DNA of 64,000 nucleotides from Sinorhizobium arboris LMG 14919. GTDB taxonomy: Bacteria > Pseudomonadota > Alphaproteobacteria > Rhizobiales > Rhizobiaceae. Below the pieces are notes generated by a model. The model was not told where the DNA came from and ran no database searches. It worked only from the letters and a program-made list of their open reading frames with translations. A program made the position numbers and the translations under genes. Shown here one piece after another: positions 1-64,000 of the stretch (position 1 is the first letter of the stretch; each line of letters begins with the position of its first letter). The DNA lies in the NCBI RefSeq assembly GCF_000427465.1, contig NZ_ATYB01000014.1, forward strand, positions 458,316 to 522,315, written 5' to 3'.

Positions 1-2
1 AT

Positions 3-797
3 GGCACGGCGGCGATGAACGGCAAGCGCGCGCAGTGCTTCGGCGGCGCGAAGAACCATATGGTCATCATGCCGGATGCCGATCTCGACCAGGCCGCCAA
101 CGCCCTGATCGGCGCCGGCTACGGGTCCGCCGGCGAGCGCTGCATGGCGATCTCGGTCGCCGTTCCGGTCGGCGAGGAAACCGCAAACCGGCTGATCGAC
201 AAGCTTGTGCCGATGGTCGAAAGCCTGCGTATCGGCCCCTACACCGACGAAAAGGCCGATATGGGCCCCGTCGTCACCAAGGAGGCGGAGCAGCGTATCC
301 GCAGCCTGATCGACAGCGGCATCGAGCAGGGCGCGAAGCTCGTCGTGGACGGCCGCGATTTCAAGCTGCAGGGCTACGAGAACGGCCACTTCATCGGCGG
401 CTGCCTCTTCGACCACGTCACGCCGGACATGGACATTTACAAGACGGAAATCTTCGGACCCGTCCTGTCGGTCGTACGCGCCAGCAACTACGAAGAGGCC
501 CTGTCGCTGCCGATGAAGCACGAATACGGCAACGGAGTCGCCATCTATACCCGCGATGGGGATGCCGCCCGCGACTTTGCCTCCCGCATCAATATCGGCA
601 TGGTCGGGATCAACGTGCCGATCCCGGTTCCGCTCGCCTACCATTCCTTCGGCGGTTGGAAATCCTCCTCCTTCGGCGATCTCAACCAGCACGGTCCGGA
701 TTCGATCAAGTTCTGGACCCGGACCAAGACCATCACCTCCCGTTGGCCGTCAGGCATCAAGGACGGTGCCGAGTTCTCGATACCGACGATGCGGTAG
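3..797 (+). CDS. mmsA: Methylmalonate-semialdehyde dehydrogenase (CoA-acylating), C-terminal part
   Basis: Cut by the window edge, so only about the last 264 residues are present. This family oxidises methylmalonate or malonate semialdehyde to propionyl- or acetyl-CoA in valine and myo-inositol breakdown. The segment carries the aldehyde dehydrogenase catalytic cysteine in GERCMAIS (Cys codon at 141-143), the EIFGPVLSVVR block, and the typical end with FWTRTKTITSRWP. The frame is open to the left edge, so the true start lies outside. A strong intrinsic terminator follows 30 bases after the stop, which ends this transcription unit. Identification rests on the recognised family sequence; no truncation beyond the window edge is seen. 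Confidence 0.93.
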   Translation, partial: GTAAMNGKRAQCFGGAKNHMVIMPDADLDQAANALIGAGYGSAGERCMAISVAVPVGEETANRLIDKLVPMVESLRIGPYTDEKADMGPVVTKEAEQRIRSLIDSGIEQGAKLVVDGRDFKLQGYENGHFIGGCLFDHVTPDMDIYKTEIFGPVLSVVRASNYEEALSLPMKHEYGNGVAIYTRDGDAARDFASRINIGMVGINVPIPVPLAYHSFGGWKSSSFGDLNQHGPDSIKFWTRTKTITSRWPSGIKDGAEFSIPTMR

Positions 798-826
798 CGC
801 GAACAAAGATCTCCTCCCTCCTATTG

Positions 827-852
827 GAGCCTCCTTCGGGGGGCTCTTTTTT
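827..852 (+). terminator. Rho-independent terminator after mmsA
   Basis: An 8-bp stem (827-834 with 839-846, one G-T pair) closes a TTCG tetraloop and is followed by a run of T. This is a textbook intrinsic terminator for the upstream dehydrogenase. The rest of the gap up to the next gene (about 200 bases) holds no feature I can recognise. Confidence 0.9.
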
Positions 853-1049
853 GTTGCGCGAGATTCGGCAGGGAGATTATCCTCGGTTGTGGTCGATGCG
901 AGTCGCAGGCTCGTATCGTTCGTCAGCTATGCACTGCGGTACGGAAAACCGTTGCAAGGTGCTCTAGCAGATGGCCGTTGGGGGATGGTCGTCAATATCA
1001 AGCGGCAACCTGCCGGTGAGGCGGCAGGCATCGGTTTGCAGGGGGCACC

Positions 1050-2168
1050 ATGACCATGGCAGAGTCGTTGCCGGCACAAAATGCCGGCAAGCGCAGCTTC
1101 GGACGCGCGGCTGAGGGGGATATCCAGCGCCTCTCCTTCACAGGAAACGGCAGTGAATATTTCGGGATCTGGATCGTCAACATCCTTTTGACGATCATAA
1201 CGCTCGGCATCTATTCGGCCTGGGCGAAGGTCCGCCGCAATCGTTATTTCTACGGCAACACCGTCCTGCTCGGGCGCGGGTTCGAGTATCACGCCAATGG
1301 CGAGCAGATTCTCATCGGCCGCCTGATCGTTTTCGCCTATCTGGTCCTCTACAACATCATGCTCACATTCGTGCCGCTCGTCGGTATCGGTCTCGGCCTT
1401 CTGATGCTTTTCTTCGTGCCTTGGCTTGTCGCGCGGGGCCTGCGATTCAGCGCAAGAGTGACGAGCTACCGCAATGTGCGCTTCGATTTCGTCGGCGGTG
1501 CCGGCGGCGCGTTTCTCGCCTTTATCGTCGGTCCGGTCCTGGCGGCTTTGACCCTCGGCATACTGGCGCCGCTCGCCAGCCGCTGGTCCTATCGCTATAT
1601 CGGCAACAATCTGCGCTATGGACAGAAGGCGTTTTCGACCGATCCCGCTCTTGGACGGCTCTACGGAACCTGGGTTGCCCCCGCCGCGGTCCTGGTGCTG
1701 GGCATGCTGATCGCCGGCTTCTTAGTTTTTCTCGGCTTGGAATTGATCGGCTCCCTACAGGAGGAGGCCGAAGCCTCGACGGTCGGGCTCGAGGGGGTGG
1801 CCATCCTGCTGACCGCGTTCGGTTCCGTCCTTGTCTACTCCATGTTCGGCGTGGCTGCGCTCATCTACCATGCTGGGGTGCGCAACGTCGCCTGGTGCGC
1901 CACCGCTTTCGACGGCAGGCACCGGTTGCTGAGCGACCTGTCGCGCCTGCGCTACACCTGGATCGCCGTCTCCAACCTGATCGTCACGCTTGTTACGCTC
2001 GGCCTGATGCGGCCCTGGGCGGCAGTGAGAATGGCGCGCTACGTCAACGAGCATACAGGCGTGCGCTTCGAAGGAGATGTCGGCGAACTCTTCTCGCAGA
2101 TTACACAGGAAGGCTCGGCGGTCGGGGCCGAATTCATGGATATGGAAGGATTCGACTTTGGCTTTTGA
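1050..2168 (+). CDS. YjgN family (DUF898) inner-membrane protein
   Basis: A 372-residue integral membrane protein of the DUF898/YjgN family, whose function is not established. Residues 35-60 hold the first helix and the family motif LGIYSAWAKVRRNRYFYGNT; related repeats of the form LG-x-x-RPWAAVR-x-ARY occur near residue 320, so the protein looks internally duplicated with about eight hydrophobic segments. A G-rich ribosome site precedes the first ATG by about 6 bases; a second ATG two codons on is equally possible. Its 3' end overlaps the next gene, an M48 protease with its own membrane helix, so the two are probably co-expressed. YjgN-M48 pairs are known elsewhere, but the joint role is not known to me. 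Confidence 0.85.
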   Translation: MTMAESLPAQNAGKRSFGRAAEGDIQRLSFTGNGSEYFGIWIVNILLTIITLGIYSAWAKVRRNRYFYGNTVLLGRGFEYHANGEQILIGRLIVFAYLVLYNIMLTFVPLVGIGLGLLMLFFVPWLVARGLRFSARVTSYRNVRFDFVGGAGGAFLAFIVGPVLAALTLGILAPLASRWSYRYIGNNLRYGQKAFSTDPALGRLYGTWVAPAAVLVLGMLIAGFLVFLGLELIGSLQEEAEASTVGLEGVAILLTAFGSVLVYSMFGVAALIYHAGVRNVAWCATAFDGRHRLLSDLSRLRYTWIAVSNLIVTLVTLGLMRPWAAVRMARYVNEHTGVRFEGDVGELFSQITQEGSAVGAEFMDMEGFDFGF

Positions 2169-3216
2169 CGGCACAACGATCGCTTCAGGCGAGTGGCATG
2201 CACCGGGATCGAGCCGCTCCCTTCCCGCAAGCCTCGTCGAGCAAGCAGGGCGCCTCGTCGTGCACGGAGAAAGCGGCGGCGAGCTCGCGGGCGGCATCCT
2301 GCACTCGATCGAAATATCTCCCCGGGTCGGCCGCATTCCGCGCCGGGTCACCTTTCCGGACGGATCCCTGTTCGAGACTGAGGACAATGACGCGGTCGAC
2401 CGGTTCCTGGCCGGGAAAGGTCGCGCCCGCGAGGGAGCGGTCCACCGCCTGGAGCGCTTCCATCCGCGGCTGATCGCCTTCGTCGCCGCCGCGATCCTGC
2501 TTGGCGCGCTGATTTATCGCTCGGCACTGCCCTTGCTGGTGGAGGTTGCCATCGCCGTCACGCCCCCGGTCGTGCCGAATATCATGTCGGCCAGCGCCCT
2601 GGAGACGATGGATCGGACCCTGCTGGACAAGTCGAAGCTCGACGAGGCGAGGCGCAACAGGATCGTGGAAGGTTTCCGCCGCATCGCGTCACAATCGGCA
2701 CGGGGAGAGGCGGGCTATACGCTCCACTTCCGCGGAGGCGGCGCGCTCGGTCCGAACGCCTTCGCCCTGCCTGACGGAACTCTGATCCTTACCGACGAAC
2801 TCGTGGAACTCGCGGGCGAAGATACCGAGATGATCCTCGGCGTGCTTGCCCATGAAATCGGCCATGTCGAGCACAATCACAGCCTCCGGCAGATCTATCG
2901 AGCCGCCGGAGTCACCGCGCTCATCATGCTTGTCGCCGGCGACATCGGATCGGGAGTCGAGGAAGTGCTGGTGCAGGGCGGCGGTCTCCTCGCACTTTCC
3001 TACTCACGCTCCGCAGAGGCGGAAGCGGACAGGCACTCCGTCGAGCTCATGATGAAGGCGGGTTTCGATCCGACCGCGATCGCCCGTTTCTTCGAACTGC
3101 TCGAAACGAAGCTCGACGACCGGGGTGGAGCGAGCATCTTTTCCACTCATCCCTCGACGCCGGAGCGGCGTAAGGTGATCCTGGACTGGATCGGCGCGTT
3201 CGACGAACGTAAATAA
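2158..3216 (+). CDS. M48 family membrane metallopeptidase
   Basis: Predicted zinc peptidase of the M48 (Ste24/HtpX-like) family, 352 residues. The catalytic HEIGH motif is at residues 232-236 and a downstream acidic motif, SRSAEAEADRHS near 284-294, supplies the third zinc ligand. The first 100 residues form a soluble domain, then one membrane helix (about 106-135) precedes the protease domain. I chose a TTG start because it has AAGGA 7 bases upstream, inside the last codons of the YjgN gene; this gives an 11-base overlap and implies translational coupling. Longer in-frame starts would lie deep inside the upstream gene. The substrate is unknown; membrane-protein or outer-membrane quality control is the usual role of the family. 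Confidence 0.85.
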   Translation: MAFDGTTIASGEWHAPGSSRSLPASLVEQAGRLVVHGESGGELAGGILHSIEISPRVGRIPRRVTFPDGSLFETEDNDAVDRFLAGKGRAREGAVHRLERFHPRLIAFVAAAILLGALIYRSALPLLVEVAIAVTPPVVPNIMSASALETMDRTLLDKSKLDEARRNRIVEGFRRIASQSARGEAGYTLHFRGGGALGPNAFALPDGTLILTDELVELAGEDTEMILGVLAHEIGHVEHNHSLRQIYRAAGVTALIMLVAGDIGSGVEEVLVQGGGLLALSYSRSAEAEADRHSVELMMKAGFDPTAIARFFELLETKLDDRGGASIFSTHPSTPERRKVILDWIGAFDERK

Positions 3217-3290
3217 GGAGCACTCCGCCGGCGCAGACGAAAACGGCGGGCACTCGCCCGCCGCCGTCGCATATATCTGGCGTGTACGCG

Positions 3291-4334
3291 TCAATCCTGC
3301 GGGCCGTCGTTGTAGCCGACCTTGTCGACGAGTTCCGAGGCCTTCTTGCGGTTTGCCGCAATCTCGGCGAGCGGCAGCGTGTCCGGCTTGATCTCACCGA
3401 AGGACTTGACGACTTCCGACGGTTCGGCTCCCGGCAGCACCGGGTACTCGAAGACCTGTTCGGCATAGATCTTCTGCGCTTCGCCTGCGGACAGGAATTC
3501 CATGAGCTTCAGGGCATTCTCCTTGTTCGGCGCGTTCTTGGCGAGCGCCATGCCGGAGATGTTCACATGCGTGCCCCGGTCCTTCGAATTCGGGAAGAGA
3601 ACCTTGATCGCCGAGGCCCATTCCTTCTGTTCGGGCTCCTTCTCGTTGGTGATCATCAGTCCGACATAGTAGCTGTTGCCGAGCGCTATGTCGCATTCGC
3701 CGGCGAAGATCGCCTTGGCCTGGTCCCGGTCGCCGCCGTCCGGCTTCCTGGCCAGATTGTTCCTGAGCCCCGTCAGCCATTTCTCCGCTTCGGCTTCACC
3801 GTGGTGGGCGATCATGGAAGCGAACAGGCCGATATTGTAGGAGTGCTGGCCGTCGCGGGTGCAGATCTTGCCCTTCCACTTCGGGTCGGCGAGTTCCTCA
3901 TAGGTAATGTCGTCTTGTGCGACGCGCTCCTTGGAGGCGTAGACGACGCGGCCCCGCGTCGTCAGACCGAACCAGTTGCCTTCGGGGTCGCGAAAATGGT
4001 CGGGAATGTCCTTGTTGATGGTTTCGTTGACCACCGGCTGCGTCACGCCCGCATCCTTCGCTTCGGTCAGGCGGCTGATATCCACGGTCAGGATCACGTC
4101 GGCAGGAGAGTTGGCGCCTTCGGCCTGGATGCGCTCGACAAGACCCTTGTCGAGGAAGAGCACGTTGGTCGAAATGCCGGTCTTCTTCGTGAAGGCGTCC
4201 AATAGCGGCTGAATGAGGTCCGGCTGCCGGTAGGAGTAGATGTTGACCTCCCCATCGGCGCGGACAGGCGCCGTAGAGGCAAGAAATGTCGCCGCCACGG
4301 ACAACGCGCCGATCAGCGCTTTCGAAATATGCAT
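3291..4334 (-). CDS. Fe(3+) ABC transporter periplasmic binding protein (FbpA/FutA type)
   Basis: Binds ferric iron in the periplasm and hands it to an ABC permease not present in this window. A signal peptide spans about residues 1-26 (cleavage near PVRA-DGEV). The mature protein begins with the family block NIYSYRQPDLIQPLLDAF and has the paired tyrosines Tyr222-Tyr223 in GNSYYVG that coordinate iron, as well as Tyr33 and Tyr35 near the N terminus. Length (347) is normal. It is transcribed away from rirA across a 189-base gap that contains an IRO-like site, so iron repression by RirA is expected. In S. meliloti the neighbouring protein is iron-regulated; that link is from general knowledge. 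Confidence 0.9.
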   Translation of the reverse strand: MHISKALIGALSVAATFLASTAPVRADGEVNIYSYRQPDLIQPLLDAFTKKTGISTNVLFLDKGLVERIQAEGANSPADVILTVDISRLTEAKDAGVTQPVVNETINKDIPDHFRDPEGNWFGLTTRGRVVYASKERVAQDDITYEELADPKWKGKICTRDGQHSYNIGLFASMIAHHGEAEAEKWLTGLRNNLARKPDGGDRDQAKAIFAGECDIALGNSYYVGLMITNEKEPEQKEWASAIKVLFPNSKDRGTHVNISGMALAKNAPNKENALKLMEFLSAGEAQKIYAEQVFEYPVLPGAEPSEVVKSFGEIKPDTLPLAEIAANRKKASELVDKVGYNDGPQD

Positions 4335-4364
4335 GGTGTTCTCTCCTTTTTCGTGTTTTAAACT

Positions 4365-4379
4365 TAACTAACTCAATCA
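4365..4379. promoter_or_regulatory. Candidate iron-responsive operator (IRO, RirA box)
   Basis: The RirA core is TGA-N9-TCA. Here the plus strand reads TAA-N9-TCA (TGA-N9-TTA on the minus strand), one base off, within an AT-rich stretch 30 bases upstream of the iron-binding protein start. Position and sequence fit repression of that gene by RirA under iron-replete conditions. Confidence 0.5.
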
Positions 4380-4454
4380 TATTTCTGCCGCCAGCAGGCG
4401 CGCCAGTCAACAGCGAAACGGTGAAGAGATAACCTTCGTGAACTTTTCCACTTT

Positions 4455-4469
4455 TTGGAATTGTTCCAA
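4455..4469. promoter_or_regulatory. 15-bp inverted repeat in the rirA promoter region
   Basis: A perfect inverted repeat TTGGAA-TTG-TTCCAA lies 55 bases before the rirA start, in the shared region with the iron-binding protein gene. It does not match the IRO consensus. It could be an operator for rirA or for another regulator; no protein can be assigned from sequence. Confidence 0.45.
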
Positions 4470-4523
4470 ACTACGATCCGTCCTATATGATGAGGCACGA
4501 ATTTATCGAATCCGGAGCGAAAA

Positions 4524-4988
4524 ATGCGTCTGACGAAGCAAACCAACTACGCAGTACGCATGTTGATGTACTGCGCTGCGAACGGCGAGAAGCTCAGCCG
4601 CATTCCCGAGATCGCCAGGGCTTACGGCGTTTCCGAACTGTTCCTTTTCAAGATCCTGCAGCCGTTGACGAAAGCCGGCCTGGTTGAGACCGTGCGCGGC
4701 CGTAACGGCGGTGTCCGACTGCCGAAACCGGCGTCGGAGATCACCCTCTTCGACGTCGTGAAGGTGACGGAAGACAGTTTCGCCATGGCGGAGTGCTTCG
4801 AGGCGGGCGAGATCGACTGCCCGCTGGTGGATAGCTGCGGCCTCAATGCCGCGCTGCGCAAGGCGCTGAACGCCTTTTTTGAAGTGCTTCAGGGGTACAC
4901 GATCGACGACCTGGTCAAGGCCCGGCCGCAGATCAACTTCCTCCTGGGCCTGGAAGAGACCGCGCGTCCGCAGACGTCGGCTGCCTGA
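4524..4988 (+). CDS. rirA: Rhizobial iron regulator RirA (Rrf2 family Fe-S repressor)
   Basis: Global iron-responsive repressor of the Rrf2 family, 154 residues. The N-terminal winged helix starts MRLTKQTNYAVRMLMYCA, as in RirA proteins, and the three cluster-binding cysteines are at Cys91, Cys99 and Cys105, the expected spacing for the 4Fe-4S cluster that makes the protein active when iron is plentiful. It is divergent from an iron-uptake gene, the arrangement known in Sinorhizobium. The gene stands alone and is followed by a GGAAAACCGC inverted repeat and then by repeat elements. Identification is very secure. Confidence 0.96.
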   Translation: MRLTKQTNYAVRMLMYCAANGEKLSRIPEIARAYGVSELFLFKILQPLTKAGLVETVRGRNGGVRLPKPASEITLFDVVKVTEDSFAMAECFEAGEIDCPLVDSCGLNAALRKALNAFFEVLQGYTIDDLVKARPQINFLLGLEETARPQTSAA

Positions 4989-5022
4989 TCTGCCCTCGCC
5001 GCCGATTGTTGGAGAGGGTCGA

Positions 5023-5044
5023 GGAAAACCGCGTGCGGTTTTCC
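5023..5044. terminator. Inverted repeat after rirA, possible terminator
   Basis: Perfect 10-bp arms, GGAAAACCGC and its complement, separated by two bases, 34 bases after the rirA stop. The right arm carries TTTT but no separate T tract follows. The same GGAAAACCGC string occurs in the RIME elements, so this may be a repeat remnant that also acts as a terminator. Confidence 0.5.
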
Positions 5045-5100
5045 GCCCCCGTCTCATTCTTTGGAGTCGATCACGGTTGCGAGATCGATCCCGGCGATCA

Positions 5101-5163
5101 AATGACAGAAATCGATGCCTTGCGGCGGTCTTTGCGCGTCTGACGGGAACCGCGGCGCTTTAG
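5101..5163 (-). repeat. Partial rhizobial intergenic repeat (AGCGCCGCG...CAGACGCGCAAAG type)
   Basis: Read on the minus strand it begins AAAGCGCCGCG and contains CAGACGCGCAAAG, matching the first half of the complete copy at 17971-18074. It directly abuts the RIME element that follows, so the two form a mosaic. The right part is diverged or deleted. Confidence 0.6.
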
Positions 5164-5266
5164 ATCACGATGATTTCAGGTCGGGTCGAGCTGAAATCAT
5201 GACCGTTATCGATTCTAACCGGATTGCGGGCGGAAAACCGCACACATGTTTCCTCATCTAATCCCG
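5163..5266. repeat. RIME-type palindromic intergenic element, copy 1
   Basis: Starts GATCACGATGATTTCAGG, has an internal palindrome around TCGAGC (TGATTTCAG... CTGAAATCA), then GCGGGCGGAAAACCGCACAC and ends CTCATCTAATCCCG. Three more copies occur in the window. It matches the Rhizobium intergenic mosaic element described in S. meliloti. With the adjacent partial repeat it fills most of the rirA-dppA gap. Confidence 0.85.
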
Positions 5267-5455
5267 GCTGCGAGAGAAAGCCAGGGATTGTAGCGCACGC
5301 TCTATTTGCGGAAGAATTTTTCGCATAGACAAAATTCCGAAGTGACTTATTGCATTGCGACGCCAAATGTCGTTCCATCCGGCCTTGACCGGGTGTAAAC
5401 GTCACGCCGTGTCGGGTAAATTACGAGAACAAAAACAAATCTGGGAAGCAAGCTC

Positions 5456-7051
5456 ATGAGAAAGCTCACTACTCTTTTAGCAGCGACGGCGCTTGCCACG
5501 CTGATGGCCGGCACCGCCTGGTCGAAAACGTTCGTCTTCTGCTCGGAAGGTTCGCCGGAAGGCTTCGATCCCGGCCTCTATACGGCCGGCACGACGTTCG
5601 ACGCTGCCGCGCACACCGTTTACAGCCGCCTTCTCGAGTTCAAGAAGGGCACGACCGAGACCGAGCCCGGGCTCGCCGAAAGCTGGACGATCTCCGACGA
5701 TGGCCTCGAATACACCTTCAAGCTGCGTCCCGGCGTCAAGTTCCAGACCACCGAGTTCTTCACCCCGACCCGTGAACTGAACGCCGACGATGTGGTCTTT
5801 TCGATCGAACGCCAGTGGAAATCCGACCATCCGTGGCACGGCTACGTGACCGGCGGTTCCTGGGAGTATTTCGCCGGCATGGGGCTGCCGGAACTGCTCG
5901 AGTCGGTCGAGAAGGTCGACGACATGACCGTCAAGATCAAGCTGAAGCGCAAGGAAGCGCCGTTCCTCGCCAATCTTGCCATGCCCTTCGCTTCGATCAT
6001 GTCGAAGGAATATGCCGACAAGCTGCAGGCCGAAGGCAAGATGAACCAGCTCAACCAGATGCCGCTCGGCACCGGTCCTTTCGCCTTTGTCGGCTATCAG
6101 CAGGACGCGGTGATCCGCTACAAGGCTCATCCGGACTTCTGGGGCGGAAAACAGAAGATCGACGACCTGGTCTTCGCGATCACGACGGATGCGGCCGTTC
6201 GCTTCCAGAAGCTGCAGGCCGGCGAATGCCACCTGATGCCCTACCCGAACGCGGCCGACGTGGAAGCCATGAAGGCCGATCCGAATCTCAAGGTGATGGA
6301 GCAGGCCGGCCTCAACGTCGCTTATCTGGCCTACAACACGACGCAGGCTCCCTTTGACAAAGTCGAAGTCCGTAAGGCGCTGAACAAGGCAATCAACAAG
6401 CAGGCGATCGTCGACGCCGTCTTCCAGGGCCAGGCCACGCCGGCGACCAATCCGATCCCGCCGACGATGTGGTCGTACAACGAGCACATCGAAGACGACA
6501 CCTACGATCCGGACGCCGCCAAGAAGATGCTCGAGGACGCCGGCGTCAAGGACCTTTCGATGAAGGTCTGGGCAATGCCGGTGGCACGTCCCTACATGCT
6601 GAACGCCCGTCGCGCCGCCGAGCTGATGCAGGCGGACTTCGCCAAGGTCGGCGTCAAGGTCGAAATCGTATCCTACGAGTGGGCCGAATATCTCGAGAAG
6701 TCCAAGGCCAAGGACCGCGACGGTGCGGTGATCCTGGGCTGGACGGGTGACAATGGCGACCCGGACAACTTCCTCGATACGCTGCTCGGTTGCGACGCCG
6801 TCGGCGGCAACAACCGCGCACAGTGGTGCAACCAGGAGTTCGACGACCTCGTCACGAAGGCGAAGGAAGCATCCGACGTGGCAGAGCGCACCAAGCTCTA
6901 CGAGGAGGCGCAGGTCGTCTTCAAGCGTGAAGCCCCCTGGGCGACGCTCGACCACTCGCTCTCCATCGTCCCGATGCGCAAGAATGTCGAAGGCTTCGTC
7001 CAGAGCCCGCTCGGCGACTTTGCTTTCGACGGCGTTGATATTGTAGAGTAA
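5456..7051 (+). CDS. dppA: Dipeptide ABC transporter substrate-binding protein DppA
   Basis: Periplasmic binding protein of the SBP_bac_5 family (531 residues) that captures dipeptides; rhizobial and enteric DppA proteins also carry heme or delta-aminolevulinate. A signal peptide covers about residues 1-23 (MRKLTTLLAATALATLMAGTAWS, cut before KTFVFCSEGSP). The family sequence GSPEGFDPGLYTAGTTFDA and the internal LNVAYLAYNTTQAPFDKVEVRKAL are present, as are the paired cysteines near residues 29 and 258 typical of DppA. It is first in a five-gene transporter operon and is followed by a 12-bp hairpin before dppB, which would let it be made in excess over the membrane components. Confidence 0.94.
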   Translation: MRKLTTLLAATALATLMAGTAWSKTFVFCSEGSPEGFDPGLYTAGTTFDAAAHTVYSRLLEFKKGTTETEPGLAESWTISDDGLEYTFKLRPGVKFQTTEFFTPTRELNADDVVFSIERQWKSDHPWHGYVTGGSWEYFAGMGLPELLESVEKVDDMTVKIKLKRKEAPFLANLAMPFASIMSKEYADKLQAEGKMNQLNQMPLGTGPFAFVGYQQDAVIRYKAHPDFWGGKQKIDDLVFAITTDAAVRFQKLQAGECHLMPYPNAADVEAMKADPNLKVMEQAGLNVAYLAYNTTQAPFDKVEVRKALNKAINKQAIVDAVFQGQATPATNPIPPTMWSYNEHIEDDTYDPDAAKKMLEDAGVKDLSMKVWAMPVARPYMLNARRAAELMQADFAKVGVKVEIVSYEWAEYLEKSKAKDRDGAVILGWTGDNGDPDNFLDTLLGCDAVGGNNRAQWCNQEFDDLVTKAKEASDVAERTKLYEEAQVVFKREAPWATLDHSLSIVPMRKNVEGFVQSPLGDFAFDGVDIVE

Positions 7052-7071
7052 TCTTATCGACTGATCCGAAG

Positions 7072-7098
7072 GGGGCGTTTGCCGCTGGCGAGCGCCCC
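7072..7098 (+). terminator. Intercistronic hairpin between dppA and dppB
   Basis: A 12-bp stem (7072-7083 with 7087-7098, two G-T pairs) with loop GCT, followed by a T-rich tract. Such a hairpin after a binding-protein gene usually causes partial termination or protects the upstream message; it lies before dppB with no other promoter recognised. Confidence 0.8.
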
Positions 7099-7153
7099 TC
7101 TTCCTTTTTGCCGGTGCCGCCGCATGCGGTCACGTTCGGCATGAGGTTTGACT

Positions 7154-8158
7154 ATGTTCCGATTCCTTCTGGGGCGTTTGGCAGTGCTGATTCCGACTTT
7201 CATCGGGGTCTCTATCATCGCCTTCTCCTTCATCCGCCTGCTTCCTGGCGATCCCGTGGCGCTGCTTTCCGGTGAAAGGGTGATGTCGCCGGAACGGCAC
7301 GCCGAGATTTCCCGCCAATTGGGCTTCGACCGCCCCATCGTCATGCAGTACCTGGATTATCTCTGGGGCGTTCTGCAGGGCGATTTCGGAACGTCGATCG
7401 TCACCAAGAAACCCGTCATCGACCAGTTCCTGGAGCTCTTCCCGGCAACCGTCGAGCTGTCGGTCTGCGCCATCATCTTCGCGGTCGTCATCGGCATCCC
7501 CGCTGGCGTCGTCGCGGCTGTCAAGCGCGGGTCCATTTTCGACCAGATCATCATGGGCACCGCGCTCGTCGGCTTCTCAATGCCGATTTTCTGGTGGGGC
7601 CTGCTGCTGATCATCGTCGTTTCCGGGATCCTGCAATGGACGCCCGTGTCCGGTCGCATATCGCTGATGTTCTTCTTTCCGTCCGTCACCGGCTTCATGC
7701 TGATCGACTCGCTGTTGTCGGGGCAGGAGGGGGCGTTCCAGTCGGCCTTCAATCACCTCATCCTGCCGACGATCGTTCTCGGTACCATTCCGCTCGCCGT
7801 CATCGCGCGCCAGACCCGCTCGGCGATGCTCGAGGTGCTTTCCGAGGACTATGTGCGCACCGCGCGTGCCAAGGGGCTCTCCACCTTCCGGGTGGTCGGC
7901 ATTCATGCGCTCCGCAACGCGATGATCCCCGTCGTCACCACCATCGGCCTGCAGATTGGTGTGATGCTGGCGGGCGCGATCCTGACGGAGACGATCTTCT
8001 CCTGGCCCGGCATCGGCAAGTGGATGGTCGATTCCGTGTTCCGGCGCGACTATGCCGTCATTCAGGGCGGACTCCTGATCATAGCCGCGGTCATCATGCT
8101 GGTGAACCTCGCCGTGGATCTGCTCTACGGCCTCATCAACCCCCGCATCCGGCACTGA
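7154..8158 (+). CDS. dppB: Dipeptide ABC transporter permease DppB
   Basis: First permease of the Dpp importer, 334 residues, with six predicted membrane helices and the BPD_transp_1 coupling motif around EDYVRTARAKGLSTFRVVGIHALRNAM. The N terminus MFRFLLGRLAVLIPTFIGVSIIAFSF is typical of DppB. I use the ATG with GAGG 7 bases upstream; a TTG two codons earlier is less likely. It works with DppC as the membrane channel. Confidence 0.93.
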   Translation: MFRFLLGRLAVLIPTFIGVSIIAFSFIRLLPGDPVALLSGERVMSPERHAEISRQLGFDRPIVMQYLDYLWGVLQGDFGTSIVTKKPVIDQFLELFPATVELSVCAIIFAVVIGIPAGVVAAVKRGSIFDQIIMGTALVGFSMPIFWWGLLLIIVVSGILQWTPVSGRISLMFFFPSVTGFMLIDSLLSGQEGAFQSAFNHLILPTIVLGTIPLAVIARQTRSAMLEVLSEDYVRTARAKGLSTFRVVGIHALRNAMIPVVTTIGLQIGVMLAGAILTETIFSWPGIGKWMVDSVFRRDYAVIQGGLLIIAAVIMLVNLAVDLLYGLINPRIRH

Positions 8159-8168
8159 GGAGGGCGAT

Positions 8169-9077
8169 ATGACCGAAGTCACCGCAACAACCGCCATGTC
8201 GACCGATCCGACGCGCCGGGCGCGTCTTGCCGAATTCTGGTACTATTTCTCGGAGAATCGAGGTGCCGTCATCGGCCTCTTCTTCTTCCTGTTCCTGGTG
8301 CTGCTGGCCATTTTCGCTCCACTCGTGGCACCCCATAACCCGACCATTCAGTTCCGCGAGGCGGTGCTGCTCCCGCCCGTCTGGCAGGAAGGCGGCCGCG
8401 CGACGTTCCTGCTTGGCACCGACGCGGTCGGCCGCGACATGCTCTCCCGTCTCATCTACGGCACACGGTTTTCGCTCTTCGTCGGCGTCATCGTGACCAT
8501 ACTGTCCCTGACGGGCGGCATCCTGGTCGGCGTGATCGCCGGCTATTTCCGCGGATGGATCGACACGTTCATCATGCGGATCATGGACATCATCCTGGCC
8601 TTCCCGTCGCTGCTGTTGGCGCTCGTCCTGGTGGCGGTGCTGGGGCCGGGTCTCACCAATGCGATGATCGCAATCGCGCTGGTTTTCCAGCCGCATTTCG
8701 TTCGCCTGACGCGAGCGGCGGTGATGACGGAGAAGACGCGCGACTATGTCGTGGCGGCGAAGGTCGCCGGAGCCGGGCACGCAAGGCTGATGTTCAGGAC
8801 GATCCTGCCGAACTGCATGGCGCCGCTGATCGTTCAGGCGACGCTGTCCTTTTCGAGCGCGATCCTCGATGCCGCGGCGCTCGGCTTCCTGGGCATGGGC
8901 GCGCAGCCGCCGACGCCGGAATGGGGAACGATGCTCGCGGAAGCGCGCGAATTCATCCTGCGCGCCTGGTGGGTCGTCACGCTGCCCGGTCTCGCCATTC
9001 TCGCGACCGTTCTGGCAATCAATCTGATGGGCGACGGCCTGCGCGACGCTCTCGACCCGAAGCTGAAGAGGTCCTGA
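8169..9077 (+). CDS. dppC: Dipeptide ABC transporter permease DppC
   Basis: Second permease, 302 residues, with an N-terminal OppC_N segment (residues 20-70) and five further helices. The coupling loop EKTRDYVVAAKVAGAGHARLMFRTILPN is present. A strong GAGGAGGG ribosome site precedes the start, and it begins 10 bases after dppB ends, so the two are co-translated parts of the operon. Confidence 0.93.
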   Translation: MTEVTATTAMSTDPTRRARLAEFWYYFSENRGAVIGLFFFLFLVLLAIFAPLVAPHNPTIQFREAVLLPPVWQEGGRATFLLGTDAVGRDMLSRLIYGTRFSLFVGVIVTILSLTGGILVGVIAGYFRGWIDTFIMRIMDIILAFPSLLLALVLVAVLGPGLTNAMIAIALVFQPHFVRLTRAAVMTEKTRDYVVAAKVAGAGHARLMFRTILPNCMAPLIVQATLSFSSAILDAAALGFLGMGAQPPTPEWGTMLAEAREFILRAWWVVTLPGLAILATVLAINLMGDGLRDALDPKLKRS

Positions 9078-9078
9078 C

Positions 9079-9933
9079 ATGGCGCTTCTCGAAATTGAAA
9101 ACCTCGTCGTCGAATTCCAGACGGCATCCGGGCCCTTCCGGGCCGTCGACGGCGTCTCTCTCACGGTGCATGAGGGCGAGGTCCTGGCCATCGTCGGGGA
9201 ATCCGGCTCGGGCAAATCCGTTTCCATGCTTGCGGCGATGGGCCTTCTGCCCTGGACCGCCAAGGTGACCGCGGACAAGCTCGCCTTCAACGGACGGGAT
9301 CTCATGAAGATGTCGGCCGCCGACCGTCGCAAGATCGTCGGCAAGGACATTGCGATGATCTTTCAGGAGCCCATCGCCAGCCTCAATCCATGCTTCACGG
9401 TCGGTTTCCAGATCGAGGAAGTGCTGCGCATCCATATGGGCCTCGATCGGGCCGCGCGGCGCAGTCGCGCGATCGAACTTTTCGAGGCGGTCGGCATTCC
9501 CGACCCGGCCGAGCGCCTCAGGCACTTTCCGCACCAGATGTCTGGCGGACAGTGCCAGCGCGTGATGATCGCCATCGCGCTTGCCTGCAATCCGAAACTG
9601 CTCATCGCCGACGAGCCGACGACCGCACTTGACGTGACGATCCAGAAACAGATCCTCGACCTCCTGATGAAGCTGCAGCAGGAGTACCGCATGGGCCTCA
9701 TCATGATCACCCATAACATGGGCGTCGTGGCGGAGACGGCGGATCGCGTCATCGTGCAGTATAAAGGCCGCAAGATCGAAGAGGCAGATGTCCTCTCGTT
9801 GTTCGAGTCACCGAAGAGCAATTACACCCGCGCGCTCCTCTCGGCCCTGCCGGAGAATGCGACGGGGGATCGGTTGCCGACGATTTCCGAACTTTTCAAT
9901 GAGCAACAGATGCTCGAGGGAGCTGCTCGATGA
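9079..9933 (+). CDS. dppD: Dipeptide ABC transporter ATPase DppD
   Basis: ATP-binding subunit (284 residues) that powers the Dpp importer from the cytoplasmic side. Walker A GESGSGKS is at 40-47, the signature SGGQCQ at 155-160, and Walker B LLIADEP at 174-180. The cysteine in the signature replaces the more usual arginine or glutamine position seen in DppF. It starts one base after dppC ends and overlaps dppF by four bases (ATGA). Confidence 0.93.
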   Translation: MALLEIENLVVEFQTASGPFRAVDGVSLTVHEGEVLAIVGESGSGKSVSMLAAMGLLPWTAKVTADKLAFNGRDLMKMSAADRRKIVGKDIAMIFQEPIASLNPCFTVGFQIEEVLRIHMGLDRAARRSRAIELFEAVGIPDPAERLRHFPHQMSGGQCQRVMIAIALACNPKLLIADEPTTALDVTIQKQILDLLMKLQQEYRMGLIMITHNMGVVAETADRVIVQYKGRKIEEADVLSLFESPKSNYTRALLSALPENATGDRLPTISELFNEQQMLEGAAR

Positions 9934-10757
9934 CCCATGTTCTCGAAGCCCGCAACCTGGTGCGCGACTATCACATTCCCGGCAACCTGTTCCGCAAGGC
10001 GCGCACCGTTCACGCGCTGAAGGGCGTAAGCTTTACGGTCGATGAAGGCAAGACGCTCGCGATCGTCGGCGAAAGCGGCTGCGGCAAGTCCACGCTCGGG
10101 CGCATCATCACGCTTATCGATCCTGCGACCTCGGGAGAGCTGTTGATCGACGGCAGGAAGGTCGACATCGCCCGCGAGGGGCTGACGGCGGAGATGCGCC
10201 GCAAGGTTCAGATCATCTTTCAGAACCCTTACGGCTCTCTCAACCCCCGCCAGAAGATCGGCGATATTCTCGCGGAACCGCTCATCATCAACACCAAAGT
10301 CCCGGCAGACGAACGCCGCGACCGGGCCATGGCGATGTTGAAGAAGGTCGGGCTCGAGGAAAAGCATTACAACCGCTATCCGCACATGTTCTCCGGCGGC
10401 CAGCGGCAGCGCATCGCGATCGCCCGCGCCCTGATGCTCAATCCCAAGCTTCTTGTTCTGGATGAGCCGGTTTCGGCGCTCGACCTTTCCGTCCAGGCAC
10501 AGGTTCTGAACCTGCTCGCCGATCTGCAGGACGAGTTCAAGCTGACCTATGTCTTCATCAGTCACGATTTGTCGGTGGTACGCTATATCGCCGACGACGT
10601 CATGGTGATGTATTACGGTGAAGCGGTCGAGTATGGCAGCCGGGACGCGGTATTCTCCGATCCGCAGCACGACTATACCAAGACCTTGTTCGCGGCGACG
10701 CCGCGGGCGGACGTCGCCAGCATCAAGGCCCGGCTCGCCCGGAAGAATGCCGCCTGA
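9930..10757 (+). CDS. dppF: Dipeptide ABC transporter ATPase DppF
   Basis: Second ATPase of the heterodimer (275 residues), with Walker A GESGCGKS at 47-54, signature SGGQRQ at 155-160 and Walker B LLVLDEP at 174-180. The start overlaps the dppD stop as ATGA, so translation is coupled. It closes the transporter operon; the 170 bases after it contain no clear terminator. Confidence 0.93.
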   Translation: MTHVLEARNLVRDYHIPGNLFRKARTVHALKGVSFTVDEGKTLAIVGESGCGKSTLGRIITLIDPATSGELLIDGRKVDIAREGLTAEMRRKVQIIFQNPYGSLNPRQKIGDILAEPLIINTKVPADERRDRAMAMLKKVGLEEKHYNRYPHMFSGGQRQRIAIARALMLNPKLLVLDEPVSALDLSVQAQVLNLLADLQDEFKLTYVFISHDLSVVRYIADDVMVMYYGEAVEYGSRDAVFSDPQHDYTKTLFAATPRADVASIKARLARKNAA

Positions 10758-10934
10758 GCAGATAATGCATATCGCGCGAATGCCGTGCAGCGGTGTTGGG
10801 AGCGGACGGTTGGCGGCCGGCTTGTTGGCGTTCTCGCCGCAGTCGTGTAGAGCTTCCCTGCCACCGTCCGAACCGGCGGCAGCAACCGCTCTCGCCGGCA
10901 GACTCCTGTTCGGCTCAATACCAGGATGAGGATT

Positions 10935-11279
10935 ATGGAAATTAAGCGTTTCGAAAGCGGCTCGCGGATGAGCCAGGCCGTGGTCTACAACAACACGGTC
11001 TATCTCGCCGGCCAGGTCGGCAATGCCGGCGACGATGTCGTCACCCAGACGAAACAGGCGCTGGCGGAGGTGGATCGTCTGCTGGCGCTCGCAGGCACGG
11101 ACAAGACGCGCATTCTTTCCGCGACCGTTTGGCTTGCGGACATGGCGGATTTCGCCAAGATGAACTCGGTCTGGGACGCCTGGGTGCCACAGGGCCACGC
11201 CCCGGCCCGCGCGACCGGCGAAGCGAAACTGGCGACCCCTGAATATCTCGTCGAAGTCATCGTGACGGCTGCTCTCTAA
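10935..11279 (+). CDS. ridA: RidA family reactive intermediate deaminase
   Basis: Small cytosolic enzyme (114 residues) of the RidA/YjgF/YER057c family, which hydrolyses reactive enamine/imine intermediates from PLP enzymes. The conserved end ARATGEAKLATPEYLVEVIVTAAL carries the arginine that binds the carboxylate (RATGEA, where many members have RxxVxV). I chose the second ATG, giving MEIKRF; the first ATG is three codons earlier. It is separated from dppF by 177 bases and may have its own promoter. Confidence 0.88.
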   Translation: MEIKRFESGSRMSQAVVYNNTVYLAGQVGNAGDDVVTQTKQALAEVDRLLALAGTDKTRILSATVWLADMADFAKMNSVWDAWVPQGHAPARATGEAKLATPEYLVEVIVTAAL

Positions 11280-11374
11280 GCCGTTTCACGCAAGCGGATA
11301 TACGCTCCACCTTCTCCGCCGTCGGCCCCTGGGCCGGCGGCGTTTTGCTGCGGGTCCGCACCGCCTGTTGCGCA

Positions 11375-11400
11375 GGAACGATTTTCGCAGTTGCGGCGTT
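11375..11400 (+). promoter_or_regulatory. RpoE2 (EcfG-type) general stress promoter
   Basis: GGAAC at 11375-11379, 17 bases, CGTT at 11397-11400: a perfect match to the extracytoplasmic sigma consensus of the rhizobial general stress response. The next gene, a 56-residue membrane protein, starts 32 bases downstream. Confidence 0.8.
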
Positions 11401-11431
11401 TATCGGTGCGTTCCGCAATGGAGGACAGGAC

Positions 11432-11602
11432 ATGCTTTACCGGGTGCCACGGCTCGTCGCGTCGGCGCTTGCCGTGCTGGTGCCTGGTATGGGTTTCTTC
11501 CCGCGGACGCCGGAAGACGTGGGCTACACATTGCTGATCATCATCGGGGGGCTTGGTCTGCTTTCCGCCGCGCGCTACCTGTTCCCGCTCCAGCAATATT
11601 GA
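11432..11602 (+). CDS. Small membrane protein, predicted general-stress gene
   Basis: A 56-residue protein of unknown function with a hydrophobic N-terminal segment (LVASALAVLVPGMGFF) and a second helix (YTLLIIIGGLGLLSAARYLF). The ATG chosen has GGAGG about 9 bases upstream; the frame is open further up but that part lacks a ribosome site and would include the promoter. A perfect RpoE2-type promoter precedes it. No homologous family is recognised. Confidence 0.65.
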   Translation: MLYRVPRLVASALAVLVPGMGFFPRTPEDVGYTLLIIIGGLGLLSAARYLFPLQQY

Positions 11603-11694
11603 GCACGCGGGCGTCCTGCGGTGGAGTGCGCCATCTTCGTCCTGCATCCGCGAACGAACTGTTTGCCGCACGAGCGTTTGAGAGGTAGTTGCCG

Positions 11695-12825
11695 ATGGAC
11701 ATAGCTGGGCGGACGACGGCCGAGCGTCGACGAAAGCGCGAAGCGGAGAGGGAAATCGCGCTGGCAGAGGCATCGGAGATCGTCGCCCGAACACGTGACA
11801 GCATCGATCTTGCCAGCACATGGAGCGTCATCGGTCTGTTCGTGATCGCCTGCGCGGCAGTCGTCTATACGATGGAAGCGATCCTCTTGCCGATCACGCT
11901 TGCCGTCGTCATCGGCATCGTTCTCGGCCGCGCTGCCGATGAACTGACCCGGTTCGGGCTTCCGCCCATGTTCGGCGGCCTTTTGCTGGCGCTTCTCTTT
12001 CTGCTTGGCCTTTCATACCTGGTCAATGCCATTCTCTGGCCGATTACCGAGGTCGCGCGCGAGGCACCGCGACTGGTCGAAGGTCTCATGGAACGGATAC
12101 TGCCTTACCTGCAGCGCTTCGAATGGGTCAACGCAGCGCTTGCCCGCGGCACCGGAGAAGAGGCTTTTGCCGACGTCATCGTCAAGAATGCCGGACCATT
12201 GATCGGGGGCGCGGCGGCCAGCCTGACGCCCGCTTTGGTGCAGACCCTGATCTTCCTGGCCGCGCTCGTGCTGTTTCTGCTCGGGCGCGTTCAGCTGCGC
12301 AGCACGATCATCCTCGCTTTTCCCAGCCGCGAAGGTCGCTTGAGCGCGATCCGGGTCATGAACGCCCTCGAGGATGCGCTTGCGCATTATTTCTCGACTG
12401 CCAGCCTGATCTACTTGGCGCTGGGTGCCGTGACCATGGTCGTAGCGCTCGTCGGTGGATTGGCGATGCCGCCGCTCTGGGGGCTGTTCGCCTTCGTCTC
12501 GAGCTTCATTCCCTATCTCGGCGTCACCTTCATGACATTGTCGCTGCTCGTGGGCGGGCTGATGACCCATGATGCGCTCATCGTGGCGATCGCGCCAGCG
12601 GCTGCCTTCTTCATCGTTCACCTGGCAATGGAAAACCTGCTGGTGCCCGCCGTCCTCGGCCATCGCTTCGACATCAATCCATTTCTGATTTTCGTAGCGA
12701 TCATCTTCTGGACATGGATGTGGGGCGCAGTCGGCGCGATCCTCGCGTTTCCGCTGTCGCTGATCGCGATGATCATATTCGAACAGGTCCTCCTGCCGGC
12801 GCCGGAACGCCAGTTGCCGGGCTGA
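11695..12825 (+). CDS. AI-2E family transporter (PerM/TqsA-like)
   Basis: Inner-membrane protein of 376 residues with about eight helices and the family's C-terminal blocks PPLWGLFAFVSSFIPYLG and FFIVHLAMENLLVPAVLGHRFDINPFLIF. Members export small molecules such as the autoinducer AI-2 or act as ion antiporters; the substrate here cannot be told. The start is the ATG with AGAGG nine bases upstream, not the TTG two codons before it. The N-terminal 40 residues are charged and cytoplasmic. Confidence 0.85.
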   Translation: MDIAGRTTAERRRKREAEREIALAEASEIVARTRDSIDLASTWSVIGLFVIACAAVVYTMEAILLPITLAVVIGIVLGRAADELTRFGLPPMFGGLLLALLFLLGLSYLVNAILWPITEVAREAPRLVEGLMERILPYLQRFEWVNAALARGTGEEAFADVIVKNAGPLIGGAAASLTPALVQTLIFLAALVLFLLGRVQLRSTIILAFPSREGRLSAIRVMNALEDALAHYFSTASLIYLALGAVTMVVALVGGLAMPPLWGLFAFVSSFIPYLGVTFMTLSLLVGGLMTHDALIVAIAPAAAFFIVHLAMENLLVPAVLGHRFDINPFLIFVAIIFWTWMWGAVGAILAFPLSLIAMIIFEQVLLPAPERQLPG

Positions 12826-12922
12826 CCGGTCGGCAAGCTGGAGTTTAGACCAGAGCCTTTCAGTATTTCACCGGAATGCGCTACCTTTTGAAGCTACGCG
12901 CTTCCGTTCGGAAACCGTCCGG

Positions 12923-13720
12923 TCAACTCGTTCCGGCTTGCGCATGCTCGTCGAAGAAGAGGGCCTGGCTGATCAGCGCCTTTACGGTTTCCGGGTTGAA
13001 CGGTTTGGTCACCAGAAAGGCCGGTTCGGGTTTCTTGCCGGTCAACAGCCGTTCGGGGAAGGCAGTGATGAAGATGACCGGGACGGCCGCCCGCGTCAGG
13101 ATGTCGTTGACCGCGTCGATGCCTGAACTGCCATCGGCCAGCTGGATATCCGCAAGCACCATCTTCGGCAACGTCTTGTTGTAAAGGTTAAGCGCTTCGC
13201 CGCGCGTCCGCGCGATCCCGGTGACCCGGTGACCGAGGCTTGTGACCATGTCCTCGATGTCCAGCGCGATGAGAGGCTCATCCTCGATGATCATCACGTC
13301 GGTTGCGATCTGGCGCGAAATTTCCTCCGACGCGTTGGTTAGCAGCTTACCGAATGCGCCCTGGTCGAGCCCCATGATTTCTGCCGCCTCGCCGGTCGAG
13401 AAACCTTCGAGGGCGACGAGCAGGAACGCCTGCCGTTGCGGAGGCGCGATGAGAGAGAGATTGGACGCGGCTCTCTGCTCCCATGCGAAGGGTGAGGCGA
13501 ACTGGGAACGGTCGATCTTGACCTTTCCGAACAGGGAACAGAACAGCTTGTAAAGGCTGATGCGGTCGTTCGACGCGGCTGGGAAAAGCCCTATATCGTC
13601 GATCAGCGCTTCGAGCACGGCAGCGACATAGGCATCGCCGGCCGCTTGCGAGCCCGTGACGGCACGCGCGTAACGCCGAAGATAAGGGAGGTGGGGCGCA
13701 ATCCTTGTGGAAAGTGGCAT
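12923..13720 (-). CDS. rsiB2: PhyR-type general stress response regulator (RsiB2)
   Basis: Anti-anti-sigma regulator of the alphaproteobacterial general stress response (265 residues). The N-terminal half (about 1-135) is a sigma-factor-like domain, including the sigma4-like helix-turn-helix around GFSTGEAAEIMGLDQGAFGKLL; the C-terminal half is a response-regulator receiver with the acidic pocket Glu146-Asp147, phosphoacceptor Asp191, Thr219 and Lys239. When phosphorylated, such proteins bind the NepR anti-sigma factor and free the EcfG sigma factor (RpoE2 in S. meliloti). A NepR-type gene lies divergently 255 bases away. Gene order and sequence match S. meliloti rsiB2 as I recall it. Confidence 0.93.
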   Translation of the reverse strand: MPLSTRIAPHLPYLRRYARAVTGSQAAGDAYVAAVLEALIDDIGLFPAASNDRISLYKLFCSLFGKVKIDRSQFASPFAWEQRAASNLSLIAPPQRQAFLLVALEGFSTGEAAEIMGLDQGAFGKLLTNASEEISRQIATDVMIIEDEPLIALDIEDMVTSLGHRVTGIARTRGEALNLYNKTLPKMVLADIQLADGSSGIDAVNDILTRAAVPVIFITAFPERLLTGKKPEPAFLVTKPFNPETVKALISQALFFDEHAQAGTS

Positions 13721-13975
13721 TTAGACCTTCCTAAACTATTGTGCATATGGTCCTGTCTTGCCGACGACGCGCAGCAGGATACGTCAACGTTTTGAGCACG
13801 TCTTTCGGTTAATGGAAAGCCTTGAGAAATAGTCATGGCAAAAGAATCGAGCGCGACCGGCCGCGCGACTTTGGATGGGGCCGGACAAGGCTGAAACTTG
13901 CGGGGACGGAAAGCGCCACATCGGTGACTGCGCGTCTGAAACGCCGCGGAACCGCGGCCCGCACGGAACGGGAAG

Positions 13976-14179
13976 ATGAAGAAGTCCTCAAAGAAAGGCG
14001 ACACCCCGGCGGGAGCTGCCCGCGCCGGAGCCACGCAACCTCACGGTCAAATCGCTTCGAAGCTGAAGGCACTCTATCGGGCGGTGGAGCAAGAACCTGT
14101 GCCACAGCACTTTGTGGACCTCCTGCACCGTCTGGACGAGGCCGAAGGACAAAAGACGAAGCGCCAGGCCCGCGAATGA
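13976..14179 (+). CDS. rsiA2: NepR-type anti-sigma factor (RsiA2)
   Basis: A 67-residue protein with the NepR core IASKLKALYRAVEQEPVP followed by FVDLLHRLDEAE, two amphipathic helices that hold the EcfG sigma factor inactive. The first 24 residues are lysine-rich and probably disordered. It sits head to head with the PhyR-type regulator that should antagonise it. No sigma-factor gene lies nearby, so this is an orphan pair acting on a sigma factor encoded elsewhere. No GGAAC-type promoter was found in the shared intergenic region. Confidence 0.88.
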   Translation: MKKSSKKGDTPAGAARAGATQPHGQIASKLKALYRAVEQEPVPQHFVDLLHRLDEAEGQKTKRQARE

Positions 14180-14217
14180 CGCCGCGGCGTCCCACGTCAA
14201 TCAGCCGCTGATAAGAC

Positions 14218-14243
14218 GAGCCGCGCTGGCGGAAGCGCGGCTC
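14218..14243. terminator. Hairpin between convergent rsiA2 and lipoprotein gene
   Basis: Perfect 10-bp arms GAGCCGCGCT / AGCGCGGCTC around a 6-base loop, between two convergent genes. Neither side has a proper T tract, so it is a plausible but weak bidirectional terminator. Confidence 0.55.
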
Positions 14244-14258
14244 ATATGGCTATCCGTC

Positions 14259-14507
14259 TCAGCAGCGCGCGGTATAGCGGCGGCCGTAGCGGTCGCGATA
14301 GACGCAATAGCCGGGCTCGTTCGCACGACCGATAAGGGCGCCGGCGACACCGCCGACAGCGGCGCCAACCGCAGCTCCCCTGACATCATTCGATATGGCA
14401 CCGCCGATGATACCGCCGGAGGCAGCGCCGATTGCCGCACCGCGTTCCGTTTGCGTGCAGGCAGCCAAGGGAAGAATCAGGCTTGCGACGACGAGTAGCT
14501 TCTTCAT
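14259..14507 (-). CDS. Glycine-zipper lipoprotein
   Basis: An 82-residue exported lipoprotein: signal sequence with lipobox LAAC (Cys17), then two glycine-zipper repeats (GAAIGAASGGIIGGAI and GAAVGAAVGGVAGALIG) and a C-terminal YCVYRDRYGRRYTARC tail with two cysteines. This is the YMGG/glycine-zipper outer-membrane lipoprotein type common in rhizobia, linked to envelope stress. A perfect RpoE2-type promoter lies on the same strand 211 bases upstream, so the gene is probably stress-induced with a long leader. Confidence 0.82.
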   Translation of the reverse strand: MKKLLVVASLILPLAACTQTERGAAIGAASGGIIGGAISNDVRGAAVGAAVGGVAGALIGRANEPGYCVYRDRYGRRYTARC

Positions 14508-14516
14508 GACGCGTTC

Positions 14517-14681
14517 CTATTCACGGTTGTTGCAAAACTGCTGGAGATGCCGAGCACAATCTTCGGCGAATATGCGCAGCGAGAGCATGGCGCAGCCGCT
14601 GCGACAGTCCTTTGAGCGTCGTTTCCCGCTGGAGGGGTGGTTACGACAGGCGCCGCTAAGGCTCGCATTTCCATCTCCCAT
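14517..14681 (-). CDS. Possible small ORF in the lipoprotein leader
   Basis: A 54-codon frame in the leader between the RpoE2-type promoter and the lipoprotein gene; it ends 9 bases before the lipoprotein start. It is rich in Ser, Cys and Arg with no recognisable domain, and no convincing ribosome site precedes it. It may be non-coding leader. Confidence 0.25.
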   Translation of the reverse strand: MGDGNASLSGACRNHPSSGKRRSKDCRSGCAMLSLRIFAEDCARHLQQFCNNRE

Positions 14682-14717
14682 GGATGCCGCCGCCGCGGCG
14701 CTTGTTATTGTCGCCAA

Positions 14718-14742
14718 AACGCCGATTGACGCCTTTTGTTCC
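14718..14742 (-). promoter_or_regulatory. RpoE2 (EcfG-type) general stress promoter
   Basis: On the minus strand GGAAC, 16 bases, CGTT, a perfect consensus match. The first clear gene downstream is the glycine-zipper lipoprotein. Confidence 0.75.
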
Positions 14743-14796
14743 GCGCGGCAGGACGCCGGTGCGCATGCCTGTTGCCGGACGGGAGCGTAGCGACCG

Positions 14797-14991
14797 TCAT
14801 TTATGCGAGTCGCGTTCCACCCGATCCAGAGTATCGAGCAGAGCCTGGATCCGCTTGTTGTACTTTTCCTCGGAGTGCCGCTGAAGGTCGCGCATCGTCC
14901 TGCCGATATGCAGATTCCGGTTGCGCAGATCCGCCCGGTGGCGGCCGGCCTCGTTTACTGTTTTCCATATATGTCGCGAGGGCATCTTCAT
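14797..14991 (-). CDS. Small charged protein, predicted general-stress gene
   Basis: A 64-residue hydrophilic protein of unknown function, rich in Arg and Glu, predicted helical throughout (RNRNLHIGRTMRDLQRHSEEKYNKRIQALLDTLDRVER). It starts about 22 bases downstream of the expected transcription start of a perfect RpoE2-type promoter and has GGAAG a few bases before the ATG. These signals argue that it is real despite its size. No family is recognised. Confidence 0.7.
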   Translation of the reverse strand: MKMPSRHIWKTVNEAGRHRADLRNRNLHIGRTMRDLQRHSEEKYNKRIQALLDTLDRVERDSHK

Positions 14992-15021
14992 CGTCTTCCA
15001 GGAAATTCTTTCATTGCGAAC

Positions 15022-15046
15022 AACGCCAAGCGCTTTCGAAGGTTCC
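15022..15046 (-). promoter_or_regulatory. RpoE2 (EcfG-type) general stress promoter
   Basis: Minus strand GGAAC, 16 bases, CGTT; perfect match placed directly upstream of the 64-residue protein. Confidence 0.8.
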
Positions 15047-15155
15047 TGCTGCCTGCCTGCGAAATATAATCTCGTTCTATTTGCGGTTTTCTTGGTGAAT
15101 CAATGCTTTCCACAAGGCCGAACATCTTCGCGCGCCGGGGCGGAGGGCTGATCCG

Positions 15156-15181
15156 GGAACAAAGGCGCGCCGGCACGCGTT
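15156..15181 (+). promoter_or_regulatory. RpoE2 (EcfG-type) general stress promoter
   Basis: GGAAC at 15156-15160, 17 bases, CGTT at 15178-15181, followed 34 bases later by the DUF1328 gene. Confidence 0.82.
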
Positions 15182-15214
15182 TCGATTTCGGTAGCGCAGA
15201 CAAGGAGATAGCAG

Positions 15215-15379
15215 ATGCTCTATTACGCTCTCGTGTTTCTGATCGTCGCGATCATCGCCGGCGTGCTCGGCTTCGGCGGGATTGCCGGCGCTTCAGCGGG
15301 GATAGCGCAGGTCCTGTTCTTCCTGTTCCTCATATTCCTCGTCATTTCGCTCGTTGCGGGTCTCATCCGCCGAACGTGA
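15215..15379 (+). CDS. DUF1328 (YtjA family) small membrane protein
   Basis: A 54-residue protein with two membrane helices, beginning [20 protein letters not shown] and ending LVAGLIRRT, the form of the DUF1328/YtjA family. AAGGAG lies 8 bases before the ATG. Such proteins are frequent members of stress regulons in alphaproteobacteria; the perfect RpoE2-type promoter just upstream agrees. Molecular function unknown. Confidence 0.88.
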
Positions 15380-15618
15380 ATCTCCAGGGCGGCGCCTGCC
15401 GCCGGAACCGTTGTCGATCGATAGGGGTGGAGCTCTCGTCTCCACCCCTTTCCAGTTGCGATGTGAAGCTCTGTTCCCTTGCCCCGGCGAATGCGCTTGG
15501 CTATTCATGCGAATACCCGCCGCGGATGTCAGGACAGCCACTCCCATGAAATCCTTGGAAAATGACGTCGTGAAGGGTGACGCGGCAGGCGGTTGACCGG
15601 ATAGGAGAGCATCTGCAC

Positions 15619-16872
15619 ATGAAGACGGACGTAGTGGTTCTCGGTGCCGGCATTGTTGGCATTTCCTGTGCGATCCACCTGGCTCGACGGGGAAGGTCGG
15701 TGGTGCTTCTGGACCGGCGTGGTCCGGGGGAGGAGACGTCCTACGGCAATGCCGGTCTGATCCAGCGCGAGGGCGTTTTTCCCTACGGCTTTCCGCACAA
15801 TTTCGGCGCGCTTTTCCGCTACGCCCTGAACAACACGATAGATGCCAGCTATCACTTCCGTGCGCTGCCCAGCCTGGTGCCGTTCCTCGCGCGCTACTGG
15901 TGGCACTCGGGCTTCACCCAGCACCAGAAGATCGCCCATCTTTATGCTCCGCTTATCGAGCATTCGATCGCGGAACATCAGGAGCTGATCGACGCATCCG
16001 GGGCTGGCGACCTCATTCGCAAAGACGGCTGGATGAAGGTTTTCCGCACCGAAAAGGAGCGGGACGCGGCCTTTAAGGATGCCGAGCAGCTTTCGGCCGG
16101 ATTCGGGGTCAATCACCAGAAGCTTTCGACCAGCGAGTTGAAAACCATCGAACCATCCATCCAGGTCGAACTCGCCGGCGGTCTGCGCTGGACCGATCCG
16201 TGGTCGATCCGCGATCCGCACAGCCTGAACAAGGCGTATCTCACGTACTTCCAGTCGCTCGGCGGCCGGCTCGTCTCCGGCGATGCGGCGACGCTGGAGC
16301 ATATTTTGGAAGGAGCGGGCTGGCGTGTCGCGACACCGGACGGCCCGCTGCAGACCCGGGAGGTCGTCGTCGCGCTCGGTCCCTGGGCCGACACGGTCAC
16401 GCGCAAGCTTGGCTACCATTTCCCGCTTGCAGTGAAGCGCGGCTACCACATGCATTACGGCACCAGGGAAGGCGCTCAGCTCAATAATTGGGTGCTCGAC
16501 GCGGAGAAGGGTTATTTCCTGGCGCCGATGCTGCGCGGCGTCCGGCTGACGACCGGTGCAGAATTTGCGCTGCGCGACGCGCCGAAAACACCGGTTCAGC
16601 TGACGCGGGCCGAGCGGGTCGCTCGCGAATTCTTTCCGCTTGCCGAGCGGCGCGACGAGGAGCCCTGGATGGGCGCGCGCCCCTGCACGCCCGACATGAT
16701 GCCCATCATCGGCAAGGCTCCGCGGCACGAGGGTCTCTGGTTCGCCTTCGGGCACGCGCATCACGGCATGACGCTCGGCCCGGTCACCGGCCGGGCGCTG
16801 GCCGAGGCGATGACGGGCGAGAGGCCGGTGATCGACATCGCGCCGTACCGGCCCGAGCGCTTCCTCGCGTAG
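15619..16872 (+). CDS. FAD-dependent D-amino-acid dehydrogenase (DadA-like)
   Basis: A 417-residue flavoprotein of the DAO family. The N-terminal Rossmann motif VVVLGAGIVGISCAIHLARRG binds FAD, followed by the conserved ETSYGNAG loop; the C-terminal block WMGARPCTPDMMPIIGKAP and GHAHHGMTLGPVTGR is the DadA hallmark. It probably oxidises D-amino acids or related amines to keto acids and passes electrons to the respiratory chain. The start is the ATG with AGGAGA about 10 bases upstream. It is the only large enzyme gene in the surrounding stress cluster; its exact substrate is not determined by sequence. Confidence 0.85.
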   Translation: MKTDVVVLGAGIVGISCAIHLARRGRSVVLLDRRGPGEETSYGNAGLIQREGVFPYGFPHNFGALFRYALNNTIDASYHFRALPSLVPFLARYWWHSGFTQHQKIAHLYAPLIEHSIAEHQELIDASGAGDLIRKDGWMKVFRTEKERDAAFKDAEQLSAGFGVNHQKLSTSELKTIEPSIQVELAGGLRWTDPWSIRDPHSLNKAYLTYFQSLGGRLVSGDAATLEHILEGAGWRVATPDGPLQTREVVVALGPWADTVTRKLGYHFPLAVKRGYHMHYGTREGAQLNNWVLDAEKGYFLAPMLRGVRLTTGAEFALRDAPKTPVQLTRAERVAREFFPLAERRDEEPWMGARPCTPDMMPIIGKAPRHEGLWFAFGHAHHGMTLGPVTGRALAEAMTGERPVIDIAPYRPERFLA

Positions 16873-16884
16873 CTTTTTCCGTCT

Positions 16885-16906
16885 GGCGCCGGAACCAACC
16901 GGCGCC
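16885..16906 (+). terminator. Hairpin after the DadA-like gene
   Basis: Perfect 8-bp arms GGCGCCGG / CCGGCGCC with loop AACCAA, 12 bases after the stop; no strong T tract follows, only scattered T. Likely the end of the oxidase transcript. Confidence 0.55.
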
Positions 16907-16985
16907 TCGCGTGTTTCTCCTGCGGCTGACCACGAGGGACGGCCCGCTCGGGCTTTGCCCGGCGGAGGGAGGAGTTTCAAACACA

Positions 16986-17234
16986 ATGAGCAAGCAGACG
17001 GTGGAGTTTGCCGGCGAAGCCGTCGGCGCGCTGATACCCGAGAACGGCCGGCTGCGGTTCATGGCCGTAAAGTTCAGCGTCTGGTCCCTGGAGGGCCGGC
17101 TGTTCGCGACGCCGGAGGAAGCCCGCAAGGCCGTGGCCGTCATTCACGGACTGAAGGAAGGTCCGCCGGTCTTCGGTACCCGTCCGCTGCCCTTGGGCGG
17201 GTATGAAACAACCCCTATTTCCGAACTGCGGTGA
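16986..17234 (+). CDS. Conserved hypothetical small protein
   Basis: An 82-residue soluble protein without a recognised domain, MSKQTVEFAGEAVGALIPE at the N terminus and a central predicted alpha/beta segment. GGAGGAG precedes the ATG at a rather long spacing of about 12 bases. Codon use looks coding (strong third-position G/C), and it does not overlap any other gene. Function unknown. Confidence 0.65.
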   Translation: MSKQTVEFAGEAVGALIPENGRLRFMAVKFSVWSLEGRLFATPEEARKAVAVIHGLKEGPPVFGTRPLPLGGYETTPISELR

Positions 17235-17274
17235 CGGGGCCGCTCCCGGCAGCACCGATTCACGATCGCGTGCA

Positions 17275-17826
17275 TCATCCCGGAGCCGGTCCGTCTCCGG
17301 CATCTTCATTCTTCTGCGGCGCAGCGTCCGCGTGGTAGAATTCGTCCGGTGCCTTCCACTGCAGTGCCACCTCCAGCCGTCCCAGGACAAAGAGCACGAC
17401 GAGACTCGCTGCGGCGGCGAAGGCCGCGATCAGCCAAAAGCCGAAGCCGACCGAGAGGCCGACGGCTCCGGCAAGCCACATGCCGGCGCCGGTCGTCAGC
17501 CCTTTCACTTCACCCTTGGAAAACACGATCATCCCGGCGGCAAGAAAGGCAACGCCCGCCGTTACGGCCTCGACGACCCGAATGGGATCGATGCGTACCT
17601 CGGGGCCGGAAAGGCTTTTCATGTGCACGCTTTCGATGGCGACCACGGCGAAGATCGCGGAGGCGAGGCTGACGAGAATATGGGTCCTGAGGCCCGCCGG
17701 CCGCTGCCGCTTTTCCCGCTCGACGCCAATCGCTGCGCCGAGCAGGAGGGCGCCGAAGAGGCGTGCGAATATCACCGTATAGGGTGTTTGTGTATCGACA
17801 AGGATATCGGCAACGATTTCGTTCAT
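17275..17826 (-). CDS. MgtC/SapB family membrane protein
   Basis: A 183-residue protein of the MgtC/SapB family, with about four N-terminal helices and the family signature ARLFGALLLGAAIGVEREKRQRPAGLRTH (shown in part) near residues 22-50, plus GMWLAGAVGLSVGFGFW. MgtC proteins modulate the membrane potential and survival under low magnesium or acid in other bacteria; the short MgtC forms in rhizobia are uncharacterised. The gene stands alone; a RIME element lies upstream. Confidence 0.85.
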   Translation of the reverse strand: MNEIVADILVDTQTPYTVIFARLFGALLLGAAIGVEREKRQRPAGLRTHILVSLASAIFAVVAIESVHMKSLSGPEVRIDPIRVVEAVTAGVAFLAAGMIVFSKGEVKGLTTGAGMWLAGAVGLSVGFGFWLIAAFAAAASLVVLFVLGRLEVALQWKAPDEFYHADAAPQKNEDAGDGPAPG

Positions 17827-17860
17827 GAAAGACGAACCCGCTTGGACACTCGGCCCCCTA

Positions 17861-17965
17861 GGTCACGATGATTTCAGGTCTCGTCGAGCTAAAATCATGA
17901 ACGTGATCGATTCAAATAGGTCAATGCGGGACGCGGGCGGATAACCGCCCACGCCTTCCTCCTCC
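17861..17965. repeat. RIME-type palindromic intergenic element, copy 2
   Basis: Begins GGTCACGATGATTTCAGG, contains TCGAGCTAAAATCATGAACG and GCGGGCGGATAACCGCCC, matching the other copies. It lies directly next to a second repeat type, forming a mosaic that fills the gap before the next gene. Confidence 0.85.
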
Positions 17966-17970
17966 CCTTT

Positions 17971-18074
17971 ACAGCGCCGCGCGTCTTATCAGACGCGCAA
18001 AGGTCGCAGCAGCACTTTGATCTGCTGCATGTTTTCGCCCTTCAATCGATTTGGATTAAAGGAAACATGCAGTA
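17971..18074 (+). repeat. Rhizobial intergenic repeat, full copy
   Basis: Starts ACAGCGCCGCGCGTCTTATC, includes CAGACGCGCAAAG, CAGCACTTTGATCTGCTGCA and ends GGAAACATGCAGTA. I recognise this as a widespread short intergenic repeat of Sinorhizobium; a partial inverted copy lies at 5101-5163. It contains two hairpin-forming segments and no ORF. Confidence 0.75.
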
Positions 18075-18163
18075 GCCGAAATCGGCCGGCCGGGCATGAA
18101 TCGAAGAAGAGCGGGATGTGGCGGCCTGCCGCCTTCATCCCGCTCGAAAGGGCATTCGTCGGA

Positions 18164-18562
18164 CTACTGCGCCGGAGTCGTCTGCGGCTGAGCCGGCGTG
18201 GCCGGAGCTGCCGGCGGTTGCGTCTCGGGTGCTGCAGGCGTCTGCGTCTCAGGCGCTGCCGGGGCTGTCGTTCCTCCGGCGGGCGGCGTCGCCTGATCGG
18301 TCGGCGCGGGTTGGCCAGGTGTCGTATCGGGCGCAGTCGTCTCGGACTGGCTCGGCGCGACCGGCTCGTTCTCGGCGTCCCTGGTCAGCTCTGCCGGTAG
18401 CCAGGCGATCAGCGCGAGTATCAGACCGGCGAGAATGATGACCAGCAACGGCCAGGTGCTGCGGCGCGATCTGACCACGGGCGTTTCCGGATCCCGCGGC
18501 GTCGGCTGACCGGTGGCAGGATCGAGCGGCGGTTTCTCCCTCAATTCTTCGTGCGGGTTCAT
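18164..18562 (-). CDS. Single-helix membrane protein with Pro/Ala/Thr-rich periplasmic tail
   Basis: A 132-residue protein: a hydrophilic N terminus (MNPHEELREKPPLDPATG), one helix (WPLLVIILAGLILALIAWLP, about 37-56) and a low-complexity tail of repeated A-P-E-T-Q units that should be periplasmic. The start is the ATG with AAGGA 8 bases upstream; a nearer ATG has no room for a ribosome site. A perfect RpoE2-type promoter lies 139 bases upstream, so general-stress induction is expected. Function unknown. Confidence 0.75.
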   Translation of the reverse strand: MNPHEELREKPPLDPATGQPTPRDPETPVVRSRRSTWPLLVIILAGLILALIAWLPAELTRDAENEPVAPSQSETTAPDTTPGQPAPTDQATPPAGGTTAPAAPETQTPAAPETQPPAAPATPAQPQTTPAQ

Positions 18563-18700
18563 GGCGTACATCCTTTCTGTCCGTCACCCCTCCTGCAATC
18601 GCCTTTGCATATCCCCAAATCGGCACGACCCAAGGGGGCTCCGTACCACCGCAAGTTAAATTGCGACCTCGCCGCCCCGTGGGCACACGACGCGATGATA

Positions 18701-18725
18701 AACGTCCGGGAACCTGCAAAGTTCC
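18701..18725 (-). promoter_or_regulatory. RpoE2 (EcfG-type) general stress promoter
   Basis: Minus strand GGAAC, 16 bases, CGTT; perfect match on the strand of the Pro/Ala-rich membrane protein. Confidence 0.78.
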
Positions 18726-18873
18726 GTTGTGTTCGGGACTTCGCCCCGGTCGCAGGACTACCCTGGCGGGAAGTCAGCGACTGCGGTCCCATCGCAGCTT
18801 GTCATAAAACTGTCACAAAGGCGGCAGACCGTCCGCGGCGGCGTGGCTGGAGCATCTGTTGCGGAGGAGCAAG

Positions 18874-19530
18874 ATGGATGTCGAAGGCACCACCACGGCC
18901 AGAGTCCTGACACGGGAGAGGCGAGTAAAGGGCGACTTCCATTATTTTCTCCTCGTCATCTGTTCCTGCATCGTGCTGTTGACGTCCATGGTCATCGCCG
19001 ATCGCCTTTTTGGCATCGATTACTACGACCTCGTCCGCGACCCGAACGCCATCGCCGGGCAGCCGAATTATTTCGGGCTGGTCTCCAATCTGGGCGTCAT
19101 TCTCTGGTTTACGGGAGGGATCGCTGCACTCCAGGCCCATTGGGCCGGCGCCGGTTCCGATGCGCCGCATCTGCGCCGTGCGCTTCTCGCCGGCGGTCTC
19201 TTTTCAGGGCTGATGGGCATCGACGATCTTCTGATGCTTCACGAGGCGGTTGCCACGGCCGGGGTCCCGGAGCCGCTTGTCCTTGTCCCCCATATGCTCC
19301 TGCTGGCGACGCTCTGTTATCACGCATACTTCATCCGCCGCGCCATTCAGTGGAACCTGCTTGCCAGCGCCGTCGCCTCGCTCGGCGCTTCCTTCCTGGT
19401 GGACGCGGTTTCGGAACACATCGCCGGACTTGTTTTTGTGGAGGAGGGCTTCAAGCTCCTCGGAATCATGTTCCTGGCCGTCTTTCTCAGCCTGACGAGC
19501 CATGCGGCGCTGAATATGAAGCACCGCTGA
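18874..19530 (+). CDS. Polytopic membrane protein of unknown function
   Basis: A 218-residue protein with about six predicted helices. Two conserved-looking acidic/histidine motifs, GIDDLLMLHE near residue 113 and SEHIAGLVFVEEGFK near 184, resemble metal-binding or catalytic motifs inside a membrane, but I cannot name the family. GGAGGAGC sits about 3 bases before the ATG. Neighbours are stress genes, but no GGAAC promoter was seen for it on the plus strand. Confidence 0.7.
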   Translation: MDVEGTTTARVLTRERRVKGDFHYFLLVICSCIVLLTSMVIADRLFGIDYYDLVRDPNAIAGQPNYFGLVSNLGVILWFTGGIAALQAHWAGAGSDAPHLRRALLAGGLFSGLMGIDDLLMLHEAVATAGVPEPLVLVPHMLLLATLCYHAYFIRRAIQWNLLASAVASLGASFLVDAVSEHIAGLVFVEEGFKLLGIMFLAVFLSLTSHAALNMKHR

Positions 19531-19664
19531 AACCCACATCGTGACGGGGCGCTGCTCGAAGTTCCCGCCGGCTGTCGCCCCGGCCGCGAGGAGGTGAATG
19601 CGGGCTTGTTGCAGGCCTTTCCGAATCTGCTAGCTTCGTCATTTTCTGGATAGGGCTGAAGACG

Positions 19665-20030
19665 ATGCAGATAGCGAGACTGGCTTGCACTGGTCTGATC
19701 CTTGCCGTTTCGGGGGCTGAGCGGCTCCACGCCGAACCGCTTTATACGGTGGACGACCTCGGAGCAGCGCTCAGCAGGTGCTGGACTCCGCCGGCAGGTT
19801 TCAAGGATTCCTTCGTAACCCTGAGGTTCGGCTTCCGCGGCGACGGTACGCTGATGGGCCCGCCCCGGCCGACTGCGATCCAGGTGAACGGCGACGAGAA
19901 ACAGCGGCAGGCATTCGTGACCGCAGCCACCGAGGCGCTGCAGGGCTGCATGCCGCTGGAGTTTTCCAAGGAACTCTCCGACGAAATCGCAGGAAACGTG
20001 TTCACGCTGCAGTTCAGGTCGGCGGACTGA
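19665..20030 (+). CDS. Periplasmic hypothetical protein
   Basis: A 121-residue protein with a probable signal peptide (MQIARLACTGLILAVSG...AEP). The mature part, with LSRCWTPPAGFKDSFVTLRFGFRGDG and LQGCMPLEFSKEL, resembles the TonB-C/TolA-C-like small domain seen in many rhizobial exported proteins, with two cysteines that could form a disulfide. The match is by pattern only. It converges on the DUF899 operon. Confidence 0.6.
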   Translation: MQIARLACTGLILAVSGAERLHAEPLYTVDDLGAALSRCWTPPAGFKDSFVTLRFGFRGDGTLMGPPRPTAIQVNGDEKQRQAFVTAATEALQGCMPLEFSKELSDEIAGNVFTLQFRSAD

Positions 20031-20316
20031 TCCGCGGGGGTGCCCGCCTGGAGGGCGCTTCCCGTTTTGCGGAGATCAGCTTCAGCCATGGCGCCACGTG
20101 AAAAACGGACATCAGCAAGTACATGCTGGCCATCCCGTTGAGCAACGGAACACTTTGTATCGACGAGCAGATATCCGCATCGCCGCCGCCAATAGCCAGC
20201 AGCGCCATGAGCGCGAAAGTCGGTGCGGCGGCGAGGCTCAGCCAGTCGGCCAGGCCACGCGCGGCGGTACCCGTTGCGATCCGCATCGGCCGGTCACTCC
20301 TGGGCATATTCGTCAT
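20014..20316 (-). CDS. Small membrane protein coupled to the DUF899 gene
   Basis: A 100-residue protein with two or three helices (LSLAAAPTFALMALLAIGGGD and VPLLNGMASMYLLMSVFHVAPWL). Its start overlaps the end of the DUF899 gene by about 23 bases, so the two should be translated together; an alternative ATG lies three codons on. Its 3' end overlaps the convergent periplasmic-protein gene by 17 bases. No family recognised. Confidence 0.6.
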   Translation of the reverse strand: MTNMPRSDRPMRIATGTAARGLADWLSLAAAPTFALMALLAIGGGDADICSSIQSVPLLNGMASMYLLMSVFHVAPWLKLISAKREAPSRRAPPRISPPT

Positions 20317-21109
20317 GGCGGCGCCACCAGATGCCGTTCTCGTTGCGTCCCTTGGGGGCCCGGTCGAGCCACTGATACATGCCCCATAGCCCATCCAGTC
20401 CACGCGCATAGCTGGAGTAGGTGTGGTAGACGATGCCGTCCTCGAGCGCGAAGGCGCTGACACCGGGCCTGTCGCGTGTATAGGTGGCGACGTCGGTCCC
20501 CGTCATGGCTGCGATCTGTGCGACCGGCCCCTCGCTGCCGCTTGGGTCCCATTCCCGGACTGTCCTGCCCGCGAGCGGCTCGGACGCCGGTTGCTCGGGG
20601 ATTGGCGGCTCACGGCGGAAATTATAGTCGATGCCGCCTTCGCGCTGTTGTTGTTCGGTGAACCAGACGCAGAAATCGCGGTTGAAGTCGCCGCCGTCCG
20701 AAGAAGCCCAGGGGAAGCTCCATCCCAGCCGCTGCTTATAGGCCTTGAGCTTCGCAAGCGGCGCGCGCGAGACCGCTGAGAAGGCGACGTCGTGGTTTTC
20801 GAGATGAGCGACGATCCCGTTGAAACCATCGGCGATCGCAGAACAGGACGGGCAGCCGGCCGTGTAGTCGGGCCCGAACATGAAATGATAGACGAGGAGT
20901 TGCGAGCGCCCCTTGAAGAGGTCTCGCAGCGAGGCCTCGCCCTCGTCAGTCTCGAACCGGTACGACTTGTCGATCCGTACCCAAGGCAATTCCCGGCGCC
21001 ACCGCGCCAGCTCGTCGCTTCGCCGCGTCAGGTTCTTTTCGGCCTCGAGCAGGTCGAGCCGCGCTGCCAGCCATTCTTCCCGTGTTCCGGTTGCATGTGC
21101 CGTCATCAT
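20294..21109 (-). CDS. DUF899 thioredoxin-like family protein
   Basis: A 271-residue cytosolic protein of the DUF899 family, which has a thioredoxin-like fold related to AhpC/TSA. The family blocks RRELPWVRIDKSYRFET, LLVYHFMFGPDYTAGCPSCS (with the CxxC-like CPSC near residue 90) and the C-terminal YHTYSSYARGLDGLWGMYQWLDRAPKGRNE are clear. The redox partner and substrate are unknown. AGAGGAGAAG precedes the paired ATG codons. It is divergent from a predicted DNA-binding protein that may control it. Confidence 0.88.
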   Translation of the reverse strand: MMTAHATGTREEWLAARLDLLEAEKNLTRRSDELARWRRELPWVRIDKSYRFETDEGEASLRDLFKGRSQLLVYHFMFGPDYTAGCPSCSAIADGFNGIVAHLENHDVAFSAVSRAPLAKLKAYKQRLGWSFPWASSDGGDFNRDFCVWFTEQQQREGGIDYNFRREPPIPEQPASEPLAGRTVREWDPSGSEGPVAQIAAMTGTDVATYTRDRPGVSAFALEDGIVYHTYSSYARGLDGLWGMYQWLDRAPKGRNENGIWWRRHDEYAQE

Positions 21110-21230
21110 TCTTCTCCTCTGGCTATCTATCGTCGTACAGTGTTCCCACGGGGCGGTTCTCCCGGTGGTCATGCGCCAGACTACGAGCCGGAGGTCGAAT
21201 GGTGAGAGTGACAAGTGTGACGGGATTTCG

Positions 21231-22451
21231 ATGGACTCGCTGATCACCGCCGCGGCACGCGCCCTCGCGGCCGGCGATCTTCTCGGCGTACTCAACCGTG
21301 TGGCTCTGCGTGACGACGCGCATGCGCTGGCGCTTCGGGGCATCGCCATGGCGCAGCTCGGCGACTTCGGCCGGGCAAAGACCCTCCTCAGAAGCGCCGC
21401 GCATGCGTTCGGTCAAAGGCAGGCGGTGGCACGCGCGCGGTGCGTCGTTGCGGAGGCCGAGATCGCTCTCGTCTCGCGCGACCTGGCCTGGCCCACGAAA
21501 ACGCTCGAAGCGGCGAGGGCGACGCTCGAAGCACATGGCGACCACGTGAATGCCGCACATGCGCGCAACCTCGAGGCCCGGCGCCTGCTTCTCATCGGCC
21601 GCCTCGACGAGGCCGAGCGCGCGCTCGCGCCAGACTCGAGCATGCCGCTCCCGCCCGCAACGCGCGCGGCGCGCGAACTGGTCGTTGCGGGCATCTGCAT
21701 GCGACGCCTGCAGGCGAAAGCCGCGCGCGTTGCGCTTGCCGGGGCCGAGAGCGCTGCGCGCCAGGCCAAAATTCCGGCGCTGACCGCCGAGGTGGAAAGC
21801 GCATCGCTTGTCCTGGACACGCCCGTTGCGCGCCTGATCGGAAGCGGCGGGGAGCGCCCTCTCCTGATCGAGGAGGTCGAAACGCTGCTCGCTTCGGGAG
21901 CGCTCGTGGTGGACGGCTGCCGCAACGTCGTGCGGCACGAAAGCCTCGTCGTCTCGCTCGCCACACGTCCGGTCCTGTTCGCGCTTGCCCGCGCACTCGG
22001 CGAAGCCTGGCCGGGAGACGTGCCGAGAACTGCACTCCTCGCGCGCGCCTTCCGCGCGAGACAGTCCGACGATTCGCACCGCGCGCGGCTGCGGGTCGAA
22101 ATCGGGCGCCTTCGGGCGGAGCTTCGGGCGTTGGCGGAGGTGCGGGCGACGAAGCAGGGTTTTGCGCTTTCGCCGCGCCGCGCCGGTGAGATCGTCGTGC
22201 TGGCGCCGCCCGTCGAAGACCAGCATGCGGCGGTGCTTGCCTTGCTCGCCGATGGTGAATCGTGGTCGAGTTCGGCGCTGGCGATCGCGCTCGGAGCGAG
22301 CCCGCGCACCGTGCAGCGGGCACTCGAGCAGCTTGCCTCGGCCGGCAAGGTGCAATCCTTCGGCCGCGGGCGGGCGCTTCGTTGGATGACCCCGCCCGTG
22401 CCGGGCTTCCCGACAGTCTTGTTACTCCCGGGCCCGCTGCCGAGCGACTAG
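21231..22451 (+). CDS. Winged-helix regulator with TPR-like helical domain
   Basis: A 406-residue protein. The first 200 residues are alanine-rich helical repeats of TPR type; the C-terminal part (about 330-385) is a helix-turn-helix, LADGESWSSSALAIALGASPRTVQRALEQLASAGKVQSFGRGRALRW, quoted here only as the region from LADGES to LRW. This looks like a transcriptional regulator. It is divergent from the DUF899 operon and is followed by a beta-propeller gene, an association that suggests it regulates this small redox/sensing module. The start is the only ATG after the divergent promoter region; no strong ribosome site is seen. Confidence 0.72.
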   Translation: MDSLITAAARALAAGDLLGVLNRVALRDDAHALALRGIAMAQLGDFGRAKTLLRSAAHAFGQRQAVARARCVVAEAEIALVSRDLAWPTKTLEAARATLEAHGDHVNAAHARNLEARRLLLIGRLDEAERALAPDSSMPLPPATRAARELVVAGICMRRLQAKAARVALAGAESAARQAKIPALTAEVESASLVLDTPVARLIGSGGERPLLIEEVETLLASGALVVDGCRNVVRHESLVVSLATRPVLFALARALGEAWPGDVPRTALLARAFRARQSDDSHRARLRVEIGRLRAELRALAEVRATKQGFALSPRRAGEIVVLAPPVEDQHAAVLALLADGESWSSSALAIALGASPRTVQRALEQLASAGKVQSFGRGRALRWMTPPVPGFPTVLLLPGPLPSD

Positions 22452-22484
22452 GATGCGGAAGGTAACAAGCGACGAGGATGAGAA

Positions 22485-23129
22485 ATGAAACGATCGAAAG
22501 CCGAAATTCTCCAGGAATACGGACCTTTTCCGCATACCGAGCAGGTGCACGGCGTCACCTATGACGGCCGCCACATCTGGTTTGCCTCCGGCGACAGGCT
22601 CAACGCTCTCGATCCGGCGAGCGGCGAGACGGTGCGCTCCATCGATGTCGCCGCACATGCGGGAACGGCCTTCGACGGTCAGCACCTGTTTCAGATCGCC
22701 GAGGATCGCATCCAGAAGATCGATCCGGCGACCGGTCGCGTGCTTGCGACGATTCCGGCCCCCGCCGGCGGAGGCGATTCAGGCCTCGCCTGGGCCGAAG
22801 GAACGCTCTGGGTGGGCCACTATCGGGGGCGGAAGATCCACCAGGTCGACCCCGACACGGGGCGGATCCTTCGCACGATCGAGTCCAACCGGGTCGTCAC
22901 CGGCGTCACTTGGGTCGACGGCGAGCTCTGGCATGGCACATGGGAAGGCGACGAGAGCGATGTGAGGCGCTTGGATCCGGACACCGGAGAAGTCCTCGAA
23001 ACGCTCGAAATGCCGCCCGGCATCGGCGTTTCCGGCCTCGAATCCGACGGCGGCGACCGGTTCTTCTGCGGAGGAGGAAACAGCGGCAAGGTGAGGGCGA
23101 TCCGCAAGCCCAGCCGGATCTCCGCTTAG
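22485..23129 (+). CDS. Cytosolic beta-propeller (YncE/Vgb-like) protein
   Basis: A 214-residue protein without signal peptide, made of five WD/YVTN-like repeats with the recurring pattern GLAWAEGTLWVGHYRG, VTWVDGELWHGTWEG and DPxTGxVL. Such small propellers include glutamine cyclotransferase-like and virginiamycin B lyase-like proteins. It starts 33 bases after the winged-helix gene with GAGGATGAGAA upstream, so it is probably in one operon with it. The catalytic role is not determined. Confidence 0.75.
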   Translation: MKRSKAEILQEYGPFPHTEQVHGVTYDGRHIWFASGDRLNALDPASGETVRSIDVAAHAGTAFDGQHLFQIAEDRIQKIDPATGRVLATIPAPAGGGDSGLAWAEGTLWVGHYRGRKIHQVDPDTGRILRTIESNRVVTGVTWVDGELWHGTWEGDESDVRRLDPDTGEVLETLEMPPGIGVSGLESDGGDRFFCGGGNSGKVRAIRKPSRISA

Positions 23130-23154
23130 GCAGTCCGGCGCCTGGAGGGAAATG

Positions 23155-23203
23155 AAGGTCCCAGAGCGTTTAGAAGGGACAATCGCGTTGGCTCCGGGAC
23201 CTT
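23155..23203. other. Long imperfect inverted repeat
   Basis: AAGGTCCC-x-GAGC and its complement pair across a 22-base loop downstream of the propeller gene. There is no T tract, so it is not a standard terminator. A second GGTCC/GGACC cluster follows within 120 bases (23283-23322). Function unknown. Confidence 0.4.
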
Positions 23204-23339
23204 CAGACGACATTGGCGGCTGACGAGGATGCCGCCGTGGTCGCTTCAGAGCGATATGCGTCACGGGAAGCTGCGTGCAACGGTCCTAGGACCTTTAACC
23301 TTCCCGTGTAGGACCAAGGTCCGATACCGGATACACGGC

Positions 23340-23363
23340 GGAACAAAGCTTGCGGCAGGCGAT
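23340..23363 (+). promoter_or_regulatory. Weaker RpoE2-like promoter candidate
   Basis: GGAAC, 18 bases, TT, which meets the loose published core (GGAAC-N18/19-TT) but has GATT instead of CGTT at the -10. It lies about 40 bases before the DUF1236 gene. Confidence 0.45.
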
Positions 23364-23401
23364 TCTTTCATAGGAAGGGATTCGTAGCTGGAGAAGCTCT
23401 C

Positions 23402-23773
23402 ATGACACTTGTTCTCGTCAAGAGCTCCGTTGCACTGGGCCTTGCCGTCTTCCTGACCGCGGCTCCTGCCGAAGCGCAAAGCACAAGCGAGGCCGGCGCA
23501 GCTGCCGATACGGCTCCGGTGACCGTCACAGGATCGGACGCCGGCGCCGCAGTCGATCCGCCGCCGCCGGGGGTGACGGAATATGTCGAGCTGCAGCCGT
23601 TTCCGCAACGGCCGCTCGTCCTGCAGGAGCAGATATCCGTCGGCAAGCCCGTGCCTGAAACCGTCTTTCTCAATACGGTTCCCGCCGACAAGCGCTATGG
23701 TTTTGCAGTCGTCAACGAGAGGCGCGTTATCGCGGACGTGAAGAGCCGCACCGTTGTGCAGGTGGTCAAATAG
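23402..23773 (+). CDS. DUF1236 domain exported protein
   Basis: A 123-residue protein with a signal peptide (cut after APAEAQ, near residue 26), an Ala/Pro-rich linker, and a C-terminal DUF1236 domain with VGKPVPETVFLNTVPADKRYGFAVVNERRVIAD and ending RTVVQVV. The domain is common in rhizobial periplasmic proteins; function unknown. A weak RpoE2-like site precedes it and it lies among stress genes. Confidence 0.82.
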   Translation: MTLVLVKSSVALGLAVFLTAAPAEAQSTSEAGAAADTAPVTVTGSDAGAAVDPPPPGVTEYVELQPFPQRPLVLQEQISVGKPVPETVFLNTVPADKRYGFAVVNERRVIADVKSRTVVQVVK

Positions 23774-23784
23774 CGCGGCGAGCG

Positions 23785-23967
23785 CTAGAGCGCGCCTCCG
23801 GTGACCGGATTCACTTCGGGTTTCTCACTTGTGTCCTTTGCCCCTGGCGGCTGGACGGTTGGCGGTGCGATCGACTCCTCGTCGCGGTGCTTCTTCCGGT
23901 TTGCCGGCTGGCGAACGTCGGCTGGTTCCGCCTGTTCCGGAGTCGCATTGGTGTCCTTGGTGCTCAT
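23785..23967 (-). CDS. Small disordered protein, predicted general-stress gene
   Basis: A 60-residue hydrophilic protein (MSTKDTNATPEQAEPADVRQ...) rich in Pro, Glu and Lys, with no fold recognised. AAAGGAG lies 7 bases before the chosen ATG. A perfect RpoE2-type promoter ends only about 26 bases upstream, giving a short leader, which supports both the gene and the start. It converges with the DUF1236 gene. Confidence 0.72.
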   Translation of the reverse strand: MSTKDTNATPEQAEPADVRQPANRKKHRDEESIAPPTVQPPGAKDTSEKPEVNPVTGGAL

Positions 23968-23992
23968 CGCCTTCTCCTTTCGCCACAAGGAG

Positions 23993-24017
23993 AACGGGTC
24001 AGCCGCGATGGAGTTCC
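23993..24017 (-). promoter_or_regulatory. RpoE2 (EcfG-type) general stress promoter
   Basis: Minus strand GGAAC, 16 bases, CGTT; perfect match immediately upstream of the 60-residue protein. Confidence 0.82.
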
Positions 24018-24073
24018 GGATGCGGGAAACCGGACCGAAACGGCAGCCGCGCGAGCGTCACTCAGTACGGGTA

Positions 24074-24328
24074 CTAACCGTAGAAAGGCCGCGCCCCGCG
24101 CTTGCACTTGATCTCTTCCCTGTACTCGTCGTCGTCCCATTTCCGCTCGATCTTGCAGCGACCGCGGCGATACTCTTCCTTGTATGCTCCTTGCTCGTAC
24201 CGTGGCCCGTCATGATACCCACGCCAGCGTCCGTGCCCGCTTTCGTCTTTCCAAGGGTCGGCCGATGCGTTGCCGGCACTGAGCGCGATAGCCACGCCGG
24301 TCGCCGCTGCTATCGTCATGATCTTCAT
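24074..24328 (-). CDS. Small exported charged protein
   Basis: An 84-residue protein with a signal peptide (MKIMTIAAATGVAIALSAGNASA-DP). The mature part is Gly/Arg/Tyr-rich and ends in a conserved-looking block CKIERKWDDDEYREEIKCKRG with two cysteines. This type of small periplasmic protein is common in rhizobia but has no known function. A near-consensus RpoE2 site (GAAAC instead of GGAAC, 16 bases, CGTT) lies at 24365-24389 on its strand. Confidence 0.72.
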   Translation of the reverse strand: MKIMTIAAATGVAIALSAGNASADPWKDESGHGRWRGYHDGPRYEQGAYKEEYRRGRCKIERKWDDDEYREEIKCKRGARPFYG

Positions 24329-24464
24329 GGTCGGGCTCCTTCGTCATTCTCGTGGTGCCGGATCAACGCATCTTTGAGCGCTCGGTTTCGAAGATCGGCC
24401 CTGAACGCCGGATGAATGGCAGGCAACGAGCATGCTGCGAGGAGAGGGTATGGCGGGGCGCTCG

Positions 24465-24496
24465 ACAGGCCCGCCGGTCAGGACCGGCGGGCCTGT
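24465..24496. terminator. Perfect 14-bp hairpin downstream of a lipoprotein gene
   Basis: ACAGGCCCGCCGGT and its exact complement around a 4-base loop, 21 bases past the stop of the minus-strand lipoprotein gene. No T tract on either strand; probably a stable 3' end structure. Confidence 0.55.
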
Positions 24497-24516
24497 GTTC
24501 GCTGAAGAGCGTGAAC

Positions 24517-24972
24517 CTATACGGATGGCTTAGCCGTGCTCGTGTGTTTCCGCCTTTTTGGTTTGACCGCCTTCTCGGGAGCACGCTTTCCCAGCGGGAC
24601 CAGTTCGATATGCGCAGGGTTGGGGTAATGGTCCAACGCCGCCCCAGTCGCTGCGTCCACACCCATTCCGATGACGCCGCCAATCAAAACATTTCCAGCA
24701 AATCCGGCAGCACCCGCGCCGACTACTTTTGTCCTGATCTCGATCGATCCCTTTTTGTAACCATCTTTCTCAGCATATGCGGTGAACTCCGTGCGACGAT
24801 TGACTTCGACCGTGCATGGAGAACGAGGGCAGTACTTTCCTGTAGAAGTACTTATACTTGCATCACTGGGTGACGATGTAATGGTTACGTTTTCCGTGGT
24901 TCCGCGGGTGATGGATCCGCAACCTGACACCGCAACCATCACGGTCAGCGCCGAAAATATTCTTAGGTTCAT
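24517..24972 (-). CDS. Lipoprotein of unknown function
   Basis: A 151-residue protein with a lipoprotein signal (lipobox VSGC, Cys18). The following segment, TTENVTITSSPSDASIST and CPRSPCTVEVNRRTEFTAYAEKDGYKK, has the form of a PEGA-like beta domain found in surface lipoproteins, then a Gly/Ala-rich hydrophobic segment (GAAGFAGNVLIGGVIGMGVDAATGAALD) and a basic tail. Codon use is less GC-biased than the genes to the left, so it may belong to the accessory block that starts here. Confidence 0.75.
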   Translation of the reverse strand: MNLRIFSALTVMVAVSGCGSITRGTTENVTITSSPSDASISTSTGKYCPRSPCTVEVNRRTEFTAYAEKDGYKKGSIEIRTKVVGAGAAGFAGNVLIGGVIGMGVDAATGAALDHYPNPAHIELVPLGKRAPEKAVKPKRRKHTSTAKPSV

Positions 24973-25522
24973 GTTGATAGCCCCGATTGCCCCTGGGTTC
25001 TTACAAAAGCAATCAATCGCTCTGCCCCCGATCTGTCTACTAGGAAATGCAACCGGAAGGAGATATTAACAACATGCTTTGCAACGATGCTTGCTGTCCG
25101 CTGCCTGAGGAGCCGGGCACTGGGGCGTGAAGGGCGGCGAGGTGCTGTAGGTTGGCAAGATCGCTGCGGAAACATGCACGGGCAAACTGTTCAGATGAGC
25201 AATTTCTAATGCTACCGAGCTTGAGACAGAGGCACTTTGATTGGAGCACCTGAGGCAACGGGCTCGGGCTACCTGGTGCACACGTTTGAAGCGAGCGCCC
25301 GAAATGGACAACGTCTCCTTCTACGGCGACAGTAGAGCAGATCGCTGTGTGGCCATCGCCGAGCTCACCGCCGACCCAATTCAATCCGTCCGGCTCCTTC
25401 GTTACGCACGAGGGTGGCGGCTGCATGGACGCCACGCTGAACGTCATTCTCCGTGCGATTCTTGATGAGCGCATCGCGGCCTATCCGCGGCCCGACCGAT
25501 CCGGCTGAAGCCAAAGGAGGGC
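24973..25522. other. Gap without recognisable gene
   Basis: About 550 bases with only short overlapping frames on both strands, none with a convincing ribosome site or domain. Base composition is more mixed than in the flanking core genes. It looks like decayed sequence at the left edge of the accessory block. Confidence 0.5.
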
Positions 25523-26050
25523 ATGTCGAGCGGCAATCTCTCGCCCCTGGAGCGGAAAATGGGACACTGGTTGCTCGCATACGCCAATCTCGTTGAGCGC
25601 GAGCCCGAGAATGCCCTGAGGGAGGCCGAAGCGGCAATCGCCTTGGCACCGAACGACGCCTTTTTGGTTGGCACACTGGCCGAAGTCGCGGCCTCAGCAG
25701 GGGATTACGACAAGGCCGTATCGTGGGCAGACTTCGGCATCAGGAATGATCCAGCCAATGCGCTCCTTAGGTTCTTGAAGGGTTTCGTGCTGACAGCCGG
25801 TGGCAGGTATCAGGAATCGGATGAAGCTATGAAGACGCTGGGAGACTGGTTTGCGGGCATCCCTCTTGTCAGATCGATCAACGCTGTCAACCTGGGGAAG
25901 ATCGACGAAGCCAAGAGCCAGATGAAGAAAGCTCTTGAGCTTGATCCGAGCTCGACTGCGGAAAAATGGAGACAGCTCACTTTTTTCGAGGATAACGTTC
26001 TGGACAGACAGGTGAGCGACTTGGTCACTGCAGGGCTGCCAAAAGGATAG
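25523..26050 (+). CDS. TPR-repeat protein, probably a fragment of an adenylate-cyclase-type protein
   Basis: A 175-residue frame made of TPR repeats (LVEREPENALREAEAAIALAPND, ALLRFLKGFVLTAGGRYQESDEAMK, NLGKIDEAKSQMKKALELDPSS). The last part resembles the C-terminal tail of rhizobial class III adenylate cyclases that carry TPRs, but no cyclase domain lies upstream. AAAGGAGGGC precedes the ATG, though with only two bases of spacing. It may be a remnant of a longer gene or a short TPR protein. Confidence 0.5.
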   Translation: MSSGNLSPLERKMGHWLLAYANLVEREPENALREAEAAIALAPNDAFLVGTLAEVAASAGDYDKAVSWADFGIRNDPANALLRFLKGFVLTAGGRYQESDEAMKTLGDWFAGIPLVRSINAVNLGKIDEAKSQMKKALELDPSSTAEKWRQLTFFEDNVLDRQVSDLVTAGLPKG

Positions 26051-26437
26051 CTGATGAGGCCGTTTCAGTCGTAACCCTGGACGCGGCCTCGGCCGGGCTG
26101 AGATCAGTGACGTTTATCCTTGCAAAATTCGAAGGGGAAGCGCGAGTTGCGCCCCCATCATGGGTACGCTGTGCCATGGCGGGATCGTTGCTTCTCAGAT
26201 TACGATCTTCGCAAAGAGCGTGCCGATGCAGAATGTGGTAGCACCCATAGATTTAAGTGGGCTCAAAATGCCATATTTCGTTGCAATGAAAATTTCGAGC
26301 ATTGCTCGCATTGCGGACGCCCTCTCCTATTGCCACCCGCAAAAATTGCGATAACGTCGGATGCGCTGGCTGGGCCGTTCTCAAGCAGAACGGTTTCTGG
26401 GTCTGATCGATTGATCAGATTTTCGGTGGAGACTTTC
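26051..26437. other. Gap without recognisable gene
   Basis: About 390 bases with no convincing frame. The only structure noted is a 6-bp stem CTGATC/GATCAG at its right end (26403-26418), just before a 28-codon ORF. Confidence 0.4.
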
Positions 26438-26524
26438 ATGGCTGATGTCCTGCATGATCAGTATTACAGTATTCCGCTCGACGACGGAGAATTTGACGAT
26501 ATCGCCGGAGACGCCAAGGTCTAA
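26438..26524 (+). CDS. 28-residue acidic peptide ORF
   Basis: A short frame beginning MADVLHDQYYSIPLDDGEFD and ending in DAKV, with GGAG about 7 bases before the ATG. Nine of the 28 residues are Asp or Glu. It is followed 13 bases later by a small membrane protein and then by a broken HlyD-like secretion gene. The size and setting recall a peptide precursor, but there is no double-glycine leader, and it could be chance. Function unknown. Confidence 0.35.
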   Translation: MADVLHDQYYSIPLDDGEFDDIAGDAKV

Positions 26525-26537
26525 CGGGAATCAGATC

Positions 26538-26729
26538 ATGAACAATATCGCAAAACCCCTGATCAATTCCGTGATGACGTCCCTGGTCGTTTGCGGGCTA
26601 CTTGCCCTGATAATGCCGTTGTTCCTGGAACGACCGGAAATCCCGGACTACAAGACGTTCCTCACGATGTTCGTGGTGATCGCACTTGCATTGTCCGGGT
26701 ACGAGTTGATCTTTAAACGAGATCGCTGA
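26538..26729 (+). CDS. Small two-helix membrane protein
   Basis: A 63-residue protein with two hydrophobic segments (LINSVMTSLVVCGLLALIMPLFL and FLTMFVVIALALSGYELIF) and a short basic tail. It starts 13 bases after the 28-codon ORF; GGGAA precedes it. No family recognised. It lies just upstream of the HlyD-like remnant, so it may belong to a former secretion locus. Confidence 0.5.
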   Translation: MNNIAKPLINSVMTSLVVCGLLALIMPLFLERPEIPDYKTFLTMFVVIALALSGYELIFKRDR

Positions 26730-26785
26730 CGTCAAACACGTAGCCATCTTTGACCGACCCCGAATAGCCAATGGCGTAAACACTG

Positions 26786-27320
26786 GCCCGGGACAATGTT
26801 TGCTGGTTGTTTATCGCCGCCACGATTGGCTTGGCAATATTCCTACTTACTGCGAACTTTTCACGTCGGGAACAAGCCGTCGGGTTTCTCACAGCCGAGC
26901 CACAAATCTCCCGGATCAATGCACCCAGGCCGGGTCGAGTGCAGCGCGTCGCCGTGCGCGAAGGCCAAGCCGTGAAGCGGGGTGATGTCCTGATGTACAT
27001 CGATTGGGAAACCCACTGCCGAAACAGAGCTGGGACGCCTGCAGGTCGCGGAACAAGAGCTGCGGCACCGCATCGAAGCGATAAGCGCCCAGGTCAATGC
27101 CAAAGGCGCGGAGCTGACCGAACGCGCGGCTGCCGTGGCCAAGCAGATCGATGCCGTTAAAGTAGGCTTCGGTCTCCAGCAGAAGACCATTGCGACTCTT
27201 ACGGAACAACTGACTGCGGGCAGGGCTCTGAGCAAGGCAGGTGCGGTGAGTGCAACCGAGATACAGAGGCCCGAAACCGAGCTTAGAAATGCACAGGTGA
27301 CAGCGCAAAATCTGCAGTTC
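26786..27320 (+). pseudogene. Broken HlyD/CvaA-like membrane-fusion protein
   Basis: The first frame gives WLFIAATIGLAIFLLTANFS followed by RREQAVGFLTAEPQISRINA and the biotinyl-lipoyl-like block APRPGRVQRVAVREGQAVKRGDVLMYID, the start of a periplasmic adaptor for a type I peptide or protein exporter. No start codon is seen before the membrane helix. Near 27020 the reading shifts to another frame, where the coiled-coil hairpin continues (LGRLQVAEQELRHRIEAISA... to ATEIQRPETELRNAQ). Similarity stops where the catabolic operon begins at about 27320. The gene is therefore truncated at both ends and frameshifted. Confidence 0.7.
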
Positions 27321-28004
27321 TCACTTGCTCGGCTTACCCGCACTGCGATGCTGCTGGATGAAGTCTGACAGGAAGGTTGAAGCGCGAACGCACCTCCGAT
27401 GCACGGCGATCGCCTGAGGCACTTTCGAGAACATCCCCTCGACAACGCGGAAGCCTGGATTCTCTTCGCAGAAACGTGACAGGGACTCGGTCAAGCCGGC
27501 AGCCGCATCGCACTGGGAGGATACAAGCATGTCCAGGGCGGAGACGGGACTTTCGGTATGGAGGAGGATTGCATTTCTAATCCGTCGCTCAAGCTGCTTT
27601 GTATACGCAGCGGTTCTGGCGGCGGCGATGCGCACCCCTTCGACGTCGACATGCCCCACGCTACCTAAGGGGCTACTGTTTGACACCAGAAAGCTGGCGG
27701 TCACCGTCATATAGGGGGGCGAGAAGGAGAACCTGTCGGCACGTGACGGATCGGAAGCAATGAATGCAACGTCCCACTCGTTGCCTTCGGCAGCCGCAAG
27801 AATGTCGGCAGCCGATCCATATCGAACCAGCGACAAACTGCAGTCGAGTTCTGCGGCAAGAGCGATCGCGATCTGCGCGCTCGGCCCTGCTAGAGAGCCT
27901 GTCACTGGATCGAGTTGGACAACTGCGGCATTCGACATGTTGACCGCCGCTCTGATGACTCCCGTCGGTGCGATTTCAGTGAGGAGTTCATCACGTTCCG
28001 GCAT
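27321..28004 (-). CDS. Solute-binding-fold protein without signal peptide
   Basis: A 227-residue protein of the SBP_bac_3 fold (amino-acid-type binding protein): [20 protein letters not shown], then [20 protein letters not shown] and [22 protein letters not shown]. It begins directly with [15 protein letters not shown], so no export signal is present, and its start overlaps the end of the aldolase gene by 14 bases, which makes a longer secreted form unlikely. It should be cytosolic. It could be an enzyme that evolved from this fold, as cyclohexadienyl dehydratase did, or a small-molecule sensor. Last gene of the leftward catabolic operon. Confidence 0.75.
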
Positions 28005-28782
28005 CGCAGTACGCTCCTTGCGATGCAAATCGTGCCGCGAGTGCTTCCGATCCCCTTGCCAGAACAGCGACATCGACACCAACGGCAGTAAATAGTGTTC
28101 CTAGTGAGATGCACCGGGCCGCGAACTTCTCATCCGGGGTAAGAATGCCTGCAGGCTTGCCCAACGCTTTCAGGCGTTCGATCGCGTCGACGATTGCATC
28201 GACCACCTCCGGGTGGCTCGGTTGGCCTCTGTGTCCGAAACTCGCTGCCAGGTCTGCCGGTCCTACGAATACGCCGTCCACTCCCTCTACCGAGGCAATC
28301 GACTCGAGGTTGCCAAGCGCTTCCCGCGTCTCAACTTGCAGCAACAGGCAAATTTCCCGTTCTGCATTTTGCGCATAGTTCGCAACTCGCCCGAAACGAG
28401 TGGCACGCGTCAGGGCGGAAACACCACGAATTCCATCCGGAGGATATCGCACCGCCGCGACTGCGGCTTTCGCCTCTTCCGCGTTCTGAACGTAGGGAAT
28501 GAGCAGTGTCTGAACGCCAATATCCAGGAAACGTTTGATGAGAACGGGGTCGTTGATGGCCGGGCGGACGACGGGGGAAACGTCGTATGGTGCGACCGCT
28601 TGCAATTGCGGCAGAACGGTCAGAACGTCACCCGGAGAATGTTCCGTGTCGAACAGGAGCCAGTCGAAACCTGAAGGCGCGACGATTTCCGCGGCGTAGT
28701 TTCCAGGGAGGCCACACCACAGGCCGATCTGACTTTGACCAGCAAGGAGCTTCTGCTTGAAACGATTGACAGGATGTTCCAT
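27991..28782 (-). CDS. hpaI: HpcH/HpaI family class II aldolase
   Basis: A 263-residue aldolase very like HpaI (4-hydroxy-2-oxoheptane-1,7-dioate aldolase), which splits the last homoprotocatechuate intermediate into pyruvate and succinic semialdehyde. The family blocks [31 protein letters not shown] (metal and base residues, quoted only by its ends QIGLW and DTEH), [23 protein letters not shown] and [12 protein letters not shown] are all present. It follows the hydratase gene with 9 bases between them. The true substrate could be a related 4-hydroxy-2-oxo acid, since the upstream enzymes differ from the classical pathway. Confidence 0.9.
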
Positions 28783-28791
28783 CCCAGCACC

Positions 28792-29574
28792 TCACACGAA
28801 CGACACGCCGAGGGAGCCAACAGGGCCGTAGTCGGCCTGAATGACATCACCTCTCGCGATATCGACAGGACGCGTGAAGGAGCCGGCCAGGACTATTTGT
28901 CCCTTCTTCAGGCCACCGCCCACAGCATGAAGTTTGTTGACCAGCCATGCGATGCCGGCTGCCGGATGTCCCATGATCGCCGCCGACACGCCCGACTCCT
29001 CGATAATGCCGTTCTTGGAAAGAGTCGCTCCGACCCAACGGATATCAATATCCATCGGGCGAATTATACGGCCGCCAACGACGAGGGCGCCGAAAGCCGC
29101 GTTGTCCGCAATGGTATCGGTGATCGCTCGAGGGACTTCGGTCCGGTAGTCGATAATCTCGAGCGCCGGGACAACGAACTCGGTCGCACGCATGACGTCA
29201 TAGATCCTGGTGCCAGGCCCCACGAGATCCTCACCCATAACAAAGGCCAGTTCGACCTCGAGGCGCGGCCTGATAAACAAGTCAGCCCTGATCTGCGCTC
29301 CGTCGTTGTAAAGCGCATCGTCGAGAATGCAGCCGTAGTCCGGCTCCGTCATCTTCGAAGCCATCTGCATTGCGCGTGACGTCAGGCCGATCTTATGCCC
29401 AACGATCCGTGCGCCCTTGGCGACCCTCGCCTCCGCCCATAAAGCCTGAATCCGGTAGGCGTCCTCGAGTTCGAGGTTCGGGTAGGTCTTGCTAGGCTGT
29501 ATGATCGGCTTGCGCTCGATTTCAGCTTTGAGCAGCGCGTCTGCCGCGGCCCGGCGTTCTTCTTCGGTGATCAT
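28792..29574 (-). CDS. hpaH: 2-oxo-hepta-3-ene-1,7-dioate hydratase (HpaH type)
   Basis: A 260-residue enzyme of the hydratase/decarboxylase family, closest in pattern to HpaH: HKIGLTSRAMQMASKMTEPDYGCILDD (quoted from HKIGL to ILDD by its ends), PRLEVELAFVMGEDLVGPG with the metal-binding glutamates, DNAAFGALVVGGR and the end GSFTRPVDIARGDVIQADYG. HpaH adds water to the dienol intermediate before aldol cleavage. Related family members are 4-oxalocrotonate decarboxylases, so a decarboxylase role is the main alternative. Between the dioxygenase and the aldolase in one operon. Confidence 0.9.
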   Translation of the reverse strand: MITEEERRAAADALLKAEIERKPIIQPSKTYPNLELEDAYRIQALWAEARVAKGARIVGHKIGLTSRAMQMASKMTEPDYGCILDDALYNDGAQIRADLFIRPRLEVELAFVMGEDLVGPGTRIYDVMRATEFVVPALEIIDYRTEVPRAITDTIADNAAFGALVVGGRIIRPMDIDIRWVGATLSKNGIIEESGVSAAIMGHPAAGIAWLVNKLHAVGGGLKKGQIVLAGSFTRPVDIARGDVIQADYGPVGSLGVSFV

Positions 29575-29598
29575 GTCGTTTGCTCTGCTGATCGTGAT

Positions 29599-30492
29599 TT
29601 ATTTGATCGGGGGACGCGGCAAAACGGCTTCGCCGGGTTCCATGACATAGGTGTAGTCGAGCGAGAACCACGGACCAGGAATATCCGTTTCGGTCGGATG
29701 GGGCTCCTCATGGCGAATGAAGTCGCCGGTCAGGGCTGCCGTGACACCGAACTGAACATCGGAGTCGATGTTCGGGTCGCTGGGGTCGAAGACCTGGGAA
29801 ATCAGCGTCTTGTATCCGTGCCTGAAGATCAGTGCGTGCAGGTGCGCCGGTCGGTACGGATGGCGTCCCTGAGCTTTGAGCAGGCGTCCGACCACGCCAT
29901 CGACCGGTATGGGATACCCGACCATCTTGACGGTCCTGAACCAGAACCGACCTTGCTCGTCGGTCATGAATTTGCCGCGCAAGTTCATCTCGGCCTGGTC
30001 CGGGTCCTGGTTTTCATAAAGACCGACGGGAGATGCATGCCACACATCCACTTCCGCGCCGGCAATTGGCTTACCGTCGCGGTCAACGACCCTGGCATGC
30101 ACGAACAAGGGAGTGCCCGGCGTCTCGGATCGGATAATCGTCCCGCCATTTTCGACTCGCGGAGAGTTGAGGCGCCAGAATGGGCCCAGCAGCGACTGGG
30201 ATGTCTCAGTCTGTCCTCTGTCACCATTGTTCAGGAGGCAGACAAGTGAAGACACGCCAAGAGAACCGGCCATCAGCACAAACTCGTTGTGGTGATCCGT
30301 GTGCAGCTTCCCGATCTCATTCAGTATGGCTGTCGCCTCCCGAAACTCGACCTCCGTCAGTCGAACCTCGCGCACGAAGGCATGAAGATGCTTGACCATC
30401 GCCACGAGGATTTCTCGCAGGCGGGGGTCTTCAGTGCGATTCATCACAGCAAGGACGGCTGGCGTCAGATCGCTTTCAGTTTTGATCACCAT
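29599..30492 (-). CDS. Intradiol ring-cleavage dioxygenase (catechol/hydroxyquinol type)
   Basis: A 297-residue non-heme Fe(III) dioxygenase. The N-terminal helical dimerisation domain (about 1-100) marks the catechol 1,2- or hydroxyquinol 1,2-dioxygenase group, not protocatechuate 3,4-dioxygenase. The iron ligands are Tyr159, Tyr193, His217 and His219, in GLYENQ, VGYPIP and RPAHLH. The start chosen has GGGAGG 7 bases upstream; an ATG ten codons earlier lacks one. It opens the leftward operon and is divergent from a GntR regulator. Its partners are meta-pathway enzymes, which is unusual for an intradiol enzyme; the substrate is probably a trihydroxylated ring. Confidence 0.9.
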   Translation of the reverse strand: MVIKTESDLTPAVLAVMNRTEDPRLREILVAMVKHLHAFVREVRLTEVEFREATAILNEIGKLHTDHHNEFVLMAGSLGVSSLVCLLNNGDRGQTETSQSLLGPFWRLNSPRVENGGTIIRSETPGTPLFVHARVVDRDGKPIAGAEVDVWHASPVGLYENQDPDQAEMNLRGKFMTDEQGRFWFRTVKMVGYPIPVDGVVGRLLKAQGRHPYRPAHLHALIFRHGYKTLISQVFDPSDPNIDSDVQFGVTAALTGDFIRHEEPHPTETDIPGPWFSLDYTYVMEPGEAVLPRPPIK

Positions 30493-30523
30493 GTGGGCTA
30501 CCTCCCGATGCCCGGCTACCAAA

Positions 30524-30535
30524 ATAATCGATTAT
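30524..30535. promoter_or_regulatory. Palindromic operator candidate ATAATCGATTAT
   Basis: A perfect 12-bp palindrome 32 bases upstream of the dioxygenase start in the divergent region. The half site ATAATCG recurs at 30686-30692 in the gntR promoter, so both operons may be controlled by the same GntR protein. Confidence 0.55.
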
Positions 30536-30676
30536 CTGTCAAGGTCGCCGTACATTATCGCGGCGCCAATAAGCCGAGAGAAACAGCGCAGCAGCATGCT
30601 ACGCGTTGATTTCATTACACATTAATCGCACAAAAAAGCTAAGGCTTGATTTTTTGCAGATTTCAGCGCGCTCAAG

Positions 30677-30705
30677 TTGACAGGAATAATCGTTTATTAT
30701 ATCGA
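30677..30705 (+). promoter_or_regulatory. Promoter of the gntR operon with overlapping operator
   Basis: TTGACA at 30677-30682 and a -10-like TATCGA at 30700-30705 (17-base spacing). The interval holds the ATAATCG half site and an inverted TTATTAT, consistent with autoregulation. The gntR start lies 39 bases downstream. Confidence 0.55.
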
Positions 30706-30743
30706 TCATCGACAATTAGTTCGGGGGAGCCTTGGGAGGAACA

Positions 30744-31481
30744 ATGGTACCGGATGACGACGGCGCATTTGCTCCGACGACAGAAGATGCTCCATCGTCT
30801 TCTGGCTTTCTTGACGACGGCAAAAACACAATTGGGAGCCAGCTTGCATCCCGCCTTCGTGAGGCGATCATCTCCGGCGAGCTTCAGGCCGGCAGCAAGA
30901 TCAATCTCGACAAGGCGCGCAAGACGTTCAACGTAAGCCTCAGTCCGCTGCGTGAAGGGTTGGCGCGGCTGATATCGGACGGTCTAGTGGAGTTCGAGGA
31001 CAATCGCGGCTACCGCGTCTCATCAATTTCCTTGGCCAATCTGGAAGAGATCACCACCCTGCGCGAAGAGTTTGAAGTCTTCGCGCTTCGCGAGTCCATG
31101 CGGCTCGGCGATGTGGAGTGGGAGGGCAACGTCATGCGCGCGCTGCATCGCCTTAACCGCACCGAACGTGACGCGGCTCGGCCAGAGACACTGGAGCGCT
31201 GGGAAGAACTCCACCGCGAATTTCATCTGACACTCATATCTGGCTGCGGGAAGCCGATCCTGCTCCATTTCTGCAGATTGCTTCTTAATCTCAACGACCG
31301 CTATCGCCGGGTGTTTCTGACCCGCACGTCGGGTGACCGCAACGTCAGCCAGGAGCACAGTGAGATTGCTCAGGGAGCCGTCGCGCGGGATCTGGACTAT
31401 TCGTGCGACATGTTGCGTCAGCATATCCACCGCACGGGAACCAATCTGCGCAATCACCTCGCGACAAAGGGGATCTTGTGA
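30744..31481 (+). CDS. GntR family regulator, FCD (FadR) subfamily
   Basis: A 245-residue repressor: winged helix at about 30-95 (ASRLREAIISGELQAGSKIN through RKTFNVSLSPLREGLARLISDGLVEF) and an all-helical FCD ligand domain after residue 100, with the EFHLTLISGCGKP metal/ligand block. GGGAGGAACA precedes the ATG. It heads the rightward catabolic operon, overlapping the next gene by one base, and is divergent from the dioxygenase operon. The ligand is probably the pathway substrate or an intermediate. Confidence 0.88.
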   Translation: MVPDDDGAFAPTTEDAPSSSGFLDDGKNTIGSQLASRLREAIISGELQAGSKINLDKARKTFNVSLSPLREGLARLISDGLVEFEDNRGYRVSSISLANLEEITTLREEFEVFALRESMRLGDVEWEGNVMRALHRLNRTERDAARPETLERWEELHREFHLTLISGCGKPILLHFCRLLLNLNDRYRRVFLTRTSGDRNVSQEHSEIAQGAVARDLDYSCDMLRQHIHRTGTNLRNHLATKGIL

Positions 31482-32302
31482 TGACCGTCGCGACGCCAAG
31501 GCCGGGCCTTGAACTGGGCGTGGCGCATTTCTCATCCATCGCGCTGCCGCCCAACGAATTCGCCGTGATAGCTGCTCGGGCGGGTTTTGCGTCGATAGGT
31601 CTGCGTCTGCACCCCGCCTTTCCCGGAGCCCCTTGCTACGAGTTGCCGGTGGGCAGCCAGTGTGCCCAAGAGTTCAAGACAATCGCTGATGGCGAAGGCA
31701 TCAAGGTGTTCGATATCGAGTTCTTCGTGATCGACGAGAGCTTCGTTGCGGCCTCCCACGAGGCGACCGTGGCAGCCGCTGCGAACATAGGGGCGCGCCG
31801 GCTGAGTGTTTGCGGCGATGATCGAGACGGCGGCCGGCTTGCCGCAAACTTTTCTGCGTTTTGCGCCCTCGCGGCGCGATATGGCATGTCAGTCGACATC
31901 GAAAACATGGGCTGGCGGACGGTAAGAACCTTTCGGGACAGCATAGCGGTCGTGAATTCCTGCGGAGCAGAGAACGCCGGTGCCCTCGTTGACGGGATTC
32001 ACTTCTTCCGAAACGACGCCTCGATCGACGAGCTTCGCACAAATGCAGGGAAGGTGAAACACATCCAGCTTTGCGACGTCCGCGGGCCTGCTCCCAAAAC
32101 AACGGACGCAATGATCGCCGAGGCGAGAAGCGGCAGGCTCGCTCCTGGAGAAGGCGAATTGCCGTTGAAGGACCTCTGGGCGGCAACCGAATACGGCGCT
32201 GCTGTCTCGGTTGAAGTGCCACTCGTCGGGCCGGTGGACCCGGAGGCACATCTAAAACATCTGCATGACAGCGCACTGGGGATTTTGAAACCGGATCATT
32301 GA
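31481..32302 (+). CDS. TIM-barrel sugar-phosphate isomerase/epimerase, possibly 3-dehydroshikimate dehydratase
   Basis: A 273-residue protein of the AP-endonuclease-2-like TIM barrel. A full metal-site pattern is visible: Glu141 (DIENMG), Asp171 and His174 (DGIHF), Gln196 (HIQLCD) and Glu245 (VEVPL). This set is shared by xylose-isomerase-like epimerases and by AsbF/QuiC-type 3-dehydroshikimate dehydratases that make protocatechuate. With shikimate-pathway enzymes in the same operon the dehydratase role is attractive, but sequence alone does not separate it from an epimerase. The start overlaps the gntR stop (TGATG). Confidence 0.75.
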   Translation: MTVATPRPGLELGVAHFSSIALPPNEFAVIAARAGFASIGLRLHPAFPGAPCYELPVGSQCAQEFKTIADGEGIKVFDIEFFVIDESFVAASHEATVAAAANIGARRLSVCGDDRDGGRLAANFSAFCALAARYGMSVDIENMGWRTVRTFRDSIAVVNSCGAENAGALVDGIHFFRNDASIDELRTNAGKVKHIQLCDVRGPAPKTTDAMIAEARSGRLAPGEGELPLKDLWAATEYGAAVSVEVPLVGPVDPEAHLKHLHDSALGILKPDH

Positions 32303-32348
32303 TCCGGCGCCGACGCGGCGTAGGCCGGTCGGAGGGAGGAAGTCTTAC

Positions 32349-33017
32349 ATGACTTATACGTTTGATTTCGGTGCGGTCCTTGACCGCGCCCCGGAATTGC
32401 TATGGGGTTCGCTTGCAACGCTTGGCCTTGCGTTGGCTGGGATGCTCCTCGCGCTCGTCATCGGAATCCTGGGCGTTGTTGCAAGGACTTCCAAGAGCGA
32501 GATCGCACGCACTCCCGTTATCGTCTTCGTCGAGGTCGTGCGTAATACACCATTCCTGGTGCAGATATTCTTCATATATTTTGCCCTTCCTCTCATGGGC
32601 ATACGCCTTAATCCGACCGTTACGGCGATCATTGCCCTTGGCATCAACGGTGGGGCGTACGCAATCGAGATCATCCGAGGCGGGGTCGAGAGCGTGTCGC
32701 GCGGCCAGATCGAGGCAGGTTTCGCACTTGGTCTGCACAAGGCGGACGTCTTCCGGCTCATCGTGCTCAAGCCAGCGCTGCGGGCGATTTATCCCTCGCT
32801 CACAAGCCAGTTCATCATGCTGACACTGACAACGTCTGTCTGCACCTCAATCGCCGCCTACGAACTGACCTCGGCCGCTCAGCGCATTGAGTCTGACACG
32901 TTCCGCAGCTTCGAAGTCTATTTCACGGTGACCGCTATCTACCTGGTTATCTCGACGCTGATGATGGGCCTCTTTGCCCTCATTTCTCGCCACTACTTCA
33001 ACTATCCAACGCGATAG
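32349..33017 (+). CDS. Polar amino-acid-type ABC transporter permease 1
   Basis: A 222-residue HisM/GlnP-type permease with about five helices and the coupling motif RGQIEAGFALGLHKADVFRLIVLKPALR. GGAGGGAGG precedes the start. The import substrate of the family is usually a polar amino acid; in this operon it may be a hydroxylated carboxylic acid. Confidence 0.9.
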   Translation: MTYTFDFGAVLDRAPELLWGSLATLGLALAGMLLALVIGILGVVARTSKSEIARTPVIVFVEVVRNTPFLVQIFFIYFALPLMGIRLNPTVTAIIALGINGGAYAIEIIRGGVESVSRGQIEAGFALGLHKADVFRLIVLKPALRAIYPSLTSQFIMLTLTTSVCTSIAAYELTSAAQRIESDTFRSFEVYFTVTAIYLVISTLMMGLFALISRHYFNYPTR

Positions 33018-33026
33018 GAGGCAGCC

Positions 33027-33677
33027 ATGGGTCCCATCGGCGAAAACGAAATCTTCTTTTTGATGCAGGGTTTGAAGTGGACCCTGTTGCTCGCGATCGT
33101 GGGCTTCATCGGTGGGGGGATGTTCGGAATCCTGATCGCGCTGCTGCGTACCTCGAAGACGAAGGCCGCCCGGAGGATCACCGCAGGCTATATCGGCGCC
33201 TTCCAGGGCACGCCCCTTCTGATGCAGCTCTTCGTTGTCTATTACGGCGTTGCGCTGTTGGGCATCGAGGTCAACGCGTGGATCGCGGTCGCAATCGCCT
33301 TCACGCTCCATGCCAGTGCTTTCCTGGGAGAGATCTGGCGCGGCTCCATCGAGGCTGTGCCGAAGGGCCAGACGGAAGCCGCCAACGCCCTGGGCCTGCA
33401 TTACGTCTCGCGGATGAAAGACGTCATCCTGCCGCAGGCCCTGAAAATCTCGATGCCGGCCACGATCGGCTTCCTTGTCCAGCTCATCAAAGGCACGTCG
33501 CTGGCAGCAATCGTCGGCTTCATTGAACTCACCCGCGCCGGGCAGATCATTTCAAACCAGACGTATCGTCCGCTGCTCGTCTTCGGGATCGTCGGCGCAA
33601 TCTACTTCATCGTTTGCTGGCCGCTCTCCCATGCCGGAAGTGGCCTCGAAAAACGGATGGCGAAAGCTGCCCGCTAA
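33027..33677 (+). CDS. Polar amino-acid-type ABC transporter permease 2
   Basis: A 216-residue permease paired with the previous one, starting 9 bases after it. Coupling motif KGQTEAANALGLHYVSRMKDVILPQALK; five predicted helices. The two permeases form the heterodimeric channel. Confidence 0.9.
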   Translation: MGPIGENEIFFLMQGLKWTLLLAIVGFIGGGMFGILIALLRTSKTKAARRITAGYIGAFQGTPLLMQLFVVYYGVALLGIEVNAWIAVAIAFTLHASAFLGEIWRGSIEAVPKGQTEAANALGLHYVSRMKDVILPQALKISMPATIGFLVQLIKGTSLAAIVGFIELTRAGQIISNQTYRPLLVFGIVGAIYFIVCWPLSHAGSGLEKRMAKAAR

Positions 33678-33718
33678 CCGCTTCGTTCGAAGCAAAACTC
33701 TTGAGGAGGAGAACAAGC

Positions 33719-34543
33719 ATGCATACCAATCGTAGGTCTTTTCTCGGACTTGCACTGGCAACCGTTACCTTCGCAACCGTTGGCGCTGCCGCCGCCTCTG
33801 CGGCAAGTGTGGAGGAAATCAAGGCAAAGGGCACGCTTGTGGTTGGCATCCAGGGCGACAATGCGCCATGGGGATTCGTCAACACAAGCGGCGTGCAGGA
33901 CGGCTTCGACGCTGACGTCGCCAACCTTTTTGCCAAGGAATTGGGCGTGAAGGTTCAATTCCAGCCGCTCGCCGTCGCCAATCGAATTCCGGCGCTGACG
34001 ACCGGCAAAGTCGACATCCTGTTCGCGACGATGGCGATGACGGAAGAACGCGCGAAATCAATTCAATACAGCAAGCCCTACGCCGCCAACACGATTTCTC
34101 TTTATGCCGCGAAGTCCGACACGGTTACGAAGCCTGAAGACGTTGCGGGATGGGAGATCGGCGTTCCGAAGTCCAGTTCGCAGGATAAGGCAGTAACGGA
34201 CGCCGTCGGATCCACCGCAACGGTCCGCCGCTTTGATGACGACGCCGCAACCATCCAGGCTCTGATCTCCGGACAGGTAAAGGCGGTTGGCGGCAATCAG
34301 TTCTATGGTCAGCGTCTGGATGCCGCGAGTGCCGGCAGCTATGAGCGCAAGATCAACTTTCTGACGACCTACAACGGCGTCGGGACCCGTCTCGGCGAGA
34401 AGGACTGGAACGAAGCCGTCAACGCCTTCATCGAAAAGATCAAGGCCAATGGTGAGCTTGCCGCCATCACGAAGAAGTGGATGGCGATCGATCTGCCGCA
34501 GTTCCCGGAGTCCATTCCGAACATCCCGTTCACCGTCAATTAA
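33719..34543 (+). CDS. ABC transporter periplasmic substrate-binding protein
   Basis: A 274-residue SBP_bac_3 protein. The N terminus, [20 protein letters not shown], has a twin-arginine-like motif followed by a hydrophobic stretch, so Tat export is possible. The mature protein shows [21 protein letters not shown] and [23 protein letters not shown], which line the ligand site. GAGGAGG lies about 8 bases before the ATG. Arginine in the usual amino-acid carboxylate site (TEERAKSI) suggests a carboxylated ligand. Confidence 0.9.
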
Positions 34544-34562
34544 ATCCCAGATGGAGAGTTCC

Positions 34563-35324
34563 GTGCTCAATTCCGCAAACGATCGACCGACGCTGATTTC
34601 CCTTGAGGACGTGCAGAAGTGGTACGGCGCTTTCCATGCCTTGAAGTCCATCAGTCTGTCGGTCCGCAAAGGCGAGAAAATCGTCCTCTGCGGGCCGTCA
34701 GGCTCCGGGAAATCAACGTTAATCCGCTGCATCAATGCCCTCGAAACGATCGAGGACGGCAAGATCGTCGTCGAGGGTCAGGTACTGGACGGAAGCACCA
34801 GATCCGTCGATGCGATACGTCGCGAAGTGGGAATGGTGTTTCAGAGCTTCAATCTCTTCCCGCACATGACCGTACTTCAGAACTGTACACTCGCCCCGAT
34901 GCGTGTTCGAGGCACAAGCCACGCTGACGCAGAGCGACTGGCTCGAAAATATCTCGAGCGCGTTCGAATCCTTGACCAGGCGGAAAAGTATCCTGCGCAG
35001 CTATCCGGCGGGCAACAACAACGCGTTGCCATCGCTCGCGCGCTCTGCATGGAGCCGAAGGTCATGCTCTTCGACGAACCAACCTCTGCCCTCGATCCTG
35101 AAATGGTGAAGGAGGTGCTCGACACCATGATCGGGCTCGCCCGTGACGGCATGACGATGATCTGTGTCACGCACGAAATGGGGTTTGCCCGTCAGGTCGC
35201 TGATCGCGTCATCTTCATGGCCTCCGGAGAAATCGTCGAAGAGGCCGAACCGGAGGTCTTCTTCAAGTCTCCCAGGCACGAACGCACGAAAACCTTCCTA
35301 GGCGAAATCCTTGCCCACCACTGA
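34563..35324 (+). CDS. ABC transporter ATP-binding protein
   Basis: A 253-residue ATPase of the polar-amino-acid uptake group: Walker A GPSGSGKS at 44-51, signature LSGGQ at 147-151, Walker B VMLFDEP at 167-173. I chose the GTG because GGAGAG lies 5 bases upstream; an in-frame ATG four codons earlier has no ribosome site. It completes a four-gene importer, so the cluster has its own uptake system. Confidence 0.9.
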
Positions 35325-35342
35325 CGTTCGAAAGCGATACCA

Positions 35343-36203
35343 ATGCACGACAAGAAATTCCTCGTGGGACTGATCGGGGCCGACATTCAAATGTCGAAGT
35401 CCCCGGCTCTCCACGAAACGGAGGCTCGACACCAGGGCATCGATTACCGCTACGAACTTCTCGACTTCGCCGAGCGAGGCCTTCCAGCGTCGGCGCTGCC
35501 GGACCTCCTAGACGAGGAAGAGCGCCGCGGTTTTGCCGGGAGCAACATTACACATCCGTGCAAGCAGACGGTGATCGCTCACCTGAATCGCCTTTCCGAG
35601 GATGCAGAGATGCTCGGCGCGGTCAACACCGTGGTCTTTCGTGACGGCGAGAGGATCGGCCACAACACTGATTGGTACGGTTTCTATGAGAATTTCCAGC
35701 GCGGCCTTCCGGACGTCGCGAAGTCGCATGCCGTCCTGCTGGGCGCCGGCGGCGCCGGTGTCGCCGTGGCGCATGCCGCAATCAAGCTCGGTATTGAGAG
35801 ATTGTCGATCTTTGACCAGGATTCGAAACGGGCAGAAACCCTGGCTGGGCAGTTGAACGAGCGGTTCTCCAGGGCTTGCGCTCGTGTCACGACGGATGTC
35901 GGCAGCACCCTGCGCTCCGCGGACGGCCTTATCCACGCGACACCGACGGGTATGAAGAGCCATCCTGGTTTGCCGATCGACCCGGAATGGCTGCTGCCAT
36001 CGCATTGGGTCGCCGACATCGTCTATATGCCGCTCGTCACAGAGCTCCTTGCTCTCGCCGAAAGAAAAGGCTGCCGGACCCTTCGTGGCGGCGGCATGAC
36101 CGTCTACCAGGCAGCAGCGGCTTTCGAATTATTCACCGGGATAGCACCCGACGCAGAGCGCATGTCCCGTCACTTTACGGACTTGTGCCGCCTGTCGATT
36201 TGA
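35343..36203 (+). CDS. Shikimate/quinate dehydrogenase family protein
   Basis: A 286-residue member of the AroE family. Substrate-binding SKSP is at 18-21, the catalytic Lys74 in NITHPCKQ, the NTD motif at 108-110 and the nucleotide loop GAGGAG at 134-139. The motif HPCK replaces the usual IPxK and the residue after NTD is Trp (usually Gly), which points away from housekeeping AroE and towards catabolic shikimate/quinate dehydrogenases. It could convert quinate or shikimate to the 3-dehydro forms, or act on a relative. Located between the importer and an isomerase gene. Confidence 0.85.
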   Translation: MHDKKFLVGLIGADIQMSKSPALHETEARHQGIDYRYELLDFAERGLPASALPDLLDEEERRGFAGSNITHPCKQTVIAHLNRLSEDAEMLGAVNTVVFRDGERIGHNTDWYGFYENFQRGLPDVAKSHAVLLGAGGAGVAVAHAAIKLGIERLSIFDQDSKRAETLAGQLNERFSRACARVTTDVGSTLRSADGLIHATPTGMKSHPGLPIDPEWLLPSHWVADIVYMPLVTELLALAERKGCRTLRGGGMTVYQAAAAFELFTGIAPDAERMSRHFTDLCRLSI

Positions 36204-36217
36204 TGGGGAGATCCCAA

Positions 36218-36586
36218 ATGCCGCACATCATCATCGATTATAGCCGGGGCGCAGGCGAGCATGTGGCCATAGACCGGCTGACGCTGGCCGTGCATCGCTG
36301 CGTTCGCGATGGCGGCCTTGTGAAACCTTCCGCCGTGCGCACGCTTGCGCGGGAGGCGACATACTCCTGCGTCGGCGATGAGCATGTCGATAATCATTTC
36401 ATCCAAATCATCGTGCGGATGGCACCGGGTCGTACTGCAGAAACCAAGCAGAAGCTCCTCACTGCCGTTCTCGAGGCCGCGCGGGCGATCGCCGCGCCTG
36501 CTCTCGAAGTTGGAAGGCTCGGCTTGCGCGCAGATCTCTACGAGTCGGACCCTGATTTTGCTGTTCAAGCAATCGCGTTCGTCTGA
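36218..36586 (+). CDS. 5-carboxymethyl-2-hydroxymuconate isomerase (HpaF) family protein
   Basis: A 122-residue tautomerase-superfamily protein beginning [13 protein letters not shown]; Pro2, exposed after Met removal, is the catalytic base of this superfamily. The repeat-like halves and the segment [23 protein letters not shown] are as in HpaF/CHMI. The family shifts the double bond of hydroxymuconates in meta-cleavage pathways. In the same cluster HpaH and HpaI homologues are encoded by the opposite operon, so the three probably act in sequence. Identity with true HpaF is moderate by eye. Confidence 0.78.
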
Positions 36587-36621
36587 CCAGAACAGCGTAC
36601 TCAAGAAGGACACTATCTACT

Positions 36622-37071
36622 ATGAGCCGGATCTACGTTCTCAATGGACCAAACCTCAATCTGCTCGGCAAACGCCAGCCGCATATCTACGGGCATGAAA
36701 CGCTCGCAGACGTAGAAGCGGACTGCCGCAAACTGGCAGCCGAACTCGGCCACGAAATCCGCTTTCATCAAAGCAACCGGGAATACGAGATCATCGATTG
36801 GATTCATGAGGCGCGCGAGGACGGTGCGGCCATCGTCATCAATCCGGCAGCCTTCACCCATACCTCACTCGCCATCCTTGACGCTCTGAACACATTTGAG
36901 GGGCCTGTGATCGAGATCCACATCTCCAATGTGCACAAGCGCGAAAGCTTCCGACACCATTCGTTCGTTTCGCACCGCGCGGACGGCGTGATCTGCGGCC
37001 TTGGAACAGAAGGATACCAGCTTGGCATCCGGCGCGCGGCGACAATGATCAAGGCTGCGAGCAAGGGCTGA
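36622..37071 (+). CDS. aroQ: Type II 3-dehydroquinate dehydratase
   Basis: A 149-residue enzyme that converts 3-dehydroquinate to 3-dehydroshikimate. The signature [21 protein letters not shown] supplies Arg18 and Tyr23, and [16 protein letters not shown] supplies His100 and Arg111. Type II forms serve both biosynthesis and quinate breakdown; being in an inducible-looking operon with an importer argues for breakdown. Starts 35 bases after the isomerase gene. Confidence 0.92.
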
Positions 37072-37078
37072 GGTGACC

Positions 37079-38116
37079 ATGACCCAACGGGTTAAGCTGG
37101 CCGTACTTGGCGCAGGCCTCATCGGTAGGCGCCATATTCAGCACGTCCTGGCCGAGCCCTCGGCGCAACTCAGTGCCGTGGTCGATCCCACGCCGGTTGG
37201 CGAGACTATTGCCAAGGAAGCCGGCGTGAAGTGGTTTACAAGCTTCGCGGACATGATTGCCGCAGACCGTCCTGACGGGATCATCGTGGCTACGCCTAAC
37301 CAGGCTCACGTCCAGAACGGGTTGGAAGCCGTTGGAGCCGGCATTCCCGCACTCATCGAGAAGCCTATCGCCGATGACGTTTTATCCGGGGAAAAGCTGA
37401 TCGCAGCGGCTGAGGCAAAAGGTATTCCTCTTTTGACTGGCCATCACCGCCGACACAATCCGGTGATGCAGAAGGCAAAGGAAATCGTCGAAAGCGGAAA
37501 GCTCGGCCGCGTTCTTGTTGTCAATGCGATGTTCTGGCTGTTCAAGCCCGACGATTACTTCGACATCTCGTGGCGTCGTGAGCGCGGTGCGGGGCCGGTT
37601 TTCCTCAATCTCATCCACGATGTCGACAATCTGCGCTACCTCTTCGGCGATGTGGCTGCGGTTCAGGCACGCGAGTCCAACGCGGTGCGCGGCAACGCAG
37701 TTGAGGAAACGGCTGTGATCCTGATCGAGTTCAAGAATGGCGTATTGGGAACTGCGACGGTCTCGGACTCGGTGGTCGCACCGTGGAGCTGGGAGATGAC
37801 AACCGGAGAGAATCCGGCCTATCCCAGAACCGAGCAATCCTGTTACATGATCGGAGGAACGCACGGGGCGCTGGCTGTTCCGTCGCTCGAAGTCTGGCGC
37901 AATCCTGGTAAACGGAGTTGGTGGGAACCATTTGACCAGACGCGCATCGAGGTCGACGACGAGGACCCGCTCGTTCTGCAGATCAGGCAATTCTGCAAGG
38001 TGATCCTCGGAGACGAACCGCCGCTTGTCAGCGGGCGTGAGGGGCTCGAAACCTTGAGGGTAGTCGATGCGGTAAAACGCTCGGCGGCAATGGGAGAACG
38101 TATCGAGTTGAACTGA
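37079..38116 (+). CDS. Gfo/Idh/MocA family NAD(P)-dependent oxidoreductase
   Basis: A 345-residue dehydrogenase: Rossmann motif VLGAGLIGRRH near the N terminus, the EKPIADDV loop at about 98-105 with the conserved lysine, and the C-terminal domain with HDVDNLRYLFGDV. Family members oxidise hydroxyl groups of inositols, sugars and cyclitols. The ATG chosen has GAGG 5 bases upstream and lies 8 bases after the aroQ stop; a GTG two codons earlier is possible. It closes the operon. It may oxidise the imported cyclitol-like substrate first. Confidence 0.85.
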   Translation: MTQRVKLAVLGAGLIGRRHIQHVLAEPSAQLSAVVDPTPVGETIAKEAGVKWFTSFADMIAADRPDGIIVATPNQAHVQNGLEAVGAGIPALIEKPIADDVLSGEKLIAAAEAKGIPLLTGHHRRHNPVMQKAKEIVESGKLGRVLVVNAMFWLFKPDDYFDISWRRERGAGPVFLNLIHDVDNLRYLFGDVAAVQARESNAVRGNAVEETAVILIEFKNGVLGTATVSDSVVAPWSWEMTTGENPAYPRTEQSCYMIGGTHGALAVPSLEVWRNPGKRSWWEPFDQTRIEVDDEDPLVLQIRQFCKVILGDEPPLVSGREGLETLRVVDAVKRSAAMGERIELN

Positions 38117-38340
38117 CGCCTGAGTAATGTGACCGCTTGCTCGCCCTTCACGCTCCTTGCATCCGATGCGATGAGAGCGCGGGCTCAACACCGACGTAAG
38201 ACATCGCGCTTCTGGCGGAAGAAATCGTCGCCGCCGCTCTGTCTTCGCCGCCATCGAAACGCGCCTCCTTCCGGCAAGAACGCAACGCTTCATCGAATTT
38301 CTGGGTGACTGCTTGAAGCCGACTTGGTCTGGAAGCGGGC
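38117..38340. other. Gap at the right edge of the catabolic cluster
   Basis: No gene, terminator or known repeat recognised. Together with the helicase fragment that follows, it looks like decayed sequence between the cluster and the tRNA gene. Confidence 0.4.
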
Positions 38341-38460
38341 GAACTCGTGATAGTGTTTGCCGTTGACATGTTCGACGAAGGTGTCGATGTCCCAAGTATC
38401 GATACCGTGTTGATGTTTCGGCAACGGAAAGGTCCCTTTCTGGTGCCTTTTCAAGTCTCT
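38341..38460 (+). pseudogene. Fragment of a superfamily II (DEAD/DEAH) helicase
   Basis: One frame reads IVFAVDMFDEGVDVPSIDTVLMFR, which matches helicase motif V of restriction- or phage-type superfamily II helicases. The similarity is limited to about 35 residues, no start or other motif is present, and the frame runs into unrelated sequence. It is a leftover of a mobile or defence gene near the tRNA. Confidence 0.6.
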
Positions 38461-38620
38461 ACGGCGGGTCCTATGTGCCATTCATGTGCCATGGAACTGT
38501 GGGACTATGTGACAAGCGTTGTAATCATTGAGAAATTCGTCGCAGGTTAATGTGATGCAAAGCAGCCAGCGAAATGGGCCGGGGTTACGGGTAACTAGCT
38601 GTATTTATTAGGAAAACAAG

Positions 38621-38694
38621 TGGCTGGGGAACCTGGATTCGAACCAGGACTAACGGAGTCAGAGTCCGCTGGTCTACCGTTAACCTATTCCCCA
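38621..38694 (-). tRNA. tRNA-Gln (anticodon CUG)
   Basis: On the minus strand the 74-base sequence starts TGGGGAATAGG, has the anticodon loop CTCTGAC (anticodon CTG), the T arm CTGGTTCGAATCCAG and ends TTCCCCA-G-CCA with the CCA encoded. Acceptor arms pair fully. Its 3' end faces the accessory block to the left, a usual position for integrated elements. Confidence 0.95.
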
Positions 38695-38734
38695 AGGCCG
38701 CAGGCGGTGTCTGCCGCCGCGTCGGTGTGGCGGG

Positions 38735-38762
38735 CTTATAAACAAAAGAACGCCCGATGCAA
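38735..38762 (-). promoter_or_regulatory. Promoter of tRNA-Gln
   Basis: Minus strand TTGCAT, 16 bases, TATAAG, about 40 bases upstream of the tRNA 5' end. The remaining bases up to the ppx gene contain only a poly-A/T patch and no gene. Confidence 0.6.
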
Positions 38763-39007
38763 ATACCTTTTGCCAAAAAAATGCGGCCGGGCTGTGTCGT
38801 TCGGCTTTTGGGTTGAGCCTCGAAAGTGCAGCGATCCTTAATCGATGTCGGCAACCGCAGGGGAGGGCGGCTGGGCTCTCAGGGGCCGCCATGGTTTCAA
38901 AAAAAGTTTGGCGAAAGGAGGCGGCGCTGGTACAGTCGCGCCAACGCAAAATCGAGAGAGCGCCTTGAGCGGCCGTCAGGCTTCGCGCGGCGCCATGGTT
39001 GAGACAA

Positions 39008-40609
39008 GTGAAAGACCCCGATCACGGCGAGAAGCCGTCTGAATCCGGGGCGTCGGCAGCAGGTCGCAGCGAGGCGCGCGTAGGCGCGCCGCGGGGCGGC
39101 AAGGGCAAGCGGAGGCGGCGCAAGCCGTCCGGTTCCCCGCCTGCAATTGCCAGCGGATCCGGCCCGTCCGGAGAAGCAGGGCGTCCCGCAGCACTGAACG
39201 ACGCGGAGCCATCGCGCAAGCGCAAACGGCGCCGGCGTTCGAAATCAGCAAAACTACAGGCCACCTCCGCCGCGTCCGGTGCAAGCACGCCGGCACAGGA
39301 TCCGGCGCTCAGCGACAAGAAGGGCGGCCGTAAGCGCAACTGGAAGGCGCGCCATCGGCGTGGCCTGCAGGGGCGGCCGCTGGCGACCGCAAGCAACCCT
39401 CCGGCAAATTCCCGGCAGGGCGGCCGCCCGGTCGAGCGGTCCGGCGAAGCTGCGCGGCCACGGAGCGGCGAGACCCCGCAGCAGCAGGCGCGTTCCGAAA
39501 GGCTCGGAGCACCGTTCGTCGAGCCGACCGACCCGCCAGCGCCGCTTTACGCGGCACTCGACCTCGGCACCAACAATTGCCGGCTGCTCATCGCGCAGCC
39601 GACCCGGCCGGGTCAGTTCCGCGTGGTCGATGCCTTCTCGCGAATCGTCCGGTTGGGTGAGGGGCTCGGCGCAAGCGGACGGCTTTCGGACGATGCGATG
39701 GAGCGCTCGGTGGAAGCGCTCAAGGTCTGTGCCGCCAAGCTCGGTGCCCGCTCGATCCGCCGCCGCCGGCTGATTGCGACCGAGGCTGCGCGCGCGGCTG
39801 CCAACGGCGAGGCCTTCATGAAGCGCGTCGCCGAGGAAACCGGTCTCGAACTGGAGATCATCGACCGCGAGACGGAGGCACGGCTTGCGGTGTCCGGCTG
39901 CTCTTCTCTCGTGGACCGCGAAACCAAATCCGTCGTGCTCTTCGATATCGGCGGCGGCTCGTCTGAGATCGCCGTGATCCGCATCGGCGAAAACCGCTCG
40001 AGCCGGCTTGCCAATCACATCACGCACTGGACGTCGCTGCCCGTGGGCGTCGTCACCCTTTCCGAGCGCCACGGCGGCGAGCATGTGACGCCTCAAAGCT
40101 TCGAGATGATGGTGCGCGAGGTCGAGGCCATGCTCGCCGGCTTCGAGAGCCCCTCCGTCGACGTCCTCGCAAGCGGTTCCTATGCGGAGAGCTTCCATCT
40201 GATCGGAACGTCGGGAACCGTGACGACGCTTGCGGGCGTGCATCTCGACCTGCCGCGCTACGACCGCCGCCGCGTGGACGGGCTCTGGCTTTCAGATGAC
40301 GAGGTCTCGGCCATGCAGGCGCGTCTCCTTTCCTGGGATTTTGCCGCACGTGCCGCCAATCCGTGCATCGGGCCGGACCGGGCCGATCTGGTGCTCGCGG
40401 GCTGCGCGATCCTCGAGGCGATCCGCCGCCGCTGGCCGTCGACCCGCATGCGCGTCGCCGACCGCGGGCTTCGCGAAGGGCTGCTGACCGACATGATGGC
40501 GGATGACGGGGCCTGGCGCCGGGGGCGTCCGCGCCGCCATCAGCGCAGCTTCGGTCCCCCGCCGGCAGGTGAAGAGCGTGTGAAGCGCCACGAAGGAACC
40601 GAGGCATGA
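39008..40609 (+). CDS. Ppx/GppA exopolyphosphatase family protein with long basic N-terminal extension
   Basis: Hydrolyses polyphosphate or pppGpp. The actin-like ATPase fold starts near residue 175 with [15 protein letters not shown], followed by [43 protein letters not shown] and [16 protein letters not shown], all as in Ppx/GppA. The first 170 residues are Arg/Lys/Ser/Pro-rich (for example [13 protein letters not shown]) and look disordered; this is typical of rhizobial homologues and may bind RNA or polyphosphate. The start is uncertain: GTG is used here, and a TTG lies three codons earlier. It overlaps rlmE by four bases, so both are co-expressed. Confidence 0.85.
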
Positions 40610-41343
40610 CGAAATCACCGATCGGCGGCAACCGCAGCGGCCGCAAGCTCGGCCAGAAGGTCAAGAAGGGCAAGCTCAAAGCGTCTTCGCGCCGCTGGAT
40701 CGAGCGCCACATCAACGACCCCTACGTTCAGCGGGCGCAGCTCGAAGGCTACCGCGCAAGGGCGGCCTTCAAGCTCCTGGAGATCGACGAAAAGCACAAG
40801 ATTCTGGCAGGCGCGAAGCGCATCATCGATCTGGGCGCGGCGCCCGGGAGCTGGTCCCAGATCGCCGCCAAGGTGACGAACTCGACCGATCCAGATCCAC
40901 GTGTTGCGGCGATCGACTTCCTCGAAATGGACCCGATCCCCGGAGTCCGCTTCCTTCAGATGGATTTCCTCGATCCGGCGGCGCCGGAAAAGCTGAAGGA
41001 GGCGATCGGCGGAGCTCCTGATATCGTCATGTCCGACATGGCGGCTCCGACCACGGGCCATCGCCAGACCGACCATATCAGAACCATGCATCTCTGCGAG
41101 GTGGCGGCGCATTTCGCCGTCGAGGTTCTCGCGGAGGGCGGGCATTTTCTGGCGAAGACCTTCCAGGGCGGCACCGAGCGCGACCTCCTGAACATGCTGA
41201 AGCAGAACTTCCGCCAGGTCGTCCATGTGAAGCCGGCGTCCTCCCGTGCCGAATCGGTCGAGATGTTTCTGCTCGCCAAGGGCTTCAAAGGCCGCCATGC
41301 GTCAGAGAGCGACGATACGGCAAAGGGTGCCGCGGAGGAATAG
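40606..41343 (+). CDS. rlmE: 23S rRNA 2'-O-ribose U2552 methyltransferase RlmE
   Basis: Also called FtsJ/RrmJ, 245 residues. It methylates U2552 late in 50S assembly. SAM-binding [11 protein letters not shown] near residue 78, the catalytic Asp in SDMAAPTTG and Lys in [11 protein letters not shown] are present. The N-terminal 30 residues are basic. ATGA overlap with the ppx-like gene indicates one transcript. Confidence 0.93.
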
Positions 41344-41347
41344 AGGC

Positions 41348-41731
41348 ATGCTGCTATACGTGACCCTCGGCTCCAACGATCTCCAGAGGGCAGGCGCTTT
41401 CTACGACACGGCGCTTGCACCCCTCGGCCTCAGGCGCCGCAAGGAGGATGAAGTGGAGATCGGCTACGGTGCGGAGGGTGATTTCCGTTGCCGCCTCTGG
41501 GTGGTGACGCCGTTCAACCGCGAGGCCGCGACGATCGGCAATGGCTCGATGGTGGCACTCGAAGCGGAAAGTCGCGCGGCGGTGGACGCCTTCCATGCCG
41601 CGGCGCTCGCCGGCGGCGGCACCGATGAAGGCGCGCCGGGGCTGCGGCCCTTCCACGCCAATTTCTACGCGGCTTACGTCCGTGACCCGGACGGCAACAA
41701 GCTTTCGGCGGTCTGCGAGCGGCCGGAATAG
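41348..41731 (+). CDS. VOC (glyoxalase/bleomycin-resistance) family protein
   Basis: A 127-residue two-module VOC protein: N-terminal DLQRAGAFYDTALAPLGLRR and C-terminal FHANFYAAYVRDPDGNKLSAVCERPE, with metal-ligand-type Glu at the end. Members are lyases, dioxygenases or binding proteins; the substrate is not identifiable. It begins 4 bases after the rlmE stop (GAGG before the ATG), so it is in that operon. Confidence 0.85.
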   Translation: MLLYVTLGSNDLQRAGAFYDTALAPLGLRRRKEDEVEIGYGAEGDFRCRLWVVTPFNREAATIGNGSMVALEAESRAAVDAFHAAALAGGGTDEGAPGLRPFHANFYAAYVRDPDGNKLSAVCERPE

Positions 41732-41753
41732 GGTTGGCGGATTTGCTCCCTCG

Positions 41754-41854
41754 TCCCTGTGCCCGTCACAGGGAATGAGCGGTGGCGCGTGCGCGGCCGA
41801 AAGAGCTCGTTCAGCCCAAGGACTTGGTCTGGCCGGATTCCCGAGCACGGGAAT
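41754..41854. repeat. Hairpin-flanked rhizobial intergenic repeat
   Basis: A perfect stem TCCCTGTG/CACAGGGA (41754-41774) and a second perfect stem ATTCCCG/CGGGAAT (41837-41854) flank a GC-rich centre with CAGCCCAAGGACTTGG. This resembles a dispersed palindromic element I know from Rhizobiaceae; only one copy is in the window. Confidence 0.6.
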
Positions 41855-41947
41855 GAAGAGGAGCAGAAGCCTCGCCTCGCTTTGCCGCGGCCGACAAGCG
41901 CGCCGCTGCCTCGCATGGGCTCCAAGCGCGGCGCCTCATGACCGCCC

Positions 41948-43360
41948 TCATTTGCCGGCAGCCGTCGTCTCCGCTCCCCTTACCGCCAGCCGGTGGCCGG
42001 AAACGGAGGCGCCGGCATTCTTCGCCATGGCGATGAAGGGGATCGCCGCCAGCAGATTGGCGATGGCGATGATCATGAAGGCGACGTGGAAGTCCTCAAG
42101 CTCAAGCGGTTTGCCGCTGAGCGCCGTCTCGATTTCGAGAATGGCGCCTGCGATCGCGACGCCCAATGCAAGACTGATCTGCTGCAGCACGGCGCTCATC
42201 GATGTCGCCTTGCTGGCGTCGGCATCGTCGATGTCGGCGAAGGAGAGCGCGTTGACGCCGGTGAAGAAGAAGGAGCGGGCGAAACCGGCGACCAGCAGGA
42301 CGGAGATCAACAGGAGATAGGGTGTCGCCGGCGTGAAGAAGCCGTTGGCGAAGGTCGTTGCGGCGGCAATAACGGCGGCGAGGAGCAGCGTCGTGCGGAA
42401 GCCGGCGAAAGCGAGCACGCGGCGCGCAAGGAACTTCGTGGTGATGGCGCCGACAGCGCCTATGAACGTGATGAGGCCCGATTGGAACGGGTCGAGGCCG
42501 AAGCCGACCTGCAGCATCAGCGGCATCAGAAATGGCACTGCGCCGACGGATATCCGGAAGATCGTGCCGCCGATCGAAGCGGCGCGGAAGGCGCCGTCGC
42601 GGAAGAGCTTAAGGTCGAGTACCGGCGCCGGATGCCGGCGCGCATGGAAGACATAGAGGAACGAAGCGGCGATACCGGCCGATACGGAACCGATGCCGAT
42701 TTCCGGTGGCAGGGCCGGCAGGCTGATGACCGAAAGCCCGAAGACCACACCGGCGGCAGCGATGCCCCCGAGCAGGAAACCGAGGATGTCCACCGGCGGC
42801 GGGTTTCTCCGCTCCATCTCGGGCAGATAGATGCCGGAGAGAAAATAGCCGACGATCCCGACCGGCACGTTGATCAGGAAGATCCAGTGCCAGGAGAAGT
42901 ACGTCGTGATAAAGCCGCCGAGCGGCGGTCCTGCGAGCGGCCCGACCAGCGCCGGAATGGTCAGCAACGCCATTGCCGAGACGAGCTCGCTTCGCGGCGC
43001 GCTGCGCACGAGAACGAGCCGCGCGACCGGCGTCATCATGGCGCCGCCCATGCCCTGCAGGAAACGCGCAAGCACGAAGGCGAAGAGGCTATCCGCCACG
43101 GCGCAGAAGACCGACCCTGCGATGAAGACGAGGATCGCTGCGCGGAAGATGCGTTTGGCGCCGAACCGGTCCGCCATCCAGCCGCTCAAAGGGATGAAGA
43201 TTGCCAGCGCCACCATATAGGAGGTGAGTGCCAGTTTCAGCGTGATCGGTCCGACCCCGATGTCGCGCGCGATCGCCGGCAGCGACGTCGAAATGACGGT
43301 GGAATCCATCTGCTCCATGAACAGGGCGATGGCGAGGATCATCGGGACGATGCGGTTCAT
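41948..43360 (-). CDS. MFS drug exporter, DHA2 (EmrB/QacA) family
   Basis: A 470-residue proton-driven exporter with about 14 helices. Motif D1-like LFMEQMDSTVISTSLPAIARD opens the protein, motif A is GWMADRFGAKRIF, and motif C-like GPLAGPPLGGFITTYFSWHWIFLINVP (quoted ends GPLAG and LINVP) marks the antiporter group. Substrates are usually lipophilic toxicants. Single-gene unit. Confidence 0.9.
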   Translation of the reverse strand: MNRIVPMILAIALFMEQMDSTVISTSLPAIARDIGVGPITLKLALTSYMVALAIFIPLSGWMADRFGAKRIFRAAILVFIAGSVFCAVADSLFAFVLARFLQGMGGAMMTPVARLVLVRSAPRSELVSAMALLTIPALVGPLAGPPLGGFITTYFSWHWIFLINVPVGIVGYFLSGIYLPEMERRNPPPVDILGFLLGGIAAAGVVFGLSVISLPALPPEIGIGSVSAGIAASFLYVFHARRHPAPVLDLKLFRDGAFRAASIGGTIFRISVGAVPFLMPLMLQVGFGLDPFQSGLITFIGAVGAITTKFLARRVLAFAGFRTTLLLAAVIAAATTFANGFFTPATPYLLLISVLLVAGFARSFFFTGVNALSFADIDDADASKATSMSAVLQQISLALGVAIAGAILEIETALSGKPLELEDFHVAFMIIAIANLLAAIPFIAMAKNAGASVSGHRLAVRGAETTAAGK

Positions 43361-43615
43361 GAAAGATGCCTTGGGCTGTCACTGCCGGCTGTCGCCGCCC
43401 CGTTCGTTAGATCGGAATCGATTCAAGGACAAAATCATTCAGCAGCTGGAAATGCGGAACTGCTCGCGCGGGTAAGGGCTTCCGATGGCTTTGTAGGGGC
43501 AAAACCGGAGATTGAAGATCAAAAGCATGTGATCCGTCCTGTCCGAATCGCCGAGGGCGCTACTTCTCGCCTGTTACGACCGGCGGGCAGCGCCAATCAA
43601 CAGGAGGGAATGACG

Positions 43616-44596
43616 ATGGTTTTTCAATTGAAGCGGCGGACGCTGTTTGCAGCAGGCGCGGGCGCATTGGCGGCACCAAGCCTGCTCGCAGGCCTGGCCG
43701 GCGCGCAGGAAACGGCGGAAAAGAACGGTATGGCCAAGGACACGGACTTCAGGACGTTGAAACTCGGAAGTTTCAAGGTGACGGTGATCAGCGACGGAAC
43801 GCGAGCCTCGGACAACCCGCACGAGATCTTCGGCACCAATCAGCCTGCAGAGTCGGTCTCTGCGCTGCTGGAGCAGAATTTTCTGCCGACCAGCGGCTTC
43901 GTCAACGGCTTTTCCCCGGTCCTGGTCGATACCGGATCCGAGGTCGTTCTCTTCGACACGGGGCTTGGCGAAGCCGGTCGCGAGGCGGGAACGGGCAAGC
44001 TTGCCGAAGGCCTGAAGGCCGCTGGCTATGCCCCGGATCAGGTGACGGTCGTCGTCATCACTCACATGCATGGCGATCATATCGGCGGACTGACGGAGGG
44101 TGGAAAGCCTGCCTTCGCCAATGCGCGCTATGTGACCGGTCAGGTAGAGTACGACTTCTGGAAGGACGACGCACGCGTCGGCACGCCTGCCGAGAACGGG
44201 CACAAGGCGGTGCTGGCAAAGGTCGTCCCGCTGGCGGAAAAGATGACCTTCGTCGCGGCTGGCGGGGAAGTCGTCCCGGGTATCTCCGCGATGGCCGCTT
44301 TCGGCCATTCTCCGGGGCACATGATCTACCGGCTTGATTCCGACGGCAAGGCCATGATCCTGACGGCCGATACCGCGAACCACTATGTCCTGTCGCTGCA
44401 GCGGCCCGACTGGGAGGTCCGCTTCGACATGGACAAGTCGGCCGCGAGCGCGAGCAGGAAAAAGGTCTTCGACATGATCGCGACCGAACGGCTGCCCTTC
44501 ATCGGCTATCACATGCCGTTTCCGGCCGTCGGCTTCGTAGAGAGCCAGGATCAGGGCTATCGCTTCGTCCCGGCAAGCTATCAGTTCGACATCTGA
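43616..44596 (+). CDS. Exported MBL-fold metallo-hydrolase
   Basis: A 326-residue metallo-beta-lactamase-fold hydrolase with the zinc motif THMHGDHIGG and downstream His in GHSPGH and Asp in LTADT. The N terminus LKRRTLFAAGAGALAAPSLLAG is a twin-arginine signal, so the folded enzyme is sent to the periplasm. Similar enzymes include lactonases and quorum-quenching relatives, but the substrate is not defined. The ATG with AGGAGG 8 bases upstream was chosen. The open frame continues far upstream only because of the antisense of the exporter gene. Confidence 0.88.
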   Translation: MVFQLKRRTLFAAGAGALAAPSLLAGLAGAQETAEKNGMAKDTDFRTLKLGSFKVTVISDGTRASDNPHEIFGTNQPAESVSALLEQNFLPTSGFVNGFSPVLVDTGSEVVLFDTGLGEAGREAGTGKLAEGLKAAGYAPDQVTVVVITHMHGDHIGGLTEGGKPAFANARYVTGQVEYDFWKDDARVGTPAENGHKAVLAKVVPLAEKMTFVAAGGEVVPGISAMAAFGHSPGHMIYRLDSDGKAMILTADTANHYVLSLQRPDWEVRFDMDKSAASASRKKVFDMIATERLPFIGYHMPFPAVGFVESQDQGYRFVPASYQFDI

Positions 44597-44745
44597 AGAA
44601 GCGGCTTGTTGCGCTGCGACAACAATTCGGCGAGGCCCCGACAGATTCGGAGCCTTTAGCTATTTTCATTCCGACATATCCGTGTTACCAGCCCTCGCCA
44701 ACTTCCAAGACAAGCCTTGAAGTCACCCGGTGGACAAGTCGCTGA

Positions 44746-46290
<1,545 letters not shown>

Positions 46291-46350
46291 TATCATCGGC
46301 GGGCGCCGTCCGGCGTCCGCCATCTCCATCGCTGACGTTGAAGAGTAACG

Positions 46351-46767
46351 ATGACAGGCTTTGAAATAATCTGGCCGATGGTGGCCCATGTCGCGCTTGT
46401 TTTCATGCTTTATGCGCTCCTCTCCATGCGTCGCGTGGCGCTCGTCAGAGCCGGCAAGATCGACGTTTCCGTGTTCCGGGAAAACCGCGACGAGCCGGGC
46501 GAAAGCCTCGTCGTGCGAAACAGCATCGCGAACCAATTCGAGCTGCCGGTGCTCTTCCATTTCTGCTGCGTGCTGCTCTACCTCACAGAGGCTGACAATC
46601 CTGCCGCGCTCGGCCTCGCCTGGCTTTTCGTGGCGCTCCGTTACGCCCATGCCTTCGTCCACGTCACCGGCAACCGGCTGCGCTATCGCCGGCCGCTGTT
46701 CATGGCAGGTTTCGTTGTGCTCGGCGCGATGTGGACATGGCTTTCCGTCTGGATGACGATGAGCTGA
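46351..46767 (+). CDS. MAPEG family membrane protein
   Basis: A 138-residue protein with four helices, in the MAPEG (membrane-associated eicosanoid/glutathione metabolism) family: N-terminal IIWPMVAHVALVFMLYALLSMRR, the conserved VRNSIANQFELPVLFH and RYAHAFVHVTGNRLRYRRPLF. Bacterial members are poorly known and may use glutathione. Lies 60 bases after guaB and may share its transcript. Confidence 0.85.
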   Translation: MTGFEIIWPMVAHVALVFMLYALLSMRRVALVRAGKIDVSVFRENRDEPGESLVVRNSIANQFELPVLFHFCCVLLYLTEADNPAALGLAWLFVALRYAHAFVHVTGNRLRYRRPLFMAGFVVLGAMWTWLSVWMTMS

Positions 46768-46854
46768 GGTAACGCGGTTTTGTACGTCTGTGACCGCGCC
46801 GCTGACCTATCCTGTCGTCTGGCCGCTGCCGCCTGCTACAGCGGCTTTTATCTG

Positions 46855-48831
46855 CTACAGCCCGAGGAGAGCGTCATGAACGAGCCTGTCATCACCCAGG
46901 CGATGATCGATGCCTATGACGAATATACCCATCTCACTTTGGATCGCCGCCGTTTCATGGAGAGATTGACGGCGCTTGCCGGTACGGCCGCGGCCGCTGC
47001 CGCAATCGCGCCGATGCTGGCTGCAAACAGTGCCAAAGCCGAAACGATCGCCGCGACCGACGAGCGTATCAAGGGAGAGGACATCAACTATCCCGGCGCT
47101 GACGGCGAAATGAAGGGATATCTCGTCAAGCCCGCGGATGCGTCCGGCAAGCTCCCGGCCGTCATCGTCATTCACGAGAATCGTGGCCTGAACCCGCACA
47201 TAAGAGACGTCGCGCGCCGCATGGCGCTGGAAGGATTCGTGGTTCTCGCTCCTGATTTCCTGTCCCCCGACGGCGGGACGCCTGACGATGAGGACAAGGC
47301 GCGGGAGATGATCAGCGCACTCGATGCGGGCGCCACGAATGCGGATGCGGTGGCTACCGTGGATTTCCTGAAGGGCCATGCGGACAGCACGGGGAACGTC
47401 GGAGCGATCGGCTTTTGCTGGGGCGGCGGTCTCGTCAACAGGCTTGCCGTGAACGCGCCCGATCTCAAGGCCGGCGTCGCCTATTACGGCGCCCAGCCGA
47501 GGGCAGAGGACGTGCCGAAGATCAATGCAGCGCTGCTCCTGCACTATGCCGGACTCGACGAGCGCATCAATGCCGGCATAGAGGCCTACCGCAAAGCGCT
47601 GATGGAGAACGGTAAGGACGCGACGATCCACGTCTACGAAGGTGTGAACCACGCCTTCAACAACGATACTTCCGCGGCGCGCTACGACAAGGAGGCGGCC
47701 GACCTCGCCTGGCAGCGGACCGTCGAATTCCTGAAGGCGAAGCTCGCCTGAGGCTTCCAAGTCTTGCGGGCGGCGGCCAAGGCGCAGCTTTCGCCGCGCC
47801 ACGACCCTGCGTCGCGGCGCCCCTGGATCACGATGATTTATGTCCGGCCGACGTAAAATCGTAGAGGTGATCGAACCTAACAGGTTGAGACGCGGGATGC
47901 GGGCGGAAAACCGCACACGCTTTTCCTCATCCCGTCTAGAGATTTCCCGGGCGCAGGCCGCAATGGCGCTTGCGAGCGCCTCCATGTCGCGTGGCTGCGG
48001 ATTGCTGCGCCGCCAGACGAGCCCGATCTCGCGAGAGGGTTCCGGGGCGGCGAAGCGCACGATGCGGATCGCGTTGCGCGAGGCTTCGCTCGGCACCGCA
48101 ATCTCGGGGATCAGCGTCATTCCCATGCCGTTGGCGACCATCTGAAGAAGCGTCGCCATCGACGTGGCGCCGAAACTCACGAGTTGCCGTTTGCCGGCGG
48201 CATTGCAGACGGCAAGCGCCTGATCGCGCAGGCAATGGCCCTCCTCCAGCAGCAGGAGCCGCGAAATATCCACCTGCTCCTCCGTCATCGGCGACATGAG
48301 CACGTTCCGGTCGTTCTCCGCCACGGCCATATAGAAGCGGTCGGAAAATAACGGCCGGGTGACGATGCCGTCGGCGTCGACCGGCAGCGCCGCCACGACC
48401 GCATCGAGCCTGCCGTCGCCGAGATCGGCGATGAGCCGGTCGGTGAGGGATTCCTTCAGTTCGATATCTATCGCCGGATATCGCTCGCGCAGGTAGGGAA
48501 TGAGCCTCGGTACGAGATAGGGCGCGAGTGTCGGGATGACCCCGAGGCGGACTCTTCCCTCGAGGATGCCCGAGTTCGCCCGGGCGCTCTCCTCCAGTCT
48601 GCCGACATCCGCGAGGATCGAGCGCACCTGCGCCAGCACTTCCTCCCCCTTGCCGGTCAGGAAAACGCCGGCGCGGCTCCGTTCCACCAGTTTCACGCCC
48701 AGATGGCTTTCCATCTCCATGATCTGTGCGGACAGGGCCGGCTGGCTCACATGAGCGAGTTCGGCCGCCTTGCCGAAGTGACGAGTGGCCGCGAGGGCAT
48801 CGAAATAACGCATCTGTCGGAGTGTCAGCAT
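46855..48831 (-). CDS. oxyR: LysR-type peroxide sensor OxyR with unusual open C-terminal extension
   Basis: Peroxide-responsive activator. The LysR winged helix occupies the first 60 residues and the redox pair is Cys200 and Cys209 in GHCLRDQALAVC. Normal OxyR length is about 300 residues, and the conserved part here ends near residue 298 (about 47938). From there the frame continues through a RIME element and then antisense to the hydrolase gene for about 360 more codons to the first stop. The extension has no recognisable domain and is probably an accidental consequence of losing the stop codon. It is divergent from katA, its classical target. An OxyR-type site lies just upstream. Confidence 0.85.
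   Translation of the reverse strand: MLTLRQMRYFDALAATRHFGKAAELAHVSQPALSAQIMEMESHLGVKLVERSRAGVFLTGKGEEVLAQVRSILADVGRLEESARANSGILEGRVRLGVIPTLAPYLVPRLIPYLRERYPAIDIELKESLTDRLIADLGDGRLDAVVAALPVDADGIVTRPLFSDRFYMAVAENDRNVLMSPMTEEQVDISRLLLLEEGHCLRDQALAVCNAAGKRQLVSFGATSMATLLQMVANGMGMTLIPEIAVPSEASRNAIRIVRFAAPEPSREIGLVWRRSNPQPRDMEALASAIAACAREISRRDEEKRVRFSARIPRLNLLGSITSTILRRPDINHRDPGAPRRRVVARRKLRLGRRPQDLEASGELRLQEFDGPLPGEVGRLLVVARRGSIVVEGVVHTFVDVDRRVLTVLHQRFAVGLYAGIDALVESGIVQEQRCIDLRHVLCPRLGAVIGDAGLEIGRVHGKPVDETAAPAKADRSDVPRAVRMALQEIHGSHRIRIRGARIECADHLPRLVLIVRRPAVGGQEIRSENHESFQRHAARDVSYVRVQATILVNDDDGRELAGRIRGLDEISLHFAVSAGIVDVLSLDTLVGRGDRFGFGTVCSQHRRDCGSGRGRTGKRRQSLHETAAIQSEMGIFVIGIDHRLGDDRLVHDALLGL
46876..47751 (+). 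CDS. Dienelactone hydrolase family protein, exported
   Basis: A 291-residue alpha/beta hydrolase. Catalytic Cys is in GFCWGGG and His in GVNHAFNN, with the HENRG loop of dienelactone hydrolases upstream. The N terminus DRRRFMERLTALAGTAAAAA carries a Tat-type arginine motif about 24 residues in, so periplasmic location is likely. GAGGAGAG precedes the ATG. Its substrate is unknown. Almost the whole gene is overlapped on the other strand by the extended oxyR frame. Confidence 0.87.
   Translation: MNEPVITQAMIDAYDEYTHLTLDRRRFMERLTALAGTAAAAAAIAPMLAANSAKAETIAATDERIKGEDINYPGADGEMKGYLVKPADASGKLPAVIVIHENRGLNPHIRDVARRMALEGFVVLAPDFLSPDGGTPDDEDKAREMISALDAGATNADAVATVDFLKGHADSTGNVGAIGFCWGGGLVNRLAVNAPDLKAGVAYYGAQPRAEDVPKINAALLLHYAGLDERINAGIEAYRKALMENGKDATIHVYEGVNHAFNNDTSAARYDKEAADLAWQRTVEFLKAKLA
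47825..47935. repeat. RIME-type palindromic intergenic element, copy 3, inserted at the 3' end of oxyR
   Basis: Begins GGATCACGATGATTTATGTC and ends CCGCACACGCTTTTCCTCATCCCG, matching the other copies. It meets the oxyR coding region at the point where the conserved OxyR sequence ends, and no stop codon remains in the oxyR frame across it. Confidence 0.85.
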
Positions 48832-48832
48832 A

Positions 48833-48869
48833 ATAGGAAAATCCTATCGCAATCGGCAGGAAATACAAT
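48833..48869. promoter_or_regulatory. OxyR binding site between oxyR and katA
   Basis: ATAG-N7-CTAT is perfect (48833-48847) and is followed at the right spacing by GGCA-N7-CAAT, a weaker second half, as expected for the four-quarter OxyR operator ATAG-N7-CTAT-N7-ATAG-N7-CTAT. It touches the oxyR start region, which suggests autorepression together with katA activation. Confidence 0.7.
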
Positions 48870-49006
48870 TGGAAATTATCGTCCGCGAATGGGAGAAACC
48901 CTTGCCGAGGCCTTCCATGCGCGGTGCGGATCGTGGCTGCTGCCGTTCAGCCGTCACGGTCCTCAACGGGCTTCGGAAGCCGAAATATTGAAACAGGAGG
49001 GATGTG

Positions 49007-50491
49007 ATGACAGATCGTCCGACGATCACCACCACCGCCGGGGCGCCGGTGCCGGACAACCAGAATTCGCTGACGGCAGGGCCGCGTGGCGGCATCATGC
49101 TGCAGGATTACCAGCTGATCGAGAAGCTGGCGCATCAGAACCGCGAGCGCATTCCGGAGCGTGTCGTCCACGCCAAGGGCTGGGGTGCCTTCGGCACGCT
49201 CAAGATCACGGGCGACATCTCGCAATACACCAGGGCGAAGTGTCTCCAGCCTGGCGCCGAGACGCCGATGCTGGCCCGCTTCTCGACCGTTGCCGGCGAA
49301 CAGGGCGCCGCCGACCACGAGCGCGACGTCCGCGGTTTCGCGCTGAAGTTCTACACCGAGGAGGGCAATTGGGACCTCGTCGGCAACAATACGCCCGTTT
49401 TCTTCATCCGCGACCCCTACAAGTTCCCGGACTTCATCCATACGCAGAAGCGGCATCCGAAGACCAATCTCCGTTCCGCCACCGCCATGTGGGACTACTG
49501 GTCCCTGTCGCCGGAAAGCCTGCACCAGGTGACGATCCTGATGTCCGACCGCGGCCTGCCGCAGACGCCGATGCACATGAACGGCTACGGCTCTCATACC
49601 TATTCCTTCTGGAACGAAGCGGGCGAGCGCTATTGGGTCAAGTTCCACTTCAAGACGCAGCAGGGACACAAGTTCTTTACGAACGAAGAAGGCGAAACGA
49701 TCATCGGCAAGACGCGCGAGGGCTATCAGGAAGCGTTGTTCTACGCGATCGAGAACGGCGAGTTCCCGCGCTGGACGGTTCAGGTCCAGATCATGCCGGA
49801 ACTCGACGTCGAGAAGACGCCCTACAACCCGTTCGACCTGACGAAGGTCTGGCCGCATGCCGACTACCCGCCGATCGAGATCGGCGTGCTGGAGCTGAAC
49901 CGCAATCCGGAAAACTATTTCGCCGAGATCGAGAACGCAGCCTTCTCGCCTTCAAACATCGTTCCCGGCATAGGCTTCTCGCCGGATAAGGTGCTGCAGG
50001 CCCGCATCTTTTCCTATGCGGATGCCCATCGCTATCGCCTTGGCACGCATTACGAGCACATCCCGGTCAACCAGCCGCGCTGCCCGGTTCACCACTACCA
50101 TCGCGATGGCCAGATGAACACCTATGGCGGCATTCGCACCGCCAATCCGGACGCCTATTACGAGCCGAATTCCTTCAATGGCCCGGCTGAGCAGCCGCTC
50201 GCCAAGGAGCCGCCGCTCAGAATAGACGGCGACATGTCCCGCTACGACCACCGCGACGGCAATGACGACTATGTCCAGGTTCGCGCGCTGTTCGACCTCT
50301 TCGACGAAGGGCAGAAGTTGCGCCTCTTCTCCAACATCGCGGCTGCCATGGGCGGCGTTCCGGGCGAGATTGTCGAACGGCAGCTCATCCATTTCGCTCG
50401 CGTTCACCCGGATTACGAGTCGGGCGTCCGTCAGGCGCTGAAGACCGCCCACGCCTACGAGGCGGACACGATCAGCACGGCGGCCGAGTAA
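49007..50491 (+). CDS. katA: Monofunctional heme catalase KatA
   Basis: Decomposes hydrogen peroxide; 494 residues, small-subunit type. Catalytic His55 is in [12 protein letters not shown] and Asn128 in GNNTPVFF; the heme-ligand tyrosine is in [21 protein letters not shown] lies 5 bases before the ATG; the codon just before is GTG, also possible. Divergent from oxyR with an OxyR site between, and ended by a strong terminator. Confidence 0.97.
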
Positions 50492-50515
50492 TCAGGCGAC
50501 CGTTCCCGATGAAAA

Positions 50516-50550
50516 CGAAGGCCACGCCTCAGCAAGGCGTGGCTTTCGTC
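50516..50550 (+). terminator. Terminator after katA
   Basis: Arms GCCACGCC / GGCGTGGC (50521-50528 with 50536-50543) extended by CGAAG/CTTTCG, with T residues after the stem. It lies between katA and the convergent LysR gene and may serve both. Confidence 0.8.
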
Positions 50551-50574
50551 ATTGGAGGAGACGCGTAAGGCAGC

Positions 50575-51525
50575 TCACCAGCCCGGCAGCATATGGCTCT
50601 GCCTGAGGCGCGGGTAACGGGGATAGCCCTTGAGATCGCCCTCGAGATCGTCGTTGACGGTGATCGGCGTGATGTTGTCGAGGCAGGCGGTAATGTGATT
50701 GGTGATCGCGTTCGACAGCGACGGCGAAAGGCCGGGGCGCTTCATGATGCCGATCTGCACCGGCGCCAGTGCCGGGAAGCCGTCGGCCAGCGTCAGCACC
50801 TTCATGCCCGGCCGCAGCGCCGACTCCGGCAGTACGGATACCGCCATCCCGGCGAGGACCGCAGCCGCGACGACCGTCGAAGACCAGCTCGTGAACAGGA
50901 TCTGGTATTCCTTGCCGGTTGCATCGAGCGCCGCGCAGGCAGCCTGCCGCCACTGACAGTCGCGCCGTCCGACCGCAAGCGGAATCGGAGCGTTCTCGGG
51001 CAATGGGTGGTTGATGGAGCTTACCCAGCAGAGCGGCTCGGTTCGAACGACGTCGGAAGCCCGCGCACGCGGATTGTGCGTGACGAGCGCGATATCGAGA
51101 TCGCCCTTCGCCATCTTTTCAGCAAGGTCCACCGAAGGCTCGCAAACGATGTAGAGCTCCACATTCGGATGGGTTTTGGCGAAGCGGACGATGATTTCGG
51201 GCATATAGCGGTCCGCATAGTCGTCCGGCGTGCCTATCCGCAGCGTTCCCTCGAGGCGGTTGTCGTCGAAGGAGGCGATCGCCTCGTTGTTGAGGCGGAT
51301 CATCCGCCGCGCGAAGTTGAGGAGCCTGTCGCCGTCCACGGTCAACCGGTTGCCCCGGCCATCCTTCATGAAAAGCGGCTTGCCGATCCGTTCTTCCAAG
51401 CGACGCATCTGCATCGAAACGGCGGATTGAGTCTTGAAAACACGGTCGGCGGCCCTGGTGAAGCTCCCCGTATCTGCAATGGCTACGAAGGTCTGCAACT
51501 GGTCAATATCGAGCGGTGCGGACAT
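50575..51525 (-). CDS. LysR family transcriptional regulator
   Basis: A 316-residue LysR protein: winged helix at 7-65 (LQTFVAIADTGSFTRAADRV, QSAVSMQMRRLEERIGKPLF) and a periplasmic-binding-protein-like ligand domain after residue 95 (GTLRIGTPDDYADRYMPEI). The regulated genes cannot be told; its neighbours are katA (convergent) and a DUF1127 gene (divergent, beyond 200 bases). Confidence 0.87.
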   Translation of the reverse strand: MSAPLDIDQLQTFVAIADTGSFTRAADRVFKTQSAVSMQMRRLEERIGKPLFMKDGRGNRLTVDGDRLLNFARRMIRLNNEAIASFDDNRLEGTLRIGTPDDYADRYMPEIIVRFAKTHPNVELYIVCEPSVDLAEKMAKGDLDIALVTHNPRARASDVVRTEPLCWVSSINHPLPENAPIPLAVGRRDCQWRQAACAALDATGKEYQILFTSWSSTVVAAAVLAGMAVSVLPESALRPGMKVLTLADGFPALAPVQIGIMKRPGLSPSLSNAITNHITACLDNITPITVNDDLEGDLKGYPRYPRLRQSHMLPGW

Positions 51526-51734
51526 GGCGGCAATACCTATAAGATTGTTTGATGAATATCATTAAAAACATTCGTTGGACTGATCAATAAGGATTTGCGA
51601 ATGATAATCCGCAAATCACGTCGATCTTCCCGGCAAAGATAGTCGCCGGTTAGCCAAAAGTATTTCGGCCTGCCCCTGCGAAAGACCTTCCTGCAGGGAC
51701 GGGTTTCTTCGTGCCCGCGAAAAGGAGTTCCGTC

Positions 51735-52031
51735 ATGCGCACGACCCAACACGCCTCCGGTTTCGGTCTCGTCGCGAACAGGCAGTCGCCTGCAACCCGC
51801 GCGACAGGCATCATCGGCGTGCTGTCGGCCGTTTGGCGCCTGTATCGAAATCGGTGCCAGATCGCCCGCCTTCAGGATCTCGACGACCGCCAGCTGCTGG
51901 ACATGGGTTTGAAACGAGAAGACCTGCGCGAGGCGCTGACCTCAGCCTTCTTCGAAGACACGGGCAGTTATCTGACGCGCGCCTCACGCAACCGGGCGAA
52001 TCTCTTCTACAGGGGAGTTCGCCACGATTGA
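51735..52031 (+). CDS. DUF1127 domain protein
   Basis: A 98-residue protein with the DUF1127 (YjiS-like) domain in the second half: WRLYRNRCQIARLQDLDDRQLLDMGLKREDLREAL. AAGGAG lies 8 bases before the ATG. Small DUF1127 proteins in alphaproteobacteria can bind RNA and influence sRNA maturation and phosphate or carbon responses. The 3' side carries a row of hairpins and a strong terminator that may give a stable RNA from this transcript. Confidence 0.85.
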   Translation: MRTTQHASGFGLVANRQSPATRATGIIGVLSAVWRLYRNRCQIARLQDLDDRQLLDMGLKREDLREALTSAFFEDTGSYLTRASRNRANLFYRGVRHD

Positions 52032-52039
52032 CCTCTTCA

Positions 52040-52228
52040 TTGGCGCTTTCCGCCGCCTCGGATGCGCCAATGCGGCATGATCTGCGAAAGCTTTCGCCGC
52101 GCGCGGGTCATGCCGCGATATTCGGATGGTGCCGGCGGCACCTAGCTAAAAGTTCCCCGCAGGGTATGAGCCAATAGACCCTGCTGCTTGCCCGGTACAT
52201 GCCAAGACGTGTACCGGGCTTTTTTATT
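52040..52228 (+). ncRNA. Candidate structured 3' RNA downstream of the DUF1127 gene
   Basis: Four stems follow each other: ATTGGCGC/GCGCCAAT, GCGGCATGA/TCATGCCGC, GGTGCC/GGCACC and GCAGGGT/ACCCTGC (52161-52186), then the terminator stem. No ORF is present. The arrangement suggests an sRNA processed from the 3' region of the upstream gene, as known for DUF1127 genes in Rhodobacter. It could also have its own promoter. No Rfam family is recognised. Confidence 0.45.
52192..52228 (+). terminator. Strong rho-independent terminator
   Basis: Perfect 9-bp stem GCCCGGTAC/GTACCGGGC with a 12-base loop, followed by six T. It ends the DUF1127 transcript or the candidate RNA. Confidence 0.92.
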
Positions 52229-52256
52229 GCTCCTCACGGGGCCCCTCAAGGAATGT

Positions 52257-52393
52257 CTGCCCCTCTCCTCGGGTTTAACCCGAGGACTAACCCTCTCCCC
52301 GCATGCGGGGAGAGGGGACTTTGGAGCGGGCGCTCGCCGCTTGTCCCTTCTCCCCGCTTGCGGGGAGAAGGTGCCGGCAGGCGGATGAGGGGC
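52257..52393. repeat. Rhizobial palindromic repeat cluster
   Basis: Three palindromes in a row: CCTCGGGTTTAACCCGAGG, CCCTCTCCCCGCATGC with its complement, and CTTCTCCCCGC-TT-GCGGGGAGAAG followed by GTGCCGGCAGGCGGATGAGG. The last unit is a well-known dispersed repeat of Rhizobiaceae. No coding content. Confidence 0.8.
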
Positions 52394-52404
52394 AGTTGTC
52401 TTTT

Positions 52405-53220
52405 CTACGCCTTGCCGTCCGAGCCGCCCTTGTAGCTCTCGAAAAGCGCGTCGATGCTCTTCTGATATTCCTTCTGCATCTCCAGGCCGCTGTCGAAGAG
52501 GCTGTTCATCGCCTGCGAAAACTGGGAAAAAGCAGGATTCTCCGCCGGCGCCTTCTCAGCCGTCCCGGCGCGCGCCATCATCTCCTGATACGCCTTGAAG
52601 AATGGATTGCCGGCGAAGAGCTCCTCGGCTTTCGGGTTTTCCGGCGTCTTCCCCATGCCGAAGAAACCCTGCATCGCCTGGGTGAATGGGTTGTCGAAGG
52701 GATTGGGCTGCGGTTCGGGCTTCTTTGCGAAGCCCGTCGCCTCCATCCACTGCCGCATCAGTGTCATCATGGGATTGTCTGCGAGCCCGCCGCTCATCTG
52801 CCCCGTGGTCTGCTTGAAAAGCCCGCCCATCAGCGTACTCGCCATCACCGGCAGCATCTGCTTATAGATCTCCTGACCGATCCCCGTCACCTGTGCCGCC
52901 TGCGCCGCGATCGCGCGCGACATCTCCTTCGAGCCGAAGAGCTGCCCGAGAACGCCATTGCCGTCGGCGACGCCCTGGGGCGTGAACGCCTGGCTCATGT
53001 CTTCGAAATACTTGGCGTAATTGCCAGTCGAGAGTGCCGTCAGCAGCGCGCCGAAGTCGTAGGGGTTCGTGGCATTGTGCTTGAAGCCGGTGGAGAATGC
53101 GGGCATCAGCGCGGCCGTGGCCTTCGCCATCTGCTCCTGCGCGAGCCCGAATTGCTTGGCCATCAGTTCGATGGCGTGGCCGTTCTGCGCCTGCGCGAAC
53201 ATGTCAAAAAGCGGTGCCAT
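52405..53220 (-). CDS. DUF937-like conserved protein
   Basis: A 271-residue soluble protein. The first 170 residues are helical and Ala/Gln/Met-rich with the pattern of DUF937 (NATNPYDFGALLTALSTGNYAKYFED, then LGQLFGSKEMSRAIAAQAAQVTGIG), the C-terminal 90 residues are Pro/Phe/Met-rich. No enzymatic motif. The C terminus SLFDSGLEMQKEYQKSIDALFESYKGG resembles phasin-type coiled helices. Function unknown. Confidence 0.75.
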   Translation of the reverse strand: MAPLFDMFAQAQNGHAIELMAKQFGLAQEQMAKATAALMPAFSTGFKHNATNPYDFGALLTALSTGNYAKYFEDMSQAFTPQGVADGNGVLGQLFGSKEMSRAIAAQAAQVTGIGQEIYKQMLPVMASTLMGGLFKQTTGQMSGGLADNPMMTLMRQWMEATGFAKKPEPQPNPFDNPFTQAMQGFFGMGKTPENPKAEELFAGNPFFKAYQEMMARAGTAEKAPAENPAFSQFSQAMNSLFDSGLEMQKEYQKSIDALFESYKGGSDGKA

Positions 53221-53328
53221 TGGCGTTCCTTCCCGGGCGAACGACGCATGTCATTGCACTATAACGGGAATTGAAGGGCTGGAAACCGCTTTTTGTGAGG
53301 CGTCCGCGCGGCGGAGCGAGCGCCTCGC

Positions 53329-54702
53329 TCAATACTGGTAATCGGTGAAAACCGGTTCGACCGATTCGTTCCAGCGGCCGCGGTAAAGGGCGAGCATGTC
53401 TTCCGCGAGCGTCGCCTTCTTCGCCAGCACCTCGTCGAGCGGTGCCAGGAACTGCCTCTCGTCGATGCCGTCCCCGTTCAGTTGGTTGCGGCGCTTAAGG
53501 CCGTCGCGCGAAATGGCGAGAACCTCGCGCGCGACATCGAAAAGCGGCTTCGACCGGAATTCGGCCGCGAGCGCCTTGGCTGGCACCGCATCTCTGAGCG
53601 CCAGGACCTCCTCGTAGCTCCAGTCGCGCGTCAATGCCTCGGCAGCCGACAGGGCCTCATCATCATAGAGCAGGCCGACCCAGAATGCCGGCAGGGCGCA
53701 GATCCGTCGCCACGGGCCGCCGTCGGCCCCGCGCATTTCCAGGAAGCGCTTCAGACGGACGTCCGGAAAGAGGGTCGACAGATGATTGGTCCAGTCGCCC
53801 ATCGTCGGCCGCCACTCGGCGATTTCGCCCTTCAGCGCTCCGTTCATGAACTGGCGGAAGGTGACGTGCGTACAGTCATGATAGTGCCCGTCGCGCACGA
53901 CGAAATACATCGGGACGTCGAGCGCCCATTCCACGTAGTCGCGAAAGCCGAAGTCCGGATTGAAGGCGGTCGGCAACAGGCCTGCGCGCTGATTGTCGGT
54001 GTCGCGCCAGATGTCTCCTCGCCAGGAAAGCAATCCGTTCGGCCTGCCGTCGGTGAAAGGCGAACTTGCGAAGAGGGCGGTGGCCAGCGGCTGCAGCTTC
54101 AGGGAGACCTGCATCTTCCGCCGCATGTCCTCTTCCGAGGAGAAGTCGAGGTTAACCTGGATCGTGCAGGTGCGGTACATCATGTCGAGGCCCTTGGAAC
54201 CGACCTTGGGCATGTAGCGCGACATAATGGCGTAGCGCGACTTCGGCATGCGCGGCGTCTCGGAGAAGCTCCATTTCGGACTGCCGCCGATGCCGAGGAA
54301 ACGGATTCCGAGCGGTTCGGCGATTTCCCGAAGCACTGCCAGGTGCTGGTTGGATTCCCTGCAGGTCTGATGGAGGTTCTCGAGCGGAGCGCCGGAAAGC
54401 TCGAATTGTCCGCCCGGCTCGAGCGAGATCGCCCCATTGCCCGAGGGCTCGGCAAGGCCGATGACATTGCCCTCATCCATGATCGGCTCCCAGCCGTTCC
54501 TTTCGGCCATACCGTTCAGGAGCGCCTGGATGCTGGCCTCGCCGAAATAGGGCACCGGGCTGTTGTCCGCTTTAAAAAAGGCGAACTTCTCATGTTCGGT
54601 GCCGATCCGGAACTTCTCCTTCGGCTTCGATCCCGATGCCAGATAGGCGGTCAGTTCAGCAACGGAGGTAACCGGCGTCTGGTCGGTGGTGTCTCGGGCC
54701 AT
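53329..54702 (-). CDS. gshA: Glutamate-cysteine ligase
   Basis: First step of glutathione synthesis, joining glutamate and cysteine with ATP. At 457 residues it belongs to the plant/alphaproteobacterial class. Conserved segments FRIGTEHEKFAFF, GQFELSGAPLENLHQTC, MYRTCTIQVNLDFSSEEDM and DVRLKRFLEMRGADGGP are present. The start used gives MARDTTDQTP; the open frame extends 29 codons upstream without ribosome site. Confidence 0.95.
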   Translation of the reverse strand: MARDTTDQTPVTSVAELTAYLASGSKPKEKFRIGTEHEKFAFFKADNSPVPYFGEASIQALLNGMAERNGWEPIMDEGNVIGLAEPSGNGAISLEPGGQFELSGAPLENLHQTCRESNQHLAVLREIAEPLGIRFLGIGGSPKWSFSETPRMPKSRYAIMSRYMPKVGSKGLDMMYRTCTIQVNLDFSSEEDMRRKMQVSLKLQPLATALFASSPFTDGRPNGLLSWRGDIWRDTDNQRAGLLPTAFNPDFGFRDYVEWALDVPMYFVVRDGHYHDCTHVTFRQFMNGALKGEIAEWRPTMGDWTNHLSTLFPDVRLKRFLEMRGADGGPWRRICALPAFWVGLLYDDEALSAAEALTRDWSYEEVLALRDAVPAKALAAEFRSKPLFDVAREVLAISRDGLKRRNQLNGDGIDERQFLAPLDEVLAKKATLAEDMLALYRGRWNESVEPVFTDYQY

Positions 54703-54838
54703 GTTCGTCTTCTTTGCCTGGGCGGCTCCCGCGGGGTCAGCGGGAGCGGATGGAGTGCTTGAACCGTAATCAAGTGCGGCGCAAGTCAATTTCTTTCAAG
54801 ATGCCCTCAAAAAAACTAGGGGCAAGCGGATGGACGCT

Positions 54839-55576
54839 TCATCGCCAGTCGCCGAGCGTCGCCTGAATGACGGCCATTGCAGCTACTGCTGCCGTGTCCG
54901 CGCGCAGGATGCGCGGTCCGAGAGGGATCGACGTCACGAAATCGAGACTGTGCAGCAGTTCCCGCTCTCCCTCCGAAAATCCGCCTTCCGGCCCGATCAG
55001 GAGCGCCAGCCTGCGTTCGGCAATCCCGTTGAGGATCGGCAGGGGATTCTGGCTCTCGTTCCCCTCGTCGCAAAAGACGATGCGCCGGTCGCGCGGCCAG
55101 ACCGTGAGGAGTTCCTCGAGCTTGCGAGGTTCCTCCACGGCCGGGATGCCCAGCACGCCGCATTGCTCGGCCGCCTCGACGACATTGGCGCGGACCCGTT
55201 CGAGGCTGCCGATCCTGCCTTGAACATGCTGCGTCATGACCGGCTGCAGGACGCCGGCACCCATCTCGACCGCTTTCTGCACGAGATAATCGAGCCGCCC
55301 CACCTTGAGCGGCGCGAACAGGTAGACGAGGTCGCAAGGGGGCGGCTGCGGGCGCGTTTGCTCGACAGCGACGAGAACCGCGCGCTTGCGCGACGGCATG
55401 GATATCTCCGCCCGCCATTCGCCATCCCGGCCATTGAAGACCAGAAGCGATGCGCCCTCACCGAGGCGCAGAACGTTGATGAGATAGTTGAACTGCTCCC
55501 GGGTGGCCTCGTGTTCCGCTCCGGCGTTGAGCGGGCTCTCGATGAACAGTCGCTGCATGCGGAAATTGGCGCGCAT
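54839..55576 (-). CDS. rsmE: 16S rRNA m3U1498 methyltransferase RsmE
   Basis: A 245-residue SPOUT methyltransferase. N-terminal PUA-like part (RLFIESPL...[29 protein letters not shown] by its ends) and C-terminal knot with [13 protein letters not shown] and [14 protein letters not shown], which bind SAM. It lies between gshA and the phosphate transporter; 9 bases separate it from the transporter gene, so these two are likely one transcript. Confidence 0.93.
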
Positions 55577-55585
55577 TCGGATACC

Positions 55586-57091
55586 TTAAAGAAACAGGCC
55601 GGAGAGGATGAGGTAGAGGACCGCCGAAAGCAGCGCCGAGACAGGAACCGTGATGACCCAGGCGGCGATGATCGTCAGGAAATGGGAGCGCCGCACCAGG
55701 CGCCGGCGGCGCACTTCCGCAAAATTGGTCTCGCCTTTTTCCATGAATTCGGTCTGACCCGTCTTCCGCCGGACATATTCGAGGCGCCGTTGCGAGCGGC
55801 GCGTGTACCACTCGCGAAAGAAGCCGACGCCGAAGACAGCGCCCACCGCCGTGTGTGTGGAACTGATCGGCAGGCCGAGAGCCGAGGCGAGCAGAACCGT
55901 CACCGCGGTTGCCAGCGCCACGCAGAAGGCGCGCATCGGATTGAGGCGGGTGATTTCCTCGCCGACCACACGGATGAGCAGCGGACCGTAGAGCAGAAGC
56001 CCTACCGAGATTCCGAGCGCACCGATGAGCAGGACCCAGAAAGGCGCCTCCGAGTCCGGGGTCGATATCACGCCGTCGACGGCCGAGACGATCGCCGACA
56101 GCGGACCGATGGCGTTGGAGACGTCGTTCGCGCCATGGGCGAAAGAAAGCAGGGCGGCCGAGAAGATGAGCGGCAGGCGGAACAGCTTGCGGAGCGACTG
56201 GTTGCGGTTTTCAAGACCTTTCGACTGGTGGCGGATCCAGGGCTTCGACGCTATGTAGCAAAGAATCCCGGCCAGCCCGCCGATCGACAGGCCGGTCGGA
56301 AGCGGGACAAGAGCCAGATGGTCGATGGCAAAGACCGCCACATAGGCCGTGAAGGAGCCCGCAGTGACGCCGAGCACGACCGGCATCCAGCGCCGTGCCG
56401 CGTCGATCTTGTCATCGCGGTAGATGACGAACTCCTTGAGGAAGGCGAGGAAGAGCGCGGCAATGACCCCGCCGAGTAGGGGTGAAACCGTCCAGCTTGC
56501 CGTGATGCCGGCGATTGCCCACCATTTGACGCTGGAAAGCCCGGCGGCGGCGACGCCTGCGCCGATAATGCCACCGATAAGCGAATGGGTGGTCGAAACG
56601 GGCGCACGCGAGTAGGTCGCGATATTGATCCAGATAGCCGATGAGACAAGAGCCGACAGCATCACCCAGACCAGGCCCTCGGCGCCGACCAGTTGCGTTC
56701 CGTCGACGATGCCGGCTTCGATGGTAAGCGTGACCTTGCGGCCGGCGACCAACGCGCCTGCGATCTCGAACACGGCGGCAATCCCCAGCGCCACGGGCAT
56801 CGATATCGCTTTTGCACCGACGGCCGCCCCGACGTTGTTGGTGACGTCGTTGGCGCCGATGTTCATCGCCATGTAGCCCGCCACCGCCGCTGCCGCCACC
56901 ACCACGGCCGCACCGGAGGCGCCGGTGAAATAGCTCGCCGCAAAGCCCATGCTGAGGATCAGGAAGAGAGCGGCGAGCCCGGGAGCAGCCGACCTGCGCA
57001 TGACGTGATGCGACGCCTCCTCGGCAAGGCTGAATTTGTCGAGATCCTTGTCGAGCGTCAGCTTTTCGAGGCGCGGTCGCGACTTGGCCAA
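55586..57091 (-). CDS. pit: PiT family inorganic phosphate transporter
   Basis: A low-affinity phosphate permease of about 501 residues with ten or more helices and the duplicated PiT signatures GYMAMNIGANDVTNNVGAA near the N terminus and FAHGANDVSNAIGPL in the second half. I chose the TTG with GGAG 8 bases upstream; a GTG 13 codons earlier is the alternative. The 45-residue N-terminal extension is cytoplasmic and charged. S. meliloti has a PiT system repressed by PhoB under starvation, but it is coded elsewhere to my knowledge, so this is a second PiT protein. Confidence 0.9.
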   Translation of the reverse strand: MAKSRPRLEKLTLDKDLDKFSLAEEASHHVMRRSAAPGLAALFLILSMGFAASYFTGASGAAVVVAAAAVAGYMAMNIGANDVTNNVGAAVGAKAISMPVALGIAAVFEIAGALVAGRKVTLTIEAGIVDGTQLVGAEGLVWVMLSALVSSAIWINIATYSRAPVSTTHSLIGGIIGAGVAAAGLSSVKWWAIAGITASWTVSPLLGGVIAALFLAFLKEFVIYRDDKIDAARRWMPVVLGVTAGSFTAYVAVFAIDHLALVPLPTGLSIGGLAGILCYIASKPWIRHQSKGLENRNQSLRKLFRLPLIFSAALLSFAHGANDVSNAIGPLSAIVSAVDGVISTPDSEAPFWVLLIGALGISVGLLLYGPLLIRVVGEEITRLNPMRAFCVALATAVTVLLASALGLPISSTHTAVGAVFGVGFFREWYTRRSQRRLEYVRRKTGQTEFMEKGETNFAEVRRRRLVRRSHFLTIIAAWVITVPVSALLSAVLYLILSGLFL

Positions 57092-57341
57092 TGACTGTTC
57101 TCCAACTGTGCCATTCGGCAGTAGCGGCACAGACGGGCGTATTCAAGCGGAATTGAAGAGAGGGGCGAGGGTTGCGACCGGAGCGCTGTCTGCTGCCGGA
57201 TTCCCCCCGGAGCATTTCCGCATCTCTCCGAAACGCGGAGTTGCAATTCCGGACGGAAGACCGCTGCGCGTCGCGGCCCGCAGCGACCTTTGCGCGTTCG
57301 GCCGGTCGTCGCAAGGTGCCGTGGGCGTCTCCGCCTCGCCG

Positions 57342-57848
57342 TCAGTTGCTGGAGGCCTTCGGCCGCGGCTCCGGGTCGGGATCGAGGCGTTTGCCGAAGT
57401 TGAGGATAAGTTCTTTCAGAGAAGGTTCTGCAACGCGCCTTGCCGCCTCACGGTAGTCGACCCATTCGAGCCGCCTGCTGCCTTTCTCCGGGAAGTTCTT
57501 GCAAAAACCCTCGACTTCGAGCGCATGCACCTGCACCTTGCAGGAGATCTCCAGGCCGTGGTCCATCCGCTTCTGGTAGACATATGCGCCGATGGCGGCC
57601 CTCTGCACCTTGCCCTGCACGCCGGCCTCCTCATAGGCCTCGCGCTCGGCGACTTCATGCGCCTGCTTGCCCTGCATCGGCCATCCCTTGGGGATGACCC
57701 AACGGCCGGTGTCGCGGCTGGTGATTACCAGGATCTCCGGCGCATTCGTCGTTTTGGCAAGCCGGTAGCACAGCGCCGCATACTGCATACGCGCCGGGCG
57801 GCGCAGCATGAGTTGTACATCAGAAGCGAGCCGGTGCAGAAAGTTCAA
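57342..57848 (-). CDS. NUDIX hydrolase
   Basis: A 168-residue protein with the Nudix box around residues 55-77, ending REAYEEAGV; the first glutamate of the classical box (GX5E) is replaced by Lys61, as in some diphosphoinositol-phosphate or dinucleoside-polyphosphate relatives. RWVIPKGWPMQG precedes it. The substrate is unknown. It lies upstream of the phosphate-transport gene on the same strand, separated by about 210 bases. Confidence 0.87.
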   Translation of the reverse strand: MNFLHRLASDVQLMLRRPARMQYAALCYRLAKTTNAPEILVITSRDTGRWVIPKGWPMQGKQAHEVAEREAYEEAGVQGKVQRAAIGAYVYQKRMDHGLEISCKVQVHALEVEGFCKNFPEKGSRRLEWVDYREAARRVAEPSLKELILNFGKRLDPDPEPRPKASSN

Positions 57849-57931
57849 GATTCCAGATACTCCTCAACGAATCAGTGATTACCGTTGCGCAACGCAAGTA
57901 TGAACCCTCGCATGCCGCTGTAAATGCGCTA

Positions 57932-57967
57932 GAGCGTTCCGCTGCTTCATTGAAACTCGAAACGCTC
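57932..57967. repeat. Short inverted repeat of the AGAGCGTT...AACGCTC type
   Basis: Arms GAGCGTT and AACGCTC enclose CTTCATTGAAACTC. This short hairpin is a common intergenic motif in rhizobial genomes. The remaining bases between the nudix and GntR genes show nothing else recognisable. Confidence 0.55.
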
Positions 57968-58135
57968 CGCCCGCTCATCTTTCGGGGCGGCGTAGCTTAG
58001 CCAACTAACGCAAAGCGCCGAGTCGCGGTTCCGTCGGAATCACCGCTCGATAGGTCCATATGCAGGAAAGCGGCGGAAATCTTGCCGAGGAGCACGCGAC
58101 CCGTTGCTTTGGCGCTCGCCGCGCGTGCGGACAGG

Positions 58136-58927
58136 TCAGGAACCCGAACGGTCGCGCTGCTGCAGGCGCAGACGGGCAATGCGCGCCCACTCGCCGCTGC
58201 GCTCGGCCTCGCGCGCTGCTGCGGCGACGAAATCGATGTGGCTTTGCGCGGCGGCCTTGGCGGTTCGCGGATCGCCGGCCATGATCGCCGCATAGATCGC
58301 CTCGTGTTGTGCGAGAAGCTGGTCTCGCGCGCCGGGCGCTCCGAAGACGGAATTGCGGTGGAAGAAGATACCTTGGGTCAGCAGCCTGTAACAGGCCCTG
58401 AGGGTGTGAAGCAGGATGATGTTATGAGCGCTGTCGCCGATGGCGTTGTGCAGTTCAATATCCGCTTCGAGCTCTTCGGCGAAGTCACCGCTTTTGTGCG
58501 CGGCGCGCATGCGCTCGATGACGCGGGTCAGGATGTCGCGGTCGATGTCGGTTGCTCGGGTTGCCGCCAGTTCCGCCGTCAAACCCTCGAGTTCGCGCCG
58601 GTATTCGAGATAGTCCTGCGTCGCTTTGTGGTGGCGTCCGATGAGCTCGATCAAGGGTTTGGAGAAGATCTGGCCGACCACGTCGGCGATGAAGGTGCCG
58701 CCGCCATGCCGGCTTTCGACAAGACCGCGGGACTCCAGCGCCTTCAGTGCCTCCCGCAGGATCGGTCGCGACACGTCGAAGCGCCGGGAGAGTTCCCGCT
58801 CGCCCGGAAGGCGGTCGCCGTCGCGCAACACGCCCTCCAGGATCAGAAGCTCGATCTGCTGCACGACCTCGTCAGCCGTCCGGCTGTGGCTGATGCGGGC
58901 ATAGAGGTCGTCCTGGTCTTCGGTCAC
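58136..58927 (-). CDS. GntR family regulator, FCD subfamily
   Basis: A 263-residue regulator: winged helix at about 10-80 (ISHSRTADEVVQQIELLILE, then LPGERELSRRFDVSRPILREALKALESRGLVE by its ends) and an FCD ligand domain. I use GTG (GGGAGA a few bases upstream) because it gives VTEDQDDLYARI; the frame is open another 41 codons upstream but that part is Arg/Gly-rich and crosses the likely operator. Related proteins (GlcC, LldR, PdhR) respond to hydroxy acids; glcDE lies 3 kb away. Confidence 0.85.
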   Translation of the reverse strand: MTEDQDDLYARISHSRTADEVVQQIELLILEGVLRDGDRLPGERELSRRFDVSRPILREALKALESRGLVESRHGGGTFIADVVGQIFSKPLIELIGRHHKATQDYLEYRRELEGLTAELAATRATDIDRDILTRVIERMRAAHKSGDFAEELEADIELHNAIGDSAHNIILLHTLRACYRLLTQGIFFHRNSVFGAPGARDQLLAQHEAIYAAIMAGDPRTAKAAAQSHIDFVAAAAREAERSGEWARIARLRLQQRDRSGS

Positions 58928-59009
58928 ACGTATCTCCCGGAGCGCGAAGGGCACTATGCACAGGTTCCGCCCGCATCCGCTTCCACGCGGCAATCTAACA
59001 GGACCCAAC

Positions 59010-59034
59010 AAGTGGTCAAATTGATTGTCCACTT
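59010..59034. promoter_or_regulatory. Candidate GntR operator
   Basis: AAGTGG and CCACTT flank TCAAATTGATTGT, an inverted repeat upstream of the GntR gene. The inner TGGTC...TGTCCA resembles the FCD-family operator form. It is about 83 bases before the chosen start, in the region shared with the divergent DUF3422 gene. Confidence 0.5.
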
Positions 59035-59128
59035 TGCGGGGGTGTGACAAAGACCGAGCTGCGTCAAAGCGTCCTGTTCATTTTACCTTATCCGTTGATA
59101 AGAAGACGATGATGAACGCGTGAGGGGG

Positions 59129-60409
59129 ATGAAGCGCTTCATGCCAAAGGGCAGTTTTGCATTTCCGGTGGCGCCCTTGCGCGCCCAGGCGCTGGGCGAG
59201 GTCCATTCGCGGCCCTATGCCCTGGTGACGACTCCGCGCGTCATCTTTCAACTCGCCTTCATGACGGAGGGCGGCTCGATCGTCGATCACGCCGTGATGT
59301 CCGAGCTGTCGCGCTCGCGCGGCATCACCCCTCCGGGCCGCGACGCCAATCACCACGCGATCCCCTGGGGACAGGGAACGCTGCGCTGGGAGCGGCACAC
59401 GGAATTCTCCACTTATTTCTGGGACGCGCCCGCCCCGGAGAGCTTCGGCGGCGAGGTGCCGATCCACCCGTTCGGCGACGGCTTTTCGCCGCCGGGATCG
59501 CTGATCTCCGGGATTCGTCTGGAAATCCGTCCCGATACTCCGGAGACTCGCGAGGCGATCGGGGCCTTCGATCCCACGAGCCTCTGTTACAGCGAAACCA
59601 AGAACGGTCAGGCGGTGCTCCTGACCGACTTTCGCCAGAACGGCGACGGGCTCACCCAGATTCTGATCATCGACCGCGGCATGACCGAGGCCGGAACAGG
59701 AGCCCTGGTGCAGCGCCTGCTCGATATTGAGACCTATCGCACGCTGGCCATTCTCGGCCTGCCGCTTGCGCAGTCGCTTTCGCCGGAAATTCGCCGCACC
59801 GAGGACGGCCTGACGGCGGTGACGCAGCGCATGAAGGAGAACGTCCGCGAGGAGGCTGACGAGATGCTGGCGGAGATTACCCGCCTTGCCGCCGATCTCG
59901 AGGCCGGTGCCGCCCTCAGCCTTTATCGCTTCGGCGCCAGCCGCGCCTATTACGGCATCGTCCAGGAGCGCATCCGGACGCTCTCCGAGACCCCGGTGCC
60001 CGGCTACGAGACAATCGGCACCTTCTTGGAGCGCCGGCTGGCGCCGGCCATGCGCACCTGTCAGTCGGTCGAGGAGCGGCAGGCGAACCTTTCGCGCAAG
60101 CTCGCCCGCGCGACGGCTCTCCTGAGAAGCTGGATCGACGTCGAGCTCGAACGGCAGAACAGCGCACTGTTGAATTCGATGGATCGGCGCGCCAAGCTGC
60201 AGTTGCGCCTGCAGCAGACCGTCGAAGGCCTGTCGGTCGCTGCGATCTCCTATTATGTCGTCGGGCTCTTCGGCTATGTCGCCAAGGCCGTCAGTCACGA
60301 GGTTCCAGTCGATCCCGGTCTTCTCACGGGCCTCGCCGTTCCCGTTGCGGTGGCCGGGGTCTGGCTGATCGTTCGGCGCATCCGCCGGCACCATGACGAG
60401 CATCGTTGA
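59129..60409 (+). CDS. DUF3422 family membrane-anchored protein
   Basis: About 426 residues. The family N terminus FPVAPLRAQALGEVHSRPYALV is followed by a large soluble part and two C-terminal helices (AISYYVVGLFGYVAKAV and VAVAGVWLIVRRIRR). The family is predicted to be a membrane-anchored protein of unknown role. The start is uncertain among GTG 59120, ATG 59129 and ATG 59141; GAGGGGG lies at 59122-59128. Confidence 0.8.
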   Translation: MKRFMPKGSFAFPVAPLRAQALGEVHSRPYALVTTPRVIFQLAFMTEGGSIVDHAVMSELSRSRGITPPGRDANHHAIPWGQGTLRWERHTEFSTYFWDAPAPESFGGEVPIHPFGDGFSPPGSLISGIRLEIRPDTPETREAIGAFDPTSLCYSETKNGQAVLLTDFRQNGDGLTQILIIDRGMTEAGTGALVQRLLDIETYRTLAILGLPLAQSLSPEIRRTEDGLTAVTQRMKENVREEADEMLAEITRLAADLEAGAALSLYRFGASRAYYGIVQERIRTLSETPVPGYETIGTFLERRLAPAMRTCQSVEERQANLSRKLARATALLRSWIDVELERQNSALLNSMDRRAKLQLRLQQTVEGLSVAAISYYVVGLFGYVAKAVSHEVPVDPGLLTGLAVPVAVAGVWLIVRRIRRHHDEHR

Positions 60410-60469
60410 AGTCCTCGGCAAACGTGCCCATTGGACCTCCGTGCGCAAGTGCGTAGTTTCAAAGGCCGG

Positions 60470-61366
60470 CTATTGCTCCCAATAGGGCACCGGGCCGTAG
60501 AGCGCGGCGAGATAGTCGATAAACAGCCGCACCTTTGCCGGCAGGAATTGCCGGCTCGGATAGACGGCCGAAAGCGTCAGCCTGTGCGATCCTTCCCATT
60601 GCGGCAGCACCTGAACGAGGCGTCCCTCCCGCAGTTCCTTGCCGATATCCCAGGTGGACCGTAGCGCGATGCCGGCGCCGGCGATCACCGCTTCGCGGAT
60701 GATTTCCGACGAATTGGTGACGAGCGGTCCCTCCGGCCGATAGGAGAGGCTGCCGTCTGGCCCCTCCAGCTTCCAGTTGTCGTTGTTGTGCGCCGGCAGG
60801 CAGATGTGATGCGCGAGTTCGCCGATCTCTTGCGGCGCTCCGTGGCGTGCTACGTAGCTCGGTGCCGCGCAGAGGAGCCGGCGCACCGGAGCTAGCTTGC
60901 GGGCAACGAGGCTCGAGTCGCTGAGTTCGCCTATCCTGATGGCGAGATCGAAGCCTTCTGCGACGATATCGGTGAAATCGTCGGTCAAAACGATGTGCAG
61001 CTTCAGGTCGGGATGGTCCTTCATGAAGCCGGTCAGATGCGGCGCGATGTGCATTCGGCCGAAGGAGGTCGGTGCGGAGATACGCAGCGTTCCCTGGACT
61101 TGGGAGGAGCGGCCGGACGCATAGGCCTCCGCCTCCTCGATGCCGGCGAGGATGCCGAGAACCCTGTCATAGAAACCCTGACCGGCCTCGGTCAGGGAGA
61201 TCTGCCTCGTCGTGCGCTGCAGGAGCCGCGTGCCGAGCCTGTCTTCGAGCCGCTTGATGCGCTTGGAAATCACGGCCGCGGAAAAACCGAGCGCGCGGCC
61301 CGCTGCCGACATGCTGCCGGTCGACACCACCCGCGCGAATATTTCGAGATCGCCTAGATTCGTCAT
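60470..61366 (-). CDS. LysR family transcriptional regulator (DmlR/CrgA type)
   Basis: A 298-residue LysR protein with winged helix (LEIFARVVSTGSMSAAGRAL, VISKRIKRLEDRLGTRLLQR) and ligand domain GTLRISAPTSFGRMHIAPHL. This subgroup often controls a neighbouring hydroxy-acid or aromatic gene. A preceding TTG makes a one-codon longer form. A RIME element lies between it and glcD, which is divergent, so it might control glycolate use. Confidence 0.86.
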   Translation of the reverse strand: MTNLGDLEIFARVVSTGSMSAAGRALGFSAAVISKRIKRLEDRLGTRLLQRTTRQISLTEAGQGFYDRVLGILAGIEEAEAYASGRSSQVQGTLRISAPTSFGRMHIAPHLTGFMKDHPDLKLHIVLTDDFTDIVAEGFDLAIRIGELSDSSLVARKLAPVRRLLCAAPSYVARHGAPQEIGELAHHICLPAHNNDNWKLEGPDGSLSYRPEGPLVTNSSEIIREAVIAGAGIALRSTWDIGKELREGRLVQVLPQWEGSHRLTLSAVYPSRQFLPAKVRLFIDYLAALYGPVPYWEQ

Positions 61367-61427
61367 CAATCTTGATCATTGTTTCCCAAACCGAAAAGAT
61401 CATTAACATTTGCCCGGCGTTCGTCCA

Positions 61428-61537
61428 AGGTCACGATGATTTTCGGCCGGGCGGACCTAAGATCATGAAGCTCATCGGTTTCAAGGAGTTGAAGCGGGAT
61501 ACGGACGGAAAACCGCCCGCAGTTCTCCTCATGCCGC
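61428..61537. repeat. RIME-type palindromic intergenic element, copy 4
   Basis: AAGGTCACGATGATTTTCGG at the left, CGGACGGAAAACCGCCCGC and CTCATGCCG at the right. It sits in the region between the LysR gene and glcD. Confidence 0.85.
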
Positions 61538-61639
61538 TTTAGTTGCTAAAATTCTCGAGCGTCCGTGACGCGTTCGTTTGAACGCATGATGCTCCGGTGG
61601 TAAGCAAAAAATACCACTTTGCTGCAATGGGAGGCGCTC

Positions 61640-63079
61640 ATGCCGGAGACGATAGGCTTTCTAAAGCCCAGGCAGGCTGTTCTCGACCGCCGGCGGGAAA
61701 TCGTCGCCGACCTTGACGACTTGCTCCCCGCAGGCTGCCTCATCAGTGAGGAGCGCGGGCTCAAGCCGTTCGAGACGGATGCGTTTATCGCCTATCGGCG
61801 GATGCCGCTCGCGGTCGCTCTGCCGGAGTCCACCGAGCAGGTCGCCGCGGTCCTCAAATATTGCAGCCGCTACGGCATACCGGTCGTGCCGCGGGGCGCC
61901 GGCACCTCGCTCTCAGGCGGCGCCATTCCTCAGGAGGACGCGATCGTGGTCGGACTGTCGAAGATGTCCCGCATTCTGGATATCGACCTGTTCAACCGCA
62001 CGGCGACGGTTCAGGCGGGCGTGACCAATCTCAATATTTCCGATTCGGTTTCGCCCGACGGCTTCTTCTATGCACCGGATCCGAGTTCGCAGCTCGCCTG
62101 CACGATCGGCGGGAATATCGGGATGAATTCCGGCGGCGCACACTGTCTGAAATATGGGGTCACGACCAACAATCTTCTGGGTGTCAAGATGGTGCTTTTC
62201 GACGGCACCGTGATCGAACTCGGCGGCAAGTCGCTCGATGCCGCGGGATACGACCTGCTTGGTCTCGTCTGCGGTTCGGAGGGGCAGCTCGGTATCGTAA
62301 CGGAGGCGACGGTGCGGCTGATTGCGAAACCCGAAGGCGTGCGTCCCGTCCTCTTCGGATTTGCTTCCTCCCAGTCCGCCGGTGCCTGCGTCGCCGATAT
62401 CATCGGATCGGGCATCATCCCCGTCGCGATCGAATTCATGGACAAGCCGGCGATCGAGATTTGCGAAGCCTTCGCCAAGGCCGGCTATCCGCTCGATGCA
62501 GAGGCATTGCTGATCGTCGAAGTGGAAGGCTCCGAGGCTGAGATGGATGCGATGCTTGCAAGCATCATCGAGATCGCTCGCCGCCACGGGGTGGTGACGG
62601 TCAAGGAATCGCAGTCGGCCTTGGAAGCGGCACTGATCTGGAAAGGCAGGAAGTCGGCATTCGGCGCAACCGGCCGGATCGCCGACTATATCTGTATGGA
62701 CGGAACGGTGCCGCTGAGCCAGCTTCCCCATGTCTTGCAGCGGACCGGAGAGATCGTCGCCGGTTACGGCCTGCGCGTCGCGAATGTCTTCCATGCCGGC
62801 GACGGCAACATGCATCCGCTGATCCTGTACAACATCAACGATCCGGACGAAGCGGCCCGTGCGGAAGCGGCGGGCAACGACATTCTGAAGCTCTGTGTCG
62901 AGGCGGGCGGCTGCCTGACCGGCGAACACGGCGTGGGGATCGAGAAGCGCGATCTGATGCCCTACCAGTACAACAGGGCCGATCTCGGCCAGCAGATGGC
63001 GGTGCGCGCCGCGTTCGATCCGCAATGGCTCATGAACCCGTCGAAAGTCTTTCCGCTCGAAGGGCGGAACGCGACATGA
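61640..63079 (+). CDS. glcD: Glycolate oxidase subunit GlcD
   Basis: FAD-linked subunit (479 residues) of the membrane-associated glycolate oxidase that makes glyoxylate. The FAD_binding_4 domain carries VVPRGAGTSLSGGAIPQ and ACTIGGNIGMNSGGAHCLKYG; the C-terminal FAD-oxidase domain has NVFHAGDGNMHPLIL and GGCLTGEHGVGIEKRDLM. GGGAGG lies 6 bases before the chosen ATG. It overlaps glcE by four bases. Confidence 0.95.
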   Translation: MPETIGFLKPRQAVLDRRREIVADLDDLLPAGCLISEERGLKPFETDAFIAYRRMPLAVALPESTEQVAAVLKYCSRYGIPVVPRGAGTSLSGGAIPQEDAIVVGLSKMSRILDIDLFNRTATVQAGVTNLNISDSVSPDGFFYAPDPSSQLACTIGGNIGMNSGGAHCLKYGVTTNNLLGVKMVLFDGTVIELGGKSLDAAGYDLLGLVCGSEGQLGIVTEATVRLIAKPEGVRPVLFGFASSQSAGACVADIIGSGIIPVAIEFMDKPAIEICEAFAKAGYPLDAEALLIVEVEGSEAEMDAMLASIIEIARRHGVVTVKESQSALEAALIWKGRKSAFGATGRIADYICMDGTVPLSQLPHVLQRTGEIVAGYGLRVANVFHAGDGNMHPLILYNINDPDEAARAEAAGNDILKLCVEAGGCLTGEHGVGIEKRDLMPYQYNRADLGQQMAVRAAFDPQWLMNPSKVFPLEGRNAT

Positions 63080-64000
63080 TCGTTCATTTCGAACCGGCAA
63101 GCGAGGAGGGGATTGCCTCCGTCGTGCGTTCCGCGGCGGCCGAGCGCGTCACACTCGCCGTTGTCGGCGGAGGTACGCGCGCAGGTCTTGGCAATCCCGT
63201 GCGCGCGGACAGAACGCTCTCGACCAGACGCCTGTCCGGCATCGTCACCTACGATCCGGCGGAGATGACCATGAGTGCGCTTGCGGGAACGCCGCTCGCC
63301 GAGGTCGAGGCGGCGCTGCGTGCCAAGGGCCAGATGCTCTCCTTCGAACCGATGGATCATCGGCCGATTTTCGCAATGGCGGGTGAACCGACGATCGGCG
63401 GAGTCTTTGCCGCCAATGTCTCGGGCCCCCGCCGCTATGTCGCCGGTGCCGCCCGCGACAGCCTGCTCGGCGTGCGCTTCGTCAACGGCCGGGGAGAGCC
63501 CATCAAGGCTGGCGGCCGGGTCATGAAGAACGTGACCGGGCTCGATCTCGTCAAGCTCATGGCGGGGTCCTACGGCACGCTCGGCATTCTGACCGAAGTC
63601 ACCTTCAAGGTGCTGCCACTGCCCGCAGCGGCCGCGACCGTGGTCGTCTCCGGGCTGAACGATGCGGAGGCCGCCGCGGTGATGGCCGAGGCAATGGCGC
63701 AGCCGGTGGAGGTGTCGGGTGCGGCGCATCTGCCGGAAAGCGTGCGCAGCCGTTTTCTGGACGGCGCCTTGCCGGATGGTGCTGCGACGGTTCTGCGGCT
63801 CGAAGGGCTGTCGGCATCAGTTGCCATAAGGGCGGAGAAGCTTGGCGGAAAGCTCTCCCGTTTCGGGCCGATTTCGCAGCTTGACGAGGCGCAAACGAAA
63901 ACCCTCTGGACGGAAATCCGCGACGTGAAGCCCTTTGCAGACGGCACCAGGCGACCGTTGTGGCGCGTCTCGGTCGCCCCTTCCGCGGGCCATCGGCTCG
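63076..64000 (+). CDS. glcE: Glycolate oxidase subunit GlcE (5' part)
   Basis: Second FAD-binding-4 subunit of glycolate oxidase, cut by the right edge after 308 residues. VVGGGTRAGLGNPV and EPTIGGVFAANVSGPRRYVAGAARD bind FAD; KNVTGLDLVKLMAGSYGTLGILTEV is the GlcE hallmark. It starts within the glcD stop (ATGA). The third subunit gene, glcF, is expected next, outside the window. Confidence 0.95.
   Translation, partial: MIVHFEPASEEGIASVVRSAAAERVTLAVVGGGTRAGLGNPVRADRTLSTRRLSGIVTYDPAEMTMSALAGTPLAEVEAALRAKGQMLSFEPMDHRPIFAMAGEPTIGGVFAANVSGPRRYVAGAARDSLLGVRFVNGRGEPIKAGGRVMKNVTGLDLVKLMAGSYGTLGILTEVTFKVLPLPAAAATVVVSGLNDAEAAAVMAEAMAQPVEVSGAAHLPESVRSRFLDGALPDGAATVLRLEGLSASVAIRAEKLGGKLSRFGPISQLDEAQTKTLWTEIRDVKPFADGTRRPLWRVSVAPSAGHRL

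Follow-up and report, generated by a model that had tools for sequence, protein, structure and literature searches.

The locus described here raises the question of which aromatic compound could be degraded by a cluster that combines an intradiol ring-cleavage dioxygenase with enzymes of the homoprotocatechuate (hpa) meta pathway. In the window, which is the whole stretch of 64,000 nucleotides of Sinorhizobium arboris LMG 14919 that was analysed, a single cluster encodes an intradiol dioxygenase (DIOX) together with a hydratase resembling HpaH, an aldolase resembling HpaI and a tautomerase of the HpaF type. Genes and coordinates were re-checked and agreed with the preliminary description of this DNA, which reported a dioxygenase/HpaH/HpaI operon and a divergent operon with the tautomerase. 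The + strand operon also carries hydroaromatic genes and an amino-acid-type ABC transporter; like SBPx, the solute-binding-fold protein at the end of the - strand operon, these are absent from that description. The features are as follows:

27321..28004, - strand: SBPx, solute-binding-protein fold (PF00497), final gene of the dioxygenase operon
27991..28782, - strand: HpaI-type class II pyruvate aldolase (TIGR02311), proposed 4-carboxy-4-hydroxy-2-oxoadipate aldolase
28792..29574, - strand: HpaH-type hydratase (TIGR02312), proposed substrate 4-carboxy-2-hydroxymuconate
29599..30492, - strand: DIOX, intradiol ring-cleavage dioxygenase (Pfam Dioxygenase_N and Dioxygenase_C), proposed gallate dioxygenase
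30732..31481, + strand: GntR/FCD-family regulator (PF00392 and PF07729), divergent from the dioxygenase operon
31478..32302, + strand: TIM barrel (PF01261), putatively QuiC-like, with the active-site residues of the 3-dehydroshikimate dehydratase QuiC
32349..33017, + strand: ABC transporter permease, amino-acid type (ORF read by eye), conserved neighbour
33027..33677, + strand: ABC transporter permease, amino-acid type (ORF read by eye), conserved neighbour
33719..34543 (start approximate), + strand: periplasmic solute-binding protein of the same ABC transporter (PF00497, 122.9 bits)
34449..35324 (ORF bounds, start uncertain), + strand: ABC transporter ATPase, named by eye
35343..36203, + strand: quinate/shikimate dehydrogenase (PRK12549)
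36218..36586, + strand: HpaF/CHMI-type tautomerase with N-terminal proline (PF02962)
36622..37071, + strand: AroQ, type II 3-dehydroquinate dehydratase (TIGR01088)
37073..38116, + strand: Gfo/Idh/MocA oxidoreductase, candidate for 3-dehydroshikimate oxidation towards gallate

DIOX, with 297 amino acids from its likely start (307 in the ORF), has the N- and C-terminal domains and the Tyr2His2 iron ligands of intradiol enzymes of the CatA/hydroxyquinol type. The ligands named previously, Tyr159, Tyr193, His217 and His219 (Y169, Y203, H227 and H229 in the 307-residue ORF), were identical in all 44 aligned homologues. Of 7918 database matches to such dioxygenases, the 120 that were listed mostly bore the names "dioxygenase", "catechol 1,2-dioxygenase" or "intradiol ring-cleavage dioxygenase". 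Pocket positions were assigned by alignment: D83, F224 and V251 of hydroxyquinol dioxygenase aligned with G86, A230 and Q257 in 23 of 23 clade members and in 0 of the 21 other aligned homologues, all of which had D at position 83 and V or T at position 251 (1tmx numbering). D83 and V251, to which, as to the pocket positions generally, we assume a role in specificity, were not found in DIOX, which has G86 and Q257 instead. The same G/A/Q signature was present in 60 of 60 named loci outside that comparison, as well as in the DIOX of a LigM-carrying plasmid and of four further plasmid clusters, and was unchanged across quinate, pcaHG and lig contexts. The pocket was G/V/Q in the complete cluster of Sagittula and D/F/V in a Thioclava enzyme annotated beside maleylacetate reductase, a hydroxyquinol context; in other relatives the signature was partly present (L193 G/F/Q, L194 G/V/Q, L195 D/F/V, L196 D/V/V), which counts against a gallate-specific pocket. 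We propose, from these alignments, that DIOX is related to hydroxyquinol 1,2-dioxygenase and has a reshaped pocket. That it is an ordinary hydroxyquinol 1,2-dioxygenase, whose product maleylacetate would be reduced elsewhere, appears very unlikely.

Among the enzymes predicted to act after ring cleavage, HpaI exceeded its equivalog cut-off (TIGR02311, 418.4 versus 368.8 bits) and HpaH fell just below its own (TIGR02312, 349.2 versus 351.5 bits). The best PDB sequence match of the HpaH-like protein was 2eb4, the HpaH 2-oxo-hept-3-ene-1,7-dioate hydratase (269 bits), compared with 142 bits for oxalocrotonate decarboxylase; this protein thus need not have the decarboxylase role that the preliminary description considered for it. 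The tautomerase matched the CHMI family (PF02962, 58.7 bits, above 26.5, for a fragment from 36230), and its ORF starts MPHIII..., thereby keeping the N-terminal proline that tautomerases of this type require. No signal peptide was visible by eye in SBPx, whose best PDB sequence matches were the reconstructed ancestors CDT-Anc1/AncCDT-1 (33 bits). HpaD and HpaE, previously described as missing, were found neither in the cluster nor over cut-off in the whole genome (best 200.9 versus 321.4 bits and 496.2 versus 638.35 bits, respectively). Likewise, this genome had 0 matches to the class III extradiol family PF02900 (LigB/GalA), and its best LigK/GalC-type aldolase reached 193.3 bits versus a cut-off of 304.5. 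No GalD-type OMA tautomerase was detected among the cluster proteins scanned, and no decarboxylase family was recognised in the cluster. The HpaH and HpaI families require a 2-oxo/2-hydroxy acid, and only rings with three adjacent hydroxyls yield such an acid by intradiol cleavage, a point in favour of the gallate reading.

Conservation was assessed in the best 80 named loci of 428 confirmed matches (67 outside Bradyrhizobium, 13 within it). In these 67 loci, HpaH (at least 70% identity) immediately followed the dioxygenase in 65 and HpaI (at least 65% identity) came next in 63, an adjacency that is not due to chance. The GntR/FCD regulator was present in 66 loci, the TIM barrel in 65, AroQ in 59, SBPx (at least 30% identity) in 55, and the quinate/shikimate dehydrogenase and the Gfo/Idh/MocA enzyme in 49 each, the latter not being found in 18, which weakens the gallate reading. 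PcaH (at least 50%) was found in 0 of the 67, and none was present in the window cluster. The tautomerase was present in 47 of the 67. The cluster is widespread, occurring in rhizobia, agrobacteria, Shinella, Aureimonas, Bosea, Methylobacterium, Microvirga and Paracoccus. An intradiol shortcut from a 1,2,3-trihydroxylated ring to the tautomerase, hydratase and aldolase, as put forward in the preliminary description, is the reading that best explains the conserved unit, but that proposal missed the quinate/shikimate half of the cluster.

In this half, the quinate/shikimate dehydrogenase matched PRK12549 (444.8 bits, above 235) and the quinate/shikimate dehydrogenase 3jyo of the PDB (224 bits), and AroQ exceeded the TIGR01088 cut-off (189.1 versus 169.85 bits). 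A profile of the TIM barrel matched the PDB entries Lmo2234 (84 bits) and 5hmq (54 bits), which we take to be QuiC1 (entry name: 4-hydroxyphenylpyruvate dioxygenase). Its residues E142, D172, H175, Q197, R217, R220 and E246 aligned with the QuiC-type protein of the same genome; NCBIfam QuiC gave no match to the window TIM barrel at E 0.001. A TIM barrel with QuiC active-site residues may simply form protocatechuate, which counts against gallate as the intermediate. For the Gfo/Idh/MocA oxidoreductase, the best NCBIfam match was IolG (132.9 bits, under the cut-off of 355). The dehydrogenase, the type II dehydroquinase and the QuiC-like active site recall the bacterial conversion of quinate/shikimate to protocatechuate (QuiC/AsbF type); unlike that route, the window cluster has an additional Gfo/Idh/MocA enzyme and no protocatechuate ring-cleaving genes. 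The classical route is encoded elsewhere in the genome by an ordinary quinate-QuiC-PcaDHGB locus, with pcaHG on another contig, so the cluster is not the sole protocatechuate route. The second hydroaromatic gene set probably serves a purpose other than ordinary quinate-to-protocatechuate conversion. Since half of the cluster is devoted to quinate/shikimate metabolism, 3-dehydroshikimate is probably a further source of the aromatic acid.

Other contexts of the dioxygenase were informative as to its substrate. On the walnut Agrobacterium plasmid pAt NZ_CP042276, the gene order is tautomerase, GntR, DIOX-HpaH-HpaI-SBPx, a LigM-type protein, MetF and PurU, and AroQ, the TIM barrel, Gfo or any quinate gene had no match in the 28.9 kb read. 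The LigM-type protein scored 818.9 bits to the solved vanillate/3-O-methylgallate O-demethylase LigM, an enzyme that converts 3-O-methylgallate to gallate and of which protocatechuate is also a product. In all 13 Bradyrhizobium loci (best 80 of 428), DIOX occurred without cluster-type HpaH/HpaI. A LigK aldolase over cut-off was found in 11 of the 11 searched genomes of these loci versus 6 of 19 genomes with the DIOX-HpaH cluster; across the genus sample, LigK was present in 55 of 59 DIOX+ versus 38 of 58 DIOX- genomes (p = 1.7e-4, kinship ignored). In 5 of the 11 genomes the sole PF02900 match was DOPA-dioxygenase-like, which makes DIOX a candidate source of oxalomesaconate there; the remaining six had extra, partly classified PF02900 matches: two genomes had HpaD-type proteins, one had a PRK13364-type protein over cut-off, and the two lig genomes had LigB. 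Cluster HpaH, predicted in four DIOX+ LigK- Bradyrhizobium genomes, was not there, and only paralogues at about 50% were present, in 21 of 21 genomes; this failed prediction speaks against the gallate reading. Most Bradyrhizobium DIOX genes adjoin pcaHG (pcaF-DIOX-pcaHG). In L120, AroQ, the TIM barrel and DIOX lie alongside a 3-ketosteroid-dehydrogenase-like FAD enzyme, an OMA tautomerase, a LigJ-like protein and LigK, and LigAB is additionally carried; L121 has a PobA-like gene. LigM, LigAB in L120, the pcaHG adjacency and the PobA-like gene are also compatible with protocatechuate, against the gallate reading.

Taken together, the LigM-type demethylase in the operon, the changed pocket and the oxalomesaconate-pathway enzymes where HpaH/HpaI are missing point to gallate as the substrate. 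Our leading reading, held at slightly less than even confidence and with all substrates and products inferred, is that the - strand operon serves to degrade gallate. In this scheme, DIOX would cut gallate between C3 and C4, giving 4-carboxy-2-hydroxymuconate (4-oxalomesaconate in its enol form); the tautomerase, where present, would adjust the tautomer, and the HpaH-type enzyme would add water to form 4-carboxy-4-hydroxy-2-oxoadipate, from which the aldolase of the HpaI type would release pyruvate and oxaloacetate. HpaH and HpaI could thus convert the cleavage product directly, making a decarboxylase unnecessary, and the lack of one, considered a problem earlier, would be none for gallate. On the + strand, quinate/shikimate would be imported and converted by the dehydrogenase and dehydroquinase to 3-dehydroshikimate. 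The functions given here to Gfo, the TIM barrel and SBPx are inferred: the Gfo/Idh/MocA enzyme, with or beside the TIM barrel, would oxidise 3-dehydroshikimate to gallate. The entire route without protocatechuate, from quinate/shikimate through gallate and enol-oxalomesaconate to pyruvate and oxaloacetate, with gallate formed by an NAD-dependent Gfo/Idh/MocA enzyme or, in some Bradyrhizobium, a ketosteroid-dehydrogenase-like flavoenzyme, and with cytosolic SBPx as a recruited enzyme, is unlikely as a whole.

The proposed intermediates and products (4-oxalomesaconate enol, 4-carboxy-4-hydroxy-2-oxoadipate, pyruvate and oxaloacetate) are those of the Pseudomonas putida GalA/GalD/GalB/GalC pathway. 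There, the class III extradiol GalA cuts the ring and the tautomerase, hydratase and aldolase are of PrpF, PIG-L and RraA type, whereas the cluster has an intradiol enzyme and Hpa families and is coupled to hydroaromatic genes; DIOX, the tautomerase, HpaH and HpaI would replace GalA, GalD, GalB and GalC/LigK. The GalB and GalC steps are as described in one report (PMC10512348). With the hpa pathway the cluster shares HpaF-, HpaH- and HpaI-type enzymes, but it has no HpaD, HpaE or HpaG, its first enzyme is intradiol, and a seven-carbon chain is not expected. In yeast, according to one study, Agdc1 and Acdo1 provide an intradiol conversion of a 1,2,3-trihydroxybenzene to 2-hydroxymuconate; that route decarboxylates first, Acdo1 converting pyrogallol and neither gallate nor protocatechuate, apparently owing to the carboxyl group, so that a gallate-cleaving enzyme would need an altered pocket (PMC9204233). 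Unlike the yeast route, the cluster is a bacterial operon with no recognised decarboxylase and a different lower pathway.

A comparable order of reactions in the cluster, which we consider unlikely, would have gallate or another precursor decarboxylated first, perhaps by SBPx or an enzyme elsewhere. DIOX would then cleave pyrogallol, and the resulting 2-hydroxymuconate would be converted by the tautomerase and HpaH to 4-hydroxy-2-oxoadipate, from which HpaI would release pyruvate and malonate semialdehyde; MmsA would convert the latter to acetyl-CoA. The yeast sequence from gallate through pyrogallol to 2-hydroxymuconate, as given in two reports (PMC9204233, PMC10512348), is a precedent, and the cyclohexadienyl dehydratase ancestor as best match of SBPx fits, as do the equivalog or near-equivalog scores of HpaH/HpaI, whose native chain is one carbon longer; the absence of a recognised decarboxylase family from the cluster does not. 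An MmsA-type gene follows HpaI in some Methylobacterium (L118, with 594.2 bits, above 448.5, and L131), which suggests malonate semialdehyde rather than oxaloacetate and counts against gallate. It occurs, however, in only 3 of the 5 Methylobacterium loci seen, one copy (L241) being interrupted by an in-frame stop; L109 has a different gene after HpaI and L129 no HpaI. Bosea sp. 685 has a malonyl-CoA synthase and decarboxylase close to its cluster; these would also suit pyrogallol, but resemble an ordinary malonate operon. Moreover, Bradyrhizobium with the same pocket carry LigK, for a carboxylated substrate (11 of 11 searched), and a GalB-like protein was present in the one locus read.

Rather improbable, too, is a protocatechuate cluster, in which the TIM barrel would be a true 3-dehydroshikimate dehydratase, the + strand a second quinate-to-protocatechuate route, DIOX an accessory catechol/protocatechuate-type enzyme, and HpaH, HpaI and the tautomerase would serve an unrelated acid within the same regulon. 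AroQ with the QuiC-like TIM barrel, the plasmid LigM, the PobA-like gene in L121, the Bradyrhizobium arrangement pcaF-DIOX-pcaHG and LigAB in L120 all fit it. However, protocatechuate cut by an intradiol enzyme yields 3-carboxymuconate, a compound that HpaH and HpaI are not expected to accept, and HpaH directly follows DIOX in nearly all non-Bradyrhizobium loci (65/67; best 80 of 428). In Bradyrhizobium, the contexts that include PcaH or LigAB are already equipped with a protocatechuate dioxygenase, and the window genome has QuiC and PcaDHGB elsewhere.

Gallic acid is a building block of plant tannins, and quinate and shikimate are plant acids. To our knowledge, bacterial gallate dioxygenases are all extradiol. 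If the gallate reading is correct, the cluster would encode an intradiol dioxygenase that bacteria devote to gallate. Its pathway would have been reassembled from non-orthologous components of the homoprotocatechuate pathway, and it would tie the catabolism of hydroaromatic plant acids to gallate. The reading would also explain why the cluster is widespread in rhizobia and their relatives, for which tannin-related acids may be root nutrients.

The cluster (positions 27321..38116), in a genome of 6.85 Mb, is composed of two divergent operons that have a GntR/FCD regulator in common.

27321..28004, minus strand: SBPx, a protein with a solute-binding fold, last in the DIOX operon
29599..30492, minus strand: DIOX, an intradiol dioxygenase, followed in its operon by an HpaH-type hydratase (HpaH), an HpaI-type aldolase (HpaI) and SBPx
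Plus strand: GntR (the regulator), TIM (a PF01261 TIM barrel), an amino-acid-type ABC transporter, a quinate/shikimate dehydrogenase, an HpaF-type tautomerase, AroQ (a type II dehydroquinase) and Gfo (a Gfo/Idh/MocA oxidoreductase)

The four ligand residues that the preliminary description assigned to DIOX (Tyr159, Tyr193, His217 and His219) were all confirmed, and the same residues occur in every one of the 44 homologues aligned. Its grouping of DIOX with Hpa-type enzymes was also borne out, and corresponds to a module conserved across many species. Among the matches listed, the nearest named relatives of DIOX were from Sinorhizobium/Ensifer. In a profile search, HpaH scored 2.3 bits under its equivalog cut-off, which counts against the proposal made below. 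The suggestion that HpaH might be the missing decarboxylase was rejected, since profile and PDB scores favour a hydratase; such a role is also needless if gallate is the substrate, because no decarboxylation is then required. The SBPx reading frame overlaps HpaI, and no signal peptide was seen by eye. In an alignment, SBPx was conserved yet fast evolving. Its best PDB matches were reconstructed ancestors of cyclohexadienyl dehydratase, which is why it may be an enzyme.

A scan of one genome per species gave 428 confirmed DIOX relatives, and the best 80 of these 428 loci were used (13 from Bradyrhizobium and 67 others).

Table. Neighbours of DIOX in the 67 non-Bradyrhizobium loci (best 80 of 428): identity threshold; loci with the gene.
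HpaH: 70%; 65/67 (directly behind DIOX in 65/65)
HpaI: 65%; 63/67 (next after HpaH in 63/63)
GntR: 55%; 66/67
TIM: 40%; 65/67
AroQ: 65%; 59/67
SBPx: 30%; 55/67
Gfo: 55%; 49/67
Quinate/shikimate dehydrogenase: 65%; 49/67
Tautomerase: 50%; 47/67

Short contigs account for several missing neighbours (e.g., L094, L100, L109 and L129). In Sagittula sp. P11, the genes lie on one strand in the order FCD regulator-TIM-AroQ-Gfo-DIOX-HpaH-HpaI-SBPx. Relatives under about 65% identity (e.g., L038, L039 and L193-L196) were excluded from the module counts; their gene contexts differ, or their pocket signature (described below) is incomplete. Two of them (L038 and L039; 55-61% identity) adjoin proteins named by eye as short-chain dehydrogenase-like and quinone-oxidoreductase-like, a context that appears to be that of a different aromatic pathway. 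On two plasmids, A. tumefaciens Sta004 pAt1 (L238) and Thioclava sp. p2 (L239), HpaH (~75%) and HpaI-like genes do not directly adjoin DIOX; they follow a small protein (145-148 aa) that is membrane-like and has no Pfam match, and are next to branched-chain-type ABC transporters, with a tautomerase and a pyruvate carboxylase in addition in L238.

HpaH- and HpaI-type enzymes act on 2-oxo acids, and the ring-cleavage product should therefore bear a 2-hydroxy/2-oxo group. To our knowledge, intradiol cleavage gives such a product only from a ring with three neighbouring hydroxyls, so that gallate and pyrogallol are the candidate substrates. On the basis of this chemistry and of the conserved module, the idea that intradiol cleavage leads by a shortcut into the tautomerase-hydratase-aldolase route is probably right in kind. 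Its likeliest version, which we propose tentatively from sequence comparisons, would be cleavage of gallate without prior decarboxylation.

Pyrogallol ranks next after gallate, as a less likely substrate of DIOX. In its favour, an MmsA-type gene lies behind HpaI in three of the five Methylobacterium loci seen (L118, L131 and L241), an arrangement consistent with malonate semialdehyde as a product and hence with pyrogallol. This gene encodes a CoA-acylating methylmalonate/malonate-semialdehyde dehydrogenase; the copy on M. nodulans plasmid pMNOD01 (L241) is broken by an in-frame stop. 

The DIOX pocket, as judged from alignments, favours gallate. At three positions (G86, A230 and Q257), aligned with D83, F224 and V251 of hydroxyquinol dioxygenase, all 23 DIOX-clade members compared have G, A and Q, regardless of gene context, and all 21 of the other hydroxyquinol-like enzymes have D, F/Y and V/T. 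Two of the three align with residues that determine specificity in the solved hydroxyquinol enzyme. The same signature was found in sequences outside the first comparison, namely in 60 of 60 further named loci and in five out of six plasmid clusters (L236, L237, L241, L242 and L243), the sixth, Sagittula's complete cluster, having G/V/Q. D/F/V was the pattern in a dioxygenase from Thioclava whose annotated neighbour, maleylacetate reductase, indicates a hydroxyquinol context, and four relatives of 58-63% identity in other contexts had a mixed pocket (L193, G/F/Q; L194, G/V/Q; L195, D/F/V; L196, D/V/V). According to PMC9204233, a yeast pyrogallol-cleaving enzyme does not convert gallate, apparently owing to the carboxyl group of gallate; a gallate enzyme would therefore need a remodelled pocket.

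DIOX relatives were found in 84 plasmid records, 60 of which were listed. On NZ_CP042276, a pAt plasmid of a walnut Agrobacterium (L236), a tautomerase, GntR and DIOX-HpaH-HpaI-SBPx are followed by a LigM-type protein, which scored 818.9 bits against LigM, a vanillate/3-O-methylgallate demethylase of solved structure, and then by MetF and PurU. Phenylpropanoid side-chain genes lie downstream, and the 28.9 kb examined gave no match to AroQ, TIM or Gfo. This LigM-linked cluster, in which SBPx is retained, favours gallate. Walnut is rich in gallotannins. Walnut-isolated Agrobacterium plasmids of 386,411-386,412 bp made up 11 of the 60 listed records, all with the same 80.8% match; the LigM-linked version was seen in the one that was read (NZ_CP042276), and the strain set looks like a single sampling effort.

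No cluster-type HpaH or HpaI was found near DIOX in the 13 Bradyrhizobium loci; a PcaF-like gene was near in 13 and PcaH in 11. LigK, the aldolase of the oxalomesaconate pathway, was present in 11 of 11 Bradyrhizobium genomes with DIOX and without cluster HpaH/HpaI (of 13; L130 and L127 left out), compared with 6 of the 19 genomes that carry the DIOX-HpaH cluster. In a genus sample (n = 117), LigK exceeded its cut-off in 55 of 59 DIOX-positive versus 38 of 58 DIOX-negative genomes (Fisher one-sided p = 1.7e-4, ignoring kinship). The presence of LigK in these genomes favours gallate. For the extradiol family PF02900, the only match in 5 of the 11 genomes was DOPA-dioxygenase-like and scored under the NCBIfam cut-off for that family. 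Additional matches occurred in the remaining six, among others HpaD-type (two), PRK13364-type (one, over cut-off) and LigB (in the two lig genomes). Cluster-type HpaH had been predicted for four DIOX-positive, LigK-negative Bradyrhizobium (G876, G941, G952 and G969, the last scored negative by absence from the list of 93 positives); this prediction failed, which counts against the proposal. At one Bradyrhizobium LigK locus read in detail (L182), a GalB-like protein belongs to PF02585 (PIG-L), and no LigA, LigB or DIOX match was found in 19.9 kb. A protein beside the GalB-like and LigK genes (L182 10014-10880), weakly similar to NMT1/phosphonate-binding proteins, is a possible second solute-binding-fold protein in an oxalomesaconate-type locus.

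The two PcaH-less loci (L120 and L133) are from metagenome-assembled genomes; DIOX there adjoins a flavin dehydrogenase, AroQ, an OMA tautomerase, a LigJ-like protein and LigK, and no TIM match was found in L133. These loci were demoted as decisive evidence for gallate, because LigAB and LigC- and LigI-like genes are present in L120 as well, whose lig genes may therefore serve protocatechuate. The names LigJ, LigI, LigA, LigC and PcaF, like those of several further neighbours, come from inspection by eye or from BLAST against proteins of these kinds; NCBIfam gave no match for the LigJ-like protein. Protocatechuate as the acid is also compatible with several gene contexts, namely LigM, a PobA-like gene in L121, pcaHG and LigAB.

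On another contig, the S. arboris genome carries a separate, ordinary quinate-to-protocatechuate locus, with an AroE-like dehydrogenase, PcaD (379.8 bits, cut-off 255.85), PcaH (366.5, 296.4), PcaG (244, 126.25), PcaB (600, 371) and a QuiC-type protein of full length (656.2 bits across residues 1-620 of 629, short of the NCBI cut-off of 1200). Since this locus exists and the hydroaromatic set of the window is tied to another ring-cleavage enzyme, the latter set is suggested to serve a product other than protocatechuate. TIM retains the aligned QuiC residues that we take to be metal-ligand and catalytic, for which reason it could be a true dehydratase giving protocatechuate on the side. In plants, according to PMC7943615 and PMC7752791, oxidation of 3-dehydroshikimate yields gallate. 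In the window cluster, this oxidation would be performed by Gfo, the sole spare oxidoreductase; the lack of a Gfo match near DIOX in 18 of the 67 non-Bradyrhizobium loci (55% identity; best 80 of 428) counts against this. Because PmdC is a Gfo/Idh/MocA relative, Gfo was also considered as a LigC-type semialdehyde dehydrogenase following extradiol cleavage. This was rejected: Gfo shares only 23.6% identity with the LigC-like protein of L120 (208 aa aligned), other entries matched better (3q2k, 114 bits, versus PmdC, 50 bits), and the cluster showed no recognisable LigI-like gene. In L120 (5821-7548) and L133 (5308-7041), a 3-ketosteroid-dehydrogenase-like flavoenzyme forms an apparent operon with the dehydroquinase and DIOX. 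At both loci, it is next to AroQ and belongs to the 3-ketosteroid/oxocyclohexene-carboxylate dehydrogenase group (L120: PRK12843, 823.8 > 758). These flavoenzymes could desaturate the ring, and are candidate 3-dehydroshikimate-to-gallate dehydrogenases.

Among the matches listed, judged by title or start of abstract, we found no open-access paper on this cluster (subscription journals were outside the scope), which is weak evidence of novelty. As proposed here, the system is a variant of known gallate catabolism rather than a categorically new one.
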